From assembly GCA_021372475.1 (NCBI GenBank), contig JAJFUJ010000071.1, positions 1-54,148 on the forward strand: 54,148 nucleotides of DNA. Reading direction: 5' to 3'. Of the stretch, positions 1-54,148 are shown one piece after another. Both the position numbers and the translations under genes were made by a program. Source of the DNA: Chloroflexota bacterium. GTDB taxonomy: Bacteria > Chloroflexota > Anaerolineae > UBA1429. The notes below the pieces were generated by a model, which saw nothing but the letters and a program-made list of their open reading frames with translations, ran no database searches and was not told the origin of the DNA. Position 1 is the stretch's first letter. Every line of letters begins with the position of its first letter.

Positions 1-336
1 GCTGAGGCTCTCTTGTACCGCACTTGCACAGGAATACCGCTGTGCATCGAGGAAATGGAACGCCCTATCGCGGAGCGCATCGTGAACCTGGAACGTTGTA
101 TTGAGATTCGCAATAACGGGCGCTCGCGCGTCGAGGACGAAGCGGTTATCCCACATTATCAATGGCCGGACAAAACCGACGGCACGCATCTCTCAGAGGA
201 CGCCAGCGAGTTCAAGACGCTGCTCGATAGGTACTATGACTTGCGCGGTTGGGATAGAACCACCGGTTGGCCGACCAGCGACAAACTCCGCGAGTTGAGC
301 CTCAGCGAAATGGTAATGCCGGCATTTATGGCCTAG
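1..336 (+). CDS. aldehyde:ferredoxin oxidoreductase family protein, C-terminal end (partial)
   Basis: The frame is open from base 1, so only the last ~111 residues are present and the start lies outside the window. The visible tail has the arrangement seen at the C-terminus of tungsten-dependent aldehyde:ferredoxin oxidoreductases: a helix ending in YYDLRGWDRTTGWPT followed by a KLRELSL segment (family form: yyxxrGWdxxtGxPtxxkLxxLgL). Those enzymes oxidise aldehydes or related substrates with ferredoxin as acceptor and mark anaerobic metabolism. The pterin- and Fe-S-binding parts are not visible, so the substrate cannot be guessed. The next gene starts 59 bases downstream and belongs to a different (glycan) functional group. 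Confidence 0.72.
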   Translation, partial: AEALLYRTCTGIPLCIEEMERPIAERIVNLERCIEIRNNGRSRVEDEAVIPHYQWPDKTDGTHLSEDASEFKTLLDRYYDLRGWDRTTGWPTSDKLRELSLSEMVMPAFMA

Positions 337-395
337 CTGTTTCTGATTTGACAATTTCAGGCTAAAATGGATGTGTAGTGAGAAGGTAGGTATTT

Positions 396-1865
396 ATGTC
401 GGATTCCCGTGAAGCCCGAATTGACGAGATCGTAGTTGACCTGCAAGCTCAAATACGCCGTCAGCGGCTGGCTAAAGGCGATCCGAACCTCTCTGAACAA
501 CCTGATATATTATCGCGCGTAAGGCAAACGCATTGGGTAAATCCGCATGTCCCGATTGGGTGGCCGGAGATGCCCAAAGGACTGTTGAACAAGCTGGCAG
601 TGTACGTCAAGAAAGTGGTTCGCAGGCTGCTGCGTTGGTACATAAATCCTCTGGTAGAGCAGCAAAACGCTTATAATGCTGCGGTAAGTGATGCATTGGC
701 CAGGTTGATTAATTTAGAAACGGATAACAAACTGCTCCTACAAAAGATTACAGAGCAGAATTGGACTAACTTTCAGCAGAATCAACAAAGCTACTATGAT
801 GCAGAAAAACAAATACTGATATCTGCTATACAAACCTATATGGATAAACCGGTACAGCAGCAATCCTCGCAGGAACTAAACGGGGATTCTCAATCACTCG
901 AAACCCTCAAGAAACAACTTACCGAACACGATTGGGAAGTAATCCGCGAACACCAGCGCATTGACCATACAGCAGAGCAGAAAAAGATGATCGAGATGTT
1001 CGGCAAATCATCTGATTATACCCAGCGGGCATTAGAGCCATTGCGTTTGCGTGTCCAACGGCTGGAAGCAAAGCAGCGAAAGAGTTTACCGCAACCGGAT
1101 TTGGCTAAACCTCAGGTTGCAGCAGCCAATATGCCAGAAAGCTCTACGGATTCATTCGTGGTCGGTGTTCAATATCGCAATGAGGTTCAGATGGCGCAGC
1201 GCTTGTCGGATTACGATGATATCATTATCCGATTGGCAACTTCAGCCAGCGATGACCAGCCGGCGTCACTGCCGGTGCTCGATATCGGCTGCGGGCGCGG
1301 TGAACTGGTTGCTCATCTACATCAACTGGGGTTGCCAGCTTATGGCATTGATATTGATGCTGATGCGGTGATGACTGGTCAGAACGCGGGGTTGGACTTG
1401 CGCCGCGAGGATGCGTTTGTGCATCTCGGAGGGTTGGCGGATAACAGTCTGCGAGCTGTCGTTATCATCCAGGTTATTGAGCACCTTACACTAGGGGATA
1501 TTAGCCGCTTATTTGGCCTTATCTATCAAAAACTTACGCCGAATGGTATCGTCATCGCCGAGACGGTTAACCCGGTTTGCCTTTGGGCGCTGAGCAATCA
1601 TTTTCTATTGGACCCAAGCCATCGCACACCGCTGCATCCGCAGATGACCAAGTCTATACTCGAACAAGCGGGTTTCTGGCAGGTCGATATTCGCCTGCTT
1701 CACCAGGTGCCCGATGAGGAGCGCCTGGGTTGGGTAAGTCTGCGCACGAACGATGCAAACCTGTTGGAAATGGATGCAGCCATGCGCGCAAATATCGAGC
1801 GGTTGAATACCTTTTTATATGGTCCGCAGGATTACGCGGCTATCGCTGTGAAACCGGAGGAGTAA
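396..1865 (+). CDS. class I SAM-dependent methyltransferase with long N-terminal coiled-coil region
   Basis: 489 residues. Residues ~85-235 are rich in Q, E, L and K and look like long helices or coiled coil. A Rossmann methyltransferase domain follows, with the SAM-binding glycine motif VLDIGCGRGEL at ~294-304, an acidic strand end (YGIDIDADAV) and VIEHL at the post-II position. It is the first gene of the glycosyltransferase run and stops three bases before the next start, so it probably methylates the glycan or a precursor. A coiled coil fused to a methyltransferase beside a Wzt with a C-terminal extension recalls the chain-terminating methyltransferase WbdD, but no kinase domain is seen and the order of parts differs. 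The start is ATG with AAGGTAGG upstream. The methyltransferase call is firm; the substrate is inferred. Confidence 0.85.
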   Translation: MSDSREARIDEIVVDLQAQIRRQRLAKGDPNLSEQPDILSRVRQTHWVNPHVPIGWPEMPKGLLNKLAVYVKKVVRRLLRWYINPLVEQQNAYNAAVSDALARLINLETDNKLLLQKITEQNWTNFQQNQQSYYDAEKQILISAIQTYMDKPVQQQSSQELNGDSQSLETLKKQLTEHDWEVIREHQRIDHTAEQKKMIEMFGKSSDYTQRALEPLRLRVQRLEAKQRKSLPQPDLAKPQVAAANMPESSTDSFVVGVQYRNEVQMAQRLSDYDDIIIRLATSASDDQPASLPVLDIGCGRGELVAHLHQLGLPAYGIDIDADAVMTGQNAGLDLRREDAFVHLGGLADNSLRAVVIIQVIEHLTLGDISRLFGLIYQKLTPNGIVIAETVNPVCLWALSNHFLLDPSHRTPLHPQMTKSILEQAGFWQVDIRLLHQVPDEERLGWVSLRTNDANLLEMDAAMRANIERLNTFLYGPQDYAAIAVKPEE

Positions 1866-1868
1866 CAG

Positions 1869-2918
1869 ATGGCACTGCGTGTCGCAGTATGTACCGCCCA
1901 AGAGCCTTTCGAGGTGGGGGGCGCCGAAGTGCTGGCGGATGCCCTTATCGAGCACCTCCGAGCATGGGGATGTACTGTGGATCTAGTTCGCATTCCACTC
2001 TCGTGGGACCCCCGAGAAGACCTGATCAAGAGCTATCTTGTCTGGCGCCTGATTAACGTCAAGCACTCGATTAGCGACAACTTGCCGATTGACAGGGTTA
2101 TTGCCTTGAAATTCCCCTCATATGTCGTTGATCATCCTTACAAAGTAACCTGGCTCATTCATCAGTTTCGCCAGATTTATGACCTCTATGGGACGCCATA
2201 CAGCAATTTTGATAATTCGCCGTCGGACGTTCAACTGCGCGAAGCTATTCGCCGCATCGACATTACTACCTTGCGTGAATCTCGGCACCTGTTTTCCATC
2301 TCTGCCAACGTGGCCAAAAGGCTCACGCGGTACAATAACATCGAATCCGAGGTGCTTTATCCGCCTCCATCATTGGATGGCAGCTTCCACAACGACGGCT
2401 ACGGCGATTATGTGCTTAGCGTTAGCCGCTTGAACCTGCTCAAACGCGTTGATGTGCTGGTGCGTGCGATGGGCCTGGTTAAGACGCCTATTCGCTGCCT
2501 CATAGCGGGACGTGGCCCTGATATGGAGGAACTTCAGACTTTGGCACGCAATGTCGGCGCTGAAAGGCGCATCGATTTTCTAGGTTTCGTCGATAACGAC
2601 CGTTTGATCCAGCTCTATGCAGGAGCGTTAGCAGCTTATTATGCGCCTGTGGACGAGGATTATGGCTTGGCAACGCTCGAGGCAATGAAATCTGGCAAAC
2701 CGCTGCTTACTGCCTCCGATAGCGGCGGCGTGTTAGAGTTCGTTGAAAACCGCGTTACAGGCCTTATTTCAGCGCCGAACGATGCCGCCGCATTGGCCCG
2801 CAATCTCGATGAACTATACGAAGACCGCAATCTCACGGAAAGCCTGGGCGCCAAAGCGGCCGCGCGGGTGGCGCACATCACCTGGGAAACAACGATACGC
2901 CGCTTGTTGGAGGTGTAG
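1869..2918 (+). CDS. glycosyltransferase family 4
   Basis: 349-residue GT-B retaining glycosyltransferase. The N-terminal domain begins with a strand followed by the loop VGGAEVLADAL, and the C-terminal domain carries an E-x7-E type nucleotide-sugar site (EDYGLATLEAMKSGKP, ~263-278), as in GT4 enzymes. It would add one sugar to a lipid-linked glycan on the cytoplasmic face of the membrane. It begins 3 bases after the methyltransferase and ends 5 bases before the next glycosyltransferase, so these are very likely cotranscribed. Donor and acceptor cannot be read from sequence. Confidence 0.88.
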   Translation: MALRVAVCTAQEPFEVGGAEVLADALIEHLRAWGCTVDLVRIPLSWDPREDLIKSYLVWRLINVKHSISDNLPIDRVIALKFPSYVVDHPYKVTWLIHQFRQIYDLYGTPYSNFDNSPSDVQLREAIRRIDITTLRESRHLFSISANVAKRLTRYNNIESEVLYPPPSLDGSFHNDGYGDYVLSVSRLNLLKRVDVLVRAMGLVKTPIRCLIAGRGPDMEELQTLARNVGAERRIDFLGFVDNDRLIQLYAGALAAYYAPVDEDYGLATLEAMKSGKPLLTASDSGGVLEFVENRVTGLISAPNDAAALARNLDELYEDRNLTESLGAKAAARVAHITWETTIRRLLEV

Positions 2919-2923
2919 CGCGG

Positions 2924-4312
2924 ATGCGCGTCGCATTATTTACCCCCCTTTCACCGGTGAAAACGGCTCTAGCCGATGTTATAGAGGGATACCTCCCCTA
3001 TCTGGCCTGCCAGGTTGATTTAACCGCGGTCACTGCCGGCGACTATAAGCCCACAGCGGCTGTAACCTGTGCGGAGAACACTCCGCATATTTCCGTCATT
3101 TCGTATCAACAATTCCGGGCGAGTGCCGATACTTTCGACCTGATTGTCTACAATCTGGGTGATGAACCGAATATCCATGGATACATGTTCGATGCTTTAC
3201 GCGAATATCCAGGTGTAGTGCTGCTGCATGATTTGGTTCTGCACCATGCGATTTTTCAGCGCACCTGGGCTCAGGGTAAGGTGGATGAGTATATCGCTGA
3301 GCTCAACTACAGTTATGGGCCGGAGATTACAGAACACATCATAAAGGGAGTACGCGTCGGTCAGTTCGAAGCCCTGGCCAGCCAATATCCGCTTGTGGAG
3401 CGTATTCTTGACAGCAGCCTGGCTGTGGTCGGCTTTAACGACTACCTGGTTGGGCGAGTGCATGAGTTGGCCCCAGATTTGTTGGTCAAGGCGCTGCCGC
3501 TACCATTTTATATACCCCAAGTACCGGATGCAGCTAAAGCGTACGAGCTTCGTCACCAATTAGGTGGCGAAGGCAAAACGGTTTTTGCCACCTTCGGCTT
3601 GTTTAACTCACAGAAACGCCTAAAGATCGCTCTGCGAGCTTTTCAACAGTTACGGGCGGCTCATTCTGACATAGTATATGCCTTGATAGGTACAGCGCTC
3701 GATAAAAACATCGAGTCACAGCTTGCCGATTTAAACATAGCCAATCAAGTGATAACTACCGGTTGGCTGCCCCCCGAGGAATTCGTTCAGTATATGTATG
3801 CCGTCGATATCGCGGTGCAACTGCGCTTCCCCCATGTGGGGGGTACACCTTATACCCCCATCCGGCTGCTCGGCCTGGGAGTACCGACGATTATCAGCGA
3901 TATCGAACCGCAAGCCGATATTCCAGAGGATGCCGTAATCCGCATCCCCCCTGATCGGGCTGATGAGGAAGCCAGGCTGTACCAGGCGATGGAGACGCTG
4001 CTGACGCATCCCGAAAAGCGCGAGGCGATGGCCAAGGTTAGCAAAGAATATATTCATACGCATCATGATACCGCCGCCACGGCCAAGTCGTTTAGCGAGT
4101 TTTTGGAGCAGGTTTATCAACAGCAACCGACGTTGCTGGCCAAAGCTTCCCGGCGTTCGCGAGGCGGCAAATCCTTGCTGAACCCCAGCAGCGATCTTGT
4201 CTATCAGGCTGGTAAAGCCCTTGCGGAAATGGGTGTATATTCTACAGATACAGGGCTCCTCAGAGCAGTTGCCGGCGCGATCGACGATTTATCGCAACCC
4301 GAGCCTACCTAA
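2924..4312 (+). CDS. glycosyltransferase family 4-like protein with altered active-site motif
   Basis: 462 residues with GT-B architecture: an N-terminal Rossmann-like half with LLHDLVLHHAIF in the acceptor region, and a C-terminal half with the usual FATFGLFNSQKR strand-turn and an ALIG / GWLPPEEF stretch. The place where GT4 enzymes carry E-x7-E reads VGGTPYTPIRLLGLGVPTII, so the usual glutamates are missing although the following GVPTII loop is kept. Such variants occur in glycan clusters and may still be active. A basic linker (~408-420) and a ~45-residue tail extend past the fold. It is in the same run as the flanking glycan genes. Confidence 0.8.
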   Translation: MRVALFTPLSPVKTALADVIEGYLPYLACQVDLTAVTAGDYKPTAAVTCAENTPHISVISYQQFRASADTFDLIVYNLGDEPNIHGYMFDALREYPGVVLLHDLVLHHAIFQRTWAQGKVDEYIAELNYSYGPEITEHIIKGVRVGQFEALASQYPLVERILDSSLAVVGFNDYLVGRVHELAPDLLVKALPLPFYIPQVPDAAKAYELRHQLGGEGKTVFATFGLFNSQKRLKIALRAFQQLRAAHSDIVYALIGTALDKNIESQLADLNIANQVITTGWLPPEEFVQYMYAVDIAVQLRFPHVGGTPYTPIRLLGLGVPTIISDIEPQADIPEDAVIRIPPDRADEEARLYQAMETLLTHPEKREAMAKVSKEYIHTHHDTAATAKSFSEFLEQVYQQQPTLLAKASRRSRGGKSLLNPSSDLVYQAGKALAEMGVYSTDTGLLRAVAGAIDDLSQPEPT

Positions 4313-4324
4313 GGAATCAGACGT

Positions 4325-7012
4325 ATGGTTATTACTGGTTTGATACCTTATCTGATATCACCATTACTAGCAGCAGCCTGTGCTGTTTTCGGCTGGTCGT
4401 TGACCGGGCGGATGCACAAGTTCGCTCCCCATAGTTTTTTTGAGCGCTTCTGGTTTTACTTGTTCCTGGGCGTAGTTGCTTTTTCCTGGATAGGAACCAT
4501 ATTGGCGGCGCTTGGCGCGTTCAAGATCATCCCGATGGCAGTTGTTATTGTCGTGTTGGTCGGATACATGCGCTGGCCGTGGCGCCGAAAGACAGAGGAT
4601 AATATATCCTCGGATACCCCCCCGGACCGCACTCCATGGCCGATCATAGTCGCGCTGGCACTGCTTATCGTGGGCGTTGTGTGGCTTTATGCCAAACCGA
4701 CCGAATCATTCCTGCTTACGGATGATTCTGCAGCCTATACGATTGGCGGTATCTCACTGGCACGCACTGGTTCATTATGGGTTGAACCTGATATGGCTTG
4801 GAGCGGTTGGACCCCGGGCGCGGTTAATATCAGCGCGTGGGATCCAATTGTGACCTCATTCGATGCAATGCTCAACATTCCTCAGGGGTTCCTTCGACAG
4901 TTTTTTACCGAGGGAATCGTCTTCACGCGCCATTTTGGTCCGTTTTACCAGTGGTCATTGTCCAATCCTGCTATGGAAATCGGATTTCTGGCGCTGCCCA
5001 AAGTCTGGTCAGCCATCGTTACATTGATTTTCGGTGCTGGTTACGCATCTTACGCAGCTCCTTTTATGGGCCTGGTTGGTCTCCTGGCGGTTTATATGCT
5101 TATTCGGCGTACGCTGGGATGGCCGAGTGCCTGCGTAAGCACCATCATCATGGTGGTCAGCTTCCCTCAACTGTGGTTCGCGCGATTGTCGTTATCCGAA
5201 ATATATACCCAGGCGCTCTTTATGGGGGGTATATACCTGCTGACGCTTGTGCGCAAGAATCTGCAGCATCAGGCATTGGCCAGGCAACTGGCGATATGCG
5301 CGAGTGTCTCTCTGGCTGCCATTACTGTTGTGCGCTTTGAAGCTCTGGTTATGCTGCTGCCGTTTGTAGTATTGATGCTGCTGGCCCCGAATCGAGCCGG
5401 CTGGGAACGTCATGGCGCCTATCGGGCCTGGGTGTGGGTTCTGGTTGTTGCCAGTGTGCTGGGAACTATCGTGAGTATAGCAACAGCTCCCTACTATGTC
5501 TTTACACGCCTTTTGACTGCTTTCACCCCTGGATTGCTTCGCCGTCTGCTCTACGTGCTCTTCGGTATCCTATGCCTCGTACTGGCGCTTATTGGGAGCC
5601 GACAAAAGATAAGGGGATTCCTGGTTACCATACTCTGGTATATCCGCCAGCATATCTATCAGGTTATCCTCGTGTTATGGCTCGCTTGGGTGGCATACGC
5701 GGTATGGCAGGCATTTACCAGGCCGGTTGGCAGCAGTCTAGTTGGTTGGTTAAGCCAATACTATACATGGCAGGGAGTAATTCTGGCTGTTTTTGGCTGC
5801 GCCGGGACGCTGTACCTGCTCTCTGCCCCAAGACAGCACTATGAACTGGCAGCATTTTTGGGGCTGGCAGCCATCTTTATCTGGCTCTACTCCATGAATC
5901 CGCGGGTGACAACCCTGCACCCATGGGCATTGCGCCGTCTTGTCCCGGTCGTCATTCCAGCTTTAGCATTTGGCATAGGGGCGGTGCCCTGGTGTTTAAA
6001 CCAATTGCTCACAACCATCAAGGCTATCTCACGCAAAGCCAGATATGCTTTCATCACCTTGGTTGCTTTGGCTGGCACTCTGGGAGTAGGCTGGCAGATA
6101 GCCCAGGTTAGCAGGCCTTTTGTGTTGTTTCAGGATCGGGCTGGTATTTATAATCAACTTCAGAGCCTGGCGGATAGTCTCCCGAAGAAATGCATCTTGC
6201 TATTTGATGACAGCGAGGCAAGCCAGCGCTTGACCCCCGTAATGGAATTGGTATTCAACAGACCTTCGCTGGTGGTATATAACGATTCTCCTTCCGGTGA
6301 CCTTCCTTTGGTAGACAAGACCGTTGAAAATGCACATAAAGCGGGATACCGGGTTTTCTATGTCGAGGCAGGTACGGATGCAGCTCCCTGGCAGCCTACC
6401 AACTGGCTTGTAGAACCGTATCTATCACAAGGCATAGTGACTAGAACTACCCAACAGGTCTGGGGACGACCGCCCAACTATCAAGATATTGCGCTTAATA
6501 CGATTATCCTCGAGGTGTATGAGGTGCTGGCGCCAAACCAGGGGGCAATAGTCCCCGGCGAGGTGATCACGATACCTGTTACCGAGGGCGCCTATTCATA
6601 CCTCTACAAAGGATTTAACCAGCTCGAGAGCGAAGCTTCGGGTCGCGTCTTTCGCTGGACCGACGGCAGCGGTCAATTGCATATTCCCTGGCCAGGTACA
6701 GGTAGCGAGCCGGTATCGGTATGTTTGCAGCTTAAAGTGTCCGGCGGCCGCCCGGAGGGACAGGCGCCAACGAGCCTGAGCGTTGAGGTAGAAGGCGAGG
6801 CGGTGCTCGAACAAGATTTACCTGCTGACTTTAGCGTACGAACGTTGCAGATACCTATCGAAAGGTTACAGAACAGCGGAGACCCCAGCCTGGAAATAAC
6901 ACTTCGTTCATCCAGCTTTACGCAGACGGAAGCAAGTACCCCCCCCATTACACGCACATTGGGCGTGCTTTACTATGGTGCGGTGCTTGATACGAACGGC
7001 GTATGCCGTTAA
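4325..7012 (+). CDS. polytopic membrane protein, GT-C glycosyltransferase-like, with C-terminal beta domain
   Basis: 895 residues. The first ~600 contain about a dozen hydrophobic helices. The first large non-membrane loop has LLTDDSAAYTIGG, an acidic pair in the position used by GT-C (PMT/ArnT-like) enzymes that take sugars from polyprenyl phosphate. The last ~290 residues form a soluble part ending in a beta-rich domain (FRWTDGSGQLHIPWP near 775-790), probably outside the membrane. A similar RW-S/T-G module ends the frameshifted membrane protein at 19863-21658. The role is probably transfer of a sugar outside the cytoplasm or another late glycan step. No close family name is recognised. Confidence 0.72.
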   Translation: MVITGLIPYLISPLLAAACAVFGWSLTGRMHKFAPHSFFERFWFYLFLGVVAFSWIGTILAALGAFKIIPMAVVIVVLVGYMRWPWRRKTEDNISSDTPPDRTPWPIIVALALLIVGVVWLYAKPTESFLLTDDSAAYTIGGISLARTGSLWVEPDMAWSGWTPGAVNISAWDPIVTSFDAMLNIPQGFLRQFFTEGIVFTRHFGPFYQWSLSNPAMEIGFLALPKVWSAIVTLIFGAGYASYAAPFMGLVGLLAVYMLIRRTLGWPSACVSTIIMVVSFPQLWFARLSLSEIYTQALFMGGIYLLTLVRKNLQHQALARQLAICASVSLAAITVVRFEALVMLLPFVVLMLLAPNRAGWERHGAYRAWVWVLVVASVLGTIVSIATAPYYVFTRLLTAFTPGLLRRLLYVLFGILCLVLALIGSRQKIRGFLVTILWYIRQHIYQVILVLWLAWVAYAVWQAFTRPVGSSLVGWLSQYYTWQGVILAVFGCAGTLYLLSAPRQHYELAAFLGLAAIFIWLYSMNPRVTTLHPWALRRLVPVVIPALAFGIGAVPWCLNQLLTTIKAISRKARYAFITLVALAGTLGVGWQIAQVSRPFVLFQDRAGIYNQLQSLADSLPKKCILLFDDSEASQRLTPVMELVFNRPSLVVYNDSPSGDLPLVDKTVENAHKAGYRVFYVEAGTDAAPWQPTNWLVEPYLSQGIVTRTTQQVWGRPPNYQDIALNTIILEVYEVLAPNQGAIVPGEVITIPVTEGAYSYLYKGFNQLESEASGRVFRWTDGSGQLHIPWPGTGSEPVSVCLQLKVSGGRPEGQAPTSLSVEVEGEAVLEQDLPADFSVRTLQIPIERLQNSGDPSLEITLRSSSFTQTEASTPPITRTLGVLYYGAVLDTNGVCR

Positions 7013-7032
7013 TGCTCTCGAAGAGTAATAAG

Positions 7033-8325
7033 ATGCGAATCCTGCATATTACACCGCGCTTTTGGCCGGCTGTGGGCGGCGCAGAAGAGCTGCTTGGGCA
7101 AGTTTCACGTCGTCTTGTGGCGGGGGGACATCAGGTTACCGTCGCGACTACAGATGCCCGCAGCGCTAACCTCTTGTGGGATCCCCGCGGCAGCCGTCTG
7201 CAGACAACTGAAGAGGAGATAGAGGGGGTCCGCATCCTGCGCTTCCCGCTCAGACACCTGCCTGCGGCGCCGTTGAGTTACTCGGCGGTGCGGCGATTGT
7301 TGTGGCTGATGAACGGTGTGGCGACTATCCCCACATCCTGGCTGGAAGCTGCGGCCAGCTATACTCCCTGGTTGCCCGGCTTAGCCGAATGGCTGGCAGC
7401 CGTCGACGAGACGTTCGACTTGGTGATGGCGATGAACATCGCGTTTGAGTCGCTCATTTTACAGGCTGCACGTTATGCAAACCGCAGGCAGATTCCATTT
7501 GTTTGCTTCCCTCTCACTCATCTGGGGTGTGAGGCGGTGCCTGGTCAGGATGCCTTAGGCAGTTTCTATACGATGCGCCATCAGATTCACCTGGCGAGGC
7601 AGAGCAGCGCCTTACTGGCGATGACGCCTACCGAAGCTGCTTTTTACCAGGCTCGGGGTGTCCCGCCTGAGAAAATCACTGTGATCGGTTCTGCCATCGA
7701 CCAGGCGGTGCTCAAAGGCGGGGATGAGGCACGGTTTCGCCATAAATATCACCTTGAGCACCCTTTTGCCTTCTCAATCGGCACACTCTGTTATGATAAA
7801 GGCACCCTACACACGCTTGCGGCGATGCAATCGCTTTGGGAGGCCGGGCATACATTCGACCTGGTGCTGGCCGGCGCAGTTATGCAGGATGTAGAGCGGG
7901 CACTTGGCCATCTGCCAGAGGATTTAAGGCGCCGAGTGCACCTGTTGGGCGTTATATCCCAGCAGGACAAGAATGACTTGCTTGCTGCGGGCGACCTGCT
8001 TGTGCTGCCATCGCGGACAGAGTCGTTCGGTACGGTGTATCTTGAGGCGTGGTGTTACGGTAAACCAGTCATCGGCGCTCGAACCTGGGGTGTACAGGAT
8101 GTTATTCATGAAGGTGAGGACGGCTGTTTAGTCCCCTTTGGTGATTCTGGCCGTCTAGCGGGCACCATATTACAGTTGCTCAGTAGCCCCGAGACGCTGC
8201 GCAGGATGGGAAATAGCGGAAAAGCAAGGGTAGCTGATTATACCTGGGATAAACGTTATCCTCTGCTGTGCGACGCCTATCAGCGCGTTTATGAAATGAG
8301 ACGATGCCATGCACTTAGCGGTTAA
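7033..8325 (+). CDS. glycosyltransferase family 4
   Basis: About 430 residues. An in-frame ATG at 7003 exists, but MRILHITPRFWPAVGGAEELL at 7033 matches the usual GT4 start exactly, so the downstream start is preferred; the upstream one would overlap the previous gene by 10 bases. The N-terminal GGAEELL loop and the C-terminal TESFGTVYLEAWCYGKPVIG motif (~330-350, with E-x7-E) are intact. It is expected to be a cytoplasmic retaining sugar transferase of the glycan pathway. Its end overlaps the next gene by 17 bases, a sign of translational coupling. Confidence 0.86.
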   Translation: MRILHITPRFWPAVGGAEELLGQVSRRLVAGGHQVTVATTDARSANLLWDPRGSRLQTTEEEIEGVRILRFPLRHLPAAPLSYSAVRRLLWLMNGVATIPTSWLEAAASYTPWLPGLAEWLAAVDETFDLVMAMNIAFESLILQAARYANRRQIPFVCFPLTHLGCEAVPGQDALGSFYTMRHQIHLARQSSALLAMTPTEAAFYQARGVPPEKITVIGSAIDQAVLKGGDEARFRHKYHLEHPFAFSIGTLCYDKGTLHTLAAMQSLWEAGHTFDLVLAGAVMQDVERALGHLPEDLRRRVHLLGVISQQDKNDLLAAGDLLVLPSRTESFGTVYLEAWCYGKPVIGARTWGVQDVIHEGEDGCLVPFGDSGRLAGTILQLLSSPETLRRMGNSGKARVADYTWDKRYPLLCDAYQRVYEMRRCHALSG

Positions 8326-9406
8326 TGGCAGCGACCTCGGGCGCCAACGCGGAGGTAACGAAAGCTTTATCCTTGGCCTGCTGCAGGGATTCGAGCAGGC
8401 CGGACTGCCTGTCGAACTAACCACCCTGGCCTCCCCCGAAGGTATCAGGATGCTGGAAACGATTGGTTACCGCGGCCGGGTAGTTGATATTGGCGCCTAC
8501 CGCCGGCTACCGTTCCACCTCTGGCAGCAGAGCGGCATTCTAAGGAAATTACATCCCGATTGGTACTTGTCGACTTATTTCCTCCCCCCGCTGCTGCCTT
8601 GTCAGGGCGCGGTAATTGTGCATGATGTGTCGTTCCGCGCTCACCCGGAATACTTTCCGCCGACAATAAGCTGCTATATGCGCATCCTGACTGGCCAGGC
8701 GATTCGCCAGGCTAGAGTTGTCGCCTACGATTCGGGCTATACAGCCCGAGAAGTTGCACGTTATTATCCAGAGAGCAAGGATAAGGGCATCGTTACTTAC
8801 CCAGGAGTCAACCTGCGGTTTTTACAGCCCGAGGACAAACGGGATGAGGCATCTGTATTGGCCCAGCTCAAGCTACGCCCGGGCTATATCCTGGCCATCG
8901 GCAATATTCATCCGCGCAAAAACCTAGAACGCTTGCTGGACGCATATCTTGCATTACGAGACGAAGGATTGCATTTGCCCGAGATGGTGTGGATTGGCTT
9001 GCCTCGCTGGCAAAGCGGCGCGTTGGTCGCGAAGGCAGTCGATTGCGGGGTCAGGCTGCCAGGTTATGTACAATCGGAGCATCTACCAGCCCTCTACCGT
9101 GCAGCCGCGGCATTTGTGTATCCCTCGCTCTATGAGGGATTTGGCCTGCCGGTGTTGGAGGCGATGGCCTCCGGCACGCCGGTGATCTGCAGCAATACGA
9201 CCAGTTTGCCTGAGGCAGCCGGTGATGCTGCGCTGCTGGTGAATCCTCTTGACACCGCGGCGTTAGGCAGTGCACTGCGTAGGCTGCTGAATGACTTTCA
9301 TTTGCAGCAAGAGTTAGCGCAGCGTGGATATCAGCAAGCTGCTCGATTTACCTACACAGATACTGCTAGGGTACTCTGGCAAGCGCTTAACTCAGCAACT
9401 CGCTAG
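8309..9406 (+). CDS. glycosyltransferase family 4
   Basis: 365 residues. It shows the mannosyltransferase-like GT4 pattern: [15 protein letters not shown] loop at the N-terminus, [13 protein letters not shown] at ~200, and [19 protein letters not shown] at ~272-290 with both active-site glutamates. It starts inside the last codons of the preceding glycosyltransferase in another frame. It is the last + strand gene of the glycan locus. Its TAG stop shares the four bases CTAG at 9403-9406 with the stop of the convergent exporter permease. Sugar specificity is unknown. Confidence 0.87.
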
Positions 9407-10266
9407 ATCTCTTCCCCGAACTGGTGGCTTCTGCGGTTAAAAAACCAGTATCCGAATATAAACACAAGCAGCGCAGTCACTATCGTACGCAGGAAAAAGT
9501 CTGGTGCCGGCGGAGCTGGCGGACTGCCGTTGACATAACCATATAACACGGATCGATATGAGGCGATGATGGACGCCATCGGGTTCAAAATATAGGTTAA
9601 TCTACGCACAGGCACAGCCAATCCCAACACTGTCCGCCATTCGGGCAATACTTCCAAGGGGTACACAACTGGCGTTAAAAAGAACCATGCTTGCATGATG
9701 ACTTCCATGATAATGCCGGTATCCCGATAGAAAACATTGGAGGAGGACACGATTAGAGCGATACCAGTAGTGAAAAAAATCTCTGCGATCATAATTAAGG
9801 GGATATAGATGATCCAAATCGTCAGCGGGATCTTGAAAAGAATAATAAATAAAATTAAAACTGGGAATGCAAGTAGTAAATTAACAAAATTCGAAAGCAC
9901 TACCGAAATTGGTAAAACCTCGCGTGGAAAGTATACTTTTTTTATAAGGTGACCGTTACCGGAGATACTATTGACACTGCCGATTACTGAAGTGTTAAAG
10001 AAATTCCAGGGCAATAAGGCGCAAAGGACAAAGACAGGGAACTTGGGAACCGTCATGTTCGGCAGCATGACGGTAAAGACGGTAGTAAAAACCAGCATCA
10101 ATAGCAGGGGATTTAGCAGCGACCATAGGAACCCCAAAACCGAGTTTTTATAACGTACCTTGAGGTCGCGCAGGACCAGGTTTTGGAGGAGTTCCCGATA
10201 AGCATATAGCTCGCGAAATCTAGCCAGCATCTTGCCCCGGTTCCAGTGTTTTAGCTGTTGCAGCAT
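9403..10266 (-). CDS. wzm: ABC transporter permease for polysaccharide/O-antigen export (Wzm-like)
   Basis: 287 residues with an ABC-2 permease layout: an amphipathic N-terminal stretch (LRDLKVRYKNSVLGFLWSLL, the typical entry of the Wzm/TagG family) followed by six hydrophobic segments, and a short C-terminus ending in basic residues. It forms the membrane channel for glycan export with the ATPase encoded just upstream. The start codon lies 47 bases inside the 3' end of the ATPase gene; a second ATG at 10230 would reduce the overlap to 11 bases and cannot be excluded. TagG (teichoic acid export) is the same superfamily; the glycan setting favours Wzm. Confidence 0.88.
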   Translation of the reverse strand: MLQQLKHWNRGKMLARFRELYAYRELLQNLVLRDLKVRYKNSVLGFLWSLLNPLLLMLVFTTVFTVMLPNMTVPKFPVFVLCALLPWNFFNTSVIGSVNSISGNGHLIKKVYFPREVLPISVVLSNFVNLLLAFPVLILFIILFKIPLTIWIIYIPLIMIAEIFFTTGIALIVSSSNVFYRDTGIIMEVIMQAWFFLTPVVYPLEVLPEWRTVLGLAVPVRRLTYILNPMASIIASYRSVLYGYVNGSPPAPPAPDFFLRTIVTALLVFIFGYWFFNRRSHQFGEEI

Positions 10267-11629
10267 GGTGATGCCAGGAGGTTCCTACGATATATACCTG
10301 GCCGTAACGCTCCTTGACCGAACCTAGATATACTTTGAAGGGATAATAACACTGTTGGTAATCATATACCTGGGATTCATCTTCGTTGTGAATCGCAGCG
10401 GTGATTGTGTAGCTACCCTCGAGTAAGGGCAGATTCGCAATACGATATTCCATTTCCCCGGCGCCTTCGATCGCTTCTATCGGGATGCCCGCGGTCGATG
10501 TATTCGAACCACACATATGCATACCATCACTGCGGAAAAAGGAAATTCCGAACACCGGCTGGCAGATATGCTCATGTGCAGTATAGCGTATAACGACTGT
10601 CACCGGTTCTCCCGTCAGGAGATGGTGGCGCTCGCGTCCATCCTTATCTAGCAGGAGGACATCAGTGATCTCTGCCTCCAGGGATCCCCATCTCTTCGAG
10701 GGAGGGCCAGCAGCCTCGCTCATTACAGTAGCCTCATCTGCTTGACAAGCTGCAATGACTGATTGTTCATCCTGGTGAAGCGTGTCACTGGTAGGTTTCT
10801 GTATATTACCTTGGCGAAGTGCTGCGGCGCTTTCTATGAGGGCGGTGCGTTGGGTGAGATGGGCAGCCTGGGCCTTGACTTCTTCGTAATCATGTACGCG
10901 GGCGAGATATTCGGTGGTTACCAGCTCAGCACTGCCATCAGCCTGCATAACACCCTGATCAATCCAGATAACCCGGCTGCACATACGACGGATGGCATCC
11001 AAATCATGCGATATCAAGACGATGGTGATGCCCTGCTTACGCATTTCAGAGATGCGTTCTAGGCATTTTTCTTGAAACCCTCGGTCGCCAACTGCTAAAA
11101 CCTCATCGACCAGCAGAATATCGGGTTGGACGCTGGTTGCTACGGCAAAAGCCAGACGGACATACATGCCGGATGAATAAAACTTTACCGGGACATCTAT
11201 AAAGCGCTCGAGCTCTGCGAATTTGATAATCTCGGACATGCGGTTTTCCATCTGTGCTTGCTTTAGCCCGAGGACAGAGCCATACAGATAGATATTCTCC
11301 CGCCCAGTGAGTTCAGGATGAAACCCTGCCCCCAGTTCGAGCAGTGCGGAAACGCGACCCTTTACTGTGATTTTCCCGCTTGTAGGCTCGATGATCCGGG
11401 TAAGCAACTTTAGCAGGGTGCTCTTGCCGGAACCATTGGTGCCTATGATCCCCAGCATTTCGCCGGCTTCTACAGAAAACGAGATGTTCTGCAAAGCCCC
11501 ATATAACTCGGGAGCTCGGCGATGGCCGTGTGAATGAAAGAAGGACAGGACTGCTTCCTGGAATGAACGGGATTTGTCCTTACGGAGAGCAAAATATTTG
11601 CTAACGCACTCTACCTGGATAATCGGCAT
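10220..11629 (-). CDS. wzt: ABC transporter ATP-binding protein for polysaccharide export with C-terminal extension (Wzt-like)
   Basis: 469 residues. The nucleotide-binding domain has Walker A GTNGSGKST (63-71), an exporter-type signature YSSGM (151-155), Walker B ILLVDEVLAVGD (171-182) and switch His208. From ~300 to ~455 there is a beta-rich extension starting near WGSLEAEITDVLLLDKDG, the layout of the Wzt C-terminal domain that in O8/O9a-type systems recognises the capped non-reducing end of the glycan. It drives export of the finished chain through the adjacent permease. A ~65-residue polar linker separates the two domains. Confidence 0.9.
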   Translation of the reverse strand: MPIIQVECVSKYFALRKDKSRSFQEAVLSFFHSHGHRRAPELYGALQNISFSVEAGEMLGIIGTNGSGKSTLLKLLTRIIEPTSGKITVKGRVSALLELGAGFHPELTGRENIYLYGSVLGLKQAQMENRMSEIIKFAELERFIDVPVKFYSSGMYVRLAFAVATSVQPDILLVDEVLAVGDRGFQEKCLERISEMRKQGITIVLISHDLDAIRRMCSRVIWIDQGVMQADGSAELVTTEYLARVHDYEEVKAQAAHLTQRTALIESAAALRQGNIQKPTSDTLHQDEQSVIAACQADEATVMSEAAGPPSKRWGSLEAEITDVLLLDKDGRERHHLLTGEPVTVVIRYTAHEHICQPVFGISFFRSDGMHMCGSNTSTAGIPIEAIEGAGEMEYRIANLPLLEGSYTITAAIHNEDESQVYDYQQCYYPFKVYLGSVKERYGQVYIVGTSWHHHAATAKTLEPGQDAG

Positions 11630-11713
11630 TCTGCTCTCATGGTTCAGGAGTTACTACGGGACTCTTCCTGGTAGTTTGTCTGGCGCAGGAATAGGACTTG
11701 CCATATTATCGAG

Positions 11714-11787
11714 TCGGGGCGAGAGGACTTGAACCTCCGACCTCACGGTCCCGAACCGTGCGCGCTACCGGACTGCGCTACGCCCCG
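11714..11787 (-). tRNA. tRNA-Pro(CGG)
   Basis: Read on the minus strand it folds into a full cloverleaf: 7-bp acceptor stem CGGGGCG/CGCCCCG, D-arm with GCGCAGTCCGGTAGCGC, anticodon stem CACGG/CCGTG around loop TTCGGGA, and T-arm with GTTCAAGTC. The anticodon CGG lies at 11751-11753, so it reads CCG proline codons. The discriminator base is A and CCA is not encoded. Confidence 0.95.
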
Positions 11788-11798
11788 AATGTGTGGCT

Positions 11799-11827
11799 AT
11801 TATAGTGCGTAAAGGATGGAATGACAA
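11799..11827 (-). promoter_or_regulatory. promoter of tRNA-Pro
   Basis: On the minus strand, TTGTCA (11827-11822) and TATAAT (11804-11799) are separated by exactly 17 bases, a near-consensus sigma-70/sigma-A promoter. The -10 box ends 11 bases before the mature tRNA 5' end at 11787. Confidence 0.8.
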
Positions 11828-11839
11828 ATGCAGAGTGCC

Positions 11840-12544
11840 TCATGCGGCTAGGCTATTAACCCAATTACTGATTTGGGTGAACAATCCGGTAGCCAGCAGT
11901 AAGCCCATGATAATTAACAGGCTTCCGCCGACAATGCTGAAGACGCGAGTCCAGCGCCCCATTTTCTTGATGAGGGGTAAGGCCAGGTTGAAAAGGGCAC
12001 CTGTTGCTACAAAGGGTAAGCCCAATCCCAGCGAATATACCCCTAAGAGCAGTGCGCCACTCTGCAGTGTTTGCGAGTTGGCAGCTAACATCAAGATCGA
12101 GGCGAGGACTGGGCCAATGCAAGGGGTCCACCCAGCAGCAAAAATGATTCCAACGAGTAAAGATGCCCAATATCCCTTACCTGGATGACCTAAATCAAGG
12201 TGTTTATCCATGTTAAGGAAAGGTATTTTTACAAGCTCGCACATATGCAATCCCAGCACGACCAGGATTAAACCGCCAATACGAACGAGTATAGGAAGTA
12301 TCCGTCCGAGCAGCCCCCCTAATAATCCTGCTGCAGCGCCGAGCAGTACAAAGATGATGCCAAAGCCTAGCACAAAAAAAGCTGCATGGATTACGAGGTG
12401 GAGTTTACCCGCGCGGTTGGCATTGGAAGATGCAGTGCCGGCCATATAACCAAGGTAAATCGGTACAAGTGGCAGCACACAAGGTGAAAAAAAAGAAAGT
12501 AACCCGGCTGCAAATGCGGCGACTGCCGATACAGGCTCACCCAT
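11840..12544 (-). CDS. ccdA: cytochrome c biogenesis/thiol-disulfide transporter CcdA
   Basis: 234 residues with six membrane helices and the two redox cysteines of the family: C22 in FFSPCVLPLVP and C142 in GWTPCIGPVL. CcdA moves reducing equivalents from cytoplasmic thioredoxin across the membrane to extracytoplasmic thioredoxin-like proteins. The TlpA-like partner is encoded two genes upstream on the same strand, so substrate and supplier are in one operon. It directly abuts the DUF2085 gene with no gap. No cytochrome c biogenesis genes are nearby, so a general thiol-reduction role is possible. Confidence 0.92.
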   Translation of the reverse strand: MGEPVSAVAAFAAGLLSFFSPCVLPLVPIYLGYMAGTASSNANRAGKLHLVIHAAFFVLGFGIIFVLLGAAAGLLGGLLGRILPILVRIGGLILVVLGLHMCELVKIPFLNMDKHLDLGHPGKGYWASLLVGIIFAAGWTPCIGPVLASILMLAANSQTLQSGALLLGVYSLGLGLPFVATGALFNLALPLIKKMGRWTRVFSIVGGSLLIIMGLLLATGLFTQISNWVNSLAA

Positions 12545-13210
12545 CTATTGGCTTTCCAGTTCATGCAGCAAAAGGTCGGTCTCTGCGTAAATATCTTGCA
12601 TACCTTGCTGCAAGTAAGGATAGCAAAGCAGGATACACGCAGTGCCGAAAAGTGTTCCAGTCACAACGCGGCTAGCCCATGTGCTCGTCCAAAGGCCGGC
12701 GAGGGCTCCTGTGCCATCGATGGCCATCGGTAGAATCAAGACGATGAATAGCTTGATCGGTATTGGTTTGAGCTTGCGTACAAAATTAAATGCTAATCCG
12801 GCTAAAAACATGCTGCCGTAAATAGCAGTATCGCGCTCACACACCGCAATCTTGAAACCTATATCTGAGTTACCGATAAAGCGAGGTGGAACAGCGCCTG
12901 CTAGTAGCTCCTTAAGCTGGTCAAGACTATACAAAACTTGGCGCCCGAAAAGAAAAAACGAGCGCTCCGGGAGCTGATGACAGGCTGCTCTGAAAAGTTT
13001 GTACAGAGAGTCGCCCAATCCGACCAAACCCAAATGCATCGCAACTGGCGCCAGTACCGGTAAAACAATCAAGGCGCCGACGCATATATTGGAAATCAAT
13101 AGCCAGTGCAGGCTGATCCAGTGTAATATGGAGGTCATCAACCGATTAGTATTATGTACTGCTCTATCGATTTTATCCGGCGCACGCACGCTGGGCTTGT
13201 CTGACATCAT
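12545..13210 (-). CDS. DUF2085 family membrane protein
   Basis: About 222 residues with five or so hydrophobic segments. It contains the DUF2085 hallmarks: FRAACHQLPERSFFLFGRQ, then CERDTAIYGSMFLAG, and a later PMAIDGTGALAGLW. The conserved CHQxPeRSF and CeRdtaiY motifs have a Cys-His pair and a Cys-Arg pair that look like a metal or thiol site. The function of the family is unknown. An in-frame GTG at 13216 would overlap the TlpA stop; ATG 13210 is taken here. Its place between a TlpA-like protein and CcdA suggests a link to extracytoplasmic redox or metal handling. Confidence 0.85.
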   Translation of the reverse strand: MMSDKPSVRAPDKIDRAVHNTNRLMTSILHWISLHWLLISNICVGALIVLPVLAPVAMHLGLVGLGDSLYKLFRAACHQLPERSFFLFGRQVLYSLDQLKELLAGAVPPRFIGNSDIGFKIAVCERDTAIYGSMFLAGLAFNFVRKLKPIPIKLFIVLILPMAIDGTGALAGLWTSTWASRVVTGTLFGTACILLCYPYLQQGMQDIYAETDLLLHELESQ

Positions 13211-13212
13211 GG

Positions 13213-13827
13213 TCACTTCTGGTCGATCTCGGCGAGGATAGAGTTGAGCGAATCTTCTGTTAAGCTGCCCATATAGCTGTAGCGCAGCACCCCCTGACGG
13301 TCAACGAAAAGGCTCGTAGGCAATGCGCGGACGCCATTAACATAAGCCAAGTATCCCTGTGTATCCAATAATACAGGGAAATTCATATTCATTTCCTGCG
13401 CGAAGGCGTCCACAGTATCGGCGGTTTCTTGGAAATTCACTGCCAAAATGACAACGCCATCCGCCTGAAGCGCAGGATATAGCTCGACGAGTTCAGGTAT
13501 CTCAGCCTGGCAGGGCGGACACCAGGTGGCCCAGAAACTGATTATCACTACCTTGCCGCTGTAATCGGAGAGCCATACGGTATTCCCGTCAAGGTCGCTT
13601 AATGCAAAATCGATTGCCGGTTGACCGATCTCAGCATAAGATGCTTGCAGCAGATCTGGCGTTGGGCGTGCCGCAGGGACTGCAGTTTGAGTTGATGCCT
13701 GTTCCTCTTTTACTGCGCCAACGCGCGTCGCCTGAGATGAGGGTAGCTCGCTTGCGGTAAAGGTTAAGAGAATGACAATGGCGCATACAAGAGCCGCCGT
13801 TAGGCGAATACGTACCTTTCCATGCAT
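13213..13827 (-). CDS. TlpA/ResA-like membrane-anchored thioredoxin
   Basis: About 204 residues from the ATG at 13827, which has GGAG five bases upstream; an ATG 18 bases earlier is less well placed. One N-terminal hydrophobic segment (TAALVCAIVILLTF) anchors it outside the membrane. A linker rich in A, T and P follows, then a thioredoxin fold with FWATWCPPCQAEIPEL (active site CPPC) and the cis-proline region ALPTSLFVD. It reduces disulfides in extracytoplasmic proteins and is expected to be kept reduced by the CcdA of the same operon. Its stop overlaps the start region of the DUF2085 gene. Confidence 0.9.
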   Translation of the reverse strand: MHGKVRIRLTAALVCAIVILLTFTASELPSSQATRVGAVKEEQASTQTAVPAARPTPDLLQASYAEIGQPAIDFALSDLDGNTVWLSDYSGKVVIISFWATWCPPCQAEIPELVELYPALQADGVVILAVNFQETADTVDAFAQEMNMNFPVLLDTQGYLAYVNGVRALPTSLFVDRQGVLRYSYMGSLTEDSLNSILAEIDQK

Positions 13828-13899
13828 GTCAGCTCCGTTGAGCATAGATTGGCCACAGTATGCTTTAGCAACGGCAGGGATGCAAGAATGACCTTTTGC

Positions 13900-14103
13900 C
13901 TATTCCTGAGCTGGGTAGCCTGCTTCGTCCATAGCTGTTTTGGCTTGCGCTAATACCTGCTCATTCGGATAATCAAAGGTGACCTTTTTTGTGGGCACAT
14001 CCACCTGAACATTGCTCACGGCCACAGCCGTCAACGCTTTCTTGATTTTCTGTGCACAGTGCTCGCAGCCGATATCCGGTGCGGTTAATGTGATGCTTGG
14101 CAT
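13900..14103 (-). CDS. heavy-metal-associated domain protein (CopZ-like)
   Basis: 67 residues, a single ferredoxin-like HMA domain. The metal site reads GCEHC (CxxC) after APDI, where CopZ proteins have GMTCxxC, so the methionine and threonine are replaced; a bacterial form with I-x-C-x-x-C is known in cation-binding chaperones. It is the first gene of the thiol/redox operon and has its own upstream promoter. It probably binds Cu(I) or another soft metal and passes it to a membrane or extracytoplasmic partner. No P-type ATPase is present in the window. Confidence 0.82.
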   Translation of the reverse strand: MPSITLTAPDIGCEHCAQKIKKALTAVAVSNVQVDVPTKKVTFDYPNEQVLAQAKTAMDEAGYPAQE

Positions 14104-14129
14104 TTTGTATTCTCCGTCTATAGCTTATT

Positions 14130-14167
14130 ACTTTACTAATTTAATCATAATTATGTACTAAAGTCAA
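14130..14167 (-). promoter_or_regulatory. promoter and possible operator of the HMA/TlpA/CcdA operon
   Basis: On the minus strand TTGACT (14167-14162) is followed after 18 bases by TAAATT (14143-14138). An imperfect inverted repeat, ACTTTACT (14130-14137) and ACTAAAGT (14157-14164), brackets the -10 region and touches the -35. This would suit a metal-responsive repressor, but no regulator gene is adjacent. The -10 is only a partial match. Confidence 0.45.
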
Positions 14168-14244
14168 ATCCTGATAATCCTTGAGACACAGGGCGCTGAA
14201 AAGGAGGTTCTTCCTTATACTTACCCACTTGGGAACAGGAAGCG

Positions 14245-14356
14245 TCATTCCGGCACAAGCCTGAATCCAGTATTAATATGATATATAATGGAATATATAA
14301 TATAATAACAATAATAAAAGCAAGACTCAAATGGATTCCTGCTTGCGCGGGAATGA
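14245..14356. repeat. MITE-like element with imperfect terminal inverted repeats
   Basis: Two 25-base arms, 14245-14269 and 14332-14356, are inverted copies of each other at 21 of 25 positions (TCATTCC...GAATCCA against TGGATTCC...GGAATGA). The ~62 bases between them are almost pure A/T. This is the look of the widespread small palindromic elements with arms ending in GTCATTCC-type sequence. No ORF is inside. It sits about 85 bases upstream of the lexA -35 box. Confidence 0.7.
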
Positions 14357-14439
14357 TATGTGAGTTTGTCAGTCGGTCTTTTCAGACACTATGGTGTCTC
14401 CAACTGGATACTTTTTCCACACCCTCTGAGGACAGGCAC

Positions 14440-14468
14440 TTGACATAGAACAAATGTTCATTTATATT
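14440..14468 (+). promoter_or_regulatory. lexA promoter with SOS box in the spacer
   Basis: TTGACA at 14440-14445 and TATATT at 14463-14468 have a 17-base spacer, a near-consensus sigma-A promoter. Inside the spacer is the perfect palindrome GAACAAATGTTC (14448-14459), which fits the Gram-positive LexA/DinR site GAAC-N4-GTTC. LexA bound there would block RNA polymerase, giving classic autorepression of lexA. Confidence 0.88.
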
Positions 14469-14503
14469 GTTAGGAGAATAAGCACGTAAAAGAGGGAGCG
14501 TTT

Positions 14504-15169
14504 ATGGCTAATTATCCCGATCTTTCTAATCGACAGGAACATATTGTCAAGTTTATCCGTGAGTTTATGGCAGAATACGGGTATCCTCCCTCCATCCGCC
14601 AGATTGGGTGCGATGTAGGCATCTCTTCTACATCGGTCGTTAGCTATAACCTGAATGTGCTGCAGCGCAAGGGATATATCACTCGCACACGTGAAATCTC
14701 GCGCAGCGTGCGCTTGGTTGATCTTGACGACAATGAAGTGGATGCTGAATCGTCCATCCCGCCGCTATTTATCCCGATGTTGGGTTACATTGCCGCTGGT
14801 GATCCGATCCCGATCCCCGAAGGTGAGTTTGTTCAGGGCGAGTTTGAAGAAGTTGCAGTTCCCCACGATATGGTGCGCGATATCAAGGATGTGTACGCGC
14901 TCCAAGTCCGCGGCACGTCGATGGTGGACGCTCTCATCGCAGATGGCGATATTATCATTATGCGCCATCAGACTGAGGCACAAAACGGCGAAATGGTGGC
15001 TGTCTGGCTGGCAGAAGAAAAGGCAACGACCCTCAAGAAGCTCTATTGGGAAAAGAACCATACGTTGGTGCGGCTGCAGCCAGCGAATCCACTCATGGAA
15101 CCGATTTTCGTGCATCCCGGCAACCTAGAAATTCAAGGGCGGGTGATCGGAGTTATTCGCCATCTATAA
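14504..15169 (+). CDS. lexA: LexA repressor
   Basis: 221 residues. A winged-helix DNA-binding domain (1-72) begins with LSNRQEHIVKFIREF and contains YPPSIRQIG and SSTSVVSYNLNVL. The self-cleavage site is Ala98-Gly99 in YIAAGDP, the nucleophile is Ser139 in GTSMVD, and the general base is probably Lys178 in TTLKKL. It represses DNA-damage genes until RecA filaments trigger self-cleavage. The start ATG has AGAGGGAG upstream. An SOS box in its own promoter supports function. The downstream neighbour on the opposite strand is dnaE, ending 59 bases away. Confidence 0.96.
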   Translation: MANYPDLSNRQEHIVKFIREFMAEYGYPPSIRQIGCDVGISSTSVVSYNLNVLQRKGYITRTREISRSVRLVDLDDNEVDAESSIPPLFIPMLGYIAAGDPIPIPEGEFVQGEFEEVAVPHDMVRDIKDVYALQVRGTSMVDALIADGDIIIMRHQTEAQNGEMVAVWLAEEKATTLKKLYWEKNHTLVRLQPANPLMEPIFVHPGNLEIQGRVIGVIRHL

Positions 15170-15228
15170 GAGGCTACACATTTTGTTGGGCTTATCTGGG
15201 ATTCTAAAAGCTAGATTGCGAGGCGGCT

Positions 15229-18200
15229 TTAATCCCAATCTACTCTGAAATGATCGCGTCCCACAAGGCGTACAACTTCTTGTTCCAATGTTCGGCTATA
15301 CTGCGTGCTTGCTTGGGCGAATTCCACCATGACACGGCCGGAAGGCGTACTTAATGATAGATGGAAAGGTGTATTCCCCTGCGAGTTGGTCAGTAAATTA
15401 TAGACACGTTCTACTACGGCAATTGATGAAGGCTCATCCCCATTTAGTGGTATCTCGACATCAATCCCCCTAGCCTGGAGTTCCCCTTTGGCTGGTACAG
15501 GCGTCGCATTCTGAGGCTGATATACTTCAAGGTTATCTACAATAACCTGGGGTTTGTCGGAGCGAAAATCAGCTTTTCCCGATACGAGAAGCAGTGCGCT
15601 CGATTCTTCCAGGATATCTTTTACTACCTCAAGAGTCCGCGGGAATATAGTCAGGTCAATACTGCCGGAATGGTCTTCCATATTGGCGAAAACCATCTTT
15701 TCACCTGATTTAGTAATATGCAGGTGAGATTCCTTGATGATGCCTGCCAGCATTACCTTTTGGCCGACTGATGATTCATCCAGTGTATTGATCGGCGTCA
15801 AGCGCGAATCGCGGTTGCGCAATAAGGCATCCAGCGGATGTCCTGAAAGGTAAGTGCCCAACAGCGCCTTTTCATCATTGAATTGCTCTTTCTTTGGCAG
15901 CTCTTGGTAGGTAACCGGCAGATTGATTGTGGCTGCATCAGAACCTAGCGAGATATCGGACAGGTCAAAGAAACTACGCTGACCGCACTCCTTTTCGCGC
16001 TGGATACGCTGGCATTCCGCGAGCATCATATCAATCCCAGCCAGCAGCGCTCCTCTCTCGCCCAAGCAATCCAATGCGCCGGCCCGCACGAGGCACTCTA
16101 GGCCGCGTTTGTTGACCTGGCGCAAGTCAACACGATGTAAGAAATCGTCCAGGTCCTTAAAAGGCTGATCACCTCGGGCATTTACAATAGCTTCGGCTGG
16201 TCCGCTCCCGCAGTTTTTGATAGCCGCAAGCCCATAACGAATCGCAAGAGAAGCTGCGTTTAATAGCGATTGAGTCCCCGCAGCAGTGCATGATTCATCT
16301 GCAGCTTCGAGAACAAAATCGACTCCGGAATGGTTGATATCCGGCGGTCTGACAGGAATGCCGATACGCCGGCATTCGTTAATCATTATGCCGATTTTGT
16401 CGAGGTTATCACTTTCAACCGAGAGAATTGCTGCTAGATACTCGGCCGGGTAATGAGCTTTTAAGTAGGCAGTCTGTAACGTGATGACAGCGTATGCCGC
16501 GCTATGCGCTTTGTTAAACCCGTAATTTGCAAAGGCCTCAATATCACCAAATATAGCCTGCGCCGTTTCCTCAGAGATGCCACGCTCTACAGCACCTCTG
16601 ATAAACTTACCCTTTTGCTCATCGATATCTTTTTGCTTTTTCTTGCCAATAGCCCGGCGCATAAGGTCCGCCTCTGCAGGCGTGAAGCCGGCCAGGTCAG
16701 ATACCAGACGGATGATCTGCTCCTGATACACGATGATGCCGTATGTTTCGGCGAGGATTGGTTCGAGTTTAGGGTGGCGGTATTCTACCGATTCACGGCC
16801 GAATTTACGGTTGATATACGTGGCAATATATTGCATCGGGCCAGGGCGGTATAAAGCGATTGCTGCACTGATATCTTTAAATTCGGTCGGCTGCATATCA
16901 CGCAAAGTGCGGCGCATCCCCGCACTTTCAACCTGGAATACGCCTGTTACTTCACCAGAACACAACAATGCAAAGGTATCCGCATCATCCATTGGTAGCA
17001 TCTCAAGGGTTAATGAGATGCCATGGGTTTGCTCAATCCATCTAAATGCGCGCTCAATCATCGTCAAGGTAGAGAGCCCGAGGATATCGAGCTTCAACAA
17101 TCCGCTAGCCTCAACATCCTCCATGCAAAACTGGGAGAGGATACCTTCGGTGCGGGGCGTCCGCTGCATAGGTGCATATTCAACCAGCGGACGGTCAGTA
17201 ATCAGGACGCCGGCAGCATGGGTTGAGAGATGCCGCGCCAAGCCTTGCAATGGTATGGCTGCATCGATCAACTGCTTGACTTCAGGCTGGCTTTCATAGA
17301 CCGCTTTAAGGTCGATAGATTCCTCGATGCCGTCTTCTATCTTTTTCTTGGGATCGCCGGGCATCAACTTGGCGACCATATCGATTACATTCTGATTGAT
17401 CTCTAGCGCGCGCCCGCATTCCCGAATCGCTGCGCGAGCAGCCATGGTATCAAAAGTGGCGATCTGGGCTGTGCGCTCCTCACCGTAACGCTTGGTCAGG
17501 TATTCAATAACTTCCCCGCGGCGGTCCTCTGGGTAATCCAGGTCAATATCGGGCATCGTGTTGCGGTCTGGGTTTAGAAAACGCTCGAAAACCAGGTCGA
17601 GGCTGAGCGGTTCCAGTTCGGTGATGCCCAGTAGGTAAGATACAATGCTGGCTGCTCCAGAACCGCGGCCAGGGCCAACGAGCATCTTGGCCGTGTGTTT
17701 GGCCCAATTGACTACATCCCAGGTGACGAGGAAATAGTCGTCAAATCCCATTTTATGGATGACCTCGAGCTCATAGTCAAGGCGAGTGCGGATGGCTGGC
17801 GTGCTCTCGCCGTATCGGCGGGCAATGCCTTGTTCACACAGCATCCTGAGGTAAGATTCGGGCGTATACGGCTCGGGGACCTTATATTGGGGGAGATGAT
17901 AACCCGACGCAATAATCGTTGCATTGCATTGGTCAGCGATATAGGCTGTGTTCTCCAGCGCTTCGGGGTACTCTTGGAAGCGCGCCGCCATCTCTTCGGG
18001 AGACATTAGGTAATAGTCGTCGCTGCCCATACGCATACGCTTGGGGTCGCTCATCACTGTATCAGTTTGAATAGCCAACAGTAGTTCATGGGATGCTGCA
18101 TCAGCGCGGTTCACATAATGAACGTCATTGGTGACCGCGCAACGCAGGTTATATTCCTGCGCCAACTCGGTAAGCTGGGCGTTGACCGCTTCCAGTTCTG

Positions 18201-18744
18201 GGACGCCGGCATGTCGCTGCAGTTCCAGAAAATAACGGTCGCGGCCGAACAATTCTTTGAACCAGCCGATCGTTTCGCGGGCTTCCTGCTGCCGATTTTC
18301 GCTAATCAGAGACGGCACCTGTCCCGAAAGGCAGGCGCTTAGGCAGATTAATCCGTCGGCATGCTCGGCCAGCAATTCTCGGTCGATGCGTGGTCGGTAG
18401 TAAAAGCCGTCCAGGTTGGCTTTGGTAACCAGTTTCAACAGGTTGTGATAGCCCGCAGTATTTTGCGCAAGCAGCACTAGGTGGTAAGCATGGTTATCGA
18501 GCCCTGCTTCCTTTTGGTATAGCCTGCGCGGAGCTTGATATACCTCGCAGCCAAAGATAGGCTTGATCCCCGCGTGTTTGGCGGCGCGCTGGAACTTGAT
18601 CATGCCGTACATCTGGCCGTGATCGGTCAAGGCCAGTGACGTCATGCCATAATCTTTGGCACGGTCGCACAAGGCAGGCAGATGAGCCAGGCCATCCAGC
18701 AGGGAAAACTCGCTATGGACGTGCAAATGAACGAACGGTATCAA
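15229..18744 (-). CDS. dnaE: DNA polymerase III subunit alpha (DnaE)
   Basis: About 1171 residues, the usual DnaE size. The N-terminal PHP domain starts with FVHLHVHSEFSLLDG. The catalytic acidic motif PDIDLD is at ~400 (in TMPDIDLDYPEDRR), followed by finger motifs such as GVFQVESAGMR and YRPGPM. A helix-hairpin-helix region (VNKRGLECLVRAGALD) and an OB fold (~1000, VMLAGIIKESHLHITKSGEK) follow. It is the replicative polymerase subunit. The preferred start is TTG 18744, preceded by GAGAGG at a good distance; a TTG at 18765 is the alternative. It is convergent with lexA. Confidence 0.95.
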   Translation of the reverse strand: MIPFVHLHVHSEFSLLDGLAHLPALCDRAKDYGMTSLALTDHGQMYGMIKFQRAAKHAGIKPIFGCEVYQAPRRLYQKEAGLDNHAYHLVLLAQNTAGYHNLLKLVTKANLDGFYYRPRIDRELLAEHADGLICLSACLSGQVPSLISENRQQEARETIGWFKELFGRDRYFLELQRHAGVPELEAVNAQLTELAQEYNLRCAVTNDVHYVNRADAASHELLLAIQTDTVMSDPKRMRMGSDDYYLMSPEEMAARFQEYPEALENTAYIADQCNATIIASGYHLPQYKVPEPYTPESYLRMLCEQGIARRYGESTPAIRTRLDYELEVIHKMGFDDYFLVTWDVVNWAKHTAKMLVGPGRGSGAASIVSYLLGITELEPLSLDLVFERFLNPDRNTMPDIDLDYPEDRRGEVIEYLTKRYGEERTAQIATFDTMAARAAIRECGRALEINQNVIDMVAKLMPGDPKKKIEDGIEESIDLKAVYESQPEVKQLIDAAIPLQGLARHLSTHAAGVLITDRPLVEYAPMQRTPRTEGILSQFCMEDVEASGLLKLDILGLSTLTMIERAFRWIEQTHGISLTLEMLPMDDADTFALLCSGEVTGVFQVESAGMRRTLRDMQPTEFKDISAAIALYRPGPMQYIATYINRKFGRESVEYRHPKLEPILAETYGIIVYQEQIIRLVSDLAGFTPAEADLMRRAIGKKKQKDIDEQKGKFIRGAVERGISEETAQAIFGDIEAFANYGFNKAHSAAYAVITLQTAYLKAHYPAEYLAAILSVESDNLDKIGIMINECRRIGIPVRPPDINHSGVDFVLEAADESCTAAGTQSLLNAASLAIRYGLAAIKNCGSGPAEAIVNARGDQPFKDLDDFLHRVDLRQVNKRGLECLVRAGALDCLGERGALLAGIDMMLAECQRIQREKECGQRSFFDLSDISLGSDAATINLPVTYQELPKKEQFNDEKALLGTYLSGHPLDALLRNRDSRLTPINTLDESSVGQKVMLAGIIKESHLHITKSGEKMVFANMEDHSGSIDLTIFPRTLEVVKDILEESSALLLVSGKADFRSDKPQVIVDNLEVYQPQNATPVPAKGELQARGIDVEIPLNGDEPSSIAVVERVYNLLTNSQGNTPFHLSLSTPSGRVMVEFAQASTQYSRTLEQEVVRLVGRDHFRVDWD

Positions 18745-18785
18745 TGGACGCCTCTCGGATTTCAAACGCTGTTTATTAAACTATC

Positions 18786-19847
18786 TTACTCACTAAACGG
18801 GAACATAATGCGCTGACCGGTTTCCGACGAACGATAAGCCGCCAGTACCATTTCAATTGAAATGCGTCCTTCCTCTGCTGTACACATCGGGACGCCGGAT
18901 TTCAAGGCATTAATAAACGGCCGAGTGACACCGGCGATGCGCTCGCCATGGCTGGCCGGAATCGGCAGACCCAGATCCTGCCAGCCAGCCAGAGCTTTCT
19001 CAGCCTGATAGAGCTTGACCCCTATTGGGGAAGGCGGCCTAACGGAGCAGGAGACCAGATCGCCGTGATTCTGGATTATAACGCCCTTATCACCATAGAT
19101 TTCGGTCGTGTTCTCGCCTGCCCAGGTGACGCTGGAGTTCACGACATAAGCGAACATGCCGTTGGCATAACGGAAAATCGCGATGCCCGTATCATCTGGT
19201 GCAACATGGGTAAGCACATTATCGACTTCGGCCATCACCGAGACAGGGCGCTCCTTCATCATCCAGACCAGCCAGTCAAAGGCATGGGTCGCGTCATCAA
19301 AAAACATGCCTCGGTTGGCTTCGCGGGTGGTATGCCAGTGTGACGGCCCTTCGACGAATTCCTTGCTAAACAATACCGGGATGCAGTGGCGGCGACGGAT
19401 AAGCCCCAGCTTCCCGACCGCATTCTGCTCGACCAGCTCCTTCATCTTGATATTCTGCGGGTCACAGCGCATCTGAAACGCCATGCTGAACCACTGCCCG
19501 GTCTTGTGCACCGCCGCGATAATCCGATCACAATCAGCCAGGGTGATGGCCATCGGTTTCTGTAACAGCACAGCTTTGCCGGCTTCGAGGGCAGCAACAG
19601 CCAGGTCGGCATGTTTATTAGTCTCACTGGCTATCATCACGCAGTCGATATCCGGTCTATTCAGCACATCCTCTAGGTGAGGTGAATACGGGATGTCGTA
19701 CTCTTTGGCCGCCTGGGTGCCACGCTCCTGATTGTCATCCCAGCAGGCGATTAACTGAGCATCGTCGAACGACTTGAGCACATTAGCATAAGAACGCACA
19801 TGACCGTGGGCGAAAGATAGAATACCGATACCAAGCTTGGCTTTCAT
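18786..19847 (-). CDS. Gfo/Idh/MocA family oxidoreductase
   Basis: 353 residues. The N-terminal Rossmann half has GILSFAHGH in the dinucleotide loop in place of the more usual GxGxxG, then WDDNQERG. The family EKP motif is LLQKPMAIT here, i.e. QKP, with the catalytic-region histidine in DDATHAFDWLVWM. The C-terminal half is the family alpha/beta domain. Members oxidise or reduce sugars, cyclitols or related compounds with NAD(P). The start is ATG with GAGGGTTG upstream. It lies downstream of the membrane-protein pair and upstream of dnaE on the same strand, apart from the main catabolic block. Substrate unknown. Confidence 0.88.
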   Translation of the reverse strand: MKAKLGIGILSFAHGHVRSYANVLKSFDDAQLIACWDDNQERGTQAAKEYDIPYSPHLEDVLNRPDIDCVMIASETNKHADLAVAALEAGKAVLLQKPMAITLADCDRIIAAVHKTGQWFSMAFQMRCDPQNIKMKELVEQNAVGKLGLIRRRHCIPVLFSKEFVEGPSHWHTTREANRGMFFDDATHAFDWLVWMMKERPVSVMAEVDNVLTHVAPDDTGIAIFRYANGMFAYVVNSSVTWAGENTTEIYGDKGVIIQNHGDLVSCSVRPPSPIGVKLYQAEKALAGWQDLGLPIPASHGERIAGVTRPFINALKSGVPMCTAEEGRISIEMVLAAYRSSETGQRIMFPFSE

Positions 19848-19862
19848 GGCAACCCTCAGTAT

Positions 19863-20156
19863 TTAGTTGTTCTCGAGGAGCAAGGACTGTATATAAAAGG
19901 CGCGTTGAAGCCCATCATCTTGGGGCAATATCTGTTGGCGGGCTTTAAGTTCGATCGAATTGTAGTCGCCATACTTCAATCCGCTCATATCTTTGATATC
20001 AAAAGAATAGGACTGAGCAGGCCACATCTGGTCACTCTCGATAGTTCCTAGGTAAACCTGATTGATGTAAACATCCACGGTGTACGACGTATAAGGATTA
20101 CCTATCAATGTAAGTCTTCCTGATTTTGCTGGCGATGCCGCCGCACTTAGGCGCAA
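19863..20156 (-). pseudogene. C-terminal beta domain of the adjacent membrane protein, separated by a frameshift
   Basis: 97 codons from a TTG, but the protein-like reading continues upstream of that TTG in the same frame (to ~20225) as LLNVERGDGQTWRWSNGG, where it meets stop codons. That stretch overlaps the 3' end of the membrane protein in another frame. The RWSNGG-TATIWLRL pattern matches the RW-x-DG module at the end of the membrane protein at 4325-7012, and the following strands (YTSYTVDVYINQVYLG) complete a beta sandwich. It is therefore best read as the displaced C-terminus of the protein ending at 20147, not an independent gene. Confidence 0.72.
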
Positions 20157-21658
20157 CCATATTGTTGCCGTACCGCCGTTTGACCATCGCCATGTTTGCC
20201 CATCGCCGCGTTCAACATTAAGCAGTTATCAAATACGGCAATGTTGCTATCAGGCGTTATTATAGTACCAAATGTATAGTTTGTAAGCCGGGGCAGCGCA
20301 TCGCGTAACTCTTGAGCAGCAGCTTCGTGGTTGCGTTCAGCAATCGAGTCTGCACTAGCCAGAAATTGGGGATAACGCCAATTCCAGAGATATTCAGTAT
20401 CCTTATTAATCGAGAAGCTTTGCCCGCTAATACCGTTCCACGCCAATACATTAGGATTGTACAAGCCCTGCCCGGTATTGATGAGTATCCCTGGTATAAA
20501 TAACACAAATAAACTGATAGTGCTTAGATGCTGCACTGACCGGCTCTTTTCATTTGTGACGATTTGCCATAGCATAGTGCTTAACATGATGATGAAAGGA
20601 AATGCCTCGGCCATCAAGCGACTGCCGAAACAAAACCCACCCCACCAAACAGTCATTGAAACAACACTGTACATATATGTTAATATAAAAATAATTATCA
20701 ATATAAATAATATATTATTTGATAATTTACGTATGTATTTAAGTGTTAATACCAATATAACCAGTAGATATGGTTGATATATAAATAATCCTCTGGAGGG
20801 ACTGGCCAGCACCCCCCATAAACCAGATAAAGAGAATTGATTTTGCCAGCTACCAGACATATAATATGGTGGAAAAAGCTGATTGAAAGTTATTAATGAA
20901 TATGTAATGAATATAGATGCAAAAAATATTATATTAATAATAAAAGATACAGTATATTTCCTTAATTTAACAAAAATATAAATGAGTATGACTAATATTA
21001 CTAAGGCGTTTGTTGGCTTACATAAAAACGACATGAATGATAAAAATGCAATACTGCTTGCCCAGAGGAACCGATTGTCGAACGGCCGACGAATGAGCAG
21101 ACATATAGAAGCGAGGCTAAACACAACAGCATAGTTTGAGCTCCACAATGCGGAACCCATGGTACTGATTAAAGGGCTGGCTAGAATAAAACCGGTCGAC
21201 CAGAGCCAGCTGGCCTTTGGTGAAACAAAGGACCGAAATATGGCATTACTGAGCAAATAAGCAAGCACAACAGATATAGCGGCCAACCAATACTCGAGAA
21301 ACTTGGCATTTGCTCCACTAATCTCATAGCCGGCTACCTGAGCGACGGCAATTACAGGTAGGATGGCGATTGAGGTGCCGATAGGATAATAGTTGTACAG
21401 GGCATCGCCTCGCGAGCTGAGGGCGTATGTTCGCCCTGAAAAAACCACAACCTGGCAATCGCCTCCTCCACAAGAGCCCAGGCTAGCCAACTTCCCAACG
21501 ATTGGATCCACTCTTGTTGTCCCGTATTGTACAATTGCTCGAGCCGTGAGAGAATATCCTGCATTATCAAAGCCATCTGGTCGTACCCTGGCGCTAAGGG
21601 ATAAACCAAAGATGAGTAGGGCAGTTAATGCCGCAACATGGTCCCACTTTTTGTTCAT
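20147..21658 (-). CDS. polytopic membrane protein, GT-C glycosyltransferase-like, 3' end frameshifted
   Basis: About 503 residues from ATG 21658; an upstream TTG at 21733 would add 25 residues without hydrophobic character. It has ten or more membrane helices. The first loop after helix 1 carries RPDGFDNAGYSLTARAIVQYG, with an acidic residue where GT-C enzymes have their catalytic Asp. The C-terminus after NIAVFDNC continues in the wrong frame to TGCGCCTAA, while the expected beta domain lies in the -1 frame (see 19863-20156). One missing base near 20215-20225 would explain this. The middle of the gene (20640-21010) is strikingly A/T-rich compared with its neighbours. Confidence 0.7.
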   Translation of the reverse strand: MNKKWDHVAALTALLIFGLSLSARVRPDGFDNAGYSLTARAIVQYGTTRVDPIVGKLASLGSCGGGDCQVVVFSGRTYALSSRGDALYNYYPIGTSIAILPVIAVAQVAGYEISGANAKFLEYWLAAISVVLAYLLSNAIFRSFVSPKASWLWSTGFILASPLISTMGSALWSSNYAVVFSLASICLLIRRPFDNRFLWASSIAFLSFMSFLCKPTNALVILVILIYIFVKLRKYTVSFIINIIFFASIFITYSLITFNQLFPPYYMSGSWQNQFSLSGLWGVLASPSRGLFIYQPYLLVILVLTLKYIRKLSNNILFILIIIFILTYMYSVVSMTVWWGGFCFGSRLMAEAFPFIIMLSTMLWQIVTNEKSRSVQHLSTISLFVLFIPGILINTGQGLYNPNVLAWNGISGQSFSINKDTEYLWNWRYPQFLASADSIAERNHEAAAQELRDALPRLTNYTFGTIITPDSNIAVFDNCLMLNAAMGKHGDGQTAVRQQYGCA

Positions 21659-21974
21659 AAGTAAACCGTCTAATTCGTCTTTCACTTCGATGTAACTGAG
21701 CAAGCAATGAATTGGATCAGGTTTGTTTGTCAATATACGCTTTTTCTATCATTCACATATATCCTGGCGCCAGGCCGCTGAACGTGAATACTAACATCAG
21801 GATAGCAAAAGGATAGTACGTCCGAACCAAGATAGCACATATCTGTCCTGGAGAAACTTAAGCCAATGATACCAGCCGAATTCTCGTCTGACGGTAATAA
21901 CCTGTTACCTCCCTTGTTCTCCATACCTTCATAGACTCGAAAGCCGATGAGTATTCTTCACCGGCTTTCGGCTG
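21659..21974. other. intergenic region without a convincing gene
   Basis: It holds a 64-codon minus-strand frame (21730-21924) that has no recognisable domain and a poor ribosome site, and a perfect 12-base palindrome CCTGGCGCCAGG at 21773-21784, which could be an operator for the membrane-protein gene. The hairpin at its right end is listed separately. Confidence 0.5.
21938..21970 (-). terminator. hairpin after the catabolic block
   Basis: CGAAAGCCG (21938-21946) pairs perfectly with CGGCTTTCG (21962-21970) across a 15-base loop, starting four bases after the stop of the last gene of the block. There is no clear T run behind the stem on the minus strand, so it may be a weak terminator or an mRNA 3'-end stabiliser. 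Confidence 0.5.
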
Positions 21975-22409
21975 TTACAAGGAGCGCAATTGGGCAAGGC
22001 GTTCAGTGCGTTTTGCAGCAACTTTGGTAAAAGCCCGAGGGATGGTGGCGAGCAGAGATTGCGAACGTCTGGCTACTTCCTGGTAAAACGCGATCGCTTT
22101 TTCTTCCAGTGTGATGGCCTGGGCAATCGCTTGCGCTAACTGCATACCTTCGGGCACAGCAAGGTCGACCAGGTAATCCGACGGGTTAAAGTCGTTGAAG
22201 GCATACCCTGTCTCGAGGATATCGCTGACGGTTTCCTGATATGTGCGCTGCACCAACGTTTTATGCTTAGCGCATTCGCCTGCCATCACCCCAAACTTGG
22301 CAGCGTGCACTGGGAAGCGCTCCGCGAGCGTCTTGTAAAAGTGCTCAGCCTGCTTCTCCCAATCAGCGCAAAAACTAATGATTGCGGAGGCGGTATATTG
22401 CTCGCTCAT
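21975..22409 (-). CDS. ferritin-like (rubrerythrin-type) four-helix protein, degenerate metal site
   Basis: 144 residues, four-helix bundle pattern. Helix 1 has WEKQAEHFYKTLAERFP and helix 3 has LEEKAIAFYQEVAR, the typical rubrerythrin helices with E18/E22 and E102/E103. Helix 2 reads GECAKHK, so the E-x2-H metal motif is spaced as E-x3-H, and helix 4 (KRTERLAQL) has a glutamate but no histidine. It may have lost the full di-iron site. The start is one base after the stop of the aldehyde dehydrogenase gene, so it is the last gene of the block. Role unknown; possibly oxidative protection of the oxygen-sensitive pathway enzymes. Confidence 0.7.
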   Translation of the reverse strand: MSEQYTASAIISFCADWEKQAEHFYKTLAERFPVHAAKFGVMAGECAKHKTLVQRTYQETVSDILETGYAFNDFNPSDYLVDLAVPEGMQLAQAIAQAITLEEKAIAFYQEVARRSQSLLATIPRAFTKVAAKRTERLAQLRSL

Positions 22410-22410
22410 C

Positions 22411-23919
22411 CTAGAACCACCTTTGAATCACAACTTTGCTCTCGGTAAAGAAGCGCACAATCTCCTGTCCTTGGCCATGCAGATCGCCAAAGAATGAATC
22501 TTTCATCCCGCCAAAGGGGAAGAAGGCCATCGGGGCGGCAATGCCGATATTGATGCCGATGTTGCCGCATTCGGTGCGGTATTGGAATTCGCGCGCCCAT
22601 TTACCGCTGGTGGTGAATATCGACGCCGAATTGCCAAACGGATTGGCATGGATCATATCGATGGCTTCATCCATTGTCCGCGCGCGCAAAATGCAAGCAA
22701 AAGGACCAAATACTTCTTCCTGCGCTATCGACATTTGCGGGGTCACATCGCTGAAGACCGTGGGGCCAAGGAAGCAGTCGCGCGGGCGCTCATCGACCAG
22801 TTCGAAAATCCGCCCATCCAGCTTGAGGGTAGCACCTTCGGCTAATCCCTTTTCGATGTATGAGACGATGCGTGCCCGTTTGCCCTGATCACGCAGGGGG
22901 CCCATCTGTACGCGCTCATCAAGGCCGTAGCCCATCTTGATCTTGCTGGCCGCTGTTGTAAACTCGTTCACGATGCGCTCGTAGAACGCTTCAGCTTCTC
23001 CTTTGCTCAACCCTTCGTCGACGACCACGAGGTTAGAGTTAGCCAGGCAGCGTTGGCCGGTGTTCCCAAAGAACGAGGTCATACAGGTGGCAATCGTCTT
23101 GGGAATGTCCGCATCCGGCATCAGCACCGCAAAGTTTTTGGCACCGCACTGGGCGATGACACGCTTGCCCGTCTCACCACAGCGCCGATATACGACATCG
23201 CGGCCAACCGGCGTTGAGCCGACAAAACATACCCCCTTGATGTCGGGGTGGTCCAACATGGCGTTAACAATATCGCGCCCGCCGTTAACGATGCTCCAGA
23301 CGCCATCCGGTATGCCTGCCTCAACGGCCAGCTCAGCCACTTTAATCTGGCTGATGGGGTCTTCGCTGGAAGGCTTCATAACAACGCAGTTGCCTGTGGC
23401 TACCGCGAATGGCGCGAACCAGAGCGGTACCATAAAAGGAAAGTTAAAGGGGCAGATAATTCCGAAAACACCCAACGGTTGGCGGATAAGGTATTCATCG
23501 ATGCCCGACGCGGCATCTTCGAGGTTATAGCCCATCATCAAGGTGGGGATACCGGCGGCCACCTCGACCATCTCGATACCTCGCCTGGTCTCACCGCGCG
23601 ATTCGTCGATCGTCTTGCCGTGTTCCATCGATTGGATGCGCGAGAGCTCCTCAAAGTTCTTTTCGAGCAGCTCCTTCAGCCGAAACATGCAGCGCGCCCT
23701 GGCCAAGGGCGGTGTACGCCGCCAATCATAAAAGGCCTCCTTGGCAAAAGCTACTGCCTGGTCGAACTCTTGCTTGGTGGAGATGGGCACCTGCGCGATG
23801 GCCTGCAAATTGGCAGGATTGACTACATCCACCATTCGCCCTTCTGAATCTACCCATTCACCGTTGATCAGGTTTTGCAGCCGGAGGGGGCTGGTAATAG
23901 GTTCCTCTAGTATAGCCAT
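22411..23919 (-). CDS. mmsA: CoA-acylating methylmalonate-semialdehyde dehydrogenase (MmsA/IolA)
   Basis: 502 residues, usual family length. It has the aldehyde dehydrogenase fold with PFNFPFMVPLWFAPFA, the NAD-loop FVGSTPVGRDV and the catalytic cysteine at ~290 in GNTGQRCLA, in the GAKNFAVLMPDAD context that separates this subfamily from other aldehyde dehydrogenases. It converts malonate or methylmalonate semialdehyde with CoA and NAD to acetyl- or propionyl-CoA, the last step of inositol and valine degradation. Among isomerases and Gfo/Idh dehydrogenases an inositol- or sugar-acid-type role is favoured. RBS GAGGAG is five bases before the ATG. Confidence 0.92.
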   Translation of the reverse strand: MAILEEPITSPLRLQNLINGEWVDSEGRMVDVVNPANLQAIAQVPISTKQEFDQAVAFAKEAFYDWRRTPPLARARCMFRLKELLEKNFEELSRIQSMEHGKTIDESRGETRRGIEMVEVAAGIPTLMMGYNLEDAASGIDEYLIRQPLGVFGIICPFNFPFMVPLWFAPFAVATGNCVVMKPSSEDPISQIKVAELAVEAGIPDGVWSIVNGGRDIVNAMLDHPDIKGVCFVGSTPVGRDVVYRRCGETGKRVIAQCGAKNFAVLMPDADIPKTIATCMTSFFGNTGQRCLANSNLVVVDEGLSKGEAEAFYERIVNEFTTAASKIKMGYGLDERVQMGPLRDQGKRARIVSYIEKGLAEGATLKLDGRIFELVDERPRDCFLGPTVFSDVTPQMSIAQEEVFGPFACILRARTMDEAIDMIHANPFGNSASIFTTSGKWAREFQYRTECGNIGINIGIAAPMAFFPFGGMKDSFFGDLHGQGQEIVRFFTESKVVIQRWF

Positions 23920-23943
23920 AGTATCTCCTCTACTCTTGGTCGA

Positions 23944-24726
23944 TTATTGAGAAGCGGTCACTCCGCCGTCGACGAACAGGTTTTGACCTGTGATAAATGA
24001 CGATGCATTTGATGCCAAAAAGATGGCTGTTCCAGCCAAGTCGGTCGTCTCGCAAACTCGACCGAGGGGAATCCGGTTGACAAGATTGCCGTAGAATATC
24101 GGGTCATTCAGATAATCGGCGACCAGCGAGGTACGCGTGAAAGTAGGCGCAATGCCATTCACACGAATCTGATATTTTGCCCATTCGGTGGCAAGTTGCT
24201 TGATAAGGATGCTCAAACCGCCCTTGCTGGCGCAGTAGGCAGCATAACCTCGGTGAATCCCCAGAGCGCTGCGCACCGAGGTGACATGGATGATGCTGCC
24301 TCCCTTTTTGTGGGCAATGAGCGGGCGTGCAACCGCCTGCGACAGCATAAACGCGCCGCGCAGATTCAAATTTACGACAGTATCCCATGCTTCTGGAGTA
24401 AAATCCTCTGCCGGCTGCTCGATGTGCGTGCCTGCTGCATTGATGACTACATCGACAATGCCAAATTGCTTTTCTATGTATCCCAGCGCCGGGGGCAGCG
24501 TTTCCGGTTTGGTGATATTCACTGCCACGCCAATCACCTGGTCCGGAGTTCCGAGTCTTGCGGCAGCTTCATTGGCTCTCTCGGCTGTCAGCTCAGCCAC
24601 GGCGACCCTGGCGCCAAAAGCTGCGCAGGCCGATACCATCTCCGCGCCAATCCCGCCCGCGCCGCCAGCTACCATCACAACTTTATCCTGCAGGCTAAAT
24701 AATCCTTGGTACTGCTCTTTATCCAT
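23944..24726 (-). CDS. short-chain dehydrogenase/reductase
   Basis: About 261 residues from the ATG at 24726, which has AGGAG a few bases upstream; an ATG-like start at 24789 adds 21 non-conserved residues and overlaps the neighbour. NAD(P)-binding loop AGGAGGIG near residue 19, NAAG strand end, catalytic Ser in HVTSVRSALG and YCASK (Tyr-x3-Lys), plus the C-terminal FITGQNLFVDGG of classical SDRs. It oxidises a hydroxyl of the pathway intermediate or reduces the keto form. It overlaps the end of nothing else and lies 15 bases downstream of the isomerase stop. Confidence 0.9.
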   Translation of the reverse strand: MDKEQYQGLFSLQDKVVMVAGGAGGIGAEMVSACAAFGARVAVAELTAERANEAAARLGTPDQVIGVAVNITKPETLPPALGYIEKQFGIVDVVINAAGTHIEQPAEDFTPEAWDTVVNLNLRGAFMLSQAVARPLIAHKKGGSIIHVTSVRSALGIHRGYAAYCASKGGLSILIKQLATEWAKYQIRVNGIAPTFTRTSLVADYLNDPIFYGNLVNRIPLGRVCETTDLAGTAIFLASNASSFITGQNLFVDGGVTASQ

Positions 24727-24740
24727 TTTTCTCCTCTTTC

Positions 24741-25577
24741 CTATTTGAGGCCAACAGCTTTGAAGGCGCGATCCAGGGTACGGTAACACAATGCAGCATG
24801 TGCTAGAGCGTCGTAATCTGGCCGGCGCTGCACCATAACACTCACCTCTGCTACGATGTAGCCATCATATCCGGCAGCGCGCATGGCGCGCAGATAGTGC
24901 TCGAAATCAAAAGGACCCTCACCCGGCGTGAGAAATGTATGCTGCGGGTAAATGCCTGTCTGGTCCTTGACGTGGGTGTGCACCGCCCAGGGAGCCATTA
25001 TCGGCACGCATTCATCGATGCTAATGCCCATCACTTCCATATGGCTGATATCAAAGTTCATGCGCACCGCAGGGTGGTCAACCGTGCTAAACAGCCATTG
25101 TGCTTTATCGGGCAGATCAAGGGCAGTACCACAATGCGGTTCAACAGCCAGGATGACTCCATGTGCCTGAGCATAATCGCCCAAAGAACGGACCCGTTCT
25201 GCCAACATCTCCCGCCCAGGCAGCCAGTCAGCAGGCTTGCCGCCGACCAGGCTGGCCATGATTGGCGGCAGCCCGGGCTGGGCCAACTCTGCGGCCAGGT
25301 CGATGGCCTGCCGTAGATAGAGCATATTCGCCTCATTCCTTTCCTGGTCTAGTTCCATCATCGAAGTATGACCAGCCACTGCAGTTAATGCTATGTGATT
25401 CGCAGTTAACAGCTCGCGAATCTGCTTACGTGCCTCGCCATCAAGGTTCTCGAGGGCGGTATTCCAACCTGGGGTAACCGCCAGTTCGAGCCCTTCAAAA
25501 CCCATCCGGGCTAAGGCGGGGATAGATTCCTCGACAGGTATCCTCGGCATCCCCCACAAGCTGTATCCTATGCGCAT
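24741..25577 (-). CDS. sugar phosphate isomerase/epimerase family TIM-barrel protein
   Basis: About 279 residues from ATG 25577 (GGGAGG upstream). AP-endonuclease-2 type barrel: MRIGYSLWGMP, then GFEGLELAV, VAVEPHCGTALDL, NFDISHMEVMG, HTHVKDQ and YDGYIVAEVSV. The glutamates and histidines of these strands match the metal-binding set of the family (E, D, H, E). Members isomerise or epimerise sugars, or dehydrate inososes (IolE/IolI). Two such genes bracket the catabolic block. Exact substrate unknown. Confidence 0.87.
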   Translation of the reverse strand: MRIGYSLWGMPRIPVEESIPALARMGFEGLELAVTPGWNTALENLDGEARKQIRELLTANHIALTAVAGHTSMMELDQERNEANMLYLRQAIDLAAELAQPGLPPIMASLVGGKPADWLPGREMLAERVRSLGDYAQAHGVILAVEPHCGTALDLPDKAQWLFSTVDHPAVRMNFDISHMEVMGISIDECVPIMAPWAVHTHVKDQTGIYPQHTFLTPGEGPFDFEHYLRAMRAAGYDGYIVAEVSVMVQRRPDYDALAHAALCYRTLDRAFKAVGLK

Positions 25578-25603
25578 ATTCCCTCCCGTTGCATAACTAT
25601 GCC

Positions 25604-26380
25604 TTACTGTAATTTGAATAAAGCGCGCGCGTTGCCCCACAGGATTTTCTCGAGACTGCTATCTGATATTCCGCGCTGCCGCATCCCGCTGATTAGCATC
25701 GCATAGCTGCGCCGCGGGCGTTCTCGAGTCACTGCATGCCCAACGTCAAATCCCTCGGCAGCGTCTGAGCCGAACAAAATCTTTTCTGGGCCTACTGCTG
25801 CCAAGCCTACCTCAACCATCCAAGGCTCAACATAAGTTGTATCCAGATAAACATTTTCATACCGTCTCGCCAGCGGAATCGCCTCCGGCCGTAAGTGCGC
25901 CAAGATCAATGCTACATCGGGGTAGGCTTTGATCAAATCCTCGTACATAAGGGCCGACATCGGAGTGCCGTCCACATCGGTGTGCGTAAGGATTGGCCAA
26001 TGGCGTTCATGCGCCAGGGCAAAGACCGCATCGAGCGCGCGGCAGTTAACAGCATAATGGTCCAGTACCGGATGTATCTTGATGCCCACCAAGTGAGGCG
26101 AAGTTAGCTTATCCACTAGTTTTGGCCAATCTGGGTCATGCGGGTTAATCCATACCATCCCCTTGAGCTTTTCGCCGTACTGTTCCATCATGGCACGCAG
26201 TTCAGCGATGCCGCAGACCTGGCTGACAGTGTTAGTCGAGGCTGAGGAAACCAGCATCTGGCCAACCCCTTCGCGGTTTTGGATGGTGAGTAGGTCTTCA
26301 GCCGTAAAAGACTCGCCAACCACGCCGGGCAAACGGCCGATGTGGGTATGGATATCAATAATAGGACCCAGCGCCGTCAT
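25604..26380 (-). CDS. amidohydrolase family (PF04909-like) metal-dependent hydrolase
   Basis: About 258 residues. The start is ATG 26380 because GGAGGG lies directly upstream; a TTG at 26392 precedes that RBS and is rejected. TIM-barrel metal motif IDIHTHIG near residue 8, VGIKIHPVLDHY, ILTHTDVD, ILAHLRPE and the late GSDAAEG aspartate. The family includes lactonases such as L-fuconolactonase as well as decarboxylases. Next to an alpha-L-fucosidase and SDRs, hydrolysis of a sugar lactone is a reasonable guess, not shown by sequence. Confidence 0.85.
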   Translation of the reverse strand: MTALGPIIDIHTHIGRLPGVVGESFTAEDLLTIQNREGVGQMLVSSASTNTVSQVCGIAELRAMMEQYGEKLKGMVWINPHDPDWPKLVDKLTSPHLVGIKIHPVLDHYAVNCRALDAVFALAHERHWPILTHTDVDGTPMSALMYEDLIKAYPDVALILAHLRPEAIPLARRYENVYLDTTYVEPWMVEVGLAAVGPEKILFGSDAAEGFDVGHAVTRERPRRSYAMLISGMRQRGISDSSLEKILWGNARALFKLQ

Positions 26381-26394
26381 ATATCCCTCCAAGG

Positions 26395-27507
26395 CTACAT
26401 CGACCAGTTTTCACTCTCGCTCTGCGCCCAACCTCTGGCTTCCAACGCAGCGATTAACGGTGGGTGATCCTGCAGCATCTCTTCAACCATCTCGACAACA
26501 GGTAGGCCGTACGGGCAACGCTGCTCGCACTTATGGCAAAGGGTACAGCGCTGTAGTACTGCCAGTCGCTGGCGGAAATGAGCTTCCATAGTCTTGCGGG
26601 CCCCCTCCGCCCAGGGATATGTCAGAAACTTATCTATGCCCATGTTGCGATAATGATTATACCAGACGTCGTGGTGAACCAGCATTGAGACGCTCAAGTT
26701 CTCCGGGCAGCATCTCACGGTATCGTCACAGATACGGCAGACTTGATGCTCTAACTTGATACGCCAGTCCTCTACGGCCGCTTCCTCCACCATGTCAAGT
26801 GTCATAGGCTCTCGGTCAAGGATTCGCGCATCTAGCTCGAGCTGTTCGAGCGAGCTTATGCCAGGCACCATCGTATGGATCGGCTGATTTGCCAACCACG
26901 GCAGCCCGATTTCTGCCGGGATAACGCCGGTGGATAGCGGTTTCATCACAATCAGCCCGACATCATACTGTGCGGCCAGCGGGATGAGCGACTGCAGCGC
27001 CTCGCGGCGCACAATATTGAACGGAAAGATAGCTGCGTCCACTAGCCCGGTTTTGATACCGGCTTCGAGTACTGCCAGGTCTCCGTGAGTCGCCATCCCG
27101 ATAAAGCGTATCTTACCTTGTCCGCGCGCCTTGAGCGCTCCTTCAAAAGCGCCGCCTGGTGAAAGATGATCGTGCAGCATCTCCAGCGAATAGGTACGCA
27201 GGAAAAAACCGTCCAGGTAGTCGGTGCCGCAATCGCGCAGGTCCTCTTCCACACGGCGCATAAAGCCTATGGCACCGGTCTCGCGCGTCTTGCTGACCAC
27301 CACGCAGCGCTCACGATGTTGCTTGAGCAGCGGCCGCAGCTTGAGCGAGCTGTCGCCGTAGCGTCCGTCAAAATAGTTTATACCGAGTTCAAAGGCGCGT
27401 TGGTAGATATGCTCGCCCACACAACGTTCCAACTGGGCTAAATATCCGCCGCCCACACCCAAAAGGGATACTTGCAGCCCCGTTCGTCCTAACCGTCGAT
27501 ACTGCAT
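26395..27507 (-). CDS. aldo/keto reductase fused to a C-terminal iron-sulfur domain
   Basis: 370 residues. Residues 1-~245 form the AKR barrel (YRRLGRTGLQVSLLGVGGG, NYFDGRYGDSSLKL with the catalytic Tyr, VVVSKTR with the Lys). The C-terminal ~110 residues contain two cysteine clusters: CRICDDTVRCCP and a ferredoxin-type CTLCHKCEQRCPYGLPV. Such fusions are common in anaerobes and may pass electrons between NAD(P)H or a substrate and ferredoxin. It probably oxidises or reduces a sugar or cyclitol intermediate. It is 34 bases downstream of a Gfo/Idh gene in the same run. Confidence 0.88.
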   Translation of the reverse strand: MQYRRLGRTGLQVSLLGVGGGYLAQLERCVGEHIYQRAFELGINYFDGRYGDSSLKLRPLLKQHRERCVVVSKTRETGAIGFMRRVEEDLRDCGTDYLDGFFLRTYSLEMLHDHLSPGGAFEGALKARGQGKIRFIGMATHGDLAVLEAGIKTGLVDAAIFPFNIVRREALQSLIPLAAQYDVGLIVMKPLSTGVIPAEIGLPWLANQPIHTMVPGISSLEQLELDARILDREPMTLDMVEEAAVEDWRIKLEHQVCRICDDTVRCCPENLSVSMLVHHDVWYNHYRNMGIDKFLTYPWAEGARKTMEAHFRQRLAVLQRCTLCHKCEQRCPYGLPVVEMVEEMLQDHPPLIAALEARGWAQSESENWSM

Positions 27508-27541
27508 CTTTCCTGCCTAATTTGAACGATTTAGAATGCGG

Positions 27542-28795
27542 TCATATACCCCAGTGCTCATTGATCTCCGCCTCAAAGAGCCCCGTCTCTTCGGCTTCAA
27601 TCTCATGCAATGTAACCGGCCGGTTAAGCAGGCTCGATTCAAACGCGGCATAGCATACCGCCAAATCCTTGCGGCCGACCAGAGCATCTACCTCAGGTTG
27701 CAGGTTGTTGAGCACACACTGTCCAAACTCGTAATATTCGATAGCCAACAAGCGCCGATCGGCTTCGGGAAAGGGTATCTGATAGGATGTCAGGCGTTCG
27801 CTGCCATATAGACGGGCGGTAATCTCGTCAAGCCTGAAATCCGGCACCAGGTTTAGCAGCGTATCCGCCGTCATCTCACCGCCATCATCAAGGGTAACGG
27901 TCGGGGGCACCCCGCTGCGTGCTCCACCGCTTCTGATGGATCCCATGGAGCCGTAGATCATCATCCTGCCGAACCCTTCACCGTGCGCAGCGTGGAAGGC
28001 CGTCCACTGGCCGTTGAATCCGCCCGCAAAGTGGAGTATCGCCAGCAAACTATCCTCAGCGGTGGCCTCAATCTGAGCGGGTATTTCGCCGCTCCAGTGC
28101 TCATAGAACGGCGATAGCGACGAGATGCCCTCGGGCTTGAAGCGAATCGCCTCGAAACGTTCGGTTTTGCCGTAAACCTCGGTGATATCCCCAAAATAGT
28201 ACTGCATCATATCGACATTGTGCACGCCGGCATCCACCAGAATACCGCCGACATGTTTATAATGTCTCCAGGGCAGGATAATGATCTTATTGCCGCTGGA
28301 AGCGCTGATATCGAGCAGCATGTAGGGCTTGCCGATAACCCCGGCCTCCAGCAAAGCCTTGGTCAAGCGGCAAAGCGGGTCGCGTCGGTAGTTTTCAGCC
28401 ACACTGAGCATCCTGCCGCTCTTGTTCTGAGCAGCGATGATGCGATTGCAGCCGCGGATCGTCAGCGCCAACGGCTTTTCACTCAATACATGCCAACCTA
28501 ATTCAAGCGCGCGGCAGGCGACGCGGTGATGAGAGCCGGCGTCAGTAGTAATGTCGACAGCCTCCAATCCCGGCATCTCATGCGCCATCTGCTCCATATC
28601 GCCGTATACCGCTGGGCGCGTGCCCAACAGGTCGCGGGCGTTGTCGGCAAGGCGTTCCGCGTTTTCCCGGCGCACGTCGCAGGCCGCAACCAGCTCAATA
28701 TTATTCAAGCCGGAATCCGCCAGCGCCTTGAGCCCGAGCAAGTGACGGCCGCCCATCCCTCCACAGCCTACTATCGCCAAAGGTACTCTTTGCAT
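27542..28795 (-). CDS. Gfo/Idh/MocA family oxidoreductase
   Basis: 417 residues. N-terminal NAD loop IVGCGGMGGRH, canonical LSEKPLALT (EKP motif), and GGILVDAGVHNVDMMQYYFG with the catalytic-region Asp/His pair. It is longer than the usual 330-390 residues at its C-terminus. Likely role: NAD(P)-dependent oxidation of a sugar or cyclitol, comparable to inositol 2-dehydrogenase IolG. It starts three bases after the cyclase gene stop, whose GGAGTAG end doubles as its ribosome site. Confidence 0.9.
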   Translation of the reverse strand: MQRVPLAIVGCGGMGGRHLLGLKALADSGLNNIELVAACDVRRENAERLADNARDLLGTRPAVYGDMEQMAHEMPGLEAVDITTDAGSHHRVACRALELGWHVLSEKPLALTIRGCNRIIAAQNKSGRMLSVAENYRRDPLCRLTKALLEAGVIGKPYMLLDISASSGNKIIILPWRHYKHVGGILVDAGVHNVDMMQYYFGDITEVYGKTERFEAIRFKPEGISSLSPFYEHWSGEIPAQIEATAEDSLLAILHFAGGFNGQWTAFHAAHGEGFGRMMIYGSMGSIRSGGARSGVPPTVTLDDGGEMTADTLLNLVPDFRLDEITARLYGSERLTSYQIPFPEADRRLLAIEYYEFGQCVLNNLQPEVDALVGRKDLAVCYAAFESSLLNRPVTLHEIEAEETGLFEAEINEHWGI

Positions 28796-28798
28796 AAC

Positions 28799-29521
28799 CT
28801 ACTCCTCGATAATCGCTACTGCTCGTATGGGAGCAGCCGTGGCCCCGCGGAAAAAGGCCGGGAATGCCGAGACAGTAAAACCAAAGGGTTTGGGGAGCAG
28901 GTCAAGGTTCACCAGGTTCTCGATATGATAATATTCCCGCTCGCGCATCACCCGGTGCGCTTCCCAATACTTTTGGCGCTTGAACATAAACTCAGCCGGC
29001 GGGTCAAACCCGATGGCATCGATGCCCATCAGCTTAACTCCCTGATCAACCAACCACAAGGTGCCTTCCTTGGTCATGCCGGGGTAATCCGTCAGGTACG
29101 ATTTATCGAAGCGGTTCTTGGAACGATCAGTGCGGATCAGGACAATATCGAGCGGCTTGATAGTATAGTTTATCTTGTCCAAGGCCTGTTGCAGGTCAGG
29201 CACGGTTATTTCATCGCCCACACCTTTGTAACTCACATCGAGTACAACGCCATCGCCGTAGCAATACTGGATTGGGATAGCCTCCGCGCCGCCCGGCGCC
29301 TTAGGGTTAGCGTGCCACCAGGAGTCGATATGTGTGCCGACATGGTCGCCCATCACAATGATGCCAGTATTGCAATGGTCAATACCAAACTTGTCAGTCC
29401 CAGTAATAGCGGCATATTCAGCATGGCTGAACACTTGCGAGATAAAAGGGGGAGTAACTCCGGGATAAACAGGCATCCCTTTATATACTTCCATGCTCAA
29501 ATCAATTAACTTCCTGGTCAT
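28799..29521 (-). CDS. cyclase family protein (PF04199, kynurenine formamidase-like hydrolase)
   Basis: About 240 residues from ATG 29521 with GGAG upstream; the frame runs 40 codons further but those residues are not family-like and overlap the neighbour. The metal motif GDHVGTHIDSWWH (HxGTHxDxxxH) is intact, plus GDGVVLDVS, VLIRTD and LMGIDAIGFDPP. The family hydrolyses cyclic amides, lactones or formamides using Mn or Zn. In this setting it could open a cyclic keto or lactone intermediate, for example in place of IolD; that is a hypothesis. Confidence 0.85.
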   Translation of the reverse strand: MTRKLIDLSMEVYKGMPVYPGVTPPFISQVFSHAEYAAITGTDKFGIDHCNTGIIVMGDHVGTHIDSWWHANPKAPGGAEAIPIQYCYGDGVVLDVSYKGVGDEITVPDLQQALDKINYTIKPLDIVLIRTDRSKNRFDKSYLTDYPGMTKEGTLWLVDQGVKLMGIDAIGFDPPAEFMFKRQKYWEAHRVMREREYYHIENLVNLDLLPKPFGFTVSAFPAFFRGATAAPIRAVAIIEE

Positions 29522-29613
29522 CCTACACTCCGTTTCGCAGCTTATTAGGCAGGGGCGCAGACTAAACGCCCCTGCAGTAAACTCAACCGATGACAAGGGA
29601 GGCATCTGTCGGA

Positions 29614-30378
29614 TTAGCCGAGGAACCAACCCCCATCGCATTGCAGCACCGAGCCAGTGACAAAAGAGGACTCGTCGGAGGCAAGGAAAAGCGCAGCATA
29701 GGCCAGCTCTTCGGGCCTGCCCATACGCCCAAAGACGCTCTTGTTGGTAAGCACCTTCTTTGTGGCCTCATAGTCGCCCGAGTCAATCATCGACTGCTCT
29801 AGTAACGGCGTATGGAAGGCGCCCGGGCAGAGTGCGTTGGTGCGAATGTTGTACTTGGCATAATCCAGCGCCATGCTTTTGCTGAGGTGAATCGCCCCGG
29901 CTTTAGCAGCGCAATAAGCAGCACGTTCTGGGATCGCATCAAAGGCTAATACCGAGGACACATTGACAATGGACCCACCGCCCGCTTTTTTGATCTCGGG
30001 TATAGCTGCTTTTGAGGCACAAAAAATGCCTTTAAGGTCGACGGACATCATCTCATCCCACTGCTCTTCAGAGAGTGCCATAACGCCGCCGCGGATTTCC
30101 AGGCCGGCGTTGTTGACGAGAATATCAAGCTTGCCAAAGGTATCCACAGCCGCTTTAACCATGCGCTCGCAATCGGCCGGCTTGGCGACGCTGGCATGGA
30201 CGAAAATCGCCTTCCCGCCATCTTTCTTGATCATGGCGACGGTTTCTTCGCCGCCCTTGACGTTCTTGTTCGCGTTAACGACCACGCTGGCTCCTTCTTT
30301 GGCGAAGAGAATGGCGATGGCGCGGCCAAGCCCTGATGAAGAACCGGTCACAATTGCCACTTTGCCCTGCAGACGCAT
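29614..30378 (-). CDS. short-chain dehydrogenase/reductase (FabG/glucose dehydrogenase-like)
   Basis: 254 residues, complete. TGSSSGLG dinucleotide loop at 11-18, NNAG, catalytic Ser in NVSSVLAF, YCAAK (Tyr-x3-Lys), and the terminal FVTGSVLQCDGGW of classical tetrameric SDRs. RBS AGGAGG is well placed. Sugar 1-dehydrogenases of this group make lactones, which would suit the nearby amidohydrolase, but FabG-like proteins are too alike to decide. Confidence 0.9.
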   Translation of the reverse strand: MRLQGKVAIVTGSSSGLGRAIAILFAKEGASVVVNANKNVKGGEETVAMIKKDGGKAIFVHASVAKPADCERMVKAAVDTFGKLDILVNNAGLEIRGGVMALSEEQWDEMMSVDLKGIFCASKAAIPEIKKAGGGSIVNVSSVLAFDAIPERAAYCAAKAGAIHLSKSMALDYAKYNIRTNALCPGAFHTPLLEQSMIDSGDYEATKKVLTNKSVFGRMGRPEELAYAALFLASDESSFVTGSVLQCDGGWFLG

Positions 30379-30415
30379 AAAGAACCTCCTAAGTTAAAAA
30401 TGGGTGATTCAGAGA

Positions 30416-31855
30416 CTAGCCAACGATGCAATCCTCGGTCAGCTCAATTGCAAGTGTATACGCGTGCGCGCACGGCTTAACCTCAGGCATCTCGACGATA
30501 AGGCTGTCGTCGGTCAACGTCCAATTCAATTGATACGGTATGCCCAGCATGCTGATCCTGAAAATTGCGCCAGCCTGGGACCAATCGCGGCCAAGCGAGC
30601 GGATTATAACGCGGCTGCCGGGCCAACCAAGTAAAATGGCATACAATCGGTTGCCTTTACGAGTAAAGCGGAGATCCTGCGCGGTAAACTCCTCGCGTTT
30701 GGTATCATTAAACCCACCGGCGACAACCTGGGTTGGCCCCTCGCCGTAAACCTGCCATGGGCGTGTGCCGTATATGGCCTCGCCGTTGACAGCCAGCCAG
30801 TGGCCTATCCCGAGCAGGATCTCCTGCTCTGGTGCGGGGATTGTCCCATCCGGGCGCGGACCGATGTTCAGCAGCAGGGTACCATTCTTGCTGACGATAT
30901 CGGCCAAATCATGGACGAGTGCCGTAGTCGTTTTATAGTGCTGGTCGGCCACATATCCCCAAGAATTCGTCGACACGGACGTATCCGTCTGCCAAAAATA
31001 GGGTAGAATCTCCCCGGCTTGACCGCGTTCGATATCATAGATGGCAGTACCGGCTGCAAAAGCTTTGTTTTTATAATTGATTGCCACGCCGCGCTGCCAT
31101 TCCAGGCCGCGGTTGTAATAATAGGCGGCAAACTCACGCAAGTAAGGTTCAAAAGCCTGCTGCTCGATCCACCAATCGAACCAAAAGAGCTGCGGCTGAT
31201 ACTTGTCCACCAGCTCGCAGCAACGCGCCAACCAATCCTGCAGGTAGCCTGTATTTGGGCTTGGCTGAGCGTTCAGGTCGCTGGGTTGGTTGCTTATGGG
31301 GGAAGCCGGACCGTAAAAATCATAGTAACGTGGATCCTGAACATCGGATGTAAACTGCATACCACCGTTCATAAACCACCAGTGCTCGGCGCGATGGCTG
31401 GAGACGCCGAAAACCAGGCCTTCATCACGAACTGCTGCAGCAAGTTCACCTACTAAATCACGTTTTGGTCCCATCCTGGCGGCGGTCCAGCGGGATAAAG
31501 CCGAGTCGTACATCGCAAAGCCGTCGTGGTGTTCCGCCACCGGCACCACATACCTGGCTCCCGCTTGCCTAAAAAGCCTGGCCCATTCAACCGGGTTGTA
31601 GCGCGATGCCGTCAAGAGCGGGATGAAATCCTTGTATCCAAACTGCTTATGCGCTCCCCAAGTTGCGAGATGGTGTTGATATTCCGGTGAGCCTTGCTGG
31701 TACATGTTGCGCGGATACCACTCGTTGCCGAAAGCAGGCACTGCGTACAAGCCCCAATGGATAAAGATGCCGAATTTGGCGTCCAGATACCAGTCGGGGA
31801 CGCAATAGCTCTTGAGCGATTCCCAATCCGCTCTGTAGCGGTCGATAGGGTTCAT
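30416..31855 (-). CDS. alpha-L-fucosidase, GH29
   Basis: 479 residues. Signature residues of GH29: WYLDAKFGIFIHWGLYAVP near residue 22, AGARYVVPVAEHHDGFAMYDS around 96-116, GVSSHRAEHWW, and LFWFDWW with the nucleophile Asp at ~230. LLLNIGPRPDGTIP closes the barrel, and a C-terminal beta domain follows. It removes alpha-L-fucose from glycans. No signal peptide is visible, so it acts in the cytoplasm on imported oligosaccharides or on an unexpected substrate. It is the only glycosidase of the catabolic block and suggests that fucosylated compounds feed the pathway. Confidence 0.9.
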   Translation of the reverse strand: MNPIDRYRADWESLKSYCVPDWYLDAKFGIFIHWGLYAVPAFGNEWYPRNMYQQGSPEYQHHLATWGAHKQFGYKDFIPLLTASRYNPVEWARLFRQAGARYVVPVAEHHDGFAMYDSALSRWTAARMGPKRDLVGELAAAVRDEGLVFGVSSHRAEHWWFMNGGMQFTSDVQDPRYYDFYGPASPISNQPSDLNAQPSPNTGYLQDWLARCCELVDKYQPQLFWFDWWIEQQAFEPYLREFAAYYYNRGLEWQRGVAINYKNKAFAAGTAIYDIERGQAGEILPYFWQTDTSVSTNSWGYVADQHYKTTTALVHDLADIVSKNGTLLLNIGPRPDGTIPAPEQEILLGIGHWLAVNGEAIYGTRPWQVYGEGPTQVVAGGFNDTKREEFTAQDLRFTRKGNRLYAILLGWPGSRVIIRSLGRDWSQAGAIFRISMLGIPYQLNWTLTDDSLIVEMPEVKPCAHAYTLAIELTEDCIVG

Positions 31856-31880
31856 GCTGCTCCAGCGATGGAAATAGTGT

Positions 31881-32519
31881 TTAGCGAATCCTTGCTGCCC
31901 ATTCGACGCTGTTCAACACAAGCTTTTGAAAGCTGGGATGGGTGAGCGCGCGGTTATCATGTCCCAGGGCGTTGTAATGCACGCGTCCGTTGCCGTACAT
32001 TTTGGTATAGAGAAGCGGGTGACCCTCAGCACGGGCAAGGATATGCCACTGAGTTTGGTCGCCTTCGACGATATAAAGCTCATCCTCGATATCGAAATCC
32101 TCAATGTCTTCCGTTATCGGGTGCTGCTCGGTACAGCGCACAGAGCCAAACTGCACCTTGAAGGTTTTCAAGGCATCATGCACGATGAAAGTACTGCCCA
32201 GCATACGCAGATACTCGGGCGAGTTCCAAAAAGTGGCAGTTGCGCCATGAATGCCCACAAAGCCTTTGCCTCGGAAAATAGCGCTGTTGAGCGCGCTAGC
32301 CTGACGCGGTGTGGGCTCAAGAAAAGTAGAGTAATTGATGATGACATTGAACGGCGTCAACCCTTCGTCCGTAAGGATTTCCAGGTCGTCGCGCACAATC
32401 AGAGTGCCTACCGGTTTTAGCAACTCGGTCAATGCCTCACGGTGAGCGGGGGTATTGTGATACTCCGGACCACCCAGCAGCAGCAGGACTTGTATTTCAT
32501 CCAGTGATATCGGGCTCAT
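31881..32519 (-). CDS. ThuA domain protein
   Basis: 212 residues, a class I glutamine-amidotransferase-like fold of the ThuA (PF06283) type: VLLLLGGPEYHNTPAHREAL at the N-terminus, FVGIHGATATFW, HPITEDIEDFDIEDELY and GRVHYNALGHDNRA. ThuA proteins occur in sugar-utilisation operons; one member acts on 3-keto-disaccharides together with Gfo/Idh-type dehydrogenases. The ATG overlaps the cupin stop (ATGA), so the two are translationally coupled. Confidence 0.85.
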   Translation of the reverse strand: MSPISLDEIQVLLLLGGPEYHNTPAHREALTELLKPVGTLIVRDDLEILTDEGLTPFNVIINYSTFLEPTPRQASALNSAIFRGKGFVGIHGATATFWNSPEYLRMLGSTFIVHDALKTFKVQFGSVRCTEQHPITEDIEDFDIEDELYIVEGDQTQWHILARAEGHPLLYTKMYGNGRVHYNALGHDNRALTHPSFQKLVLNSVEWAARIR

Positions 32520-32845
32520 TTGAAATCCTCCCGGGGAGGTGTGAATACTTCAATGACAACGGCGCCTTTTGGAGATGCAGCGCTGTGCGGTACGTTGGGG
32601 GGCATCAGGATGCTGTCGCCTGCGTTCAGGACATAGGTTTCGCCTTGCATCACAACTACCAGGCTGCCTTCCGCTACATACGAGAGCTGCTCATTGATGT
32701 GGGCATGCTCCGGCACACTCGAGCCGGGTGTAAAAGCATTTTGTAGCAGCATCGCCTGTTCTCCCCAGGCCAAAGTACGCCGTGCAATTCCTTTGAACGC
32801 ATACACCGGTTTTACGTCAGTCAATCTGGTGAGTTTGGGGTCCAT
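32516..32845 (-). CDS. small cupin protein
   Basis: 109 residues, one cupin beta barrel: PGSSVPEHAHINEQLSYVAEG supplies the His-x-His...Glu metal motif and ILMPPNVPHSA the second histidine. Single-domain cupins in sugar operons are often isomerases, epimerases or sugar-binding accessory proteins. RBS AAAAGG before ATG. It follows the IolE-like gene by 12 bases. Confidence 0.82.
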   Translation of the reverse strand: MDPKLTRLTDVKPVYAFKGIARRTLAWGEQAMLLQNAFTPGSSVPEHAHINEQLSYVAEGSLVVVMQGETYVLNAGDSILMPPNVPHSAASPKGAVVIEVFTPPREDFK

Positions 32846-32857
32846 CCGTTTTTCCTT

Positions 32858-33682
32858 TTACTTGGCCCAGATAGCTTTATCACCAAGCAGCTTGGTCAGG
32901 TAGGCCTTGCTCAGCGCGGCAGCTTCGCGCGCTGGCCGAGGTGAGTTGGGCGTGCCGTCCAGCTCTACCATTACCCAGCCGGGATAGTTGGCCTCCTCGA
33001 ATACCCGGAAAATGCCGGCCATATCAACCACGCCGCCGCCGATAACCTCATAATCGGCATAGCCGGTATCGCGGCCGCCGCCCCAATCTTTCAGGTGCAC
33101 ATGCTTGATCATCGTTTTATAGTCTGCCAGAGTGGCCACGGCATCGGCGCCGCCTTTGGCGATTTGGCCGGTATCCGGGGCAAAGCCGACCAGATCAGGG
33201 TCAACCGCGTGCAAAATCGCGTCTATTTCCTCGCGGGTCTCGATGATCGTACCGGTATGCGGATGGATAGCAGTAACCATCCCCAGCGCTTTTACTTCGC
33301 GGCCGATAGTATTAAATATCTCGCCCATCTGCTTGAAATACGGATATGCTTGCTCAGAGCGTTTGCCGGCTTGCAGCACAATAGCGTCAGCGCCGAGCTT
33401 GGCAGCCACCCTCGACCAGCCCAGGACCCTATCAATATCGACTTGGGCGTCCTTCGGCTCATAGAATACCGTCCAGCAGTATGCAGCCGACAGCGGGATA
33501 CCGAAGCGTTTGAGAACCGCCCCGAATCCGCCGGGCACGTTTTGTTCATACTCTTCCAAGACAGAGCCAAAGGTTTCATATGCAGAATATCCTAACTCTG
33601 CAGTATCCTTGACGGCCTGTTCCGCTTCTTTACTACCGTAACCCCAGGTAATACCAGTGTGCCCAATCCGAAAATGTGTCAT
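32858..33682 (-). CDS. IolE/inosose dehydratase-like TIM-barrel protein
   Basis: 274 residues. Starts MTHFRIGHTGITWGYG and carries ILHAVDPDLVGFAPDTGQIAKGG and MIKHVHLKDWGGG, which are patterns of the IolE/MocC branch of the AP-endonuclease-2 barrel family, with metal-ligand E, D, H and E residues in the usual places. IolE dehydrates 2-keto-myo-inositol; related enzymes isomerise keto sugars. It is the first gene of the catabolic block, with AGGAGG before the ATG; only 43 bases separate it from the MutL-like gene upstream, so read-through from that block is possible. Confidence 0.85.
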   Translation of the reverse strand: MTHFRIGHTGITWGYGSKEAEQAVKDTAELGYSAYETFGSVLEEYEQNVPGGFGAVLKRFGIPLSAAYCWTVFYEPKDAQVDIDRVLGWSRVAAKLGADAIVLQAGKRSEQAYPYFKQMGEIFNTIGREVKALGMVTAIHPHTGTIIETREEIDAILHAVDPDLVGFAPDTGQIAKGGADAVATLADYKTMIKHVHLKDWGGGRDTGYADYEVIGGGVVDMAGIFRVFEEANYPGWVMVELDGTPNSPRPAREAAALSKAYLTKLLGDKAIWAK

Positions 33683-33725
33683 CTTGCCGCCTCCTTTATC
33701 TGGTAGGCAGAGGATACATCAGGCT

Positions 33726-35411
33726 TCAAGCCTTTGTCAATGCCTGCAAATCGCCGGCAACACGGGTGCGCCATAATAAACCAGCTTGCTCAATCGGTAA
33801 CGGTCGACCACGCGTATCGATAATTAACCCCAACGCGCCGATCTTGGTAACCAGCCGTGTAGTGCGTTGATGGTTGTAGAAGCTGAAACCACCTCTACAA
33901 CGTACGGTTATCTCAACAACCTCATGCTGCGGCAGCATGAAACGCTTGATAGTTCCGCCCGCAATGTTGTAGCGTTCTCGGCTATGATTTGCGCGTACAA
34001 TCTCAACCATTACCGCTTTTTGGGCATAGCTCGACCCGCTAGGAGCAATGCAGATGCCATATGCACGCAAGTTTTCATCCGCCATAATATCGGCAGCAGC
34101 CTGAGGATACACGCATGCTGCTGCTCCCAACGACGGCCAGATATAGTGGCCGTCCAACTCGATTCTGCTGGCACCGAAAGGCTGAACTGTGTCAAGAATC
34201 GTTAGCAGGGCCTCAATCTCACTGATAGGACTAACGTGATGAAAAGACACAAAATCTGTGTCTCCAAGCTGCGAGCGGGCAGCGTCAGGTAAACCATAGA
34301 GCAGCCGGATGCCGCCGCTAAGCGCCTGATGCGAAGCGGCAAGGATAGCCAGGTATCGGCTTTCCTCAGTAGGCGTAGTGTGCAACTCGCCATGCAAATA
34401 GTCGACGATTAGCTCTGCATCAGCGCTGCCCAATGGCAGCCAACGCTTGATCTCATTAGCAGATGCTTGTGAAAGCTCAGCTCCTGCTCGTATGCCAATG
34501 GAGGAATCCTGTTCGGCATATTCCCAAATGCTGGTTGTATCTTGAGCCATATGGATGAGCACAGGCCTGGCAAGTCCCAATGAGCTATATAGTGCTGGCC
34601 CGATGGTCTGCATGGCTCGGAACGTCGCGATAGGAGGGTACGCGCCCATCGCTAGCAACTGCTCATACCCCGGCAGCTTAACTAGCTTGGTTTTTTCATA
34701 CACTTCCACTAGTTCTTGTTTTAGGGGAAGCAGTCGCCCTACCTCTGGCGCTGGATTTACATTTTCTACACTGCGGATGGAAAAGTCGTCACCCAATGTA
34801 TGGGTGAGAGCACGTAAGGCGGATTGAGCAGCGGCGCAGATGATAATCGGGTGTTCCTCGCGGCTCTGCTGTGCGTACAATTTAACCAGGTAGTGCGCGG
34901 CCAGCTCAAGCGGCCCGGCGCCGCAATCCTCGAAACCGCCAGTCAATACGATGACATCGGGCTTGGCAGAGCGAATGAGTTTCCACTCGTTCGGACTCTG
35001 TTCGAGCAAGTGGCTAATCTCGAAGGAACCTGCCAGTTCGACGAAAGGCAGCCGGCAGGCGCGTTCAGCGCGCGCGTTACTATATGTAGCGGTTAGCCCT
35101 AGGACCACGACGCGCAATGGGGCAGCAGCGCTCGAACAGGCAACGAATGCTGTGCTTTGCGGAGCGTGATTGGTGATCAGTTCTTGATCGTTTCCAAGCA
35201 GCGGCACTTGGATTTTATGCTCCAACAGGCGGAGAGCCTGCCGCAACCCTGTGATAACGCCCTCATCTCCCTGCAAGCTGGTGCCAGTGGCGCTGCGCGC
35301 CACAAACCGAAACTGGCCGTCGATATGTGCAAATAGGCATACGGCCGTCTCGTAAGTGCTGATATCCGCAGCGATAATCCGGCTAATTCCGTCTGGTTCA
35401 ACCATTATCAT
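33726..35411 (-). CDS. MutL/GlmL-like (glutamate mutase L family) ASKHA-fold protein with degenerate nucleotide motifs
   Basis: About 561 residues from ATG 35411, which overlaps the stop of the upstream gene as ATGA; the frame extends 50 codons upstream over that gene without protein-like conservation. Family features: IIAADISTYETAVCLF at the phosphate-1 site, GGFEDCGAGPLELAAHYL, NVNPAPEVGRLLPLKQEL, LVKLPGYEQLL and the terminal IGALGLIIDTRGRPLPIEQ. Where family members have DxGxT and DVGGATT, this one has DISTY and HMAQDTTS, so ATP binding may be weak or lost. No cobamide mutase is nearby. It ends a block of membrane proteins and is probably their cytoplasmic partner. Confidence 0.78.
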   Translation of the reverse strand: MIMVEPDGISRIIAADISTYETAVCLFAHIDGQFRFVARSATGTSLQGDEGVITGLRQALRLLEHKIQVPLLGNDQELITNHAPQSTAFVACSSAAAPLRVVVLGLTATYSNARAERACRLPFVELAGSFEISHLLEQSPNEWKLIRSAKPDVIVLTGGFEDCGAGPLELAAHYLVKLYAQQSREEHPIIICAAAQSALRALTHTLGDDFSIRSVENVNPAPEVGRLLPLKQELVEVYEKTKLVKLPGYEQLLAMGAYPPIATFRAMQTIGPALYSSLGLARPVLIHMAQDTTSIWEYAEQDSSIGIRAGAELSQASANEIKRWLPLGSADAELIVDYLHGELHTTPTEESRYLAILAASHQALSGGIRLLYGLPDAARSQLGDTDFVSFHHVSPISEIEALLTILDTVQPFGASRIELDGHYIWPSLGAAACVYPQAAADIMADENLRAYGICIAPSGSSYAQKAVMVEIVRANHSRERYNIAGGTIKRFMLPQHEVVEITVRCRGGFSFYNHQRTTRLVTKIGALGLIIDTRGRPLPIEQAGLLWRTRVAGDLQALTKA

Positions 35412-36100
35412 ATTCCCAGGCGCCCCAAAACTTCGCTGATGGTCTGTTGCAGGAACGAAAATCTGCCAACGAGCAGCGTATAAAAGGATACCAGGGCGCC
35501 TGCATAGAGGGCCCCAAGGATTATCATGATTAGCCCGCGTCCAAGTGTGCGCCCCAGCCAAGACCAGACTGTGCTGAGAAACCCGACCGGACTGTGTGAG
35601 GGCAAGGTAAACCTAAAAGCTCCCAAGACAGCGAGTGCTCCGACCAGGACGAGAACACCATTCAACAGCAGCGCCCAAGCTGGCCAGGTATTGAGCGAAG
35701 TTGTCGTAAAAGGCGTTGCAAGAGCACGCGTTTGAGGGATGAGCGTGCCGGCTAAGGTTCCGCCAAGCGTGACTGAGGCGCCAATGCCAAATAGCATCCC
35801 AAGGGGCAAATTCGCCAGGGCATTCGTTTTCCGCAGTCCGCGCGCGAGCAGCATCAAGCCCAGGACAAAATATAGCCCATAATACCAGTATTGGGCAGGC
35901 TGCTGTACGAGCAGCAGGATGCGCGGCCAGATGACCGAGCGCAGCACCAATGCCAGAATATATCCGGAGGTTACTCCCACGAATAAACTCTGCGCAAACC
36001 GGAATAATTTGTTATCGCCAATCAGTCGGGTAAAAATCGCCAGCGTCAGGAATAAGGCGCATACTAAACCGGCTAATTCGATATGCTCAGCAGCAAACAT
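35408..36100 (-). CDS. hypothetical polytopic membrane protein
   Basis: 230 residues with six or seven hydrophobic helices covering nearly the whole chain. N-terminus MFAAEHIELAGLVCALFLTLAIFTR; a short loop has NTWPAWALLLNG. No catalytic motif is recognised. It is preceded by TAGGAG and overlaps the MutL-like gene by four bases. It occurs here between a zinc-ribbon membrane protein and the MutL-like protein and is presumably part of the same membrane complex. Confidence 0.75.
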   Translation of the reverse strand: MFAAEHIELAGLVCALFLTLAIFTRLIGDNKLFRFAQSLFVGVTSGYILALVLRSVIWPRILLLVQQPAQYWYYGLYFVLGLMLLARGLRKTNALANLPLGMLFGIGASVTLGGTLAGTLIPQTRALATPFTTTSLNTWPAWALLLNGVLVLVGALAVLGAFRFTLPSHSPVGFLSTVWSWLGRTLGRGLIMIILGALYAGALVSFYTLLVGRFSFLQQTISEVLGRLGI

Positions 36101-36109
36101 CGCAAACTC

Positions 36110-37306
36110 CTACCGTCCCTGCTTGTGCCGCTTGCTGAAATCATTAATCGTGGTCACCACAGTTATCAACGCAACCAGCAGCGTCAGGCCGACAAGCCCC
36201 AGGCTGAAGCCTAAATCTAAACCGGTTCCTTTTTGAACAGCCTGCAGTTCGAGCGCTGCGGGCAAGCCTCCCGTCAGACTGGACAACTGCCGAGAGAGAT
36301 AGTACGGCGTCAGGTAAGGTTCGGCAGAGGCGCTTACCAGAGCGTCCATAGAGAGGTGGGTCGGGCTCTGAACCTGCTCTATCCAGCGTTGGATGGTAAC
36401 GGCATCTTCCGAAAGCACAATAACGCGCTGTACCTGGGATAGCGACTCTATTTCCCTGGCTAATGGATAGGTATCGAGCGATTGCTGCTTAAAGAAGTCG
36501 TAGATAAATACGGAGCCAAACTCGCCTAGCAGCAATCGTAAACCGCTTTCCTCTCCCGGAAGATAACCGAGGTATAGATAGTTATTGCCATATTCCATAG
36601 GTAAATCTAGCGTAGAAAACAGGCGCTCAGCATTGGCCATCCCCAGCGGGTGTGTGCTCATTATGAGCACTTTATTAGAATGCTCAGCGAGATGCTGCAG
36701 GATGAGTGTAGCCAATGAATCAAGCTCCGCTGCATAGGCTGGACCGTAATCAAATGAAACCAGTACTGCCGCCCCTTGAGGGATATCCTCAAGCGACTGC
36801 AATAGGCCGTATACTGACTCGCGCGCCGACGTCGCGCCGGATGGCCGAATATGTGCCAGCAAAGGAATTAGCGCTGCGAGGATAACCCCTGCATAGATAA
36901 GTATCTTGGCCACCCTGGAAATAGATGGTTGGGCATGTGACGGTCCAGATATCTGGCTGATTGCGGTTGCGATGCCGGAAATACCTGTTGGCGCTGTGTG
37001 CGGCGGCCTCGATGACCCAGGCGGAACTGTAAAATCAAGCTGCGCTTCGGGAAGCGCGTGAGTGAGGGCAGCCAGCGGGTCAAGGTCAATATCGGCTGCA
37101 GAATCGCCTATATTGGCAGTGTCTATTTGATCATCCGCAGGCGGCAATAAGGTCAGACAGCGAAAACAAAACATGTCGCGAATAGAGTTGATTGTGCCAC
37201 ACGTCGGGCATGCACGATATTTGGCTTCTGCCAGGCTGGCGCCGCAGGCTGAGCAAGTATTTGCTCCCTCTGGATTAAGGCGGCTACATTTTGCGCAGAC
37301 CAGCAT
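36110..37306 (-). CDS. membrane protein with two N-terminal zinc ribbons
   Basis: 398 residues. Residues 1-50 contain two CxxC-CxxC zinc ribbons (CAKC...CSAC and CPTC...CFRC). A polar linker runs to ~130, then a membrane helix (~133-152), a soluble domain of ~200 residues and a second helix (~370-392) with a basic tail. The middle domain has VLVSFDYGPAYAAELDSLA, VLIMSTHPLG and NNYLYLGYLPGEESGL, a pattern I know from uncharacterised Chloroflexota proteins beside DUF6754. With zinc ribbons inside, the middle domain should be outside. The ATG follows the stop of the upstream gene directly (TAGATG). Confidence 0.8.
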   Translation of the reverse strand: MLVCAKCSRLNPEGANTCSACGASLAEAKYRACPTCGTINSIRDMFCFRCLTLLPPADDQIDTANIGDSAADIDLDPLAALTHALPEAQLDFTVPPGSSRPPHTAPTGISGIATAISQISGPSHAQPSISRVAKILIYAGVILAALIPLLAHIRPSGATSARESVYGLLQSLEDIPQGAAVLVSFDYGPAYAAELDSLATLILQHLAEHSNKVLIMSTHPLGMANAERLFSTLDLPMEYGNNYLYLGYLPGEESGLRLLLGEFGSVFIYDFFKQQSLDTYPLAREIESLSQVQRVIVLSEDAVTIQRWIEQVQSPTHLSMDALVSASAEPYLTPYYLSRQLSSLTGGLPAALELQAVQKGTGLDLGFSLGLVGLTLLVALITVVTTINDFSKRHKQGR

Positions 37307-37930
37307 CTAGTGTTTCTCCGTAATGCCGGTATAGGGCTGCTCAAGCGAGGACAAGATGCGCAGCGAGGCTACAACTGCGCCGATTGCGGCGCCCAACAGG
37401 AGGCCGCGCATGCTGGCGCCGACTGGTAGCGCATATAGCCAGTTGCGCACTGCCGCTATGAACGGGGAAACGGAAGAAATGCCGGGGATCCACAAAATCA
37501 TGAAGACCAGACAGCTTGCAAACAGTATGATCGCGGCGCCGTTGCGCAAAGGCAGCAGCCTAACGGCAACGGTAACGGCATAAAATAGCAGCAACGCTCC
37601 TAGGGCGGTCATTAAGGGTGTAACGACATAGGTATAAACCCAGGTAAACGCCCCTGAGCCAGGGAATGTCGTTCCGATCAACACAGTAATCGGCAAGCTG
37701 ATAAGAATAATCCAGCTTTGCCATCTGCCGGGAGTGTGATCTCGTATGTGCCGGAAGTTAAAGGCCAGTAAATTCAAGATACCCAGTACTAGAGCAAAAC
37801 CAGCCAGCACGACGGCGCCTTCCAGCAGCCGAGCAGCGGCTGTATGAAGCCAGGGAACCTGCACAAGATAATCGGCTATAATGACGATTCCGCAGATCAC
37901 AGCGGCAGCAATTGGTATAGTTTTGCGCAT
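37307..37930 (-). CDS. hypothetical polytopic membrane protein
   Basis: About 207 residues from ATG 37930, which lies one base after the stop of the DUF6754 gene; a TTG five codons upstream is the alternative. Six hydrophobic helices, few polar loops, RHIRDHTPGRWQSW between helices 2 and 3. No known domain. Tight spacing on both sides puts it in the same transcription unit as the DUF6754 and zinc-ribbon proteins. Confidence 0.72.
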   Translation of the reverse strand: MRKTIPIAAAVICGIVIIADYLVQVPWLHTAAARLLEGAVVLAGFALVLGILNLLAFNFRHIRDHTPGRWQSWIILISLPITVLIGTTFPGSGAFTWVYTYVVTPLMTALGALLLFYAVTVAVRLLPLRNGAAIILFASCLVFMILWIPGISSVSPFIAAVRNWLYALPVGASMRGLLLGAAIGAVVASLRILSSLEQPYTGITEKH

Positions 37931-37931
37931 A

Positions 37932-38672
37932 CTATGTATGTCCAAGCAGCTTTAAAAGTAACTCTACAATGAAAGCGCTCGGAATCATCACGCACAGCCA
38001 GTTATGGAGTCGCGGTTGTGCGTCTGACTGGCTGTTAAGGTAGATGGGGGCCATATAGTAGCCTGCGCCGAAAATCGCATTTTCCGGATGCGCGCTTAAC
38101 AGTAAACCGCCAAGCGGGGCGATAGTACCTCCTCTGCTTATCCCAGGCATCTCAATATCCTGTCCTAATAAAGTGCTCTCGACTGAGGCCTGCCCGTAGG
38201 AGTATGCCGGGCTTTCGTTTATCTGGCTATACAACGCGATATTTGCGGCTGCCAAAAAAGGATCCGGGCCGGTATAGAGTACTTGGGGCTTTGTGCAGGT
38301 GCTTTCTCCTTGTAATGCCCCCATCGCAACGGCAGCGACAATGCCGTCAGCGCACATAACCGAGGGGCATCGGCCTAACCTTGAGACGCGATGCGTCTCA
38401 TAACCTAGCATATCGAAGGATGAAGCAGCTCCAACAATACCAGAAGTTCCCAATCCCTTATGAGCAATGTCTAGTGTTATCGCTTTGCCGCTTTCGATTG
38501 AACGGTCGATCTGCTCTGGGATGTCAAATAAAAAGAGGCTCGGTCGAAGTCTAATATCCCGCCTTGGTGATAGATAGATGGACACAAATAGAAAAAGAAT
38601 AGTGCAAAATACTGCAAGCAAGACAGGATCCCGTATTATTAGGTTGGCTTGAATATCGACTGAGCCGTCCAT
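37932..38672 (-). CDS. DUF6754 domain membrane protein
   Basis: About 247 residues. ATG 38672 is taken because AGGAG lies four bases upstream; a TTG at 38687 precedes that site. One helix near the N-terminus (VLLAVFCTILFLFVSIYLS), then a soluble domain with GKAITLDIAHKGLGTSGIVGA and QVLYTGPDPFLAAANIAL, and a C-terminal helix. The motif ...GPAYPLGGLLLS-like segment here reads GGTIAPLGGLLLSAHPENAIFGAGYYMAPIYL. I recognise the domain as DUF6754, of unknown function. It is the first gene of the membrane block. Confidence 0.75.
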   Translation of the reverse strand: MDGSVDIQANLIIRDPVLLAVFCTILFLFVSIYLSPRRDIRLRPSLFLFDIPEQIDRSIESGKAITLDIAHKGLGTSGIVGAASSFDMLGYETHRVSRLGRCPSVMCADGIVAAVAMGALQGESTCTKPQVLYTGPDPFLAAANIALYSQINESPAYSYGQASVESTLLGQDIEMPGISRGGTIAPLGGLLLSAHPENAIFGAGYYMAPIYLNSQSDAQPRLHNWLCVMIPSAFIVELLLKLLGHT

Positions 38673-39265
38673 CATTCTCCTAGTCAAGGTGTGACAGGGT
38701 TCCTGATTTACTGTATAAGCCTAGACTGGTTTCTCTATGTCGAAACAAAATGATCAAGTTCACCCGATTCGCATGGAATGTGATTATAGGCTGGCATTGG
38801 CTATTTTAGAGCTTGAAGCATCGGATTTATGCCTTATTATCCAGTGGGAGCGTATCGAGTTGCTGAAGGCAATAGTCCACAAGCAGCCAATAACAACATC
38901 TGCTACATGGCTGCTAGTATAACACAGTAGAGATGAATACTCCACCAATATCAGATCATCGTCTTGACAATCTGTTTATTCGTATTAATATATATTGCGT
39001 AGTTAAATTTTTATACATTATACCCCACGAGGTGGCTTTCCCAAGTATACCTTTCCCCAAGATACCGGGAATTGCCATGAGGTGAGTTTAGATCTACTTG
39101 GAACATAGTAGATTCCTCAACAGTTTGTGCCCATAAACTGGGAATAACGTATGAACATAATATGCTTTATGGGGGTGTGTTGTATGAAAGCGACACACAT
39201 CGTGTTTGCTGCCTTTAAGTGTGTATGAAAGCTGATTAATCGCAAAGGAGTTTGCAGGTCGTAAT
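38673..39265. other. divergent intergenic region and leader of the aminomutase gene
   Basis: 593 bases between divergent genes. A 61-codon + frame at 38737 lacks a ribosome site and is not credited. TTGACA at 38964-38969 has TATATA at 38989-38994, spacing 19, a possible but imperfect promoter about 270 bases from the aminomutase start. Closer in, GTGTGTTG (39175-39182) pairs with CGACACAC (39191-39198) around an 8-base loop, and the 11-mer TGTATGAAAGC is repeated at 39181 and 39222. The long leader may be regulatory; no known riboswitch was recognised. Confidence 0.45.
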
Positions 39266-40612
39266 ATGAAGGATGAACTAATTAATGCAGAAATCGAGGA
39301 AGATACAGAAGAGCCTCCCTCTAAATCCGATGAAGAGCCTCCCAGTAGAGTTGCCGGAAATCAGCTTTCCTGCCAATTACTAGATGAGAAATCGCCCTCA
39401 TGGGGCGATTGGCGTTGGCAGATGAAGCACCGCATCCGTAGTATTCCAGAGCTGCTTACTGTTTTCCCACATTTGAATCCGTTAGGCATTTGCGAAGCCG
39501 CGAGCCGGTTCCCGTTAGCCATTACCCCTTATTACGCTGCGTTGATACGCAGCGCTGATCGTTCCGACCCGGTTTTTATGATGAGCGTGCCGCAACCTCA
39601 GGAGCTATACGACTCGCCGTATGTCAGTGATGATCCTCTCGAAGAGGGCGAGGATATGGTCGTGCCTGGGCTTGTTCATCGCTATCCCGACCGGGCGCTG
39701 TTTGTCGTCACCTCGACTTGTGCTATGTACTGCCGGCATTGTACGCGTAAGCGTGCGGTTGGAGCGGTGGAAGGTCATATTGATTCCAAAGTACTCACTG
39801 GGGCAACAACCTATCTGAGGGCTCACCCTGAAGTAACTGATGTGATTATCTCCGGCGGCGACCCGTTTACCCTCGGGACGGCGCAACTGGAGGAGGTCAT
39901 ACGGGCTCTGCGAAGTGTGCCGAGTATCGAGATCATTCGTATCGGCACCCGTACCCCGGTAACGCTGCCTATGCGCATAACTCCCGAGCTGGTGCAGATG
40001 CTGCGTAAGTACCAGCCCATATGGATAAATACACATTTCAATCATCCCAACGAGATTACTCCCGATTCTATAGCCGCTTGCGAACGTCTGGCAGATGCAG
40101 GATTTCCTCTGGGGAACCAATCGGTACTGCTCAAGGGGGTAAATGATAACCCGCAGACGATCGAAAAGCTGTGCCGAACCCTCGTCAAGATGCGTGTTCG
40201 GCCATACTATCTCTATCAATGCGACCTGGTGCGCGGTGTCGAGCATTTTAGAACGCCACTCAGCCGTGGCATCGAGATTATGGAATATCTGCGCGGCCGT
40301 CTGAGCGGCCTGGCAATCCCGACGTTTGTTGTAGATGCACCGCATGGCGGCGGTAAAATACCGTTAATGCCAAGCTATATCATCTCGATGAGCCCTACGC
40401 ACACTGTGTTACGCAATTTTGAAGGCATGCTGGTTGGCTACCCTGAACCCGACACGCTGGTTGAAGAAGCGGTGCCGGCAGATAGCCAATCTACATCTGC
40501 CCCCAGCATATGGGATTTAGCAAGCGGTAAAGCCACCGTTATCTACCCGCGAACGAGCTCGCGACTATTGCGGCGCAAGCAAAATCACCAGCAGGAACCT
40601 GAGCGTCAGTAA
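39266..40612 (+). CDS. kamA: lysine 2,3-aminomutase (KamA family radical SAM enzyme)
   Basis: 448 residues. Radical-SAM cluster motif CAMYCRHC (CxxxCxxC) at ~152-159 in a TSTCAMYCRHCTRKR context, SGGDP for SAM binding, and the PLP lysine in APHGGGKIPLMP. YQCDLVRGVEHFRTPLSRG and PTFVVDAP keep both aspartates that in the clostridial enzyme hold the lysine epsilon-amine, so L-lysine to L-beta-lysine is the likely reaction. The N-terminal ~45 residues are acidic and unconserved. A hairpin follows the stop; two ATP-grasp genes lie downstream on the same strand, so the product is probably ligated and not degraded. Confidence 0.92.
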   Translation: MKDELINAEIEEDTEEPPSKSDEEPPSRVAGNQLSCQLLDEKSPSWGDWRWQMKHRIRSIPELLTVFPHLNPLGICEAASRFPLAITPYYAALIRSADRSDPVFMMSVPQPQELYDSPYVSDDPLEEGEDMVVPGLVHRYPDRALFVVTSTCAMYCRHCTRKRAVGAVEGHIDSKVLTGATTYLRAHPEVTDVIISGGDPFTLGTAQLEEVIRALRSVPSIEIIRIGTRTPVTLPMRITPELVQMLRKYQPIWINTHFNHPNEITPDSIAACERLADAGFPLGNQSVLLKGVNDNPQTIEKLCRTLVKMRVRPYYLYQCDLVRGVEHFRTPLSRGIEIMEYLRGRLSGLAIPTFVVDAPHGGGKIPLMPSYIISMSPTHTVLRNFEGMLVGYPEPDTLVEEAVPADSQSTSAPSIWDLASGKATVIYPRTSSRLLRRKQNHQQEPERQ

Positions 40613-40622
40613 GGGGATATAG

Positions 40623-40650
40623 AGCCCGCCTCCAAACGAGGCGGGCTTTG
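40623..40650 (+). terminator. GC-rich hairpin between aminomutase and ATP-grasp gene
   Basis: AGCCCGCCTC (40623-40632) pairs perfectly with GAGGCGGGCT (40638-40647) over a 5-base loop and is followed by TTTG. The stem is terminator-grade but the T tract is very short, so partial termination is likely. It would lower expression of the two ligase genes relative to kamA. Confidence 0.6.
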
Positions 40651-40668
40651 TCATGGAGTTAACGTAAA

Positions 40669-41658
40669 ATGCTTGTCGGTCTGACTTTTGATTTACGGAG
40701 CGACTATCTGGCGCTTGGATACTCTGAGGATGCGACCGCTGAATTCGACTCCAATCTAACGATAACTGCCTTAGAGGAGGCAATTCAGGCGTGCGGATTG
40801 AAAACGACACGCATTGGCCATGCCAGGGCACTGTGTGAACATCTGGTTGCCGGCGAGCGCTGGGATTTGGTTTTTAATATCGCGGAAGGATTAGCTGGCC
40901 GCAGCCGTGAAGCACAGGTGCCATGTTTATTGGAGTTGTATGGCATACCTTATGTGCTTTCTGACCCGCTTGTGTGCGCCCTTACACTGGATAAAGCCAT
41001 CACTAAAAAGCTGGTCCGGGCTGCAGGTTATAACACAGCAAACTTTTTTGTATTGAACAGACTCGGCGAGCTGGGCAGCGTTAACTTAGCCTATCCTCTG
41101 TTTGCCAAGCCGCTGGCAGAAGGGACGGGGAAAGGGGTCTCTCCCCAATCATTTATTTCTACCGGCGCTGAATTAGCACAAGTGTGCGGATCTATACTTG
41201 ATACTTATCGCCAACCGGTCCTGATAGAAGAATATCTCCCCGGCAGGGAGTTTACAGTTGGCATTGTCGGTAATGGCGCGGATGCGCACATAATAGGCAC
41301 TATGGAAGTGGTGATGTGTCAGCGCGAAATGCAGGCTATCTACTCTTACGAAATCAAAGAGCAGTGGCAAAAATATGTAACCTACACTTCCCCGCCGGTT
41401 GGTGCACTTTCCGAGGCTGTCGAGGCGCTAGCATTGGGCTGCTACCGAACGCTCGAATGCCGCGATGCGGCGCGTGTCGATATCCGCTTGGATGCTTCAG
41501 GGACGCCGAGTTTCATGGAGATTAACCCGTTGCCTGGTATGAACCCGATTTTCTCGGATCTGCCGATCATTGCCTATCGAGCCGGCCTGACATATGACGG
41601 CTTGGTTCAGGCTATCATTGGCTCAGCCATGCGGCGTCTTGGCTTGCAATGGAGTTGA
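40669..41658 (+). CDS. ATP-grasp ligase, D-alanine-D-alanine ligase-like
   Basis: 329 residues. Pre-ATP-grasp domain with WDLVFNIAEGLAGRSREAQVP, then GIPYVLSDPLVCALTLDKAITK (the family's active-site loop), FAKPLAEGTGKGV for nucleotide binding, IEEYLPGREFTVGIVG, and the metal site DAARVDIRLDASGTPSFMEINPLPGMNP with Asp, Glu and Asn. It forms an amide bond between an amino acid carboxylate and an amine using ATP. It is not the cell-wall Ddl: cell-wall genes are absent nearby and a second such enzyme follows. Adjacent kamA suggests that a beta-lysine moiety is a substrate. Confidence 0.85.
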   Translation: MLVGLTFDLRSDYLALGYSEDATAEFDSNLTITALEEAIQACGLKTTRIGHARALCEHLVAGERWDLVFNIAEGLAGRSREAQVPCLLELYGIPYVLSDPLVCALTLDKAITKKLVRAAGYNTANFFVLNRLGELGSVNLAYPLFAKPLAEGTGKGVSPQSFISTGAELAQVCGSILDTYRQPVLIEEYLPGREFTVGIVGNGADAHIIGTMEVVMCQREMQAIYSYEIKEQWQKYVTYTSPPVGALSEAVEALALGCYRTLECRDAARVDIRLDASGTPSFMEINPLPGMNPIFSDLPIIAYRAGLTYDGLVQAIIGSAMRRLGLQWS

Positions 41659-41660
41659 GG

Positions 41661-43193
41661 ATGACATCACGTTCATTTAGCGTGCTGGTGGTATATAACA
41701 AACCTCTTGAATCACCCACTGTCGGTATACGCGAGAGCGACGCGGGTATCCTCGATGAAGTTGAGGCTGTTCAACAAAGTCTCGAGAGACTTGGTTACCA
41801 GCACCGCCAGATTGGCATTAATTCGCTTCGTGAGCTCGCTGCCTACCTGGTGCAGGCTACCGAAGCAGTGGTAATAAATCTGGTCGAGTATCTGCCGGCA
41901 GACAAGCAGGATGCATCGCTGGTACCCACAGTTTGCCGGGCGTTCGGCAAAACCTGCACCGGCAACGACAGCCTGGCGCTGATGTTGGGGCTGGACAAGT
42001 GGCGCACCAAGGCGCTCCTGGAGCATGCAGGGCTGAGTGTTCCCCGCGGTGTCCTCATACCGGAGGACCAAAAAATACAAATTGAGTGTTTGCCTCAAGG
42101 CCCCTACATTGTCAAGCCGGTTGCGGCCGACGCCTCGGAAGGGATCGATGACAGGTCGATTGTCCAGCAGGCAGATGCAGTACTTGAGGTGGCCGTGCAG
42201 CGTATTCATATGCAATTCAAGCAGGCAGCACTCATCGAACAATACGTCGGTGAGCGCGAACTGAACATATCGCTTCTGCAAATCCATAATCGGGTGATCG
42301 TACTGCCTTTGGCGGAAATCGATTTTAGTGCGATGGGTGGCAGGCCTCACATCGTAGGGTATGCAGCCAAATGGCAGGCTGACTCCTTCGAATATCAGCA
42401 TATGCCACGTCTGCTGCCGGCGCCGCTCTCTGAAGAGATTGCCGTGTGTGTTCGTCAGGCTGCGCTGATGGCATGGCAGGCCGTTGGATGCCAGGATTAT
42501 GCCCGGGTAGATATGCGCCTGGATAAGATGGGCAAGCCGGTTATTATCGAGGTGAATCCCAACCCAGATATATCCCCGGATGCCGGTTTCACGGCCGCGC
42601 TGCTATATTCGGGTACTAGCTATGATCGCTTTATCGAGATTCTTGTCGAAAATGCCTGGGATCGGCGCAGCAGCTTGCCGCAGGTCAGCCAGGAACAGCA
42701 TCCAACACGTAAAATTCGCGTCACTGAGCAACAAGATCGGGAGATTATTCTCAGTATGCTGGAGCGTTCGCGGTTTTTCCGCGAGAACGAAATCCCGGTT
42801 GCACTTGAGGTGCTCGATGATGCCTTAAAGCTAGGTGACTGCAGTTCGTACAAGTCATACATAGTTGAAGAAAACAGCCAGGCATTAGGCTGGATATGCT
42901 ACGGACAAACACCAGGCACCATCGGCACATATGATATCTATTGGCTGATAGTTGAACCAACCAAAAGAACCTCGGGCTTGGGGTCAACACTGCTCGCTTT
43001 CGTTGAACAACAGATACGTGCGGCTAATGGGCGTCTGGCGGTTATCGAGACATCAGGCAGTGACTTGTATTATCCCACCCGCCAATTTTATTTGAAGCGG
43101 GGATATTATGAGACAGCCCGTCTCGTCGATTTTTATGCTCCGGGCGATGACAAGGTTGTATATACCAAATTCATCGCCCAGATCCCTATTTAA
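41661..43193 (+). CDS. ATP-grasp ligase fused to a GNAT acetyltransferase domain
   Basis: About 510 residues from ATG 41661 (GGAG six bases upstream; an ATG at 41649 precedes it). Residues ~1-345 are a second D-Ala-D-Ala-ligase-like ATP-grasp: GLSVPRGVLIP, IVKPVAADASEGID, IEQYVGERELNISLL and DYARVDMRLDKMGKPVIIEVNPNPDISPDAG. From ~370 to the end is a GNAT domain with YDIYWLIVEPTKRTSGLGSTLLAFVEQQI, whose RTSGLGS is the acetyl-CoA loop, and YLKRGYYE near the end. It probably ligates a second residue and acetylates an amine of the product. It ends 20 bases from a convergent gene. Confidence 0.88.
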   Translation: MTSRSFSVLVVYNKPLESPTVGIRESDAGILDEVEAVQQSLERLGYQHRQIGINSLRELAAYLVQATEAVVINLVEYLPADKQDASLVPTVCRAFGKTCTGNDSLALMLGLDKWRTKALLEHAGLSVPRGVLIPEDQKIQIECLPQGPYIVKPVAADASEGIDDRSIVQQADAVLEVAVQRIHMQFKQAALIEQYVGERELNISLLQIHNRVIVLPLAEIDFSAMGGRPHIVGYAAKWQADSFEYQHMPRLLPAPLSEEIAVCVRQAALMAWQAVGCQDYARVDMRLDKMGKPVIIEVNPNPDISPDAGFTAALLYSGTSYDRFIEILVENAWDRRSSLPQVSQEQHPTRKIRVTEQQDREIILSMLERSRFFRENEIPVALEVLDDALKLGDCSSYKSYIVEENSQALGWICYGQTPGTIGTYDIYWLIVEPTKRTSGLGSTLLAFVEQQIRAANGRLAVIETSGSDLYYPTRQFYLKRGYYETARLVDFYAPGDDKVVYTKFIAQIPI

Positions 43194-43213
43194 TCTAGCG
43201 GTGTGAGCAGCAC

Positions 43214-45157
43214 TCAGGCGAAACGTCTGTTCAATGTGCCCACAAAAAGCAATGTATCAAAGACGGGCTGCAGAGCCGGCTCCTGGGCCCACATATATCC
43301 CACAAGCTCCTTCCATGACGCTTGCGCTTGCTCCTTTTCACCGCGCGCACGCGCCGACAGAGTCTTTGCGAGCCTGATACAGTATTCGGCGTGAATCTCG
43401 AGATATTCCCAGGATTTTGCTTGTGCCCCCTCTGCCGTCCTGCGGTTTGCACGAATAGTAGGCAGGAAGGCTGCCACCGTATCCGCCACTTGAACAAATC
43501 CCTCGGCCGCTTGCGCATCCACAACAGGGCGCTCCCCCCGCAGATACGGCGGGCAAAAAAGCACTGAGAGCGTCTCCAGGTAGGCTTTCACCTTGGGACC
43601 GGCGTCTCCGAACGAGGCTCCGTAATGGTCATCGGCAATGGCCGCAAACGAACTGTTCACATCCCATAGAGTTTGCCCAAGGACGACCATCGGCAGGCTG
43701 GTCGGGAAAAAGATACGCTGCAGTTGGCAGCTCATATAGCCATTCAAACCGATGGTGTGCAGTCGCTTGGCATCCTCGCTCAGGATGCGGGCGGTGGAAG
43801 TATAGCCTGGGTCATAGAAATGGTCCCACATCAGGTGGTAATCAAAATCAAAACTATCCCCGCTAAAAATGTCTTGCCAGCCTCGCAGGAAGGCCACATT
43901 TTCACTGACATTCCTGGGGAATTTGAGGTGATTGCGGGTATACGGCGGGAGCGCTGGCAGCTCACCCTCTGCGGCAAAAGGCGAGGTATACGAGCGCGTG
44001 ATAGGCGCAAACATCAGGATGAACCGATCCGGATTGACAAGGCGTTGTTTCTCTGGTGGCCATAACAGATCCACGTAAATTAAGAAAACAATGCGGGTAG
44101 AAACCGAACGCGCGTTCATCAAGATATCGAGTTCGTTCAGCGTCTGGATGTAAAAGTCGGAAGGGATCGCCTTCTGGCAGTTCTCACATTCGCACTGGTT
44201 GTTTGAGTCGTCTGCCAACCAAAAATGCAGCACATCCACCTGCGGATTGGACGCAGCGTAATCGGCAATGCTCTCAACTATCAGCTTACGCACGGCAGGA
44301 TTCGAGTAACATAAGTTGGTGTTCAGGGGAACGTTGTGCCAGAGTGCACGTACGCCGTTGACCTCCGCTAGGTAACTTTGGATCTCTGGCGTTAGCTGGT
44401 ACTCTCGGGACTCCCAACCCAGGCCGGCGAATCCGAGCGGTTCGCAAGTCCAGCCATGCCCTACAGCATGATAGACTAATCCACGTTTAGCAATCTCCTG
44501 CTGGGCTTGTTTCAGGTACTCGCGCGCTTTCTCGACGGGGAAGGGCTCTTTAGCCAGGTTTGGGTTGCCTTCATGGCTGTACCAGCGCTCGAAAAACGTA
44601 TAGGACTCGCGGAACTGGGTAAAGTAGGCATTGTAGCCTACTTTGGGCGCCCAGTCGATAATATCGGCGATATTCTCATAACTGCAGGCGCCTTCTATGC
44701 ATATCCCGCGGTGACGGTAGGAGGCAGCTTCACTCTTGTGCAGGGATATGGCGCGAAGCGTACAGTGCGGGATAATCTCGCCTTCCTTGCCCGGCCGAAT
44801 CCAGCGGCAGCCTGCTGCTGACAATAGCTGGTAGGTGCCGATCAATATGCTCCGCGGATTATCGCCAATGATAGCGCCGTTCCCTGCCTCGACATCGACG
44901 GCGAACGCATCATCCCAGCGCGGGTCCGCGACTGTCGGGAGAGCGGTTGTCAGGGACTGAAGCGGCGAGGGTGTTTGCGCGGCTTCCAAGAGCCAGAGGC
45001 TGCTGGTTTTGCTCGCGTCATATGCTGCATTGGATTCAATGACCGGCTGCACCTGCCCTTGCGTCATAAGCACAATATATCTTGCCAACTCTGATGCGGC
45101 GAACTGCGCAGGTTGGGTGCTGCTCATCACGCGAATAGTCAATGCATGCGGATTCAT
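43214..45157 (-). CDS. DUF4838 domain glycosidase-like protein
   Basis: 647 residues. N-terminal ~130 residues are an alpha/beta domain like the non-catalytic N-domain of GH20/GH67-type enzymes (ASELARYIVLMTQG, AIIGDNPRSILIGTYQLLSAAGCRWIRPG). From ~145 a TIM barrel of DUF4838 type follows: YRHRGICIEGACSYENIADIIDWAPKVGYNAYF, YHAVGHGWTCEPLG and VLHFWLADDSNNQCECENCQK, where an acidic pair and a CxC...C site lie. The C-terminal third is helical. No signal peptide is seen. Probably a glycoside hydrolase of unknown substrate; the relation to the GH29 block is unclear. Confidence 0.83.
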   Translation of the reverse strand: MNPHALTIRVMSSTQPAQFAASELARYIVLMTQGQVQPVIESNAAYDASKTSSLWLLEAAQTPSPLQSLTTALPTVADPRWDDAFAVDVEAGNGAIIGDNPRSILIGTYQLLSAAGCRWIRPGKEGEIIPHCTLRAISLHKSEAASYRHRGICIEGACSYENIADIIDWAPKVGYNAYFTQFRESYTFFERWYSHEGNPNLAKEPFPVEKAREYLKQAQQEIAKRGLVYHAVGHGWTCEPLGFAGLGWESREYQLTPEIQSYLAEVNGVRALWHNVPLNTNLCYSNPAVRKLIVESIADYAASNPQVDVLHFWLADDSNNQCECENCQKAIPSDFYIQTLNELDILMNARSVSTRIVFLIYVDLLWPPEKQRLVNPDRFILMFAPITRSYTSPFAAEGELPALPPYTRNHLKFPRNVSENVAFLRGWQDIFSGDSFDFDYHLMWDHFYDPGYTSTARILSEDAKRLHTIGLNGYMSCQLQRIFFPTSLPMVVLGQTLWDVNSSFAAIADDHYGASFGDAGPKVKAYLETLSVLFCPPYLRGERPVVDAQAAEGFVQVADTVAAFLPTIRANRRTAEGAQAKSWEYLEIHAEYCIRLAKTLSARARGEKEQAQASWKELVGYMWAQEPALQPVFDTLLFVGTLNRRFA

Positions 45158-45386
45158 CAGATCTCCTTTGTAACTATTATCTATTCCGTCATCTACAAGG
45201 ACGAACTATACTCAACACAATCCAGCATATTGGGCTGGGCAGATCGTATGGCCAAGTCCAGCTCTTCAGCCTCCTTGCGCGGTTATTGTACCAGCGGTCA
45301 GTAACTGTGCAATGCCTCTGGAGACGGCTTGCTCGGCAGTATAGCCGGCATATAATAAGCAGCAAGTGGATCGTAGGAGAAATAGT

Positions 45387-46238
45387 GTGAGGCTTGCTCA
45401 AGAGAACGAACGCGTGCTTTTGATTTCGCGCGACCATAAGGAGTATCTGGTTCGCTTGCGCAGGGGAGACCTGTTTCACACGCACCGCGGTGTCGTTGCC
45501 CACGATGACTTGATCGATAAACCGCTCGGTCGGGAGGTTCTGTCGCGGCTTGGGCAGCCTTTTATGGTTCTTCAACCTTCGATCTATGATTTGTTGTTAC
45601 ATATCAAGCGCACTTCGCAAATCCTTTTCCCCAAGGAAATTGGCCAGATTTTGCTGAGACTGGATGTCGCGAACTGCCGGAAAATCATCGAGGCAGGCAC
45701 GGGCAGCGGAGCCCTGACGACCGCACTGGCGCAGACGATTGGCGATGAGGGAATTGTTTATTCGTATGAAGCTAGGGAAGATATGCTCGATATCGCGCGC
45801 AAGAACCTCGAGGCTTGCGGTCTGCTGCACAAAGTCAGACTATTGCAGCGCGATATTAGCGAGGGATTTACCGAAACCGAGGCCGATGCCTTGTTCCTGG
45901 ATGTTCGAGAACCCTGGTTGTACCTAAGGCATGTTTGCACAGCCTTGGCCGACGGCGGTTTCTTTGGCGCCCTGGTGCCGACAACGAATCAGATTTCCTG
46001 GCTGCTTAACGAATTTGAACGGTTCCCATTCACCAATATAGAGGTTATAGAAATTCTAGAGCGGCATTACAAGCCGGTTGCCTCGCGGCTGCGCCCTGAA
46101 GACCGCATGACTGCCCATACGGGTTACCTGATATTCGCACGCAAAATCGCTGGCAGTTTACCCGAACGGGATAGCGCTCCAGGCGAAGGGTATGTGACGC
46201 CTGATGATTTACCGCCGTCCGAATTAGGCATGATTTAG
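45387..46238 (+). CDS. trmI: tRNA (adenine-N1)-methyltransferase, TrmI type
   Basis: About 283 residues from GTG 45387, with AGGAG seven bases upstream; an earlier GTG at 45366 is less well placed. The N-terminal beta domain has LISRDHKEYLVRLRRGDLFHTHRG, and the methyltransferase domain has IIEAGTGSGALTTALA, a SAM loop typical of the TrmI/Gcd14 group, and DALFLDVREPWLYL in motif IV. It makes m1A58 in the tRNA T-loop. The stop overlaps the possible GTG start of the next gene. Confidence 0.9.
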   Translation: MRLAQENERVLLISRDHKEYLVRLRRGDLFHTHRGVVAHDDLIDKPLGREVLSRLGQPFMVLQPSIYDLLLHIKRTSQILFPKEIGQILLRLDVANCRKIIEAGTGSGALTTALAQTIGDEGIVYSYEAREDMLDIARKNLEACGLLHKVRLLQRDISEGFTETEADALFLDVREPWLYLRHVCTALADGGFFGALVPTTNQISWLLNEFERFPFTNIEVIEILERHYKPVASRLRPEDRMTAHTGYLIFARKIAGSLPERDSAPGEGYVTPDDLPPSELGMI

Positions 46239-46255
46239 TGCAGGAGAGGACCAGA

Positions 46256-47338
46256 TTGGATGCCGGATGTACCGCTTACTGGGAACGGGTAGGCAATCTC
46301 CATATCCATACGCTTGCATCTGACGGCACTGCTGATCATAATGCCGTGGCGCAGGCGGCTGGGCGTGCCGGCCTAGATTTCATCATCGTTACCGACCATG
46401 ACGTGTTTCTGCCGGAGGTTCAGGGGTGGAAAGGCTCAGTGCTGCTTCTGGTGGGGGAAGAGCTGCGTGCCAGGGATAATGATGATGGCAATCATTACCT
46501 GATATTCCATGCCGGGCAGGAAATGCTCGACCAAGCCGGAGAACCGCAGCATCTGATTGATGCAGTGAACGAACGCGGCGGTCTGGGTTTCATCGCCCAT
46601 CCGCTCGAATATGCCGGCAGTTACTCTGGCGAACGTACTTACAACTGGCAGGATTGGGATGTGACGGGCTATAGCGGCATCGAGATTTGGAATTATATGT
46701 CAGAGTTCAAGGCTCATGTTTCTAGTCTGCTGAGGGGGCTTGCGTATATCTTTTCCCCGAAACTAGCGATTCGCGGGCCTTTTGCGGCTACACTCTCTGC
46801 CTGGGACGCCGTCTTGACGGAGCGGATGGTTTGGGCGATCGGCGGTTCGGATGCTCATGCACAGACATATAGAAAAGGTGCGCTGAAGCGCCAGGTATTC
46901 AGTTATGAGCACTTATTTAGAGCAGTCAATACCCATATTCTGGTGACTGAACCTTGGACAGGCGACCTTGTCCATGATGCTAACCTTGTATATGAAGCGT
47001 TGGCTAACGGCAAAGCCTTTGTGGCATATGATGCGCTGGCATCTGCGCGAGGGTTTGATTTCAATGCCGTTTGGCGAGAGCATACCTTCACAATGGGCGA
47101 TACTCTCGATCTACCCCTTGATGAATCCAATGACTATATCAAGTTTGAAGTTACGACGCCGCATCCAGCTCAATTACGCTTGATGTGCAATGGACTGGTG
47201 GTAGCTCAGAGCAAGGGAATGCGGCTGCTCTTTACGACGCGTGAGCCGGGGGTATATCGTGTGGAAGCTTCGCGCAAGTATTTTGGTAGAGACCGTGGCT
47301 GGATCTATTCCAACCCCATTCGAGTATGTGTCAGATAA
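46256..47338 (+). CDS. PHP domain metal-dependent phosphoesterase with C-terminal beta domain
   Basis: About 360 residues. The PHP motifs are NLHIHTLASDGTAD (metal His and Asp), VTDHDVFLPEV, GEELRARD and GGSDAHAQTY. The last ~90 residues (FTMGDTLDLPLDE to the end) are beta-rich and could bind a ligand. TTG 46256 is preferred because AGGAGAGG lies six bases upstream; GTG 46238, which overlaps the previous stop, is the alternative. The likely reaction is hydrolysis of a phosphomonoester or nucleotide; no partner in the window fixes the substrate. Confidence 0.82.
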   Translation: MDAGCTAYWERVGNLHIHTLASDGTADHNAVAQAAGRAGLDFIIVTDHDVFLPEVQGWKGSVLLLVGEELRARDNDDGNHYLIFHAGQEMLDQAGEPQHLIDAVNERGGLGFIAHPLEYAGSYSGERTYNWQDWDVTGYSGIEIWNYMSEFKAHVSSLLRGLAYIFSPKLAIRGPFAATLSAWDAVLTERMVWAIGGSDAHAQTYRKGALKRQVFSYEHLFRAVNTHILVTEPWTGDLVHDANLVYEALANGKAFVAYDALASARGFDFNAVWREHTFTMGDTLDLPLDESNDYIKFEVTTPHPAQLRLMCNGLVVAQSKGMRLLFTTREPGVYRVEASRKYFGRDRGWIYSNPIRVCVR

Positions 47339-47339
47339 T

Positions 47340-47368
47340 TTGACGCTCCTTGGGCGTGATGTTATACT
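47340..47368 (+). promoter_or_regulatory. promoter of tRNA-Thr
   Basis: TTGACG (47340-47345) and TATACT (47363-47368) are 17 bases apart; the tRNA begins 10 bases after the -10 box. The -35 box begins two bases after the preceding gene's stop codon. Confidence 0.75.
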
Positions 47369-47378
47369 TGCTTTTTAC

Positions 47379-47451
47379 GCCACCCTAGCTCAATCGGCAG
47401 AGCAGACGCTTCGTAAGCGCCAGGTTAAGAGTTCAATTCTCTTGGGTGGCT
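47379..47451 (+). tRNA. tRNA-Thr(CGT)
   Basis: Cloverleaf with acceptor stem GCCACCC/GGGTGGC, D-arm TAGCTCAATCGGCAGAGCA, anticodon loop TTCGTAA and T-arm AAGAGTTCAATTCTCTT. Anticodon CGT lies at 47412-47414 and reads ACG threonine codons. The anticodon stem GACGC/GCGCC has one A-C mismatch at its second pair. Discriminator T; CCA is not encoded. Confidence 0.92.
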
Positions 47452-47642
47452 CTGACCGCGATATATAGTATGCCGAACTCTTTTGAACACTACCAATAGT
47501 AGTCAAAGGAGTTTTATTTTACCTCTCGCACTGCATATATAGTATAGTTTATAGATAGCTGTTGGGGATGATTTGATGGTTCACGCATGCAACCCGACTA
47601 GAATGGCTGTGATAGAATAAGGACAGCCGGTAGCGCACTCAA

Positions 47643-48455
47643 GTGAGATTCACTATGATTTCTCGCGGCAGCCGTATCCTGGTCATGGCTATAGGTGCCA
47701 CGATTATCCTGGCGGTCATTTTAGTGCTTGTCCGCCTCTGGCGTTCAGCGCCCCCGCCTCCAGCTTCCTCACCAACCAGCCAGTCCGCTGAATCCGCGGT
47801 TCCTTCAGTCGAAGATAAAACCACAATAATCGCTCGCCACAAGATGGTGGAAGACATCAAGGCGCAGGGGCTGCAGGATGAGGCCGTACTGCAGGCAATG
47901 GATACAGTGCCTCGCCACAATTTCGTGCCGCCTGAAGCGCTGCAGGATGCCTACGACGACCGACCGCTGCCCATCGGTTACGGACAGACGATATCTTCAC
48001 CTTATATCGTCGCCTGGATGACGATGGTTTTGCACCTCAAGCCCGGTGATAGAGTGCTCGAGATAGGCACTGGGTCAGGCTACCAAGCGGCTATTCTGGC
48101 GCAGATGGGTATGGAAGTATACTCGATGGAGATTATCGAGGCGCTCGCAAATCAGGCAGCCGCGCGCCTGGCATATATGGGCTACAAAAATATCACCGTG
48201 ATGCAGGCAGACGGTTACTATGGCTGGTCGGCGCAGGCCCCATACGATGCAATTATCGTCACCTGCGCTCCGGACCATATTCCCCCCGCTTTAGTTGGCC
48301 AGTTAACCGATAGCGGGCGCATGGTTCTGCCTGTCGGCCCGCCCGGCAGTTACCAGACGCTCTGGTTGGTTGAAAAAAGGGGGGATCAGGTATTGACTAC
48401 CAATCTAGGCGATGTAATCTTTGTGCCACTTACCGGTCAGCACTCGGCTGGTTAG
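47643..48455 (+). CDS. pcm: membrane-anchored protein-L-isoaspartate O-methyltransferase
   Basis: 270 residues. An N-terminal helix (ILVMAIGATIILAVILVLV, ~10-30) is followed by a short Pro/Ser-rich linker and a complete PCMT domain: VPRHNFVPPEALQDAYDDRPLPIGYGQTIS, VLEIGTGSGYQAAILAQMG, and VTCAPDHIPPALVGQL. It repairs isoaspartyl residues with SAM. The helix should anchor it in the membrane, but the side cannot be judged from sequence, and SAM is only cytoplasmic. Its stop is inside the 3' end of the convergent gene (26-base overlap). Confidence 0.85.
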   Translation: MRFTMISRGSRILVMAIGATIILAVILVLVRLWRSAPPPPASSPTSQSAESAVPSVEDKTTIIARHKMVEDIKAQGLQDEAVLQAMDTVPRHNFVPPEALQDAYDDRPLPIGYGQTISSPYIVAWMTMVLHLKPGDRVLEIGTGSGYQAAILAQMGMEVYSMEIIEALANQAAARLAYMGYKNITVMQADGYYGWSAQAPYDAIIVTCAPDHIPPALVGQLTDSGRMVLPVGPPGSYQTLWLVEKRGDQVLTTNLGDVIFVPLTGQHSAG

Positions 48456-50826
48456 CCTTGATATCAACAACCAGCGCAGCCAGAGTATAAACCACAATTG
48501 CTGCTGCAAATACTTCCGTAAAACCAACTGTCAGAGCCGCCATTGCGACCCCAACGGAAGTTACTACTGAAAGACTCCCATTGACTGCCCAAGCCCATGG
48601 TACGAGCTCTGGCGCTTTGCTCTCAAGCCAGGCCAGACCATATGGGAAAGGCATGCCGAGCAGGACGCCTAAAGGAGCTAGAACCAGGCTTGTAACCAAA
48701 AGCCGTATTGTTAGTGAAGCGCCGATCAGCGCTCCGAACAAGGGCTCCAGACCCAATCCTATGATAATAATGGCTACAACTAGTCCTAAAATTATCCAGC
48801 GGTTATGGATGCGTCTAGCCAGTAAGCTGCCTATTCCTGAGAAGAAAAGCAGATTCGCCACAACCGCGGCGAATGCCCTGGTCGGATTACCAAGGAACAG
48901 GATAAACCGCTGCACAAGAGGAATCTCCACCGCCAGGTAGCCGATGCCCAGCAATCCAAAATATGAGGCTATCCGCAGGCGCAGTTTGCTTTTCCTCTCT
49001 TTCCTAAAGGCAGCCGGAAGTATGGCTAAAAGAATACCTGCGATAATTGCTACTGCTAAATGCGCTACGAGCACCAGGTATCCGCTGCCGCCGAAGGGTT
49101 TCCAGGTGTGGCCGAGGTTGTCGATAATCGCGGGCACCTGTTTCCAGGTAAAAAAGTGGAAAAAGAACGGGTGGTCATCGGTCGGCGGGCTGATATCGTA
49201 TTCCTGAGAAGCGTACAGGGCAGAACGCTTAGCGGGATCCAGCATATCTATGAATACCGGTAAGTAGGGTTCGTGGGGGAATACATTATAGCGATTGGCC
49301 TCTTCTGGTTTCAGATCAGGCAGATAAACCAGGTCGAATTGGCGCGAGCTGCAGAACTCGCGGATGGTTCCAAGCTCCTTCGTGGTAAAAGTGCCGTTCT
49401 TGACCAGGATAAGGATTGTGGACCAGGAGCGGATAGCTGCCAACCGCCCCCCAATGTCATTCACACCTGAATTTGATAGGGCCGCCACCGCCAGAGACCA
49501 GGCGCGCAGCTCTTCGCTAGGCGGCGACTGCAGCCAACGGCTCATCACCAGGATGCCGTCCGGGCTGAGCCGGGCTAAAGCATCCTCAACTGCTTCGACC
49601 GTATACCGATATTCTTCACTTAACGAATAGGCGCCAACTGAAACGACATTGCGTGAACCGCTCAGGGCAATATCGATCACATCGAACAGTTCGTCCGAAC
49701 GGCGTAGAAAAGTTCGATCTGTCTCTACCGCCACAGTTGCGCCGGGGTATCCGTCAGCAGCATCCACCAGCAGTTTATTATGCTCAACGACGGTTACCTG
49801 AGCAGCATTGAAGCTCTGGGCTACTTGCACATCGAGATTTCCGCCCGGCTCCAGGATGAGTGTTTTGGCATTCGGGCGCAGGTGGTAGGGTAACGCGAGC
49901 GGCAGGCACTCTGACCACGCACGCAGCGATTCGGGTGATCCTGAAAGAAGGGGCGAGGGGTTGTCGCCATCCACGAATGCTGCCCGTTGCGCCGGTTCAG
50001 GCGCCTTGCAGCTCAGGCTCATTCCCGGCGCGGCATGCAATGTAGGGCTGTCGACGATATCCACCCGCGACGAAGCATCCCAGCGCTGCCAGATCAGCTT
50101 GGCTCCCGCTGCCTGCAGAGTCTGAGGCAGCTCTTTGTAGGGAGAGAGCCGCACATCGAACCAGGCTGGGTGCGTTGTGGCTAAAAACATGCAGCCTATA
50201 ACCACTACGGTGTTGCTGACGAGTCTGGCAAATTCCAGTGGGCGCTCCCAAGCGAATACGAGTGCGGCCAGTGCTGCTAATCCCGCAAATATCGCTACAG
50301 ACCCAGCACCGCCGACCCATGCCAGGGCTAGCGGAGCAAGAGCACAACCGGCTGCCGAGCCAAGCAGGTTAGCTGCATATACTTGATTACTTTTCTTTTG
50401 AAATGCCGTCAGCAGCACGCCGGTTCCCATGCTGACCCAAAAGAAAGGCAGCGCCAATACTGCATAATAGACAGCCAGATAAAGGAATTGGAGGGGATCG
50501 CTGGCGATGCGGTAGGCGTCAAATGGGATGTTGTTGGCTACCAGGTAACCGCCCAGCATGCTCAGAGCGCCGGCGGATGCCGAAGAGGCTGCCGTCTTGC
50601 GGGGCTGCCGTAGAAGCCTCGGGAAAACAGAGAGCACTGTACCGCCGGCGGCATAACCAAGCAGCGCCATGCTGATGGCTACGAAAGCAAAGTGATACCA
50701 CTGTCCAAGGGCGAAAACCCTTGTCAGAGTGATCTCGAGCCCCAACGACGCCCCCGCCAGCAGACACAAGCCCAGATAGAGCCCTAGCACTGCACTCCTT
50801 TCCGTTGATGCTAGTGTAGTGCGCAT
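48430..50826 (-). CDS. spermidine synthase-like polytopic membrane protein
   Basis: About 798 residues from ATG 50826; a TTG five codons upstream is the alternative and neither has a strong ribosome site. Membrane helices occupy ~10-230 and ~590-795. The middle soluble part has a Rossmann-like methyltransferase/aminopropyltransferase shape: TLILEPGGNLDVQVAQSF, VTVVEHNKLLVDAA and FDVIDIALSGSRNVVSVGAYSLSEEYRYTVEA, the region where spermidine synthases bind their substrates. The usual GGGDG is EPGGN here, so catalysis is uncertain. Proteins of this layout are common but uncharacterised. Convergent with pcm. Confidence 0.8.
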   Translation of the reverse strand: MRTTLASTERSAVLGLYLGLCLLAGASLGLEITLTRVFALGQWYHFAFVAISMALLGYAAGGTVLSVFPRLLRQPRKTAASSASAGALSMLGGYLVANNIPFDAYRIASDPLQFLYLAVYYAVLALPFFWVSMGTGVLLTAFQKKSNQVYAANLLGSAAGCALAPLALAWVGGAGSVAIFAGLAALAALVFAWERPLEFARLVSNTVVVIGCMFLATTHPAWFDVRLSPYKELPQTLQAAGAKLIWQRWDASSRVDIVDSPTLHAAPGMSLSCKAPEPAQRAAFVDGDNPSPLLSGSPESLRAWSECLPLALPYHLRPNAKTLILEPGGNLDVQVAQSFNAAQVTVVEHNKLLVDAADGYPGATVAVETDRTFLRRSDELFDVIDIALSGSRNVVSVGAYSLSEEYRYTVEAVEDALARLSPDGILVMSRWLQSPPSEELRAWSLAVAALSNSGVNDIGGRLAAIRSWSTILILVKNGTFTTKELGTIREFCSSRQFDLVYLPDLKPEEANRYNVFPHEPYLPVFIDMLDPAKRSALYASQEYDISPPTDDHPFFFHFFTWKQVPAIIDNLGHTWKPFGGSGYLVLVAHLAVAIIAGILLAILPAAFRKERKSKLRLRIASYFGLLGIGYLAVEIPLVQRFILFLGNPTRAFAAVVANLLFFSGIGSLLARRIHNRWIILGLVVAIIIIGLGLEPLFGALIGASLTIRLLVTSLVLAPLGVLLGMPFPYGLAWLESKAPELVPWAWAVNGSLSVVTSVGVAMAALTVGFTEVFAAAIVVYTLAALVVDIKANQPSADR

Positions 50827-51209
50827 GAAGTGAACAGACAATGGGGAAGGGTATGGCCTGGACCTTGTATGATGTTAACTGATAGTCATTTTAGGGTAAC
50901 GGGGTACTAAGAGGAACGTCCCTGACGCGGTGGGTTGAGGCACTCTGCCGTGACAGGTTTGTGTGGTTTGGTTGATTTCACGATGTCATGGTGCAACTAA
51001 TCTTTTGGTGCTACCTTTCAACATAGGCGTATCACTGTTGGCACTGATGAGAGGCTAGTTAGCGTCTTTGTCGATGGTGTAAATTCACCGTGTGCATTCT
51101 TTATGGTTCGAGGATTTCAATGAACAGGAGCCGCATCGACTCCAGGCTGAAGTAGCGTTTGGGATAAAATGCCTGAGCATTTCGAACTGTGCGTAAATTT
51201 ACCGTTGAT
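50827..51209. other. intergenic region, no gene seen
   Basis: 383 bases between two minus-strand genes. A 13-mer GTAAATTYACCGT occurs twice in direct orientation at 51079-51091 and 51193-51205 (12 of 13 identical), and the second copy contains the palindrome GTAAATTTAC. Short coding-like stretches are interrupted by stops, so it may be an eroded insertion or the edge of the acquired lysR/purA segment. Confidence 0.4.
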
Positions 51210-52112
51210 TTATGCACTATGTTTCACACTTGCCAAGATGAATTTTTTGAAATTGTACGCTGCATGAGAAATTGGGATATTTTTAAGATCGATCATAGCA
51301 AGCTCATTTTGTGGAACAGTCGGCGTTGTTTTGACTTGAAAAAGAGTATGGTTGTCAATCAAATGCCCGCACATTTCAAATGGAATGAAAGCAAATCCGT
51401 GGTTGTTCCTCACAAAACTGATAATAAGGTCGATGCTACCAAGCTCCAAAATCGGAATTAGGCGAATTCCAACCCCATCCAGAAACTTGTCCATTTGCAA
51501 GCGGCTATTGCTTTTCCGTTCGAGCATAATCATCGGCTGCTTTTCCAATTCTTTAAGATTCATAGGGCTATCCTGCAAACGGGCATATTTGCTGCCCGCA
51601 ATCAATACATGGGTCAAAGCCATACATTTGGAAACCCTTAAATCCTCATCATTGACTGGGAGATTTACAAATCCAAGTTCCGCTTTTCTTTGCTGCACTA
51701 ATTCTACCGTCTCAAAGGATGTGCGATTGGTAATTTCAATATGAACAGAGGGGTGTTTTTCGCAAAATGTGGTGATAAACGGCATGAGAAAATAATTGCA
51801 CACCGTATCGCTTGCGCTAATTGAAATATTTCCGCTATCAAGATTCAAAAGGCTTTGCAATTTGCGTTCGCCTATTTCAATTCGCGCAAACGCAAGGTCG
51901 AGCTCCTCAAATAAAGCCTGGCCCTCGGCAGTCAAGGTTACACCTTTTTGACCCCGTATGCAGAGCACCGCACCCAACTGTTTTTCCAAAGACTTCAGCG
52001 AAAGGCTCACGCTGGGCTGAGAAACGAACAACAGCTTTGCGGCGTTTGTTATATTCAATGTTTTCCCGACCACCCAAAATATGCGGTAAAGCTCCAAGGA
52101 TATATTTCTCAT
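51210..52112 (-). CDS. LysR family transcriptional regulator
   Basis: 300 residues. The winged-helix domain at the N-terminus has NITNAAKLLFVSQPSVSLSLKSLEKQLG, and GVTLTAEGQALFEELDLA ends it; a periplasmic-binding-like effector domain follows (GNISISASDTVCNYFLMPFI, ELGFVNLPV, SFVRNNHGFAFIPFE). Divergent to purA, with a shared 108-base control region, so it most likely controls purA and its own gene in response to an unknown small molecule. It is A/T-richer than the glycan and catabolic genes. Confidence 0.93.
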   Translation of the reverse strand: MRNISLELYRIFWVVGKTLNITNAAKLLFVSQPSVSLSLKSLEKQLGAVLCIRGQKGVTLTAEGQALFEELDLAFARIEIGERKLQSLLNLDSGNISISASDTVCNYFLMPFITTFCEKHPSVHIEITNRTSFETVELVQQRKAELGFVNLPVNDEDLRVSKCMALTHVLIAGSKYARLQDSPMNLKELEKQPMIMLERKSNSRLQMDKFLDGVGIRLIPILELGSIDLIISFVRNNHGFAFIPFEMCGHLIDNHTLFQVKTTPTVPQNELAMIDLKNIPISHAAYNFKKFILASVKHSA

Positions 52113-52148
52113 AACAGCTCCACTTCATAGCCTAATCTTATTGACTAC

Positions 52149-52172
52149 ATAAATAATATTAATTTTATTTAT
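52149..52172. promoter_or_regulatory. inverted repeat, candidate LysR operator between lysR and purA
   Basis: ATAAATAA (52149-52156) and TTATTTAT (52165-52172) are perfect inverted arms around 8 bases, in the A/T-rich gap. It covers the lysR -10 box and lies just upstream of the probable purA -10 box, where a divergent LysR-type regulator is expected to bind. Confidence 0.55.
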
Positions 52173-52181
52173 GGCTGTCAA
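52153..52181 (-). promoter_or_regulatory. lysR promoter
   Basis: On the minus strand TTGACA (52181-52176) and TATTAT (52158-52153) are 17 bases apart, close to consensus; the lysR start is 40 bases downstream. The -10 box is inside the inverted repeat, which fits autorepression. Confidence 0.7.
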
Positions 52182-52192
52182 TAGGATATACT
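52164..52192 (+). promoter_or_regulatory. purA promoter (weak -35)
   Basis: TATACT at 52187-52192 is a good -10 box; 17 bases upstream is TTTATT (52164-52169), a poor -35 box. A promoter with a weak -35 beside a LysR site suggests activation by the regulator. Confidence 0.5.
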
Positions 52193-52220
52193 GATAGCAG
52201 AATTGAAGGAGGGAAGCGGT

Positions 52221-53501
52221 ATGTCTGTTAAAATTGTAGTCGGCACGCAATTTGGTGATGAAGGAAAAGGTAAAATTGTCGATTATCTTGCCGGAGAAGC
52301 AGATATGGCCGTTCGGTTTCAAGGCGGGGACAATGCAGGGCATACGGTGATAAACGATTGCGGCATATTCAAACTGCATTTGATTCCATGCGGGGTTTTT
52401 AACGAAAGCTGCACCTGCTTGATTGGAACCGGGACAGTAGTCAACCCCGATGTGTTGATAGAAGAAATAGACACGCTCAAACAACATGGCATTTCCGTAG
52501 AAAACCTGCGAATTTCAGACAAAGCACAGATTATAATGCCCTATCATATTCTTATGGACGAAGGAATGGAGAAATCAGGTGGCATCGGCACGACAAAGCG
52601 GGGAATTGGTCAAGCCTATGCAAGTAAATTCCTTCGGAAAAACCTTCGCTTTGAAGATCTGCTGAAACCGGAAACATGGCAGAACAAGCTAAGAGAATAT
52701 ATCTCTTTTATCAATGTGCAGCTTCGGTATTTCGGAATCCCGGAGGAGAGCGAAAAAAAGCTGATGCTGAAAATGCGAGCATGGAGCGACAGCCTGTCGC
52801 CGATGGTCTGCGACGGGTTCTCATTGCTACACAGTTTTATTGATGAGGATAAACTAGTACTGTTCGAGGGACAACTCGGCGTCATGAGGGATATCGACTT
52901 AGGGACTTATCCGTATGTGACATCCTCAAATCCTGTGGCGGCCTATGCTGCAGTCAGTGGCGGATTCCCCGTGTCAAAAATCAAGGAGATTTGTGGCGTT
53001 GCCAAAGCCTTTACCAGCGCCGTGGGCGACGGGCCGTTTCCTACAGAGATGAAAGAATCGGAAAGCACGCTGCTGCAAGGGAGCGGTGAAAATCCCGATG
53101 ACGAGTACGGCGCGAGGACAGGACGAAGAAGACGTATCGGCTGGCTTGACATCCCCATGCTCAAATATGCACATAAAGTAAATGGTTTTACAGAGCTGGC
53201 ACTTACTAAGCTGGACAAAATGGATGCTCTGAAAATAATCAAGATCTGTATTGGTTACACGCTCGACGGCCTTGCCATAAACGGCCTGCCCGATACCGAT
53301 AGTCTTTATCACGTGGTGCCGGTTTATAAGGAGTTTATGGGCTGGCAGTCGCCTACAACGGAATGTAAAACCTTCGATGAATTGCCGGAGAACGCGAAAA
53401 ATTACATTGAGTTTATCGAGCGACAAGTCGGCGTGCCAATCCACTATATCGGAAATGGGCCTAAAAGAGATAAGATAATCAGACACGTAGTGGGCTTATA
53501 G
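52221..53501 (+). CDS. purA: adenylosuccinate synthetase
   Basis: About 426 residues from ATG 52221, seven bases after GGAGGG. GTQFGDEGKGKIVDYL is the GTP/IMP-site loop with catalytic Asp and Lys, GDNAGHTV supplies the catalytic His, GTTKRGIGQAY binds IMP, ARTGRRRRIGWLD the aspartate site, and LALTKLDKMD the guanine-binding TKLD. It joins IMP and aspartate using GTP, the first step of AMP synthesis. No other purine genes are near, and a dedicated LysR partner is unusual for housekeeping purA. Composition differs from most of the window, suggesting lateral acquisition. Confidence 0.93.
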   Translation: MSVKIVVGTQFGDEGKGKIVDYLAGEADMAVRFQGGDNAGHTVINDCGIFKLHLIPCGVFNESCTCLIGTGTVVNPDVLIEEIDTLKQHGISVENLRISDKAQIIMPYHILMDEGMEKSGGIGTTKRGIGQAYASKFLRKNLRFEDLLKPETWQNKLREYISFINVQLRYFGIPEESEKKLMLKMRAWSDSLSPMVCDGFSLLHSFIDEDKLVLFEGQLGVMRDIDLGTYPYVTSSNPVAAYAAVSGGFPVSKIKEICGVAKAFTSAVGDGPFPTEMKESESTLLQGSGENPDDEYGARTGRRRRIGWLDIPMLKYAHKVNGFTELALTKLDKMDALKIIKICIGYTLDGLAINGLPDTDSLYHVVPVYKEFMGWQSPTTECKTFDELPENAKNYIEFIERQVGVPIHYIGNGPKRDKIIRHVVGL

Positions 53502-53949
53502 CGAAACCGGCGGGGATTATCTAGGATATAGTGAGCGCCTTCGCCATTCTTAACAGTTCTCCTGTGGTTATTCTTTTACGCAGATGGAGCAGAAAAGCCC
53601 CTGTGTAGCTTTCCTGTCTATTCCCATTTTAGAAAAACGGGGATTATCGGTCCATCCAATCTTTAATTTTCTACCTGTTTTGCATTTTCTCGTTTGTCCC
53701 ATCTCCAGGCCAACTTAGTCAGAAACTCGTCGGCTAACAGCAGCTCCATATACCTGCTATCCGGCAGCCTGTAGGAAGTGTGTCTAAAACCTGCGCTGGT
53801 GCCAAAACACATGAGCGACAGCGTGTAGCAGGTATAACACACTATACTTTGCATCGCAACGTGAATACGCCAAAAAGGGCATCTCTGGAAACCTGCGAAA
53901 CAAACGGCGATATGCTCCTCTGCAGGGGATTGCATACCGCAGTTTGTTA
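53502..53949. other. intergenic region with possible gene remnant
   Basis: 448 bases. A minus-strand stretch at ~53525-53627 reads NRQESYTGAFLLHLRKR and ITTGELLRMAKALTIS, which is protein-like, but a stop lies directly upstream, so it would be a remnant of ~35 codons. A 90-codon minus frame at 53663-53935 has no family features and is not credited. Confidence 0.35.
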
Positions 53950-54148
53950 TTAGCAGCCCGTTCCTGTCTGTATTTCGCCCTTTAAATCGTAGCGTTCCAA
54001 AGCATCGAGCGCCGAAATTTGTTCGCGCAGGGGGGCTTCGGAGCCGGACTCACCCGCCAATACCGCCTTGAGCGAGTTCTTGAGCGCGCCGCGCAGCGTC
54101 AGCGAGATGATTACCTGCAGTAATATAAAGCTGACCAGCCATACGACG
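53950..54148 (-). CDS. C-terminal end of an unidentified membrane protein (partial)
   Basis: The minus-strand frame enters from the right edge and ends in TAA at 53950-53952, about 65 codons. It starts in a hydrophobic helix (WLVSFILLQVIISLTL), then a basic RGALKNSLKAVLAG stretch and an acidic soluble tail ending EIQTGTGC. Codon use and hydrophobicity look coding, and G/C content returns to that of the main genome. The start and most of the protein lie outside the window, and no family is recognised. Confidence 0.55.
   Translation of the reverse strand, partial: VVWLVSFILLQVIISLTLRGALKNSLKAVLAGESGSEAPLREQISALDALERYDLKGEIQTGTGC

Follow-up and report, generated by a model that had tools for sequence, protein, structure and literature searches.

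A conserved cassette of a lysine 2,3-aminomutase-type enzyme, two ATP-grasp ligases and a GNAT acetyltransferase with a putative role in the synthesis of an acetylated beta-lysine peptide

Several described systems contain parts of the enzymatic set considered here. The AblA/AblB pathway for the osmolyte N-epsilon-acetyl-beta-lysine begins with a lysine 2,3-aminomutase and also uses a GNAT acetyltransferase. The EpmB/EpmA system for beta-lysylation of EF-P likewise relies on a KamA-family aminomutase, after which beta-lysine is ligated. In the synthesis of N-acetylglutaminylglutamine amide (NAGGN; TIGR03103), a GNAT and an ATP-grasp enzyme yield a small acetylated peptide without a nonribosomal peptide synthetase (NRPS) or the ribosome. 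In the open-licence PMC literature we found no paper joining an aminomutase with ATP-grasp ligases in such a pathway, no published account of ATP-grasp/GNAT small-peptide synthesis on a beta-lysine base, and no description of the cassette or its product, although subscription papers could contain one; within this scope, the outcome agrees with the original prediction that the gene set has no described product.

The window analysed here is a stretch of 54,148 nucleotides from a member of the Chloroflexota (contig JAJFUJ010000071.1 of assembly GCA_021372475.1), and lies on contig 9 of a 3.26 Mb draft genome. Its closest relatives, together with their loci, indicate a position on the Anaerolineae side of Chloroflexota. 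The features of the locus are as follows.

39266-40612, + strand: KamA, a lysine 2,3-aminomutase-type radical SAM enzyme with a LAM_C domain (448 aa)
40619-40651, + strand: strong hairpin in the KamA-AG1 gap (folding energy -25.4 kcal/mol, z -4.1)
40669-41658, + strand: AG1, a Ddl-fold ATP-grasp ligase (329 aa, Pfam Dala_Dala_lig_C)
41649-43193, + strand: AG2-GNAT fusion ORF (514 aa from the first ATG)
41649-42698, + strand: AG2 domain, a second Ddl-like ATP-grasp (Dala_Dala_lig_C at residues 150-334, motif EVNPNPDISPDAGF)
42711-43193, + strand: GNAT acetyltransferase domain fused to AG2 (Acetyltransf_7/_1, residues ~395-487)

The Pfam domains agree with the previously claimed succession of a D-Ala-D-Ala-ligase-like ATP-grasp and an ATP-grasp/GNAT fusion, all on the + strand. 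The accompanying statement that the two ligases are two bases apart depends on the start of AG2: it holds for the ATG at 41661, which is preceded by GGAG and is the more likely start, and fails for the first ATG at 41649, which gives a 10-base overlap with AG1. The 56-base gap between KamA and AG1 holds a 14-pair hairpin that is terminator- or attenuator-like, with a short and weak T tail; it was not called in the terminator scan, and may set the ratio of KamA to ligase expression. Apart from a sub-threshold match on this hairpin, no Rfam element or riboswitch was found in the window at the cassette, and none, including an osmotic riboswitch, was found near the cassettes of 10 relatives. A large convergent gene for a DUF4838 protein (43214-45157), which nothing ties to the cassette, follows directly, and the operon therefore ends with the AG2-GNAT fusion.

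Among the aminomutase-family models, KamA is best matched by TIGR03820 (AblA/KamA) at 500.9 bits, which is below the equivalog cut-off of 525.4 bits; the genome has no other KamA. It scores far lower against the arginine-aminomutase model (359, cut-off 600), the glutamate-aminomutase model (421, cut-off 650) and the EpmB model TIGR03821 (240.8 bits, cut-off 369.3). Alignment to its closest solved relative, 2a5h, locates the cluster motif CAMYCRHC (C152/C156/C159), the PLP lysine K364, and both of the lysine-binding aspartates that had been claimed for it, D320 and D357, so that the CxxxCxxC motif, PLP lysine and aspartate pair of a lysine 2,3-aminomutase are all present. The aspartate pair binds lysine, and Lys/Asn at these positions instead marks glutamate aminomutases (PMC3965090). 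Most cassette KamAs at the relatives' loci keep the pair, and those of archaea and Ignavibacteria are short and divergent. Assignment of the aminomutase to the lysine type is strongly supported by these sequence features.

Neither ligase reaches the cut-off of the TIGR01205 Ddl model (AG1 ~119.9 and AG2 ~91.4 vs 245.65), and both remain below every Ddl score cut-off checked, whereas a true Ddl encoded at a separate place in the genome scores 372 bits against the same cut-off. When the ligase residues were mapped onto the E. coli DdlB numbering, both families were found to keep Lys97, Lys144, Glu180, Glu187, Lys215, Arg255, Asp257, Glu270 and Asn272, the ATP, metal and transition-state residues of Ddl. 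The D-Ala pocket of Ddl is formed by Glu15, Ser150, Tyr216 and His63. The Glu15 stretch is replaced in both families; the His63 position is occupied by Glu in 100% of AG1 (Glu73 in the window) and 97% of AG2. At the Tyr216 position, every AG2 has Trp, as do most AG1 proteins. AG2 carries the further changes Ser150 to Ala, Gly276 to Asp, and an altered Leu282. The Ddl fold and its catalytic Lys, Arg, Asp, Glu and Asn residues are thus present and the D-Ala pocket residues are not; by sequence, both ligases have an intact ATP-grasp catalytic core with a non-Ddl substrate pocket. The glutamate at the His63 position is consistent with a possible contact for the extra ammonium group of beta-lysine. 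The AlphaFold2 model of AG1 (pLDDT 93) has the Ddl fold end to end, with Z 33 to 8evy; the predicted structure of the AG2-GNAT fusion is confident in the ligase part and poor in the GNAT part because the alignment is shallow there. A tree of 88 proteins, comprising the ligases and Ddl, places AG2 of bacteria and archaea together in a single clade (support value 99) apart from Ddl, and AG1 outside the AG2 clade and likewise away from Ddl. Since the true Ddl of this genome is encoded elsewhere and the pocket residues have been lost, a cell-wall Ddl identity of AG1 and AG2 was rejected, and sequence comparison strongly supports their being distinct from that enzyme.

The closest solved relative of the GNAT domain is 2r7h (E 7.8e-32). 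AblB (TIGR03827, cut-off 205.1) is not among the matches of the domain taken alone, has no match at E 1e-3 across the genome, and is absent from all 41 genomes of our sample (its own and 40 relatives). As 20 of these genomes have KamA, the usual acetyl-beta-lysine route fails to explain their KamAs. Against the NAGGN synthetase model TIGR03103 the AG2-GNAT fusion scores 22.7 bits (cut-off 569), and membership in either the NAGGN or the AblB family was rejected by score. The fusion is neither a general feature of the cassette, the GNAT being a separate gene in most relatives, nor unique to the window, as one Lentisphaerae record (L052) shares it. Methanomassiliicoccales have a KamA-AG1 fusion as well as an AG2 joined to a different, unrelated GNAT. 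The GNAT of deltaproteobacterial relatives lies outside the cassette, and its neighbours there (an M48 protease and a phosphofructokinase) are uninformative. GNATs are evolutionarily promiscuous; this and the deltaproteobacterial arrangement weigh against the pathway proposed below.

Conservation of the KamA and double-ligase triad, which the original prediction had proposed as a check, was borne out in relatives. A ligase of the AG1/AG2 family occurs within ~2.5 kb of KamA in 16 of the 20 KamA-containing genomes, the exceptions being G017, G023, G026 and G029. A scan of species genomes with AG2 gave at least 564 relatives, of which the best 80 loci were read; because these were picked by similarity to AG2, the resulting fractions do not describe a random sample. 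Among the 42 loci with 12 kb or more of sequence, KamA is found in 39, two or more ligases in 38, both in 37, a GNAT of the same type in 28 and the complete set in 24. The cassettes, which come mainly from uncultured genomes, are spread over Chloroflexota, Planctomycetota, Ignavibacteriota/Bacteroidota, Thermodesulfobacteriota, Aminicenantes, Bathyarchaeota and Methanomassiliicoccales. In an archaeal sample of 41 genomes around one Bathyarchaeote, KamA is located ~210 bp from AG1 in 11/11 genomes that have AG1, which is found in none of the remaining 30 (Fisher p 1e-7, the related genomes not being independent). Intergenic gaps within the cassettes are mostly overlaps or shorter than 50 bp, and evolutionary distances of KamA, AG1 and AG2 are correlated (r 0.82-0.85 vs a shuffled maximum of 0.22, uncorrected for the species tree). 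Chance adjacency was rejected by the conservation seen in the relatives, the AG2-scan loci and the archaeal sample. The gene set is strongly supported as a functional unit because it is conserved across bacterial phyla and archaea, with shuffled gene order, independent fusions and correlated divergence. For each of the four parts, the nearest cassettes belong to one genome of the same family and to Planctomycetota/Lentisphaerae rather than to other Anaerolineae, which suggests that the cassette was probably transferred between phyla as one block.

The gene order differs by lineage: KamA-AG1-AG2-GNAT in Chloroflexota and Planctomycetota; AG1-AG2-GNAT-KamA in Ignavibacteriota, Bacteroidota and Aminicenantes; and AG1, a two-component system, KamA and AG2 in deltaproteobacterial lineages. 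Bathyarchaeota have AG1-KamA divergent from AG2, with a GNAT of another type beside AG2. The two-component system, present in several deltaproteobacterial genomes together with a lone receiver domain between AG1 and KamA (L059 959-4203), is of the AtoS/AtoC-like (NtrC-like) sigma-54 type, and RecG is encoded upstream of the cassette in Ignavibacteria; neither neighbour gives a hint of the product. Several Anaerolineae have KamA-AG1 only (L047, L048, L139-L141), and L033 (9601-10656) and L043 (8993-11100) have an additional, third ATP-grasp that belongs to the AG2 branch, suggesting longer products. One Anaerolineae locus (L041 2986-3870) has a small-molecule-type methyltransferase between AG1 and AG2, perhaps for a tailoring step. 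An EF-P gene directly follows KamA-AG1-AG2 in L032 (521-1078) and nowhere else among the scanned neighbours. In the closest same-family genome AG2 is broken into different frames (L037 8511-9110), by a frameshift or an assembly error. No recurrence of transporter, resistance or NRPS genes was observed among the cassette neighbours.

We consider it fairly probable that the three genes form a dedicated pathway to a small, acetylated metabolite of peptide-like nature with beta-lysine as its base. In this pathway, KamA would convert L-lysine to beta-lysine, AG1 would activate a carboxylate with ATP and couple beta-lysine with the first of the partner amino acids, a second unit would be added by AG2, and the GNAT would acetylate an amino group at some step. 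Beta-lysine as the ligase substrate, the order of steps and the acetylation site are inferred. The occurrence of KamA with AG1 only in some relatives suggests that AG1 acts before AG2, and both these loci and those with a third ATP-grasp fit stepwise peptide assembly by AG1 and then AG2. Since distant bacteria and archaea have preserved the cassette as one set, with shuffled order and independent fusions, its four functions very probably make one defined compound, undescribed in the literature searched. The product is probably a soluble intracellular compound, such as a protectant, an osmolyte or a reserve; an intracellular compound of general use is favoured because the neighbourhoods lack the recurrent genes named above and because small archaeal genomes keep the set. 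Given that no salt-sensing riboswitch was found at the cassettes of the window and of 10 relatives, the osmolyte role is without specific support. More tentatively, we propose that a conserved acetylated beta-lysine peptide serves as a general intracellular metabolite, either a new compatible solute or a new cofactor-like compound, in a range of anaerobic bacterial phyla and in several lineages of archaea.

It is unlikely that the output of the locus is limited to N-epsilon-acetyl-beta-lysine or to a simple osmolyte based on beta-lysine, with the GNAT in the place of AblB and the ligases merely as neighbours. KamA and a GNAT are a known osmolyte pair (e.g. PMC11337218), and the genomes do lack AblB, but AG1 accompanies KamA at the Anaerolineae loci where the GNAT is missing, and a KamA-AG1 fusion exists in archaea. 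The ligase rather than the GNAT is thus the constant partner, and AG1 is the most constant partner of KamA. We find it quite improbable that the ligases use a macromolecule as the acceptor of beta-lysine, be it EF-P or another protein, or a peptide of the cell wall, instead of a free amino acid. Wall peptides can be substrates of ATP-grasp enzymes, the KamA homologue EpmB works in EF-P beta-lysylation, and EF-P adjoins the cassette of one relative; however, this adjacency is limited to that single locus, and KamA falls well short of the EpmB cut-off. Both ligases share their fold with Ddl, and the enzymes known to have this fold couple free amino or hydroxy acids. The set is also conserved among archaea, which are not known to have EF-P or murein.

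Two ATP-dependent ligations and a GNAT step are the arithmetic of glutathione- or mycothiol-like tripeptide thiols, and retention of the set by small archaeal genomes would be expected of a housekeeping compound; nevertheless, a low-molecular-weight cofactor of this type, with beta-lysine replacing glutamate, has a similarly low probability, as no cysteine-handling or disulfide-reductase gene accompanies the cassette among the scanned neighbours. A peptide with a different beta-amino acid, made by an aminomutase acting on ornithine, arginine or a lysine derivative, would agree with the score of KamA under the AblA cut-off and with the short, divergent KamAs of archaea and Ignavibacteria. We regard it as very improbable in view of the two lysine-binding aspartates and of the arginine- and glutamate-aminomutase scores far under their cut-offs. 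Identification of the product of the preferred pathway, a putative acetylated beta-lysine peptide, would assign a function to two protein families that carry no annotation beyond D-Ala-D-Ala ligase-like in hundreds of genomes, most of them uncultured. It could also bring a further class of metabolites to anaerobic microbiology.

Compared with the known systems, the synthesis logic of the cassette most likely resembles that of NAGGN by analogy, without the cassette being a member of that family: NAGGN synthesis has no aminomutase and uses a different ATP-grasp branch. The original prediction, which these results support in part, named neither this parallel nor the GNAT as a gene of its own in most relatives. 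The cassette differs from AblA/AblB in the lack of the AblB family and in its two additional ATP-grasp ligases. It is set apart from EpmB/EpmA by an aminomutase that is not EpmB by score and by ligases of the ATP-grasp type, in contrast to the LysRS-like EpmA. With Ddl, VanA and their relatives, AG1 and AG2 have in common the full-length fold and the ATP, Mg and catalytic residues, but they do not keep the D-Ala-site Glu15, His63 and Tyr216, and form separate clades.
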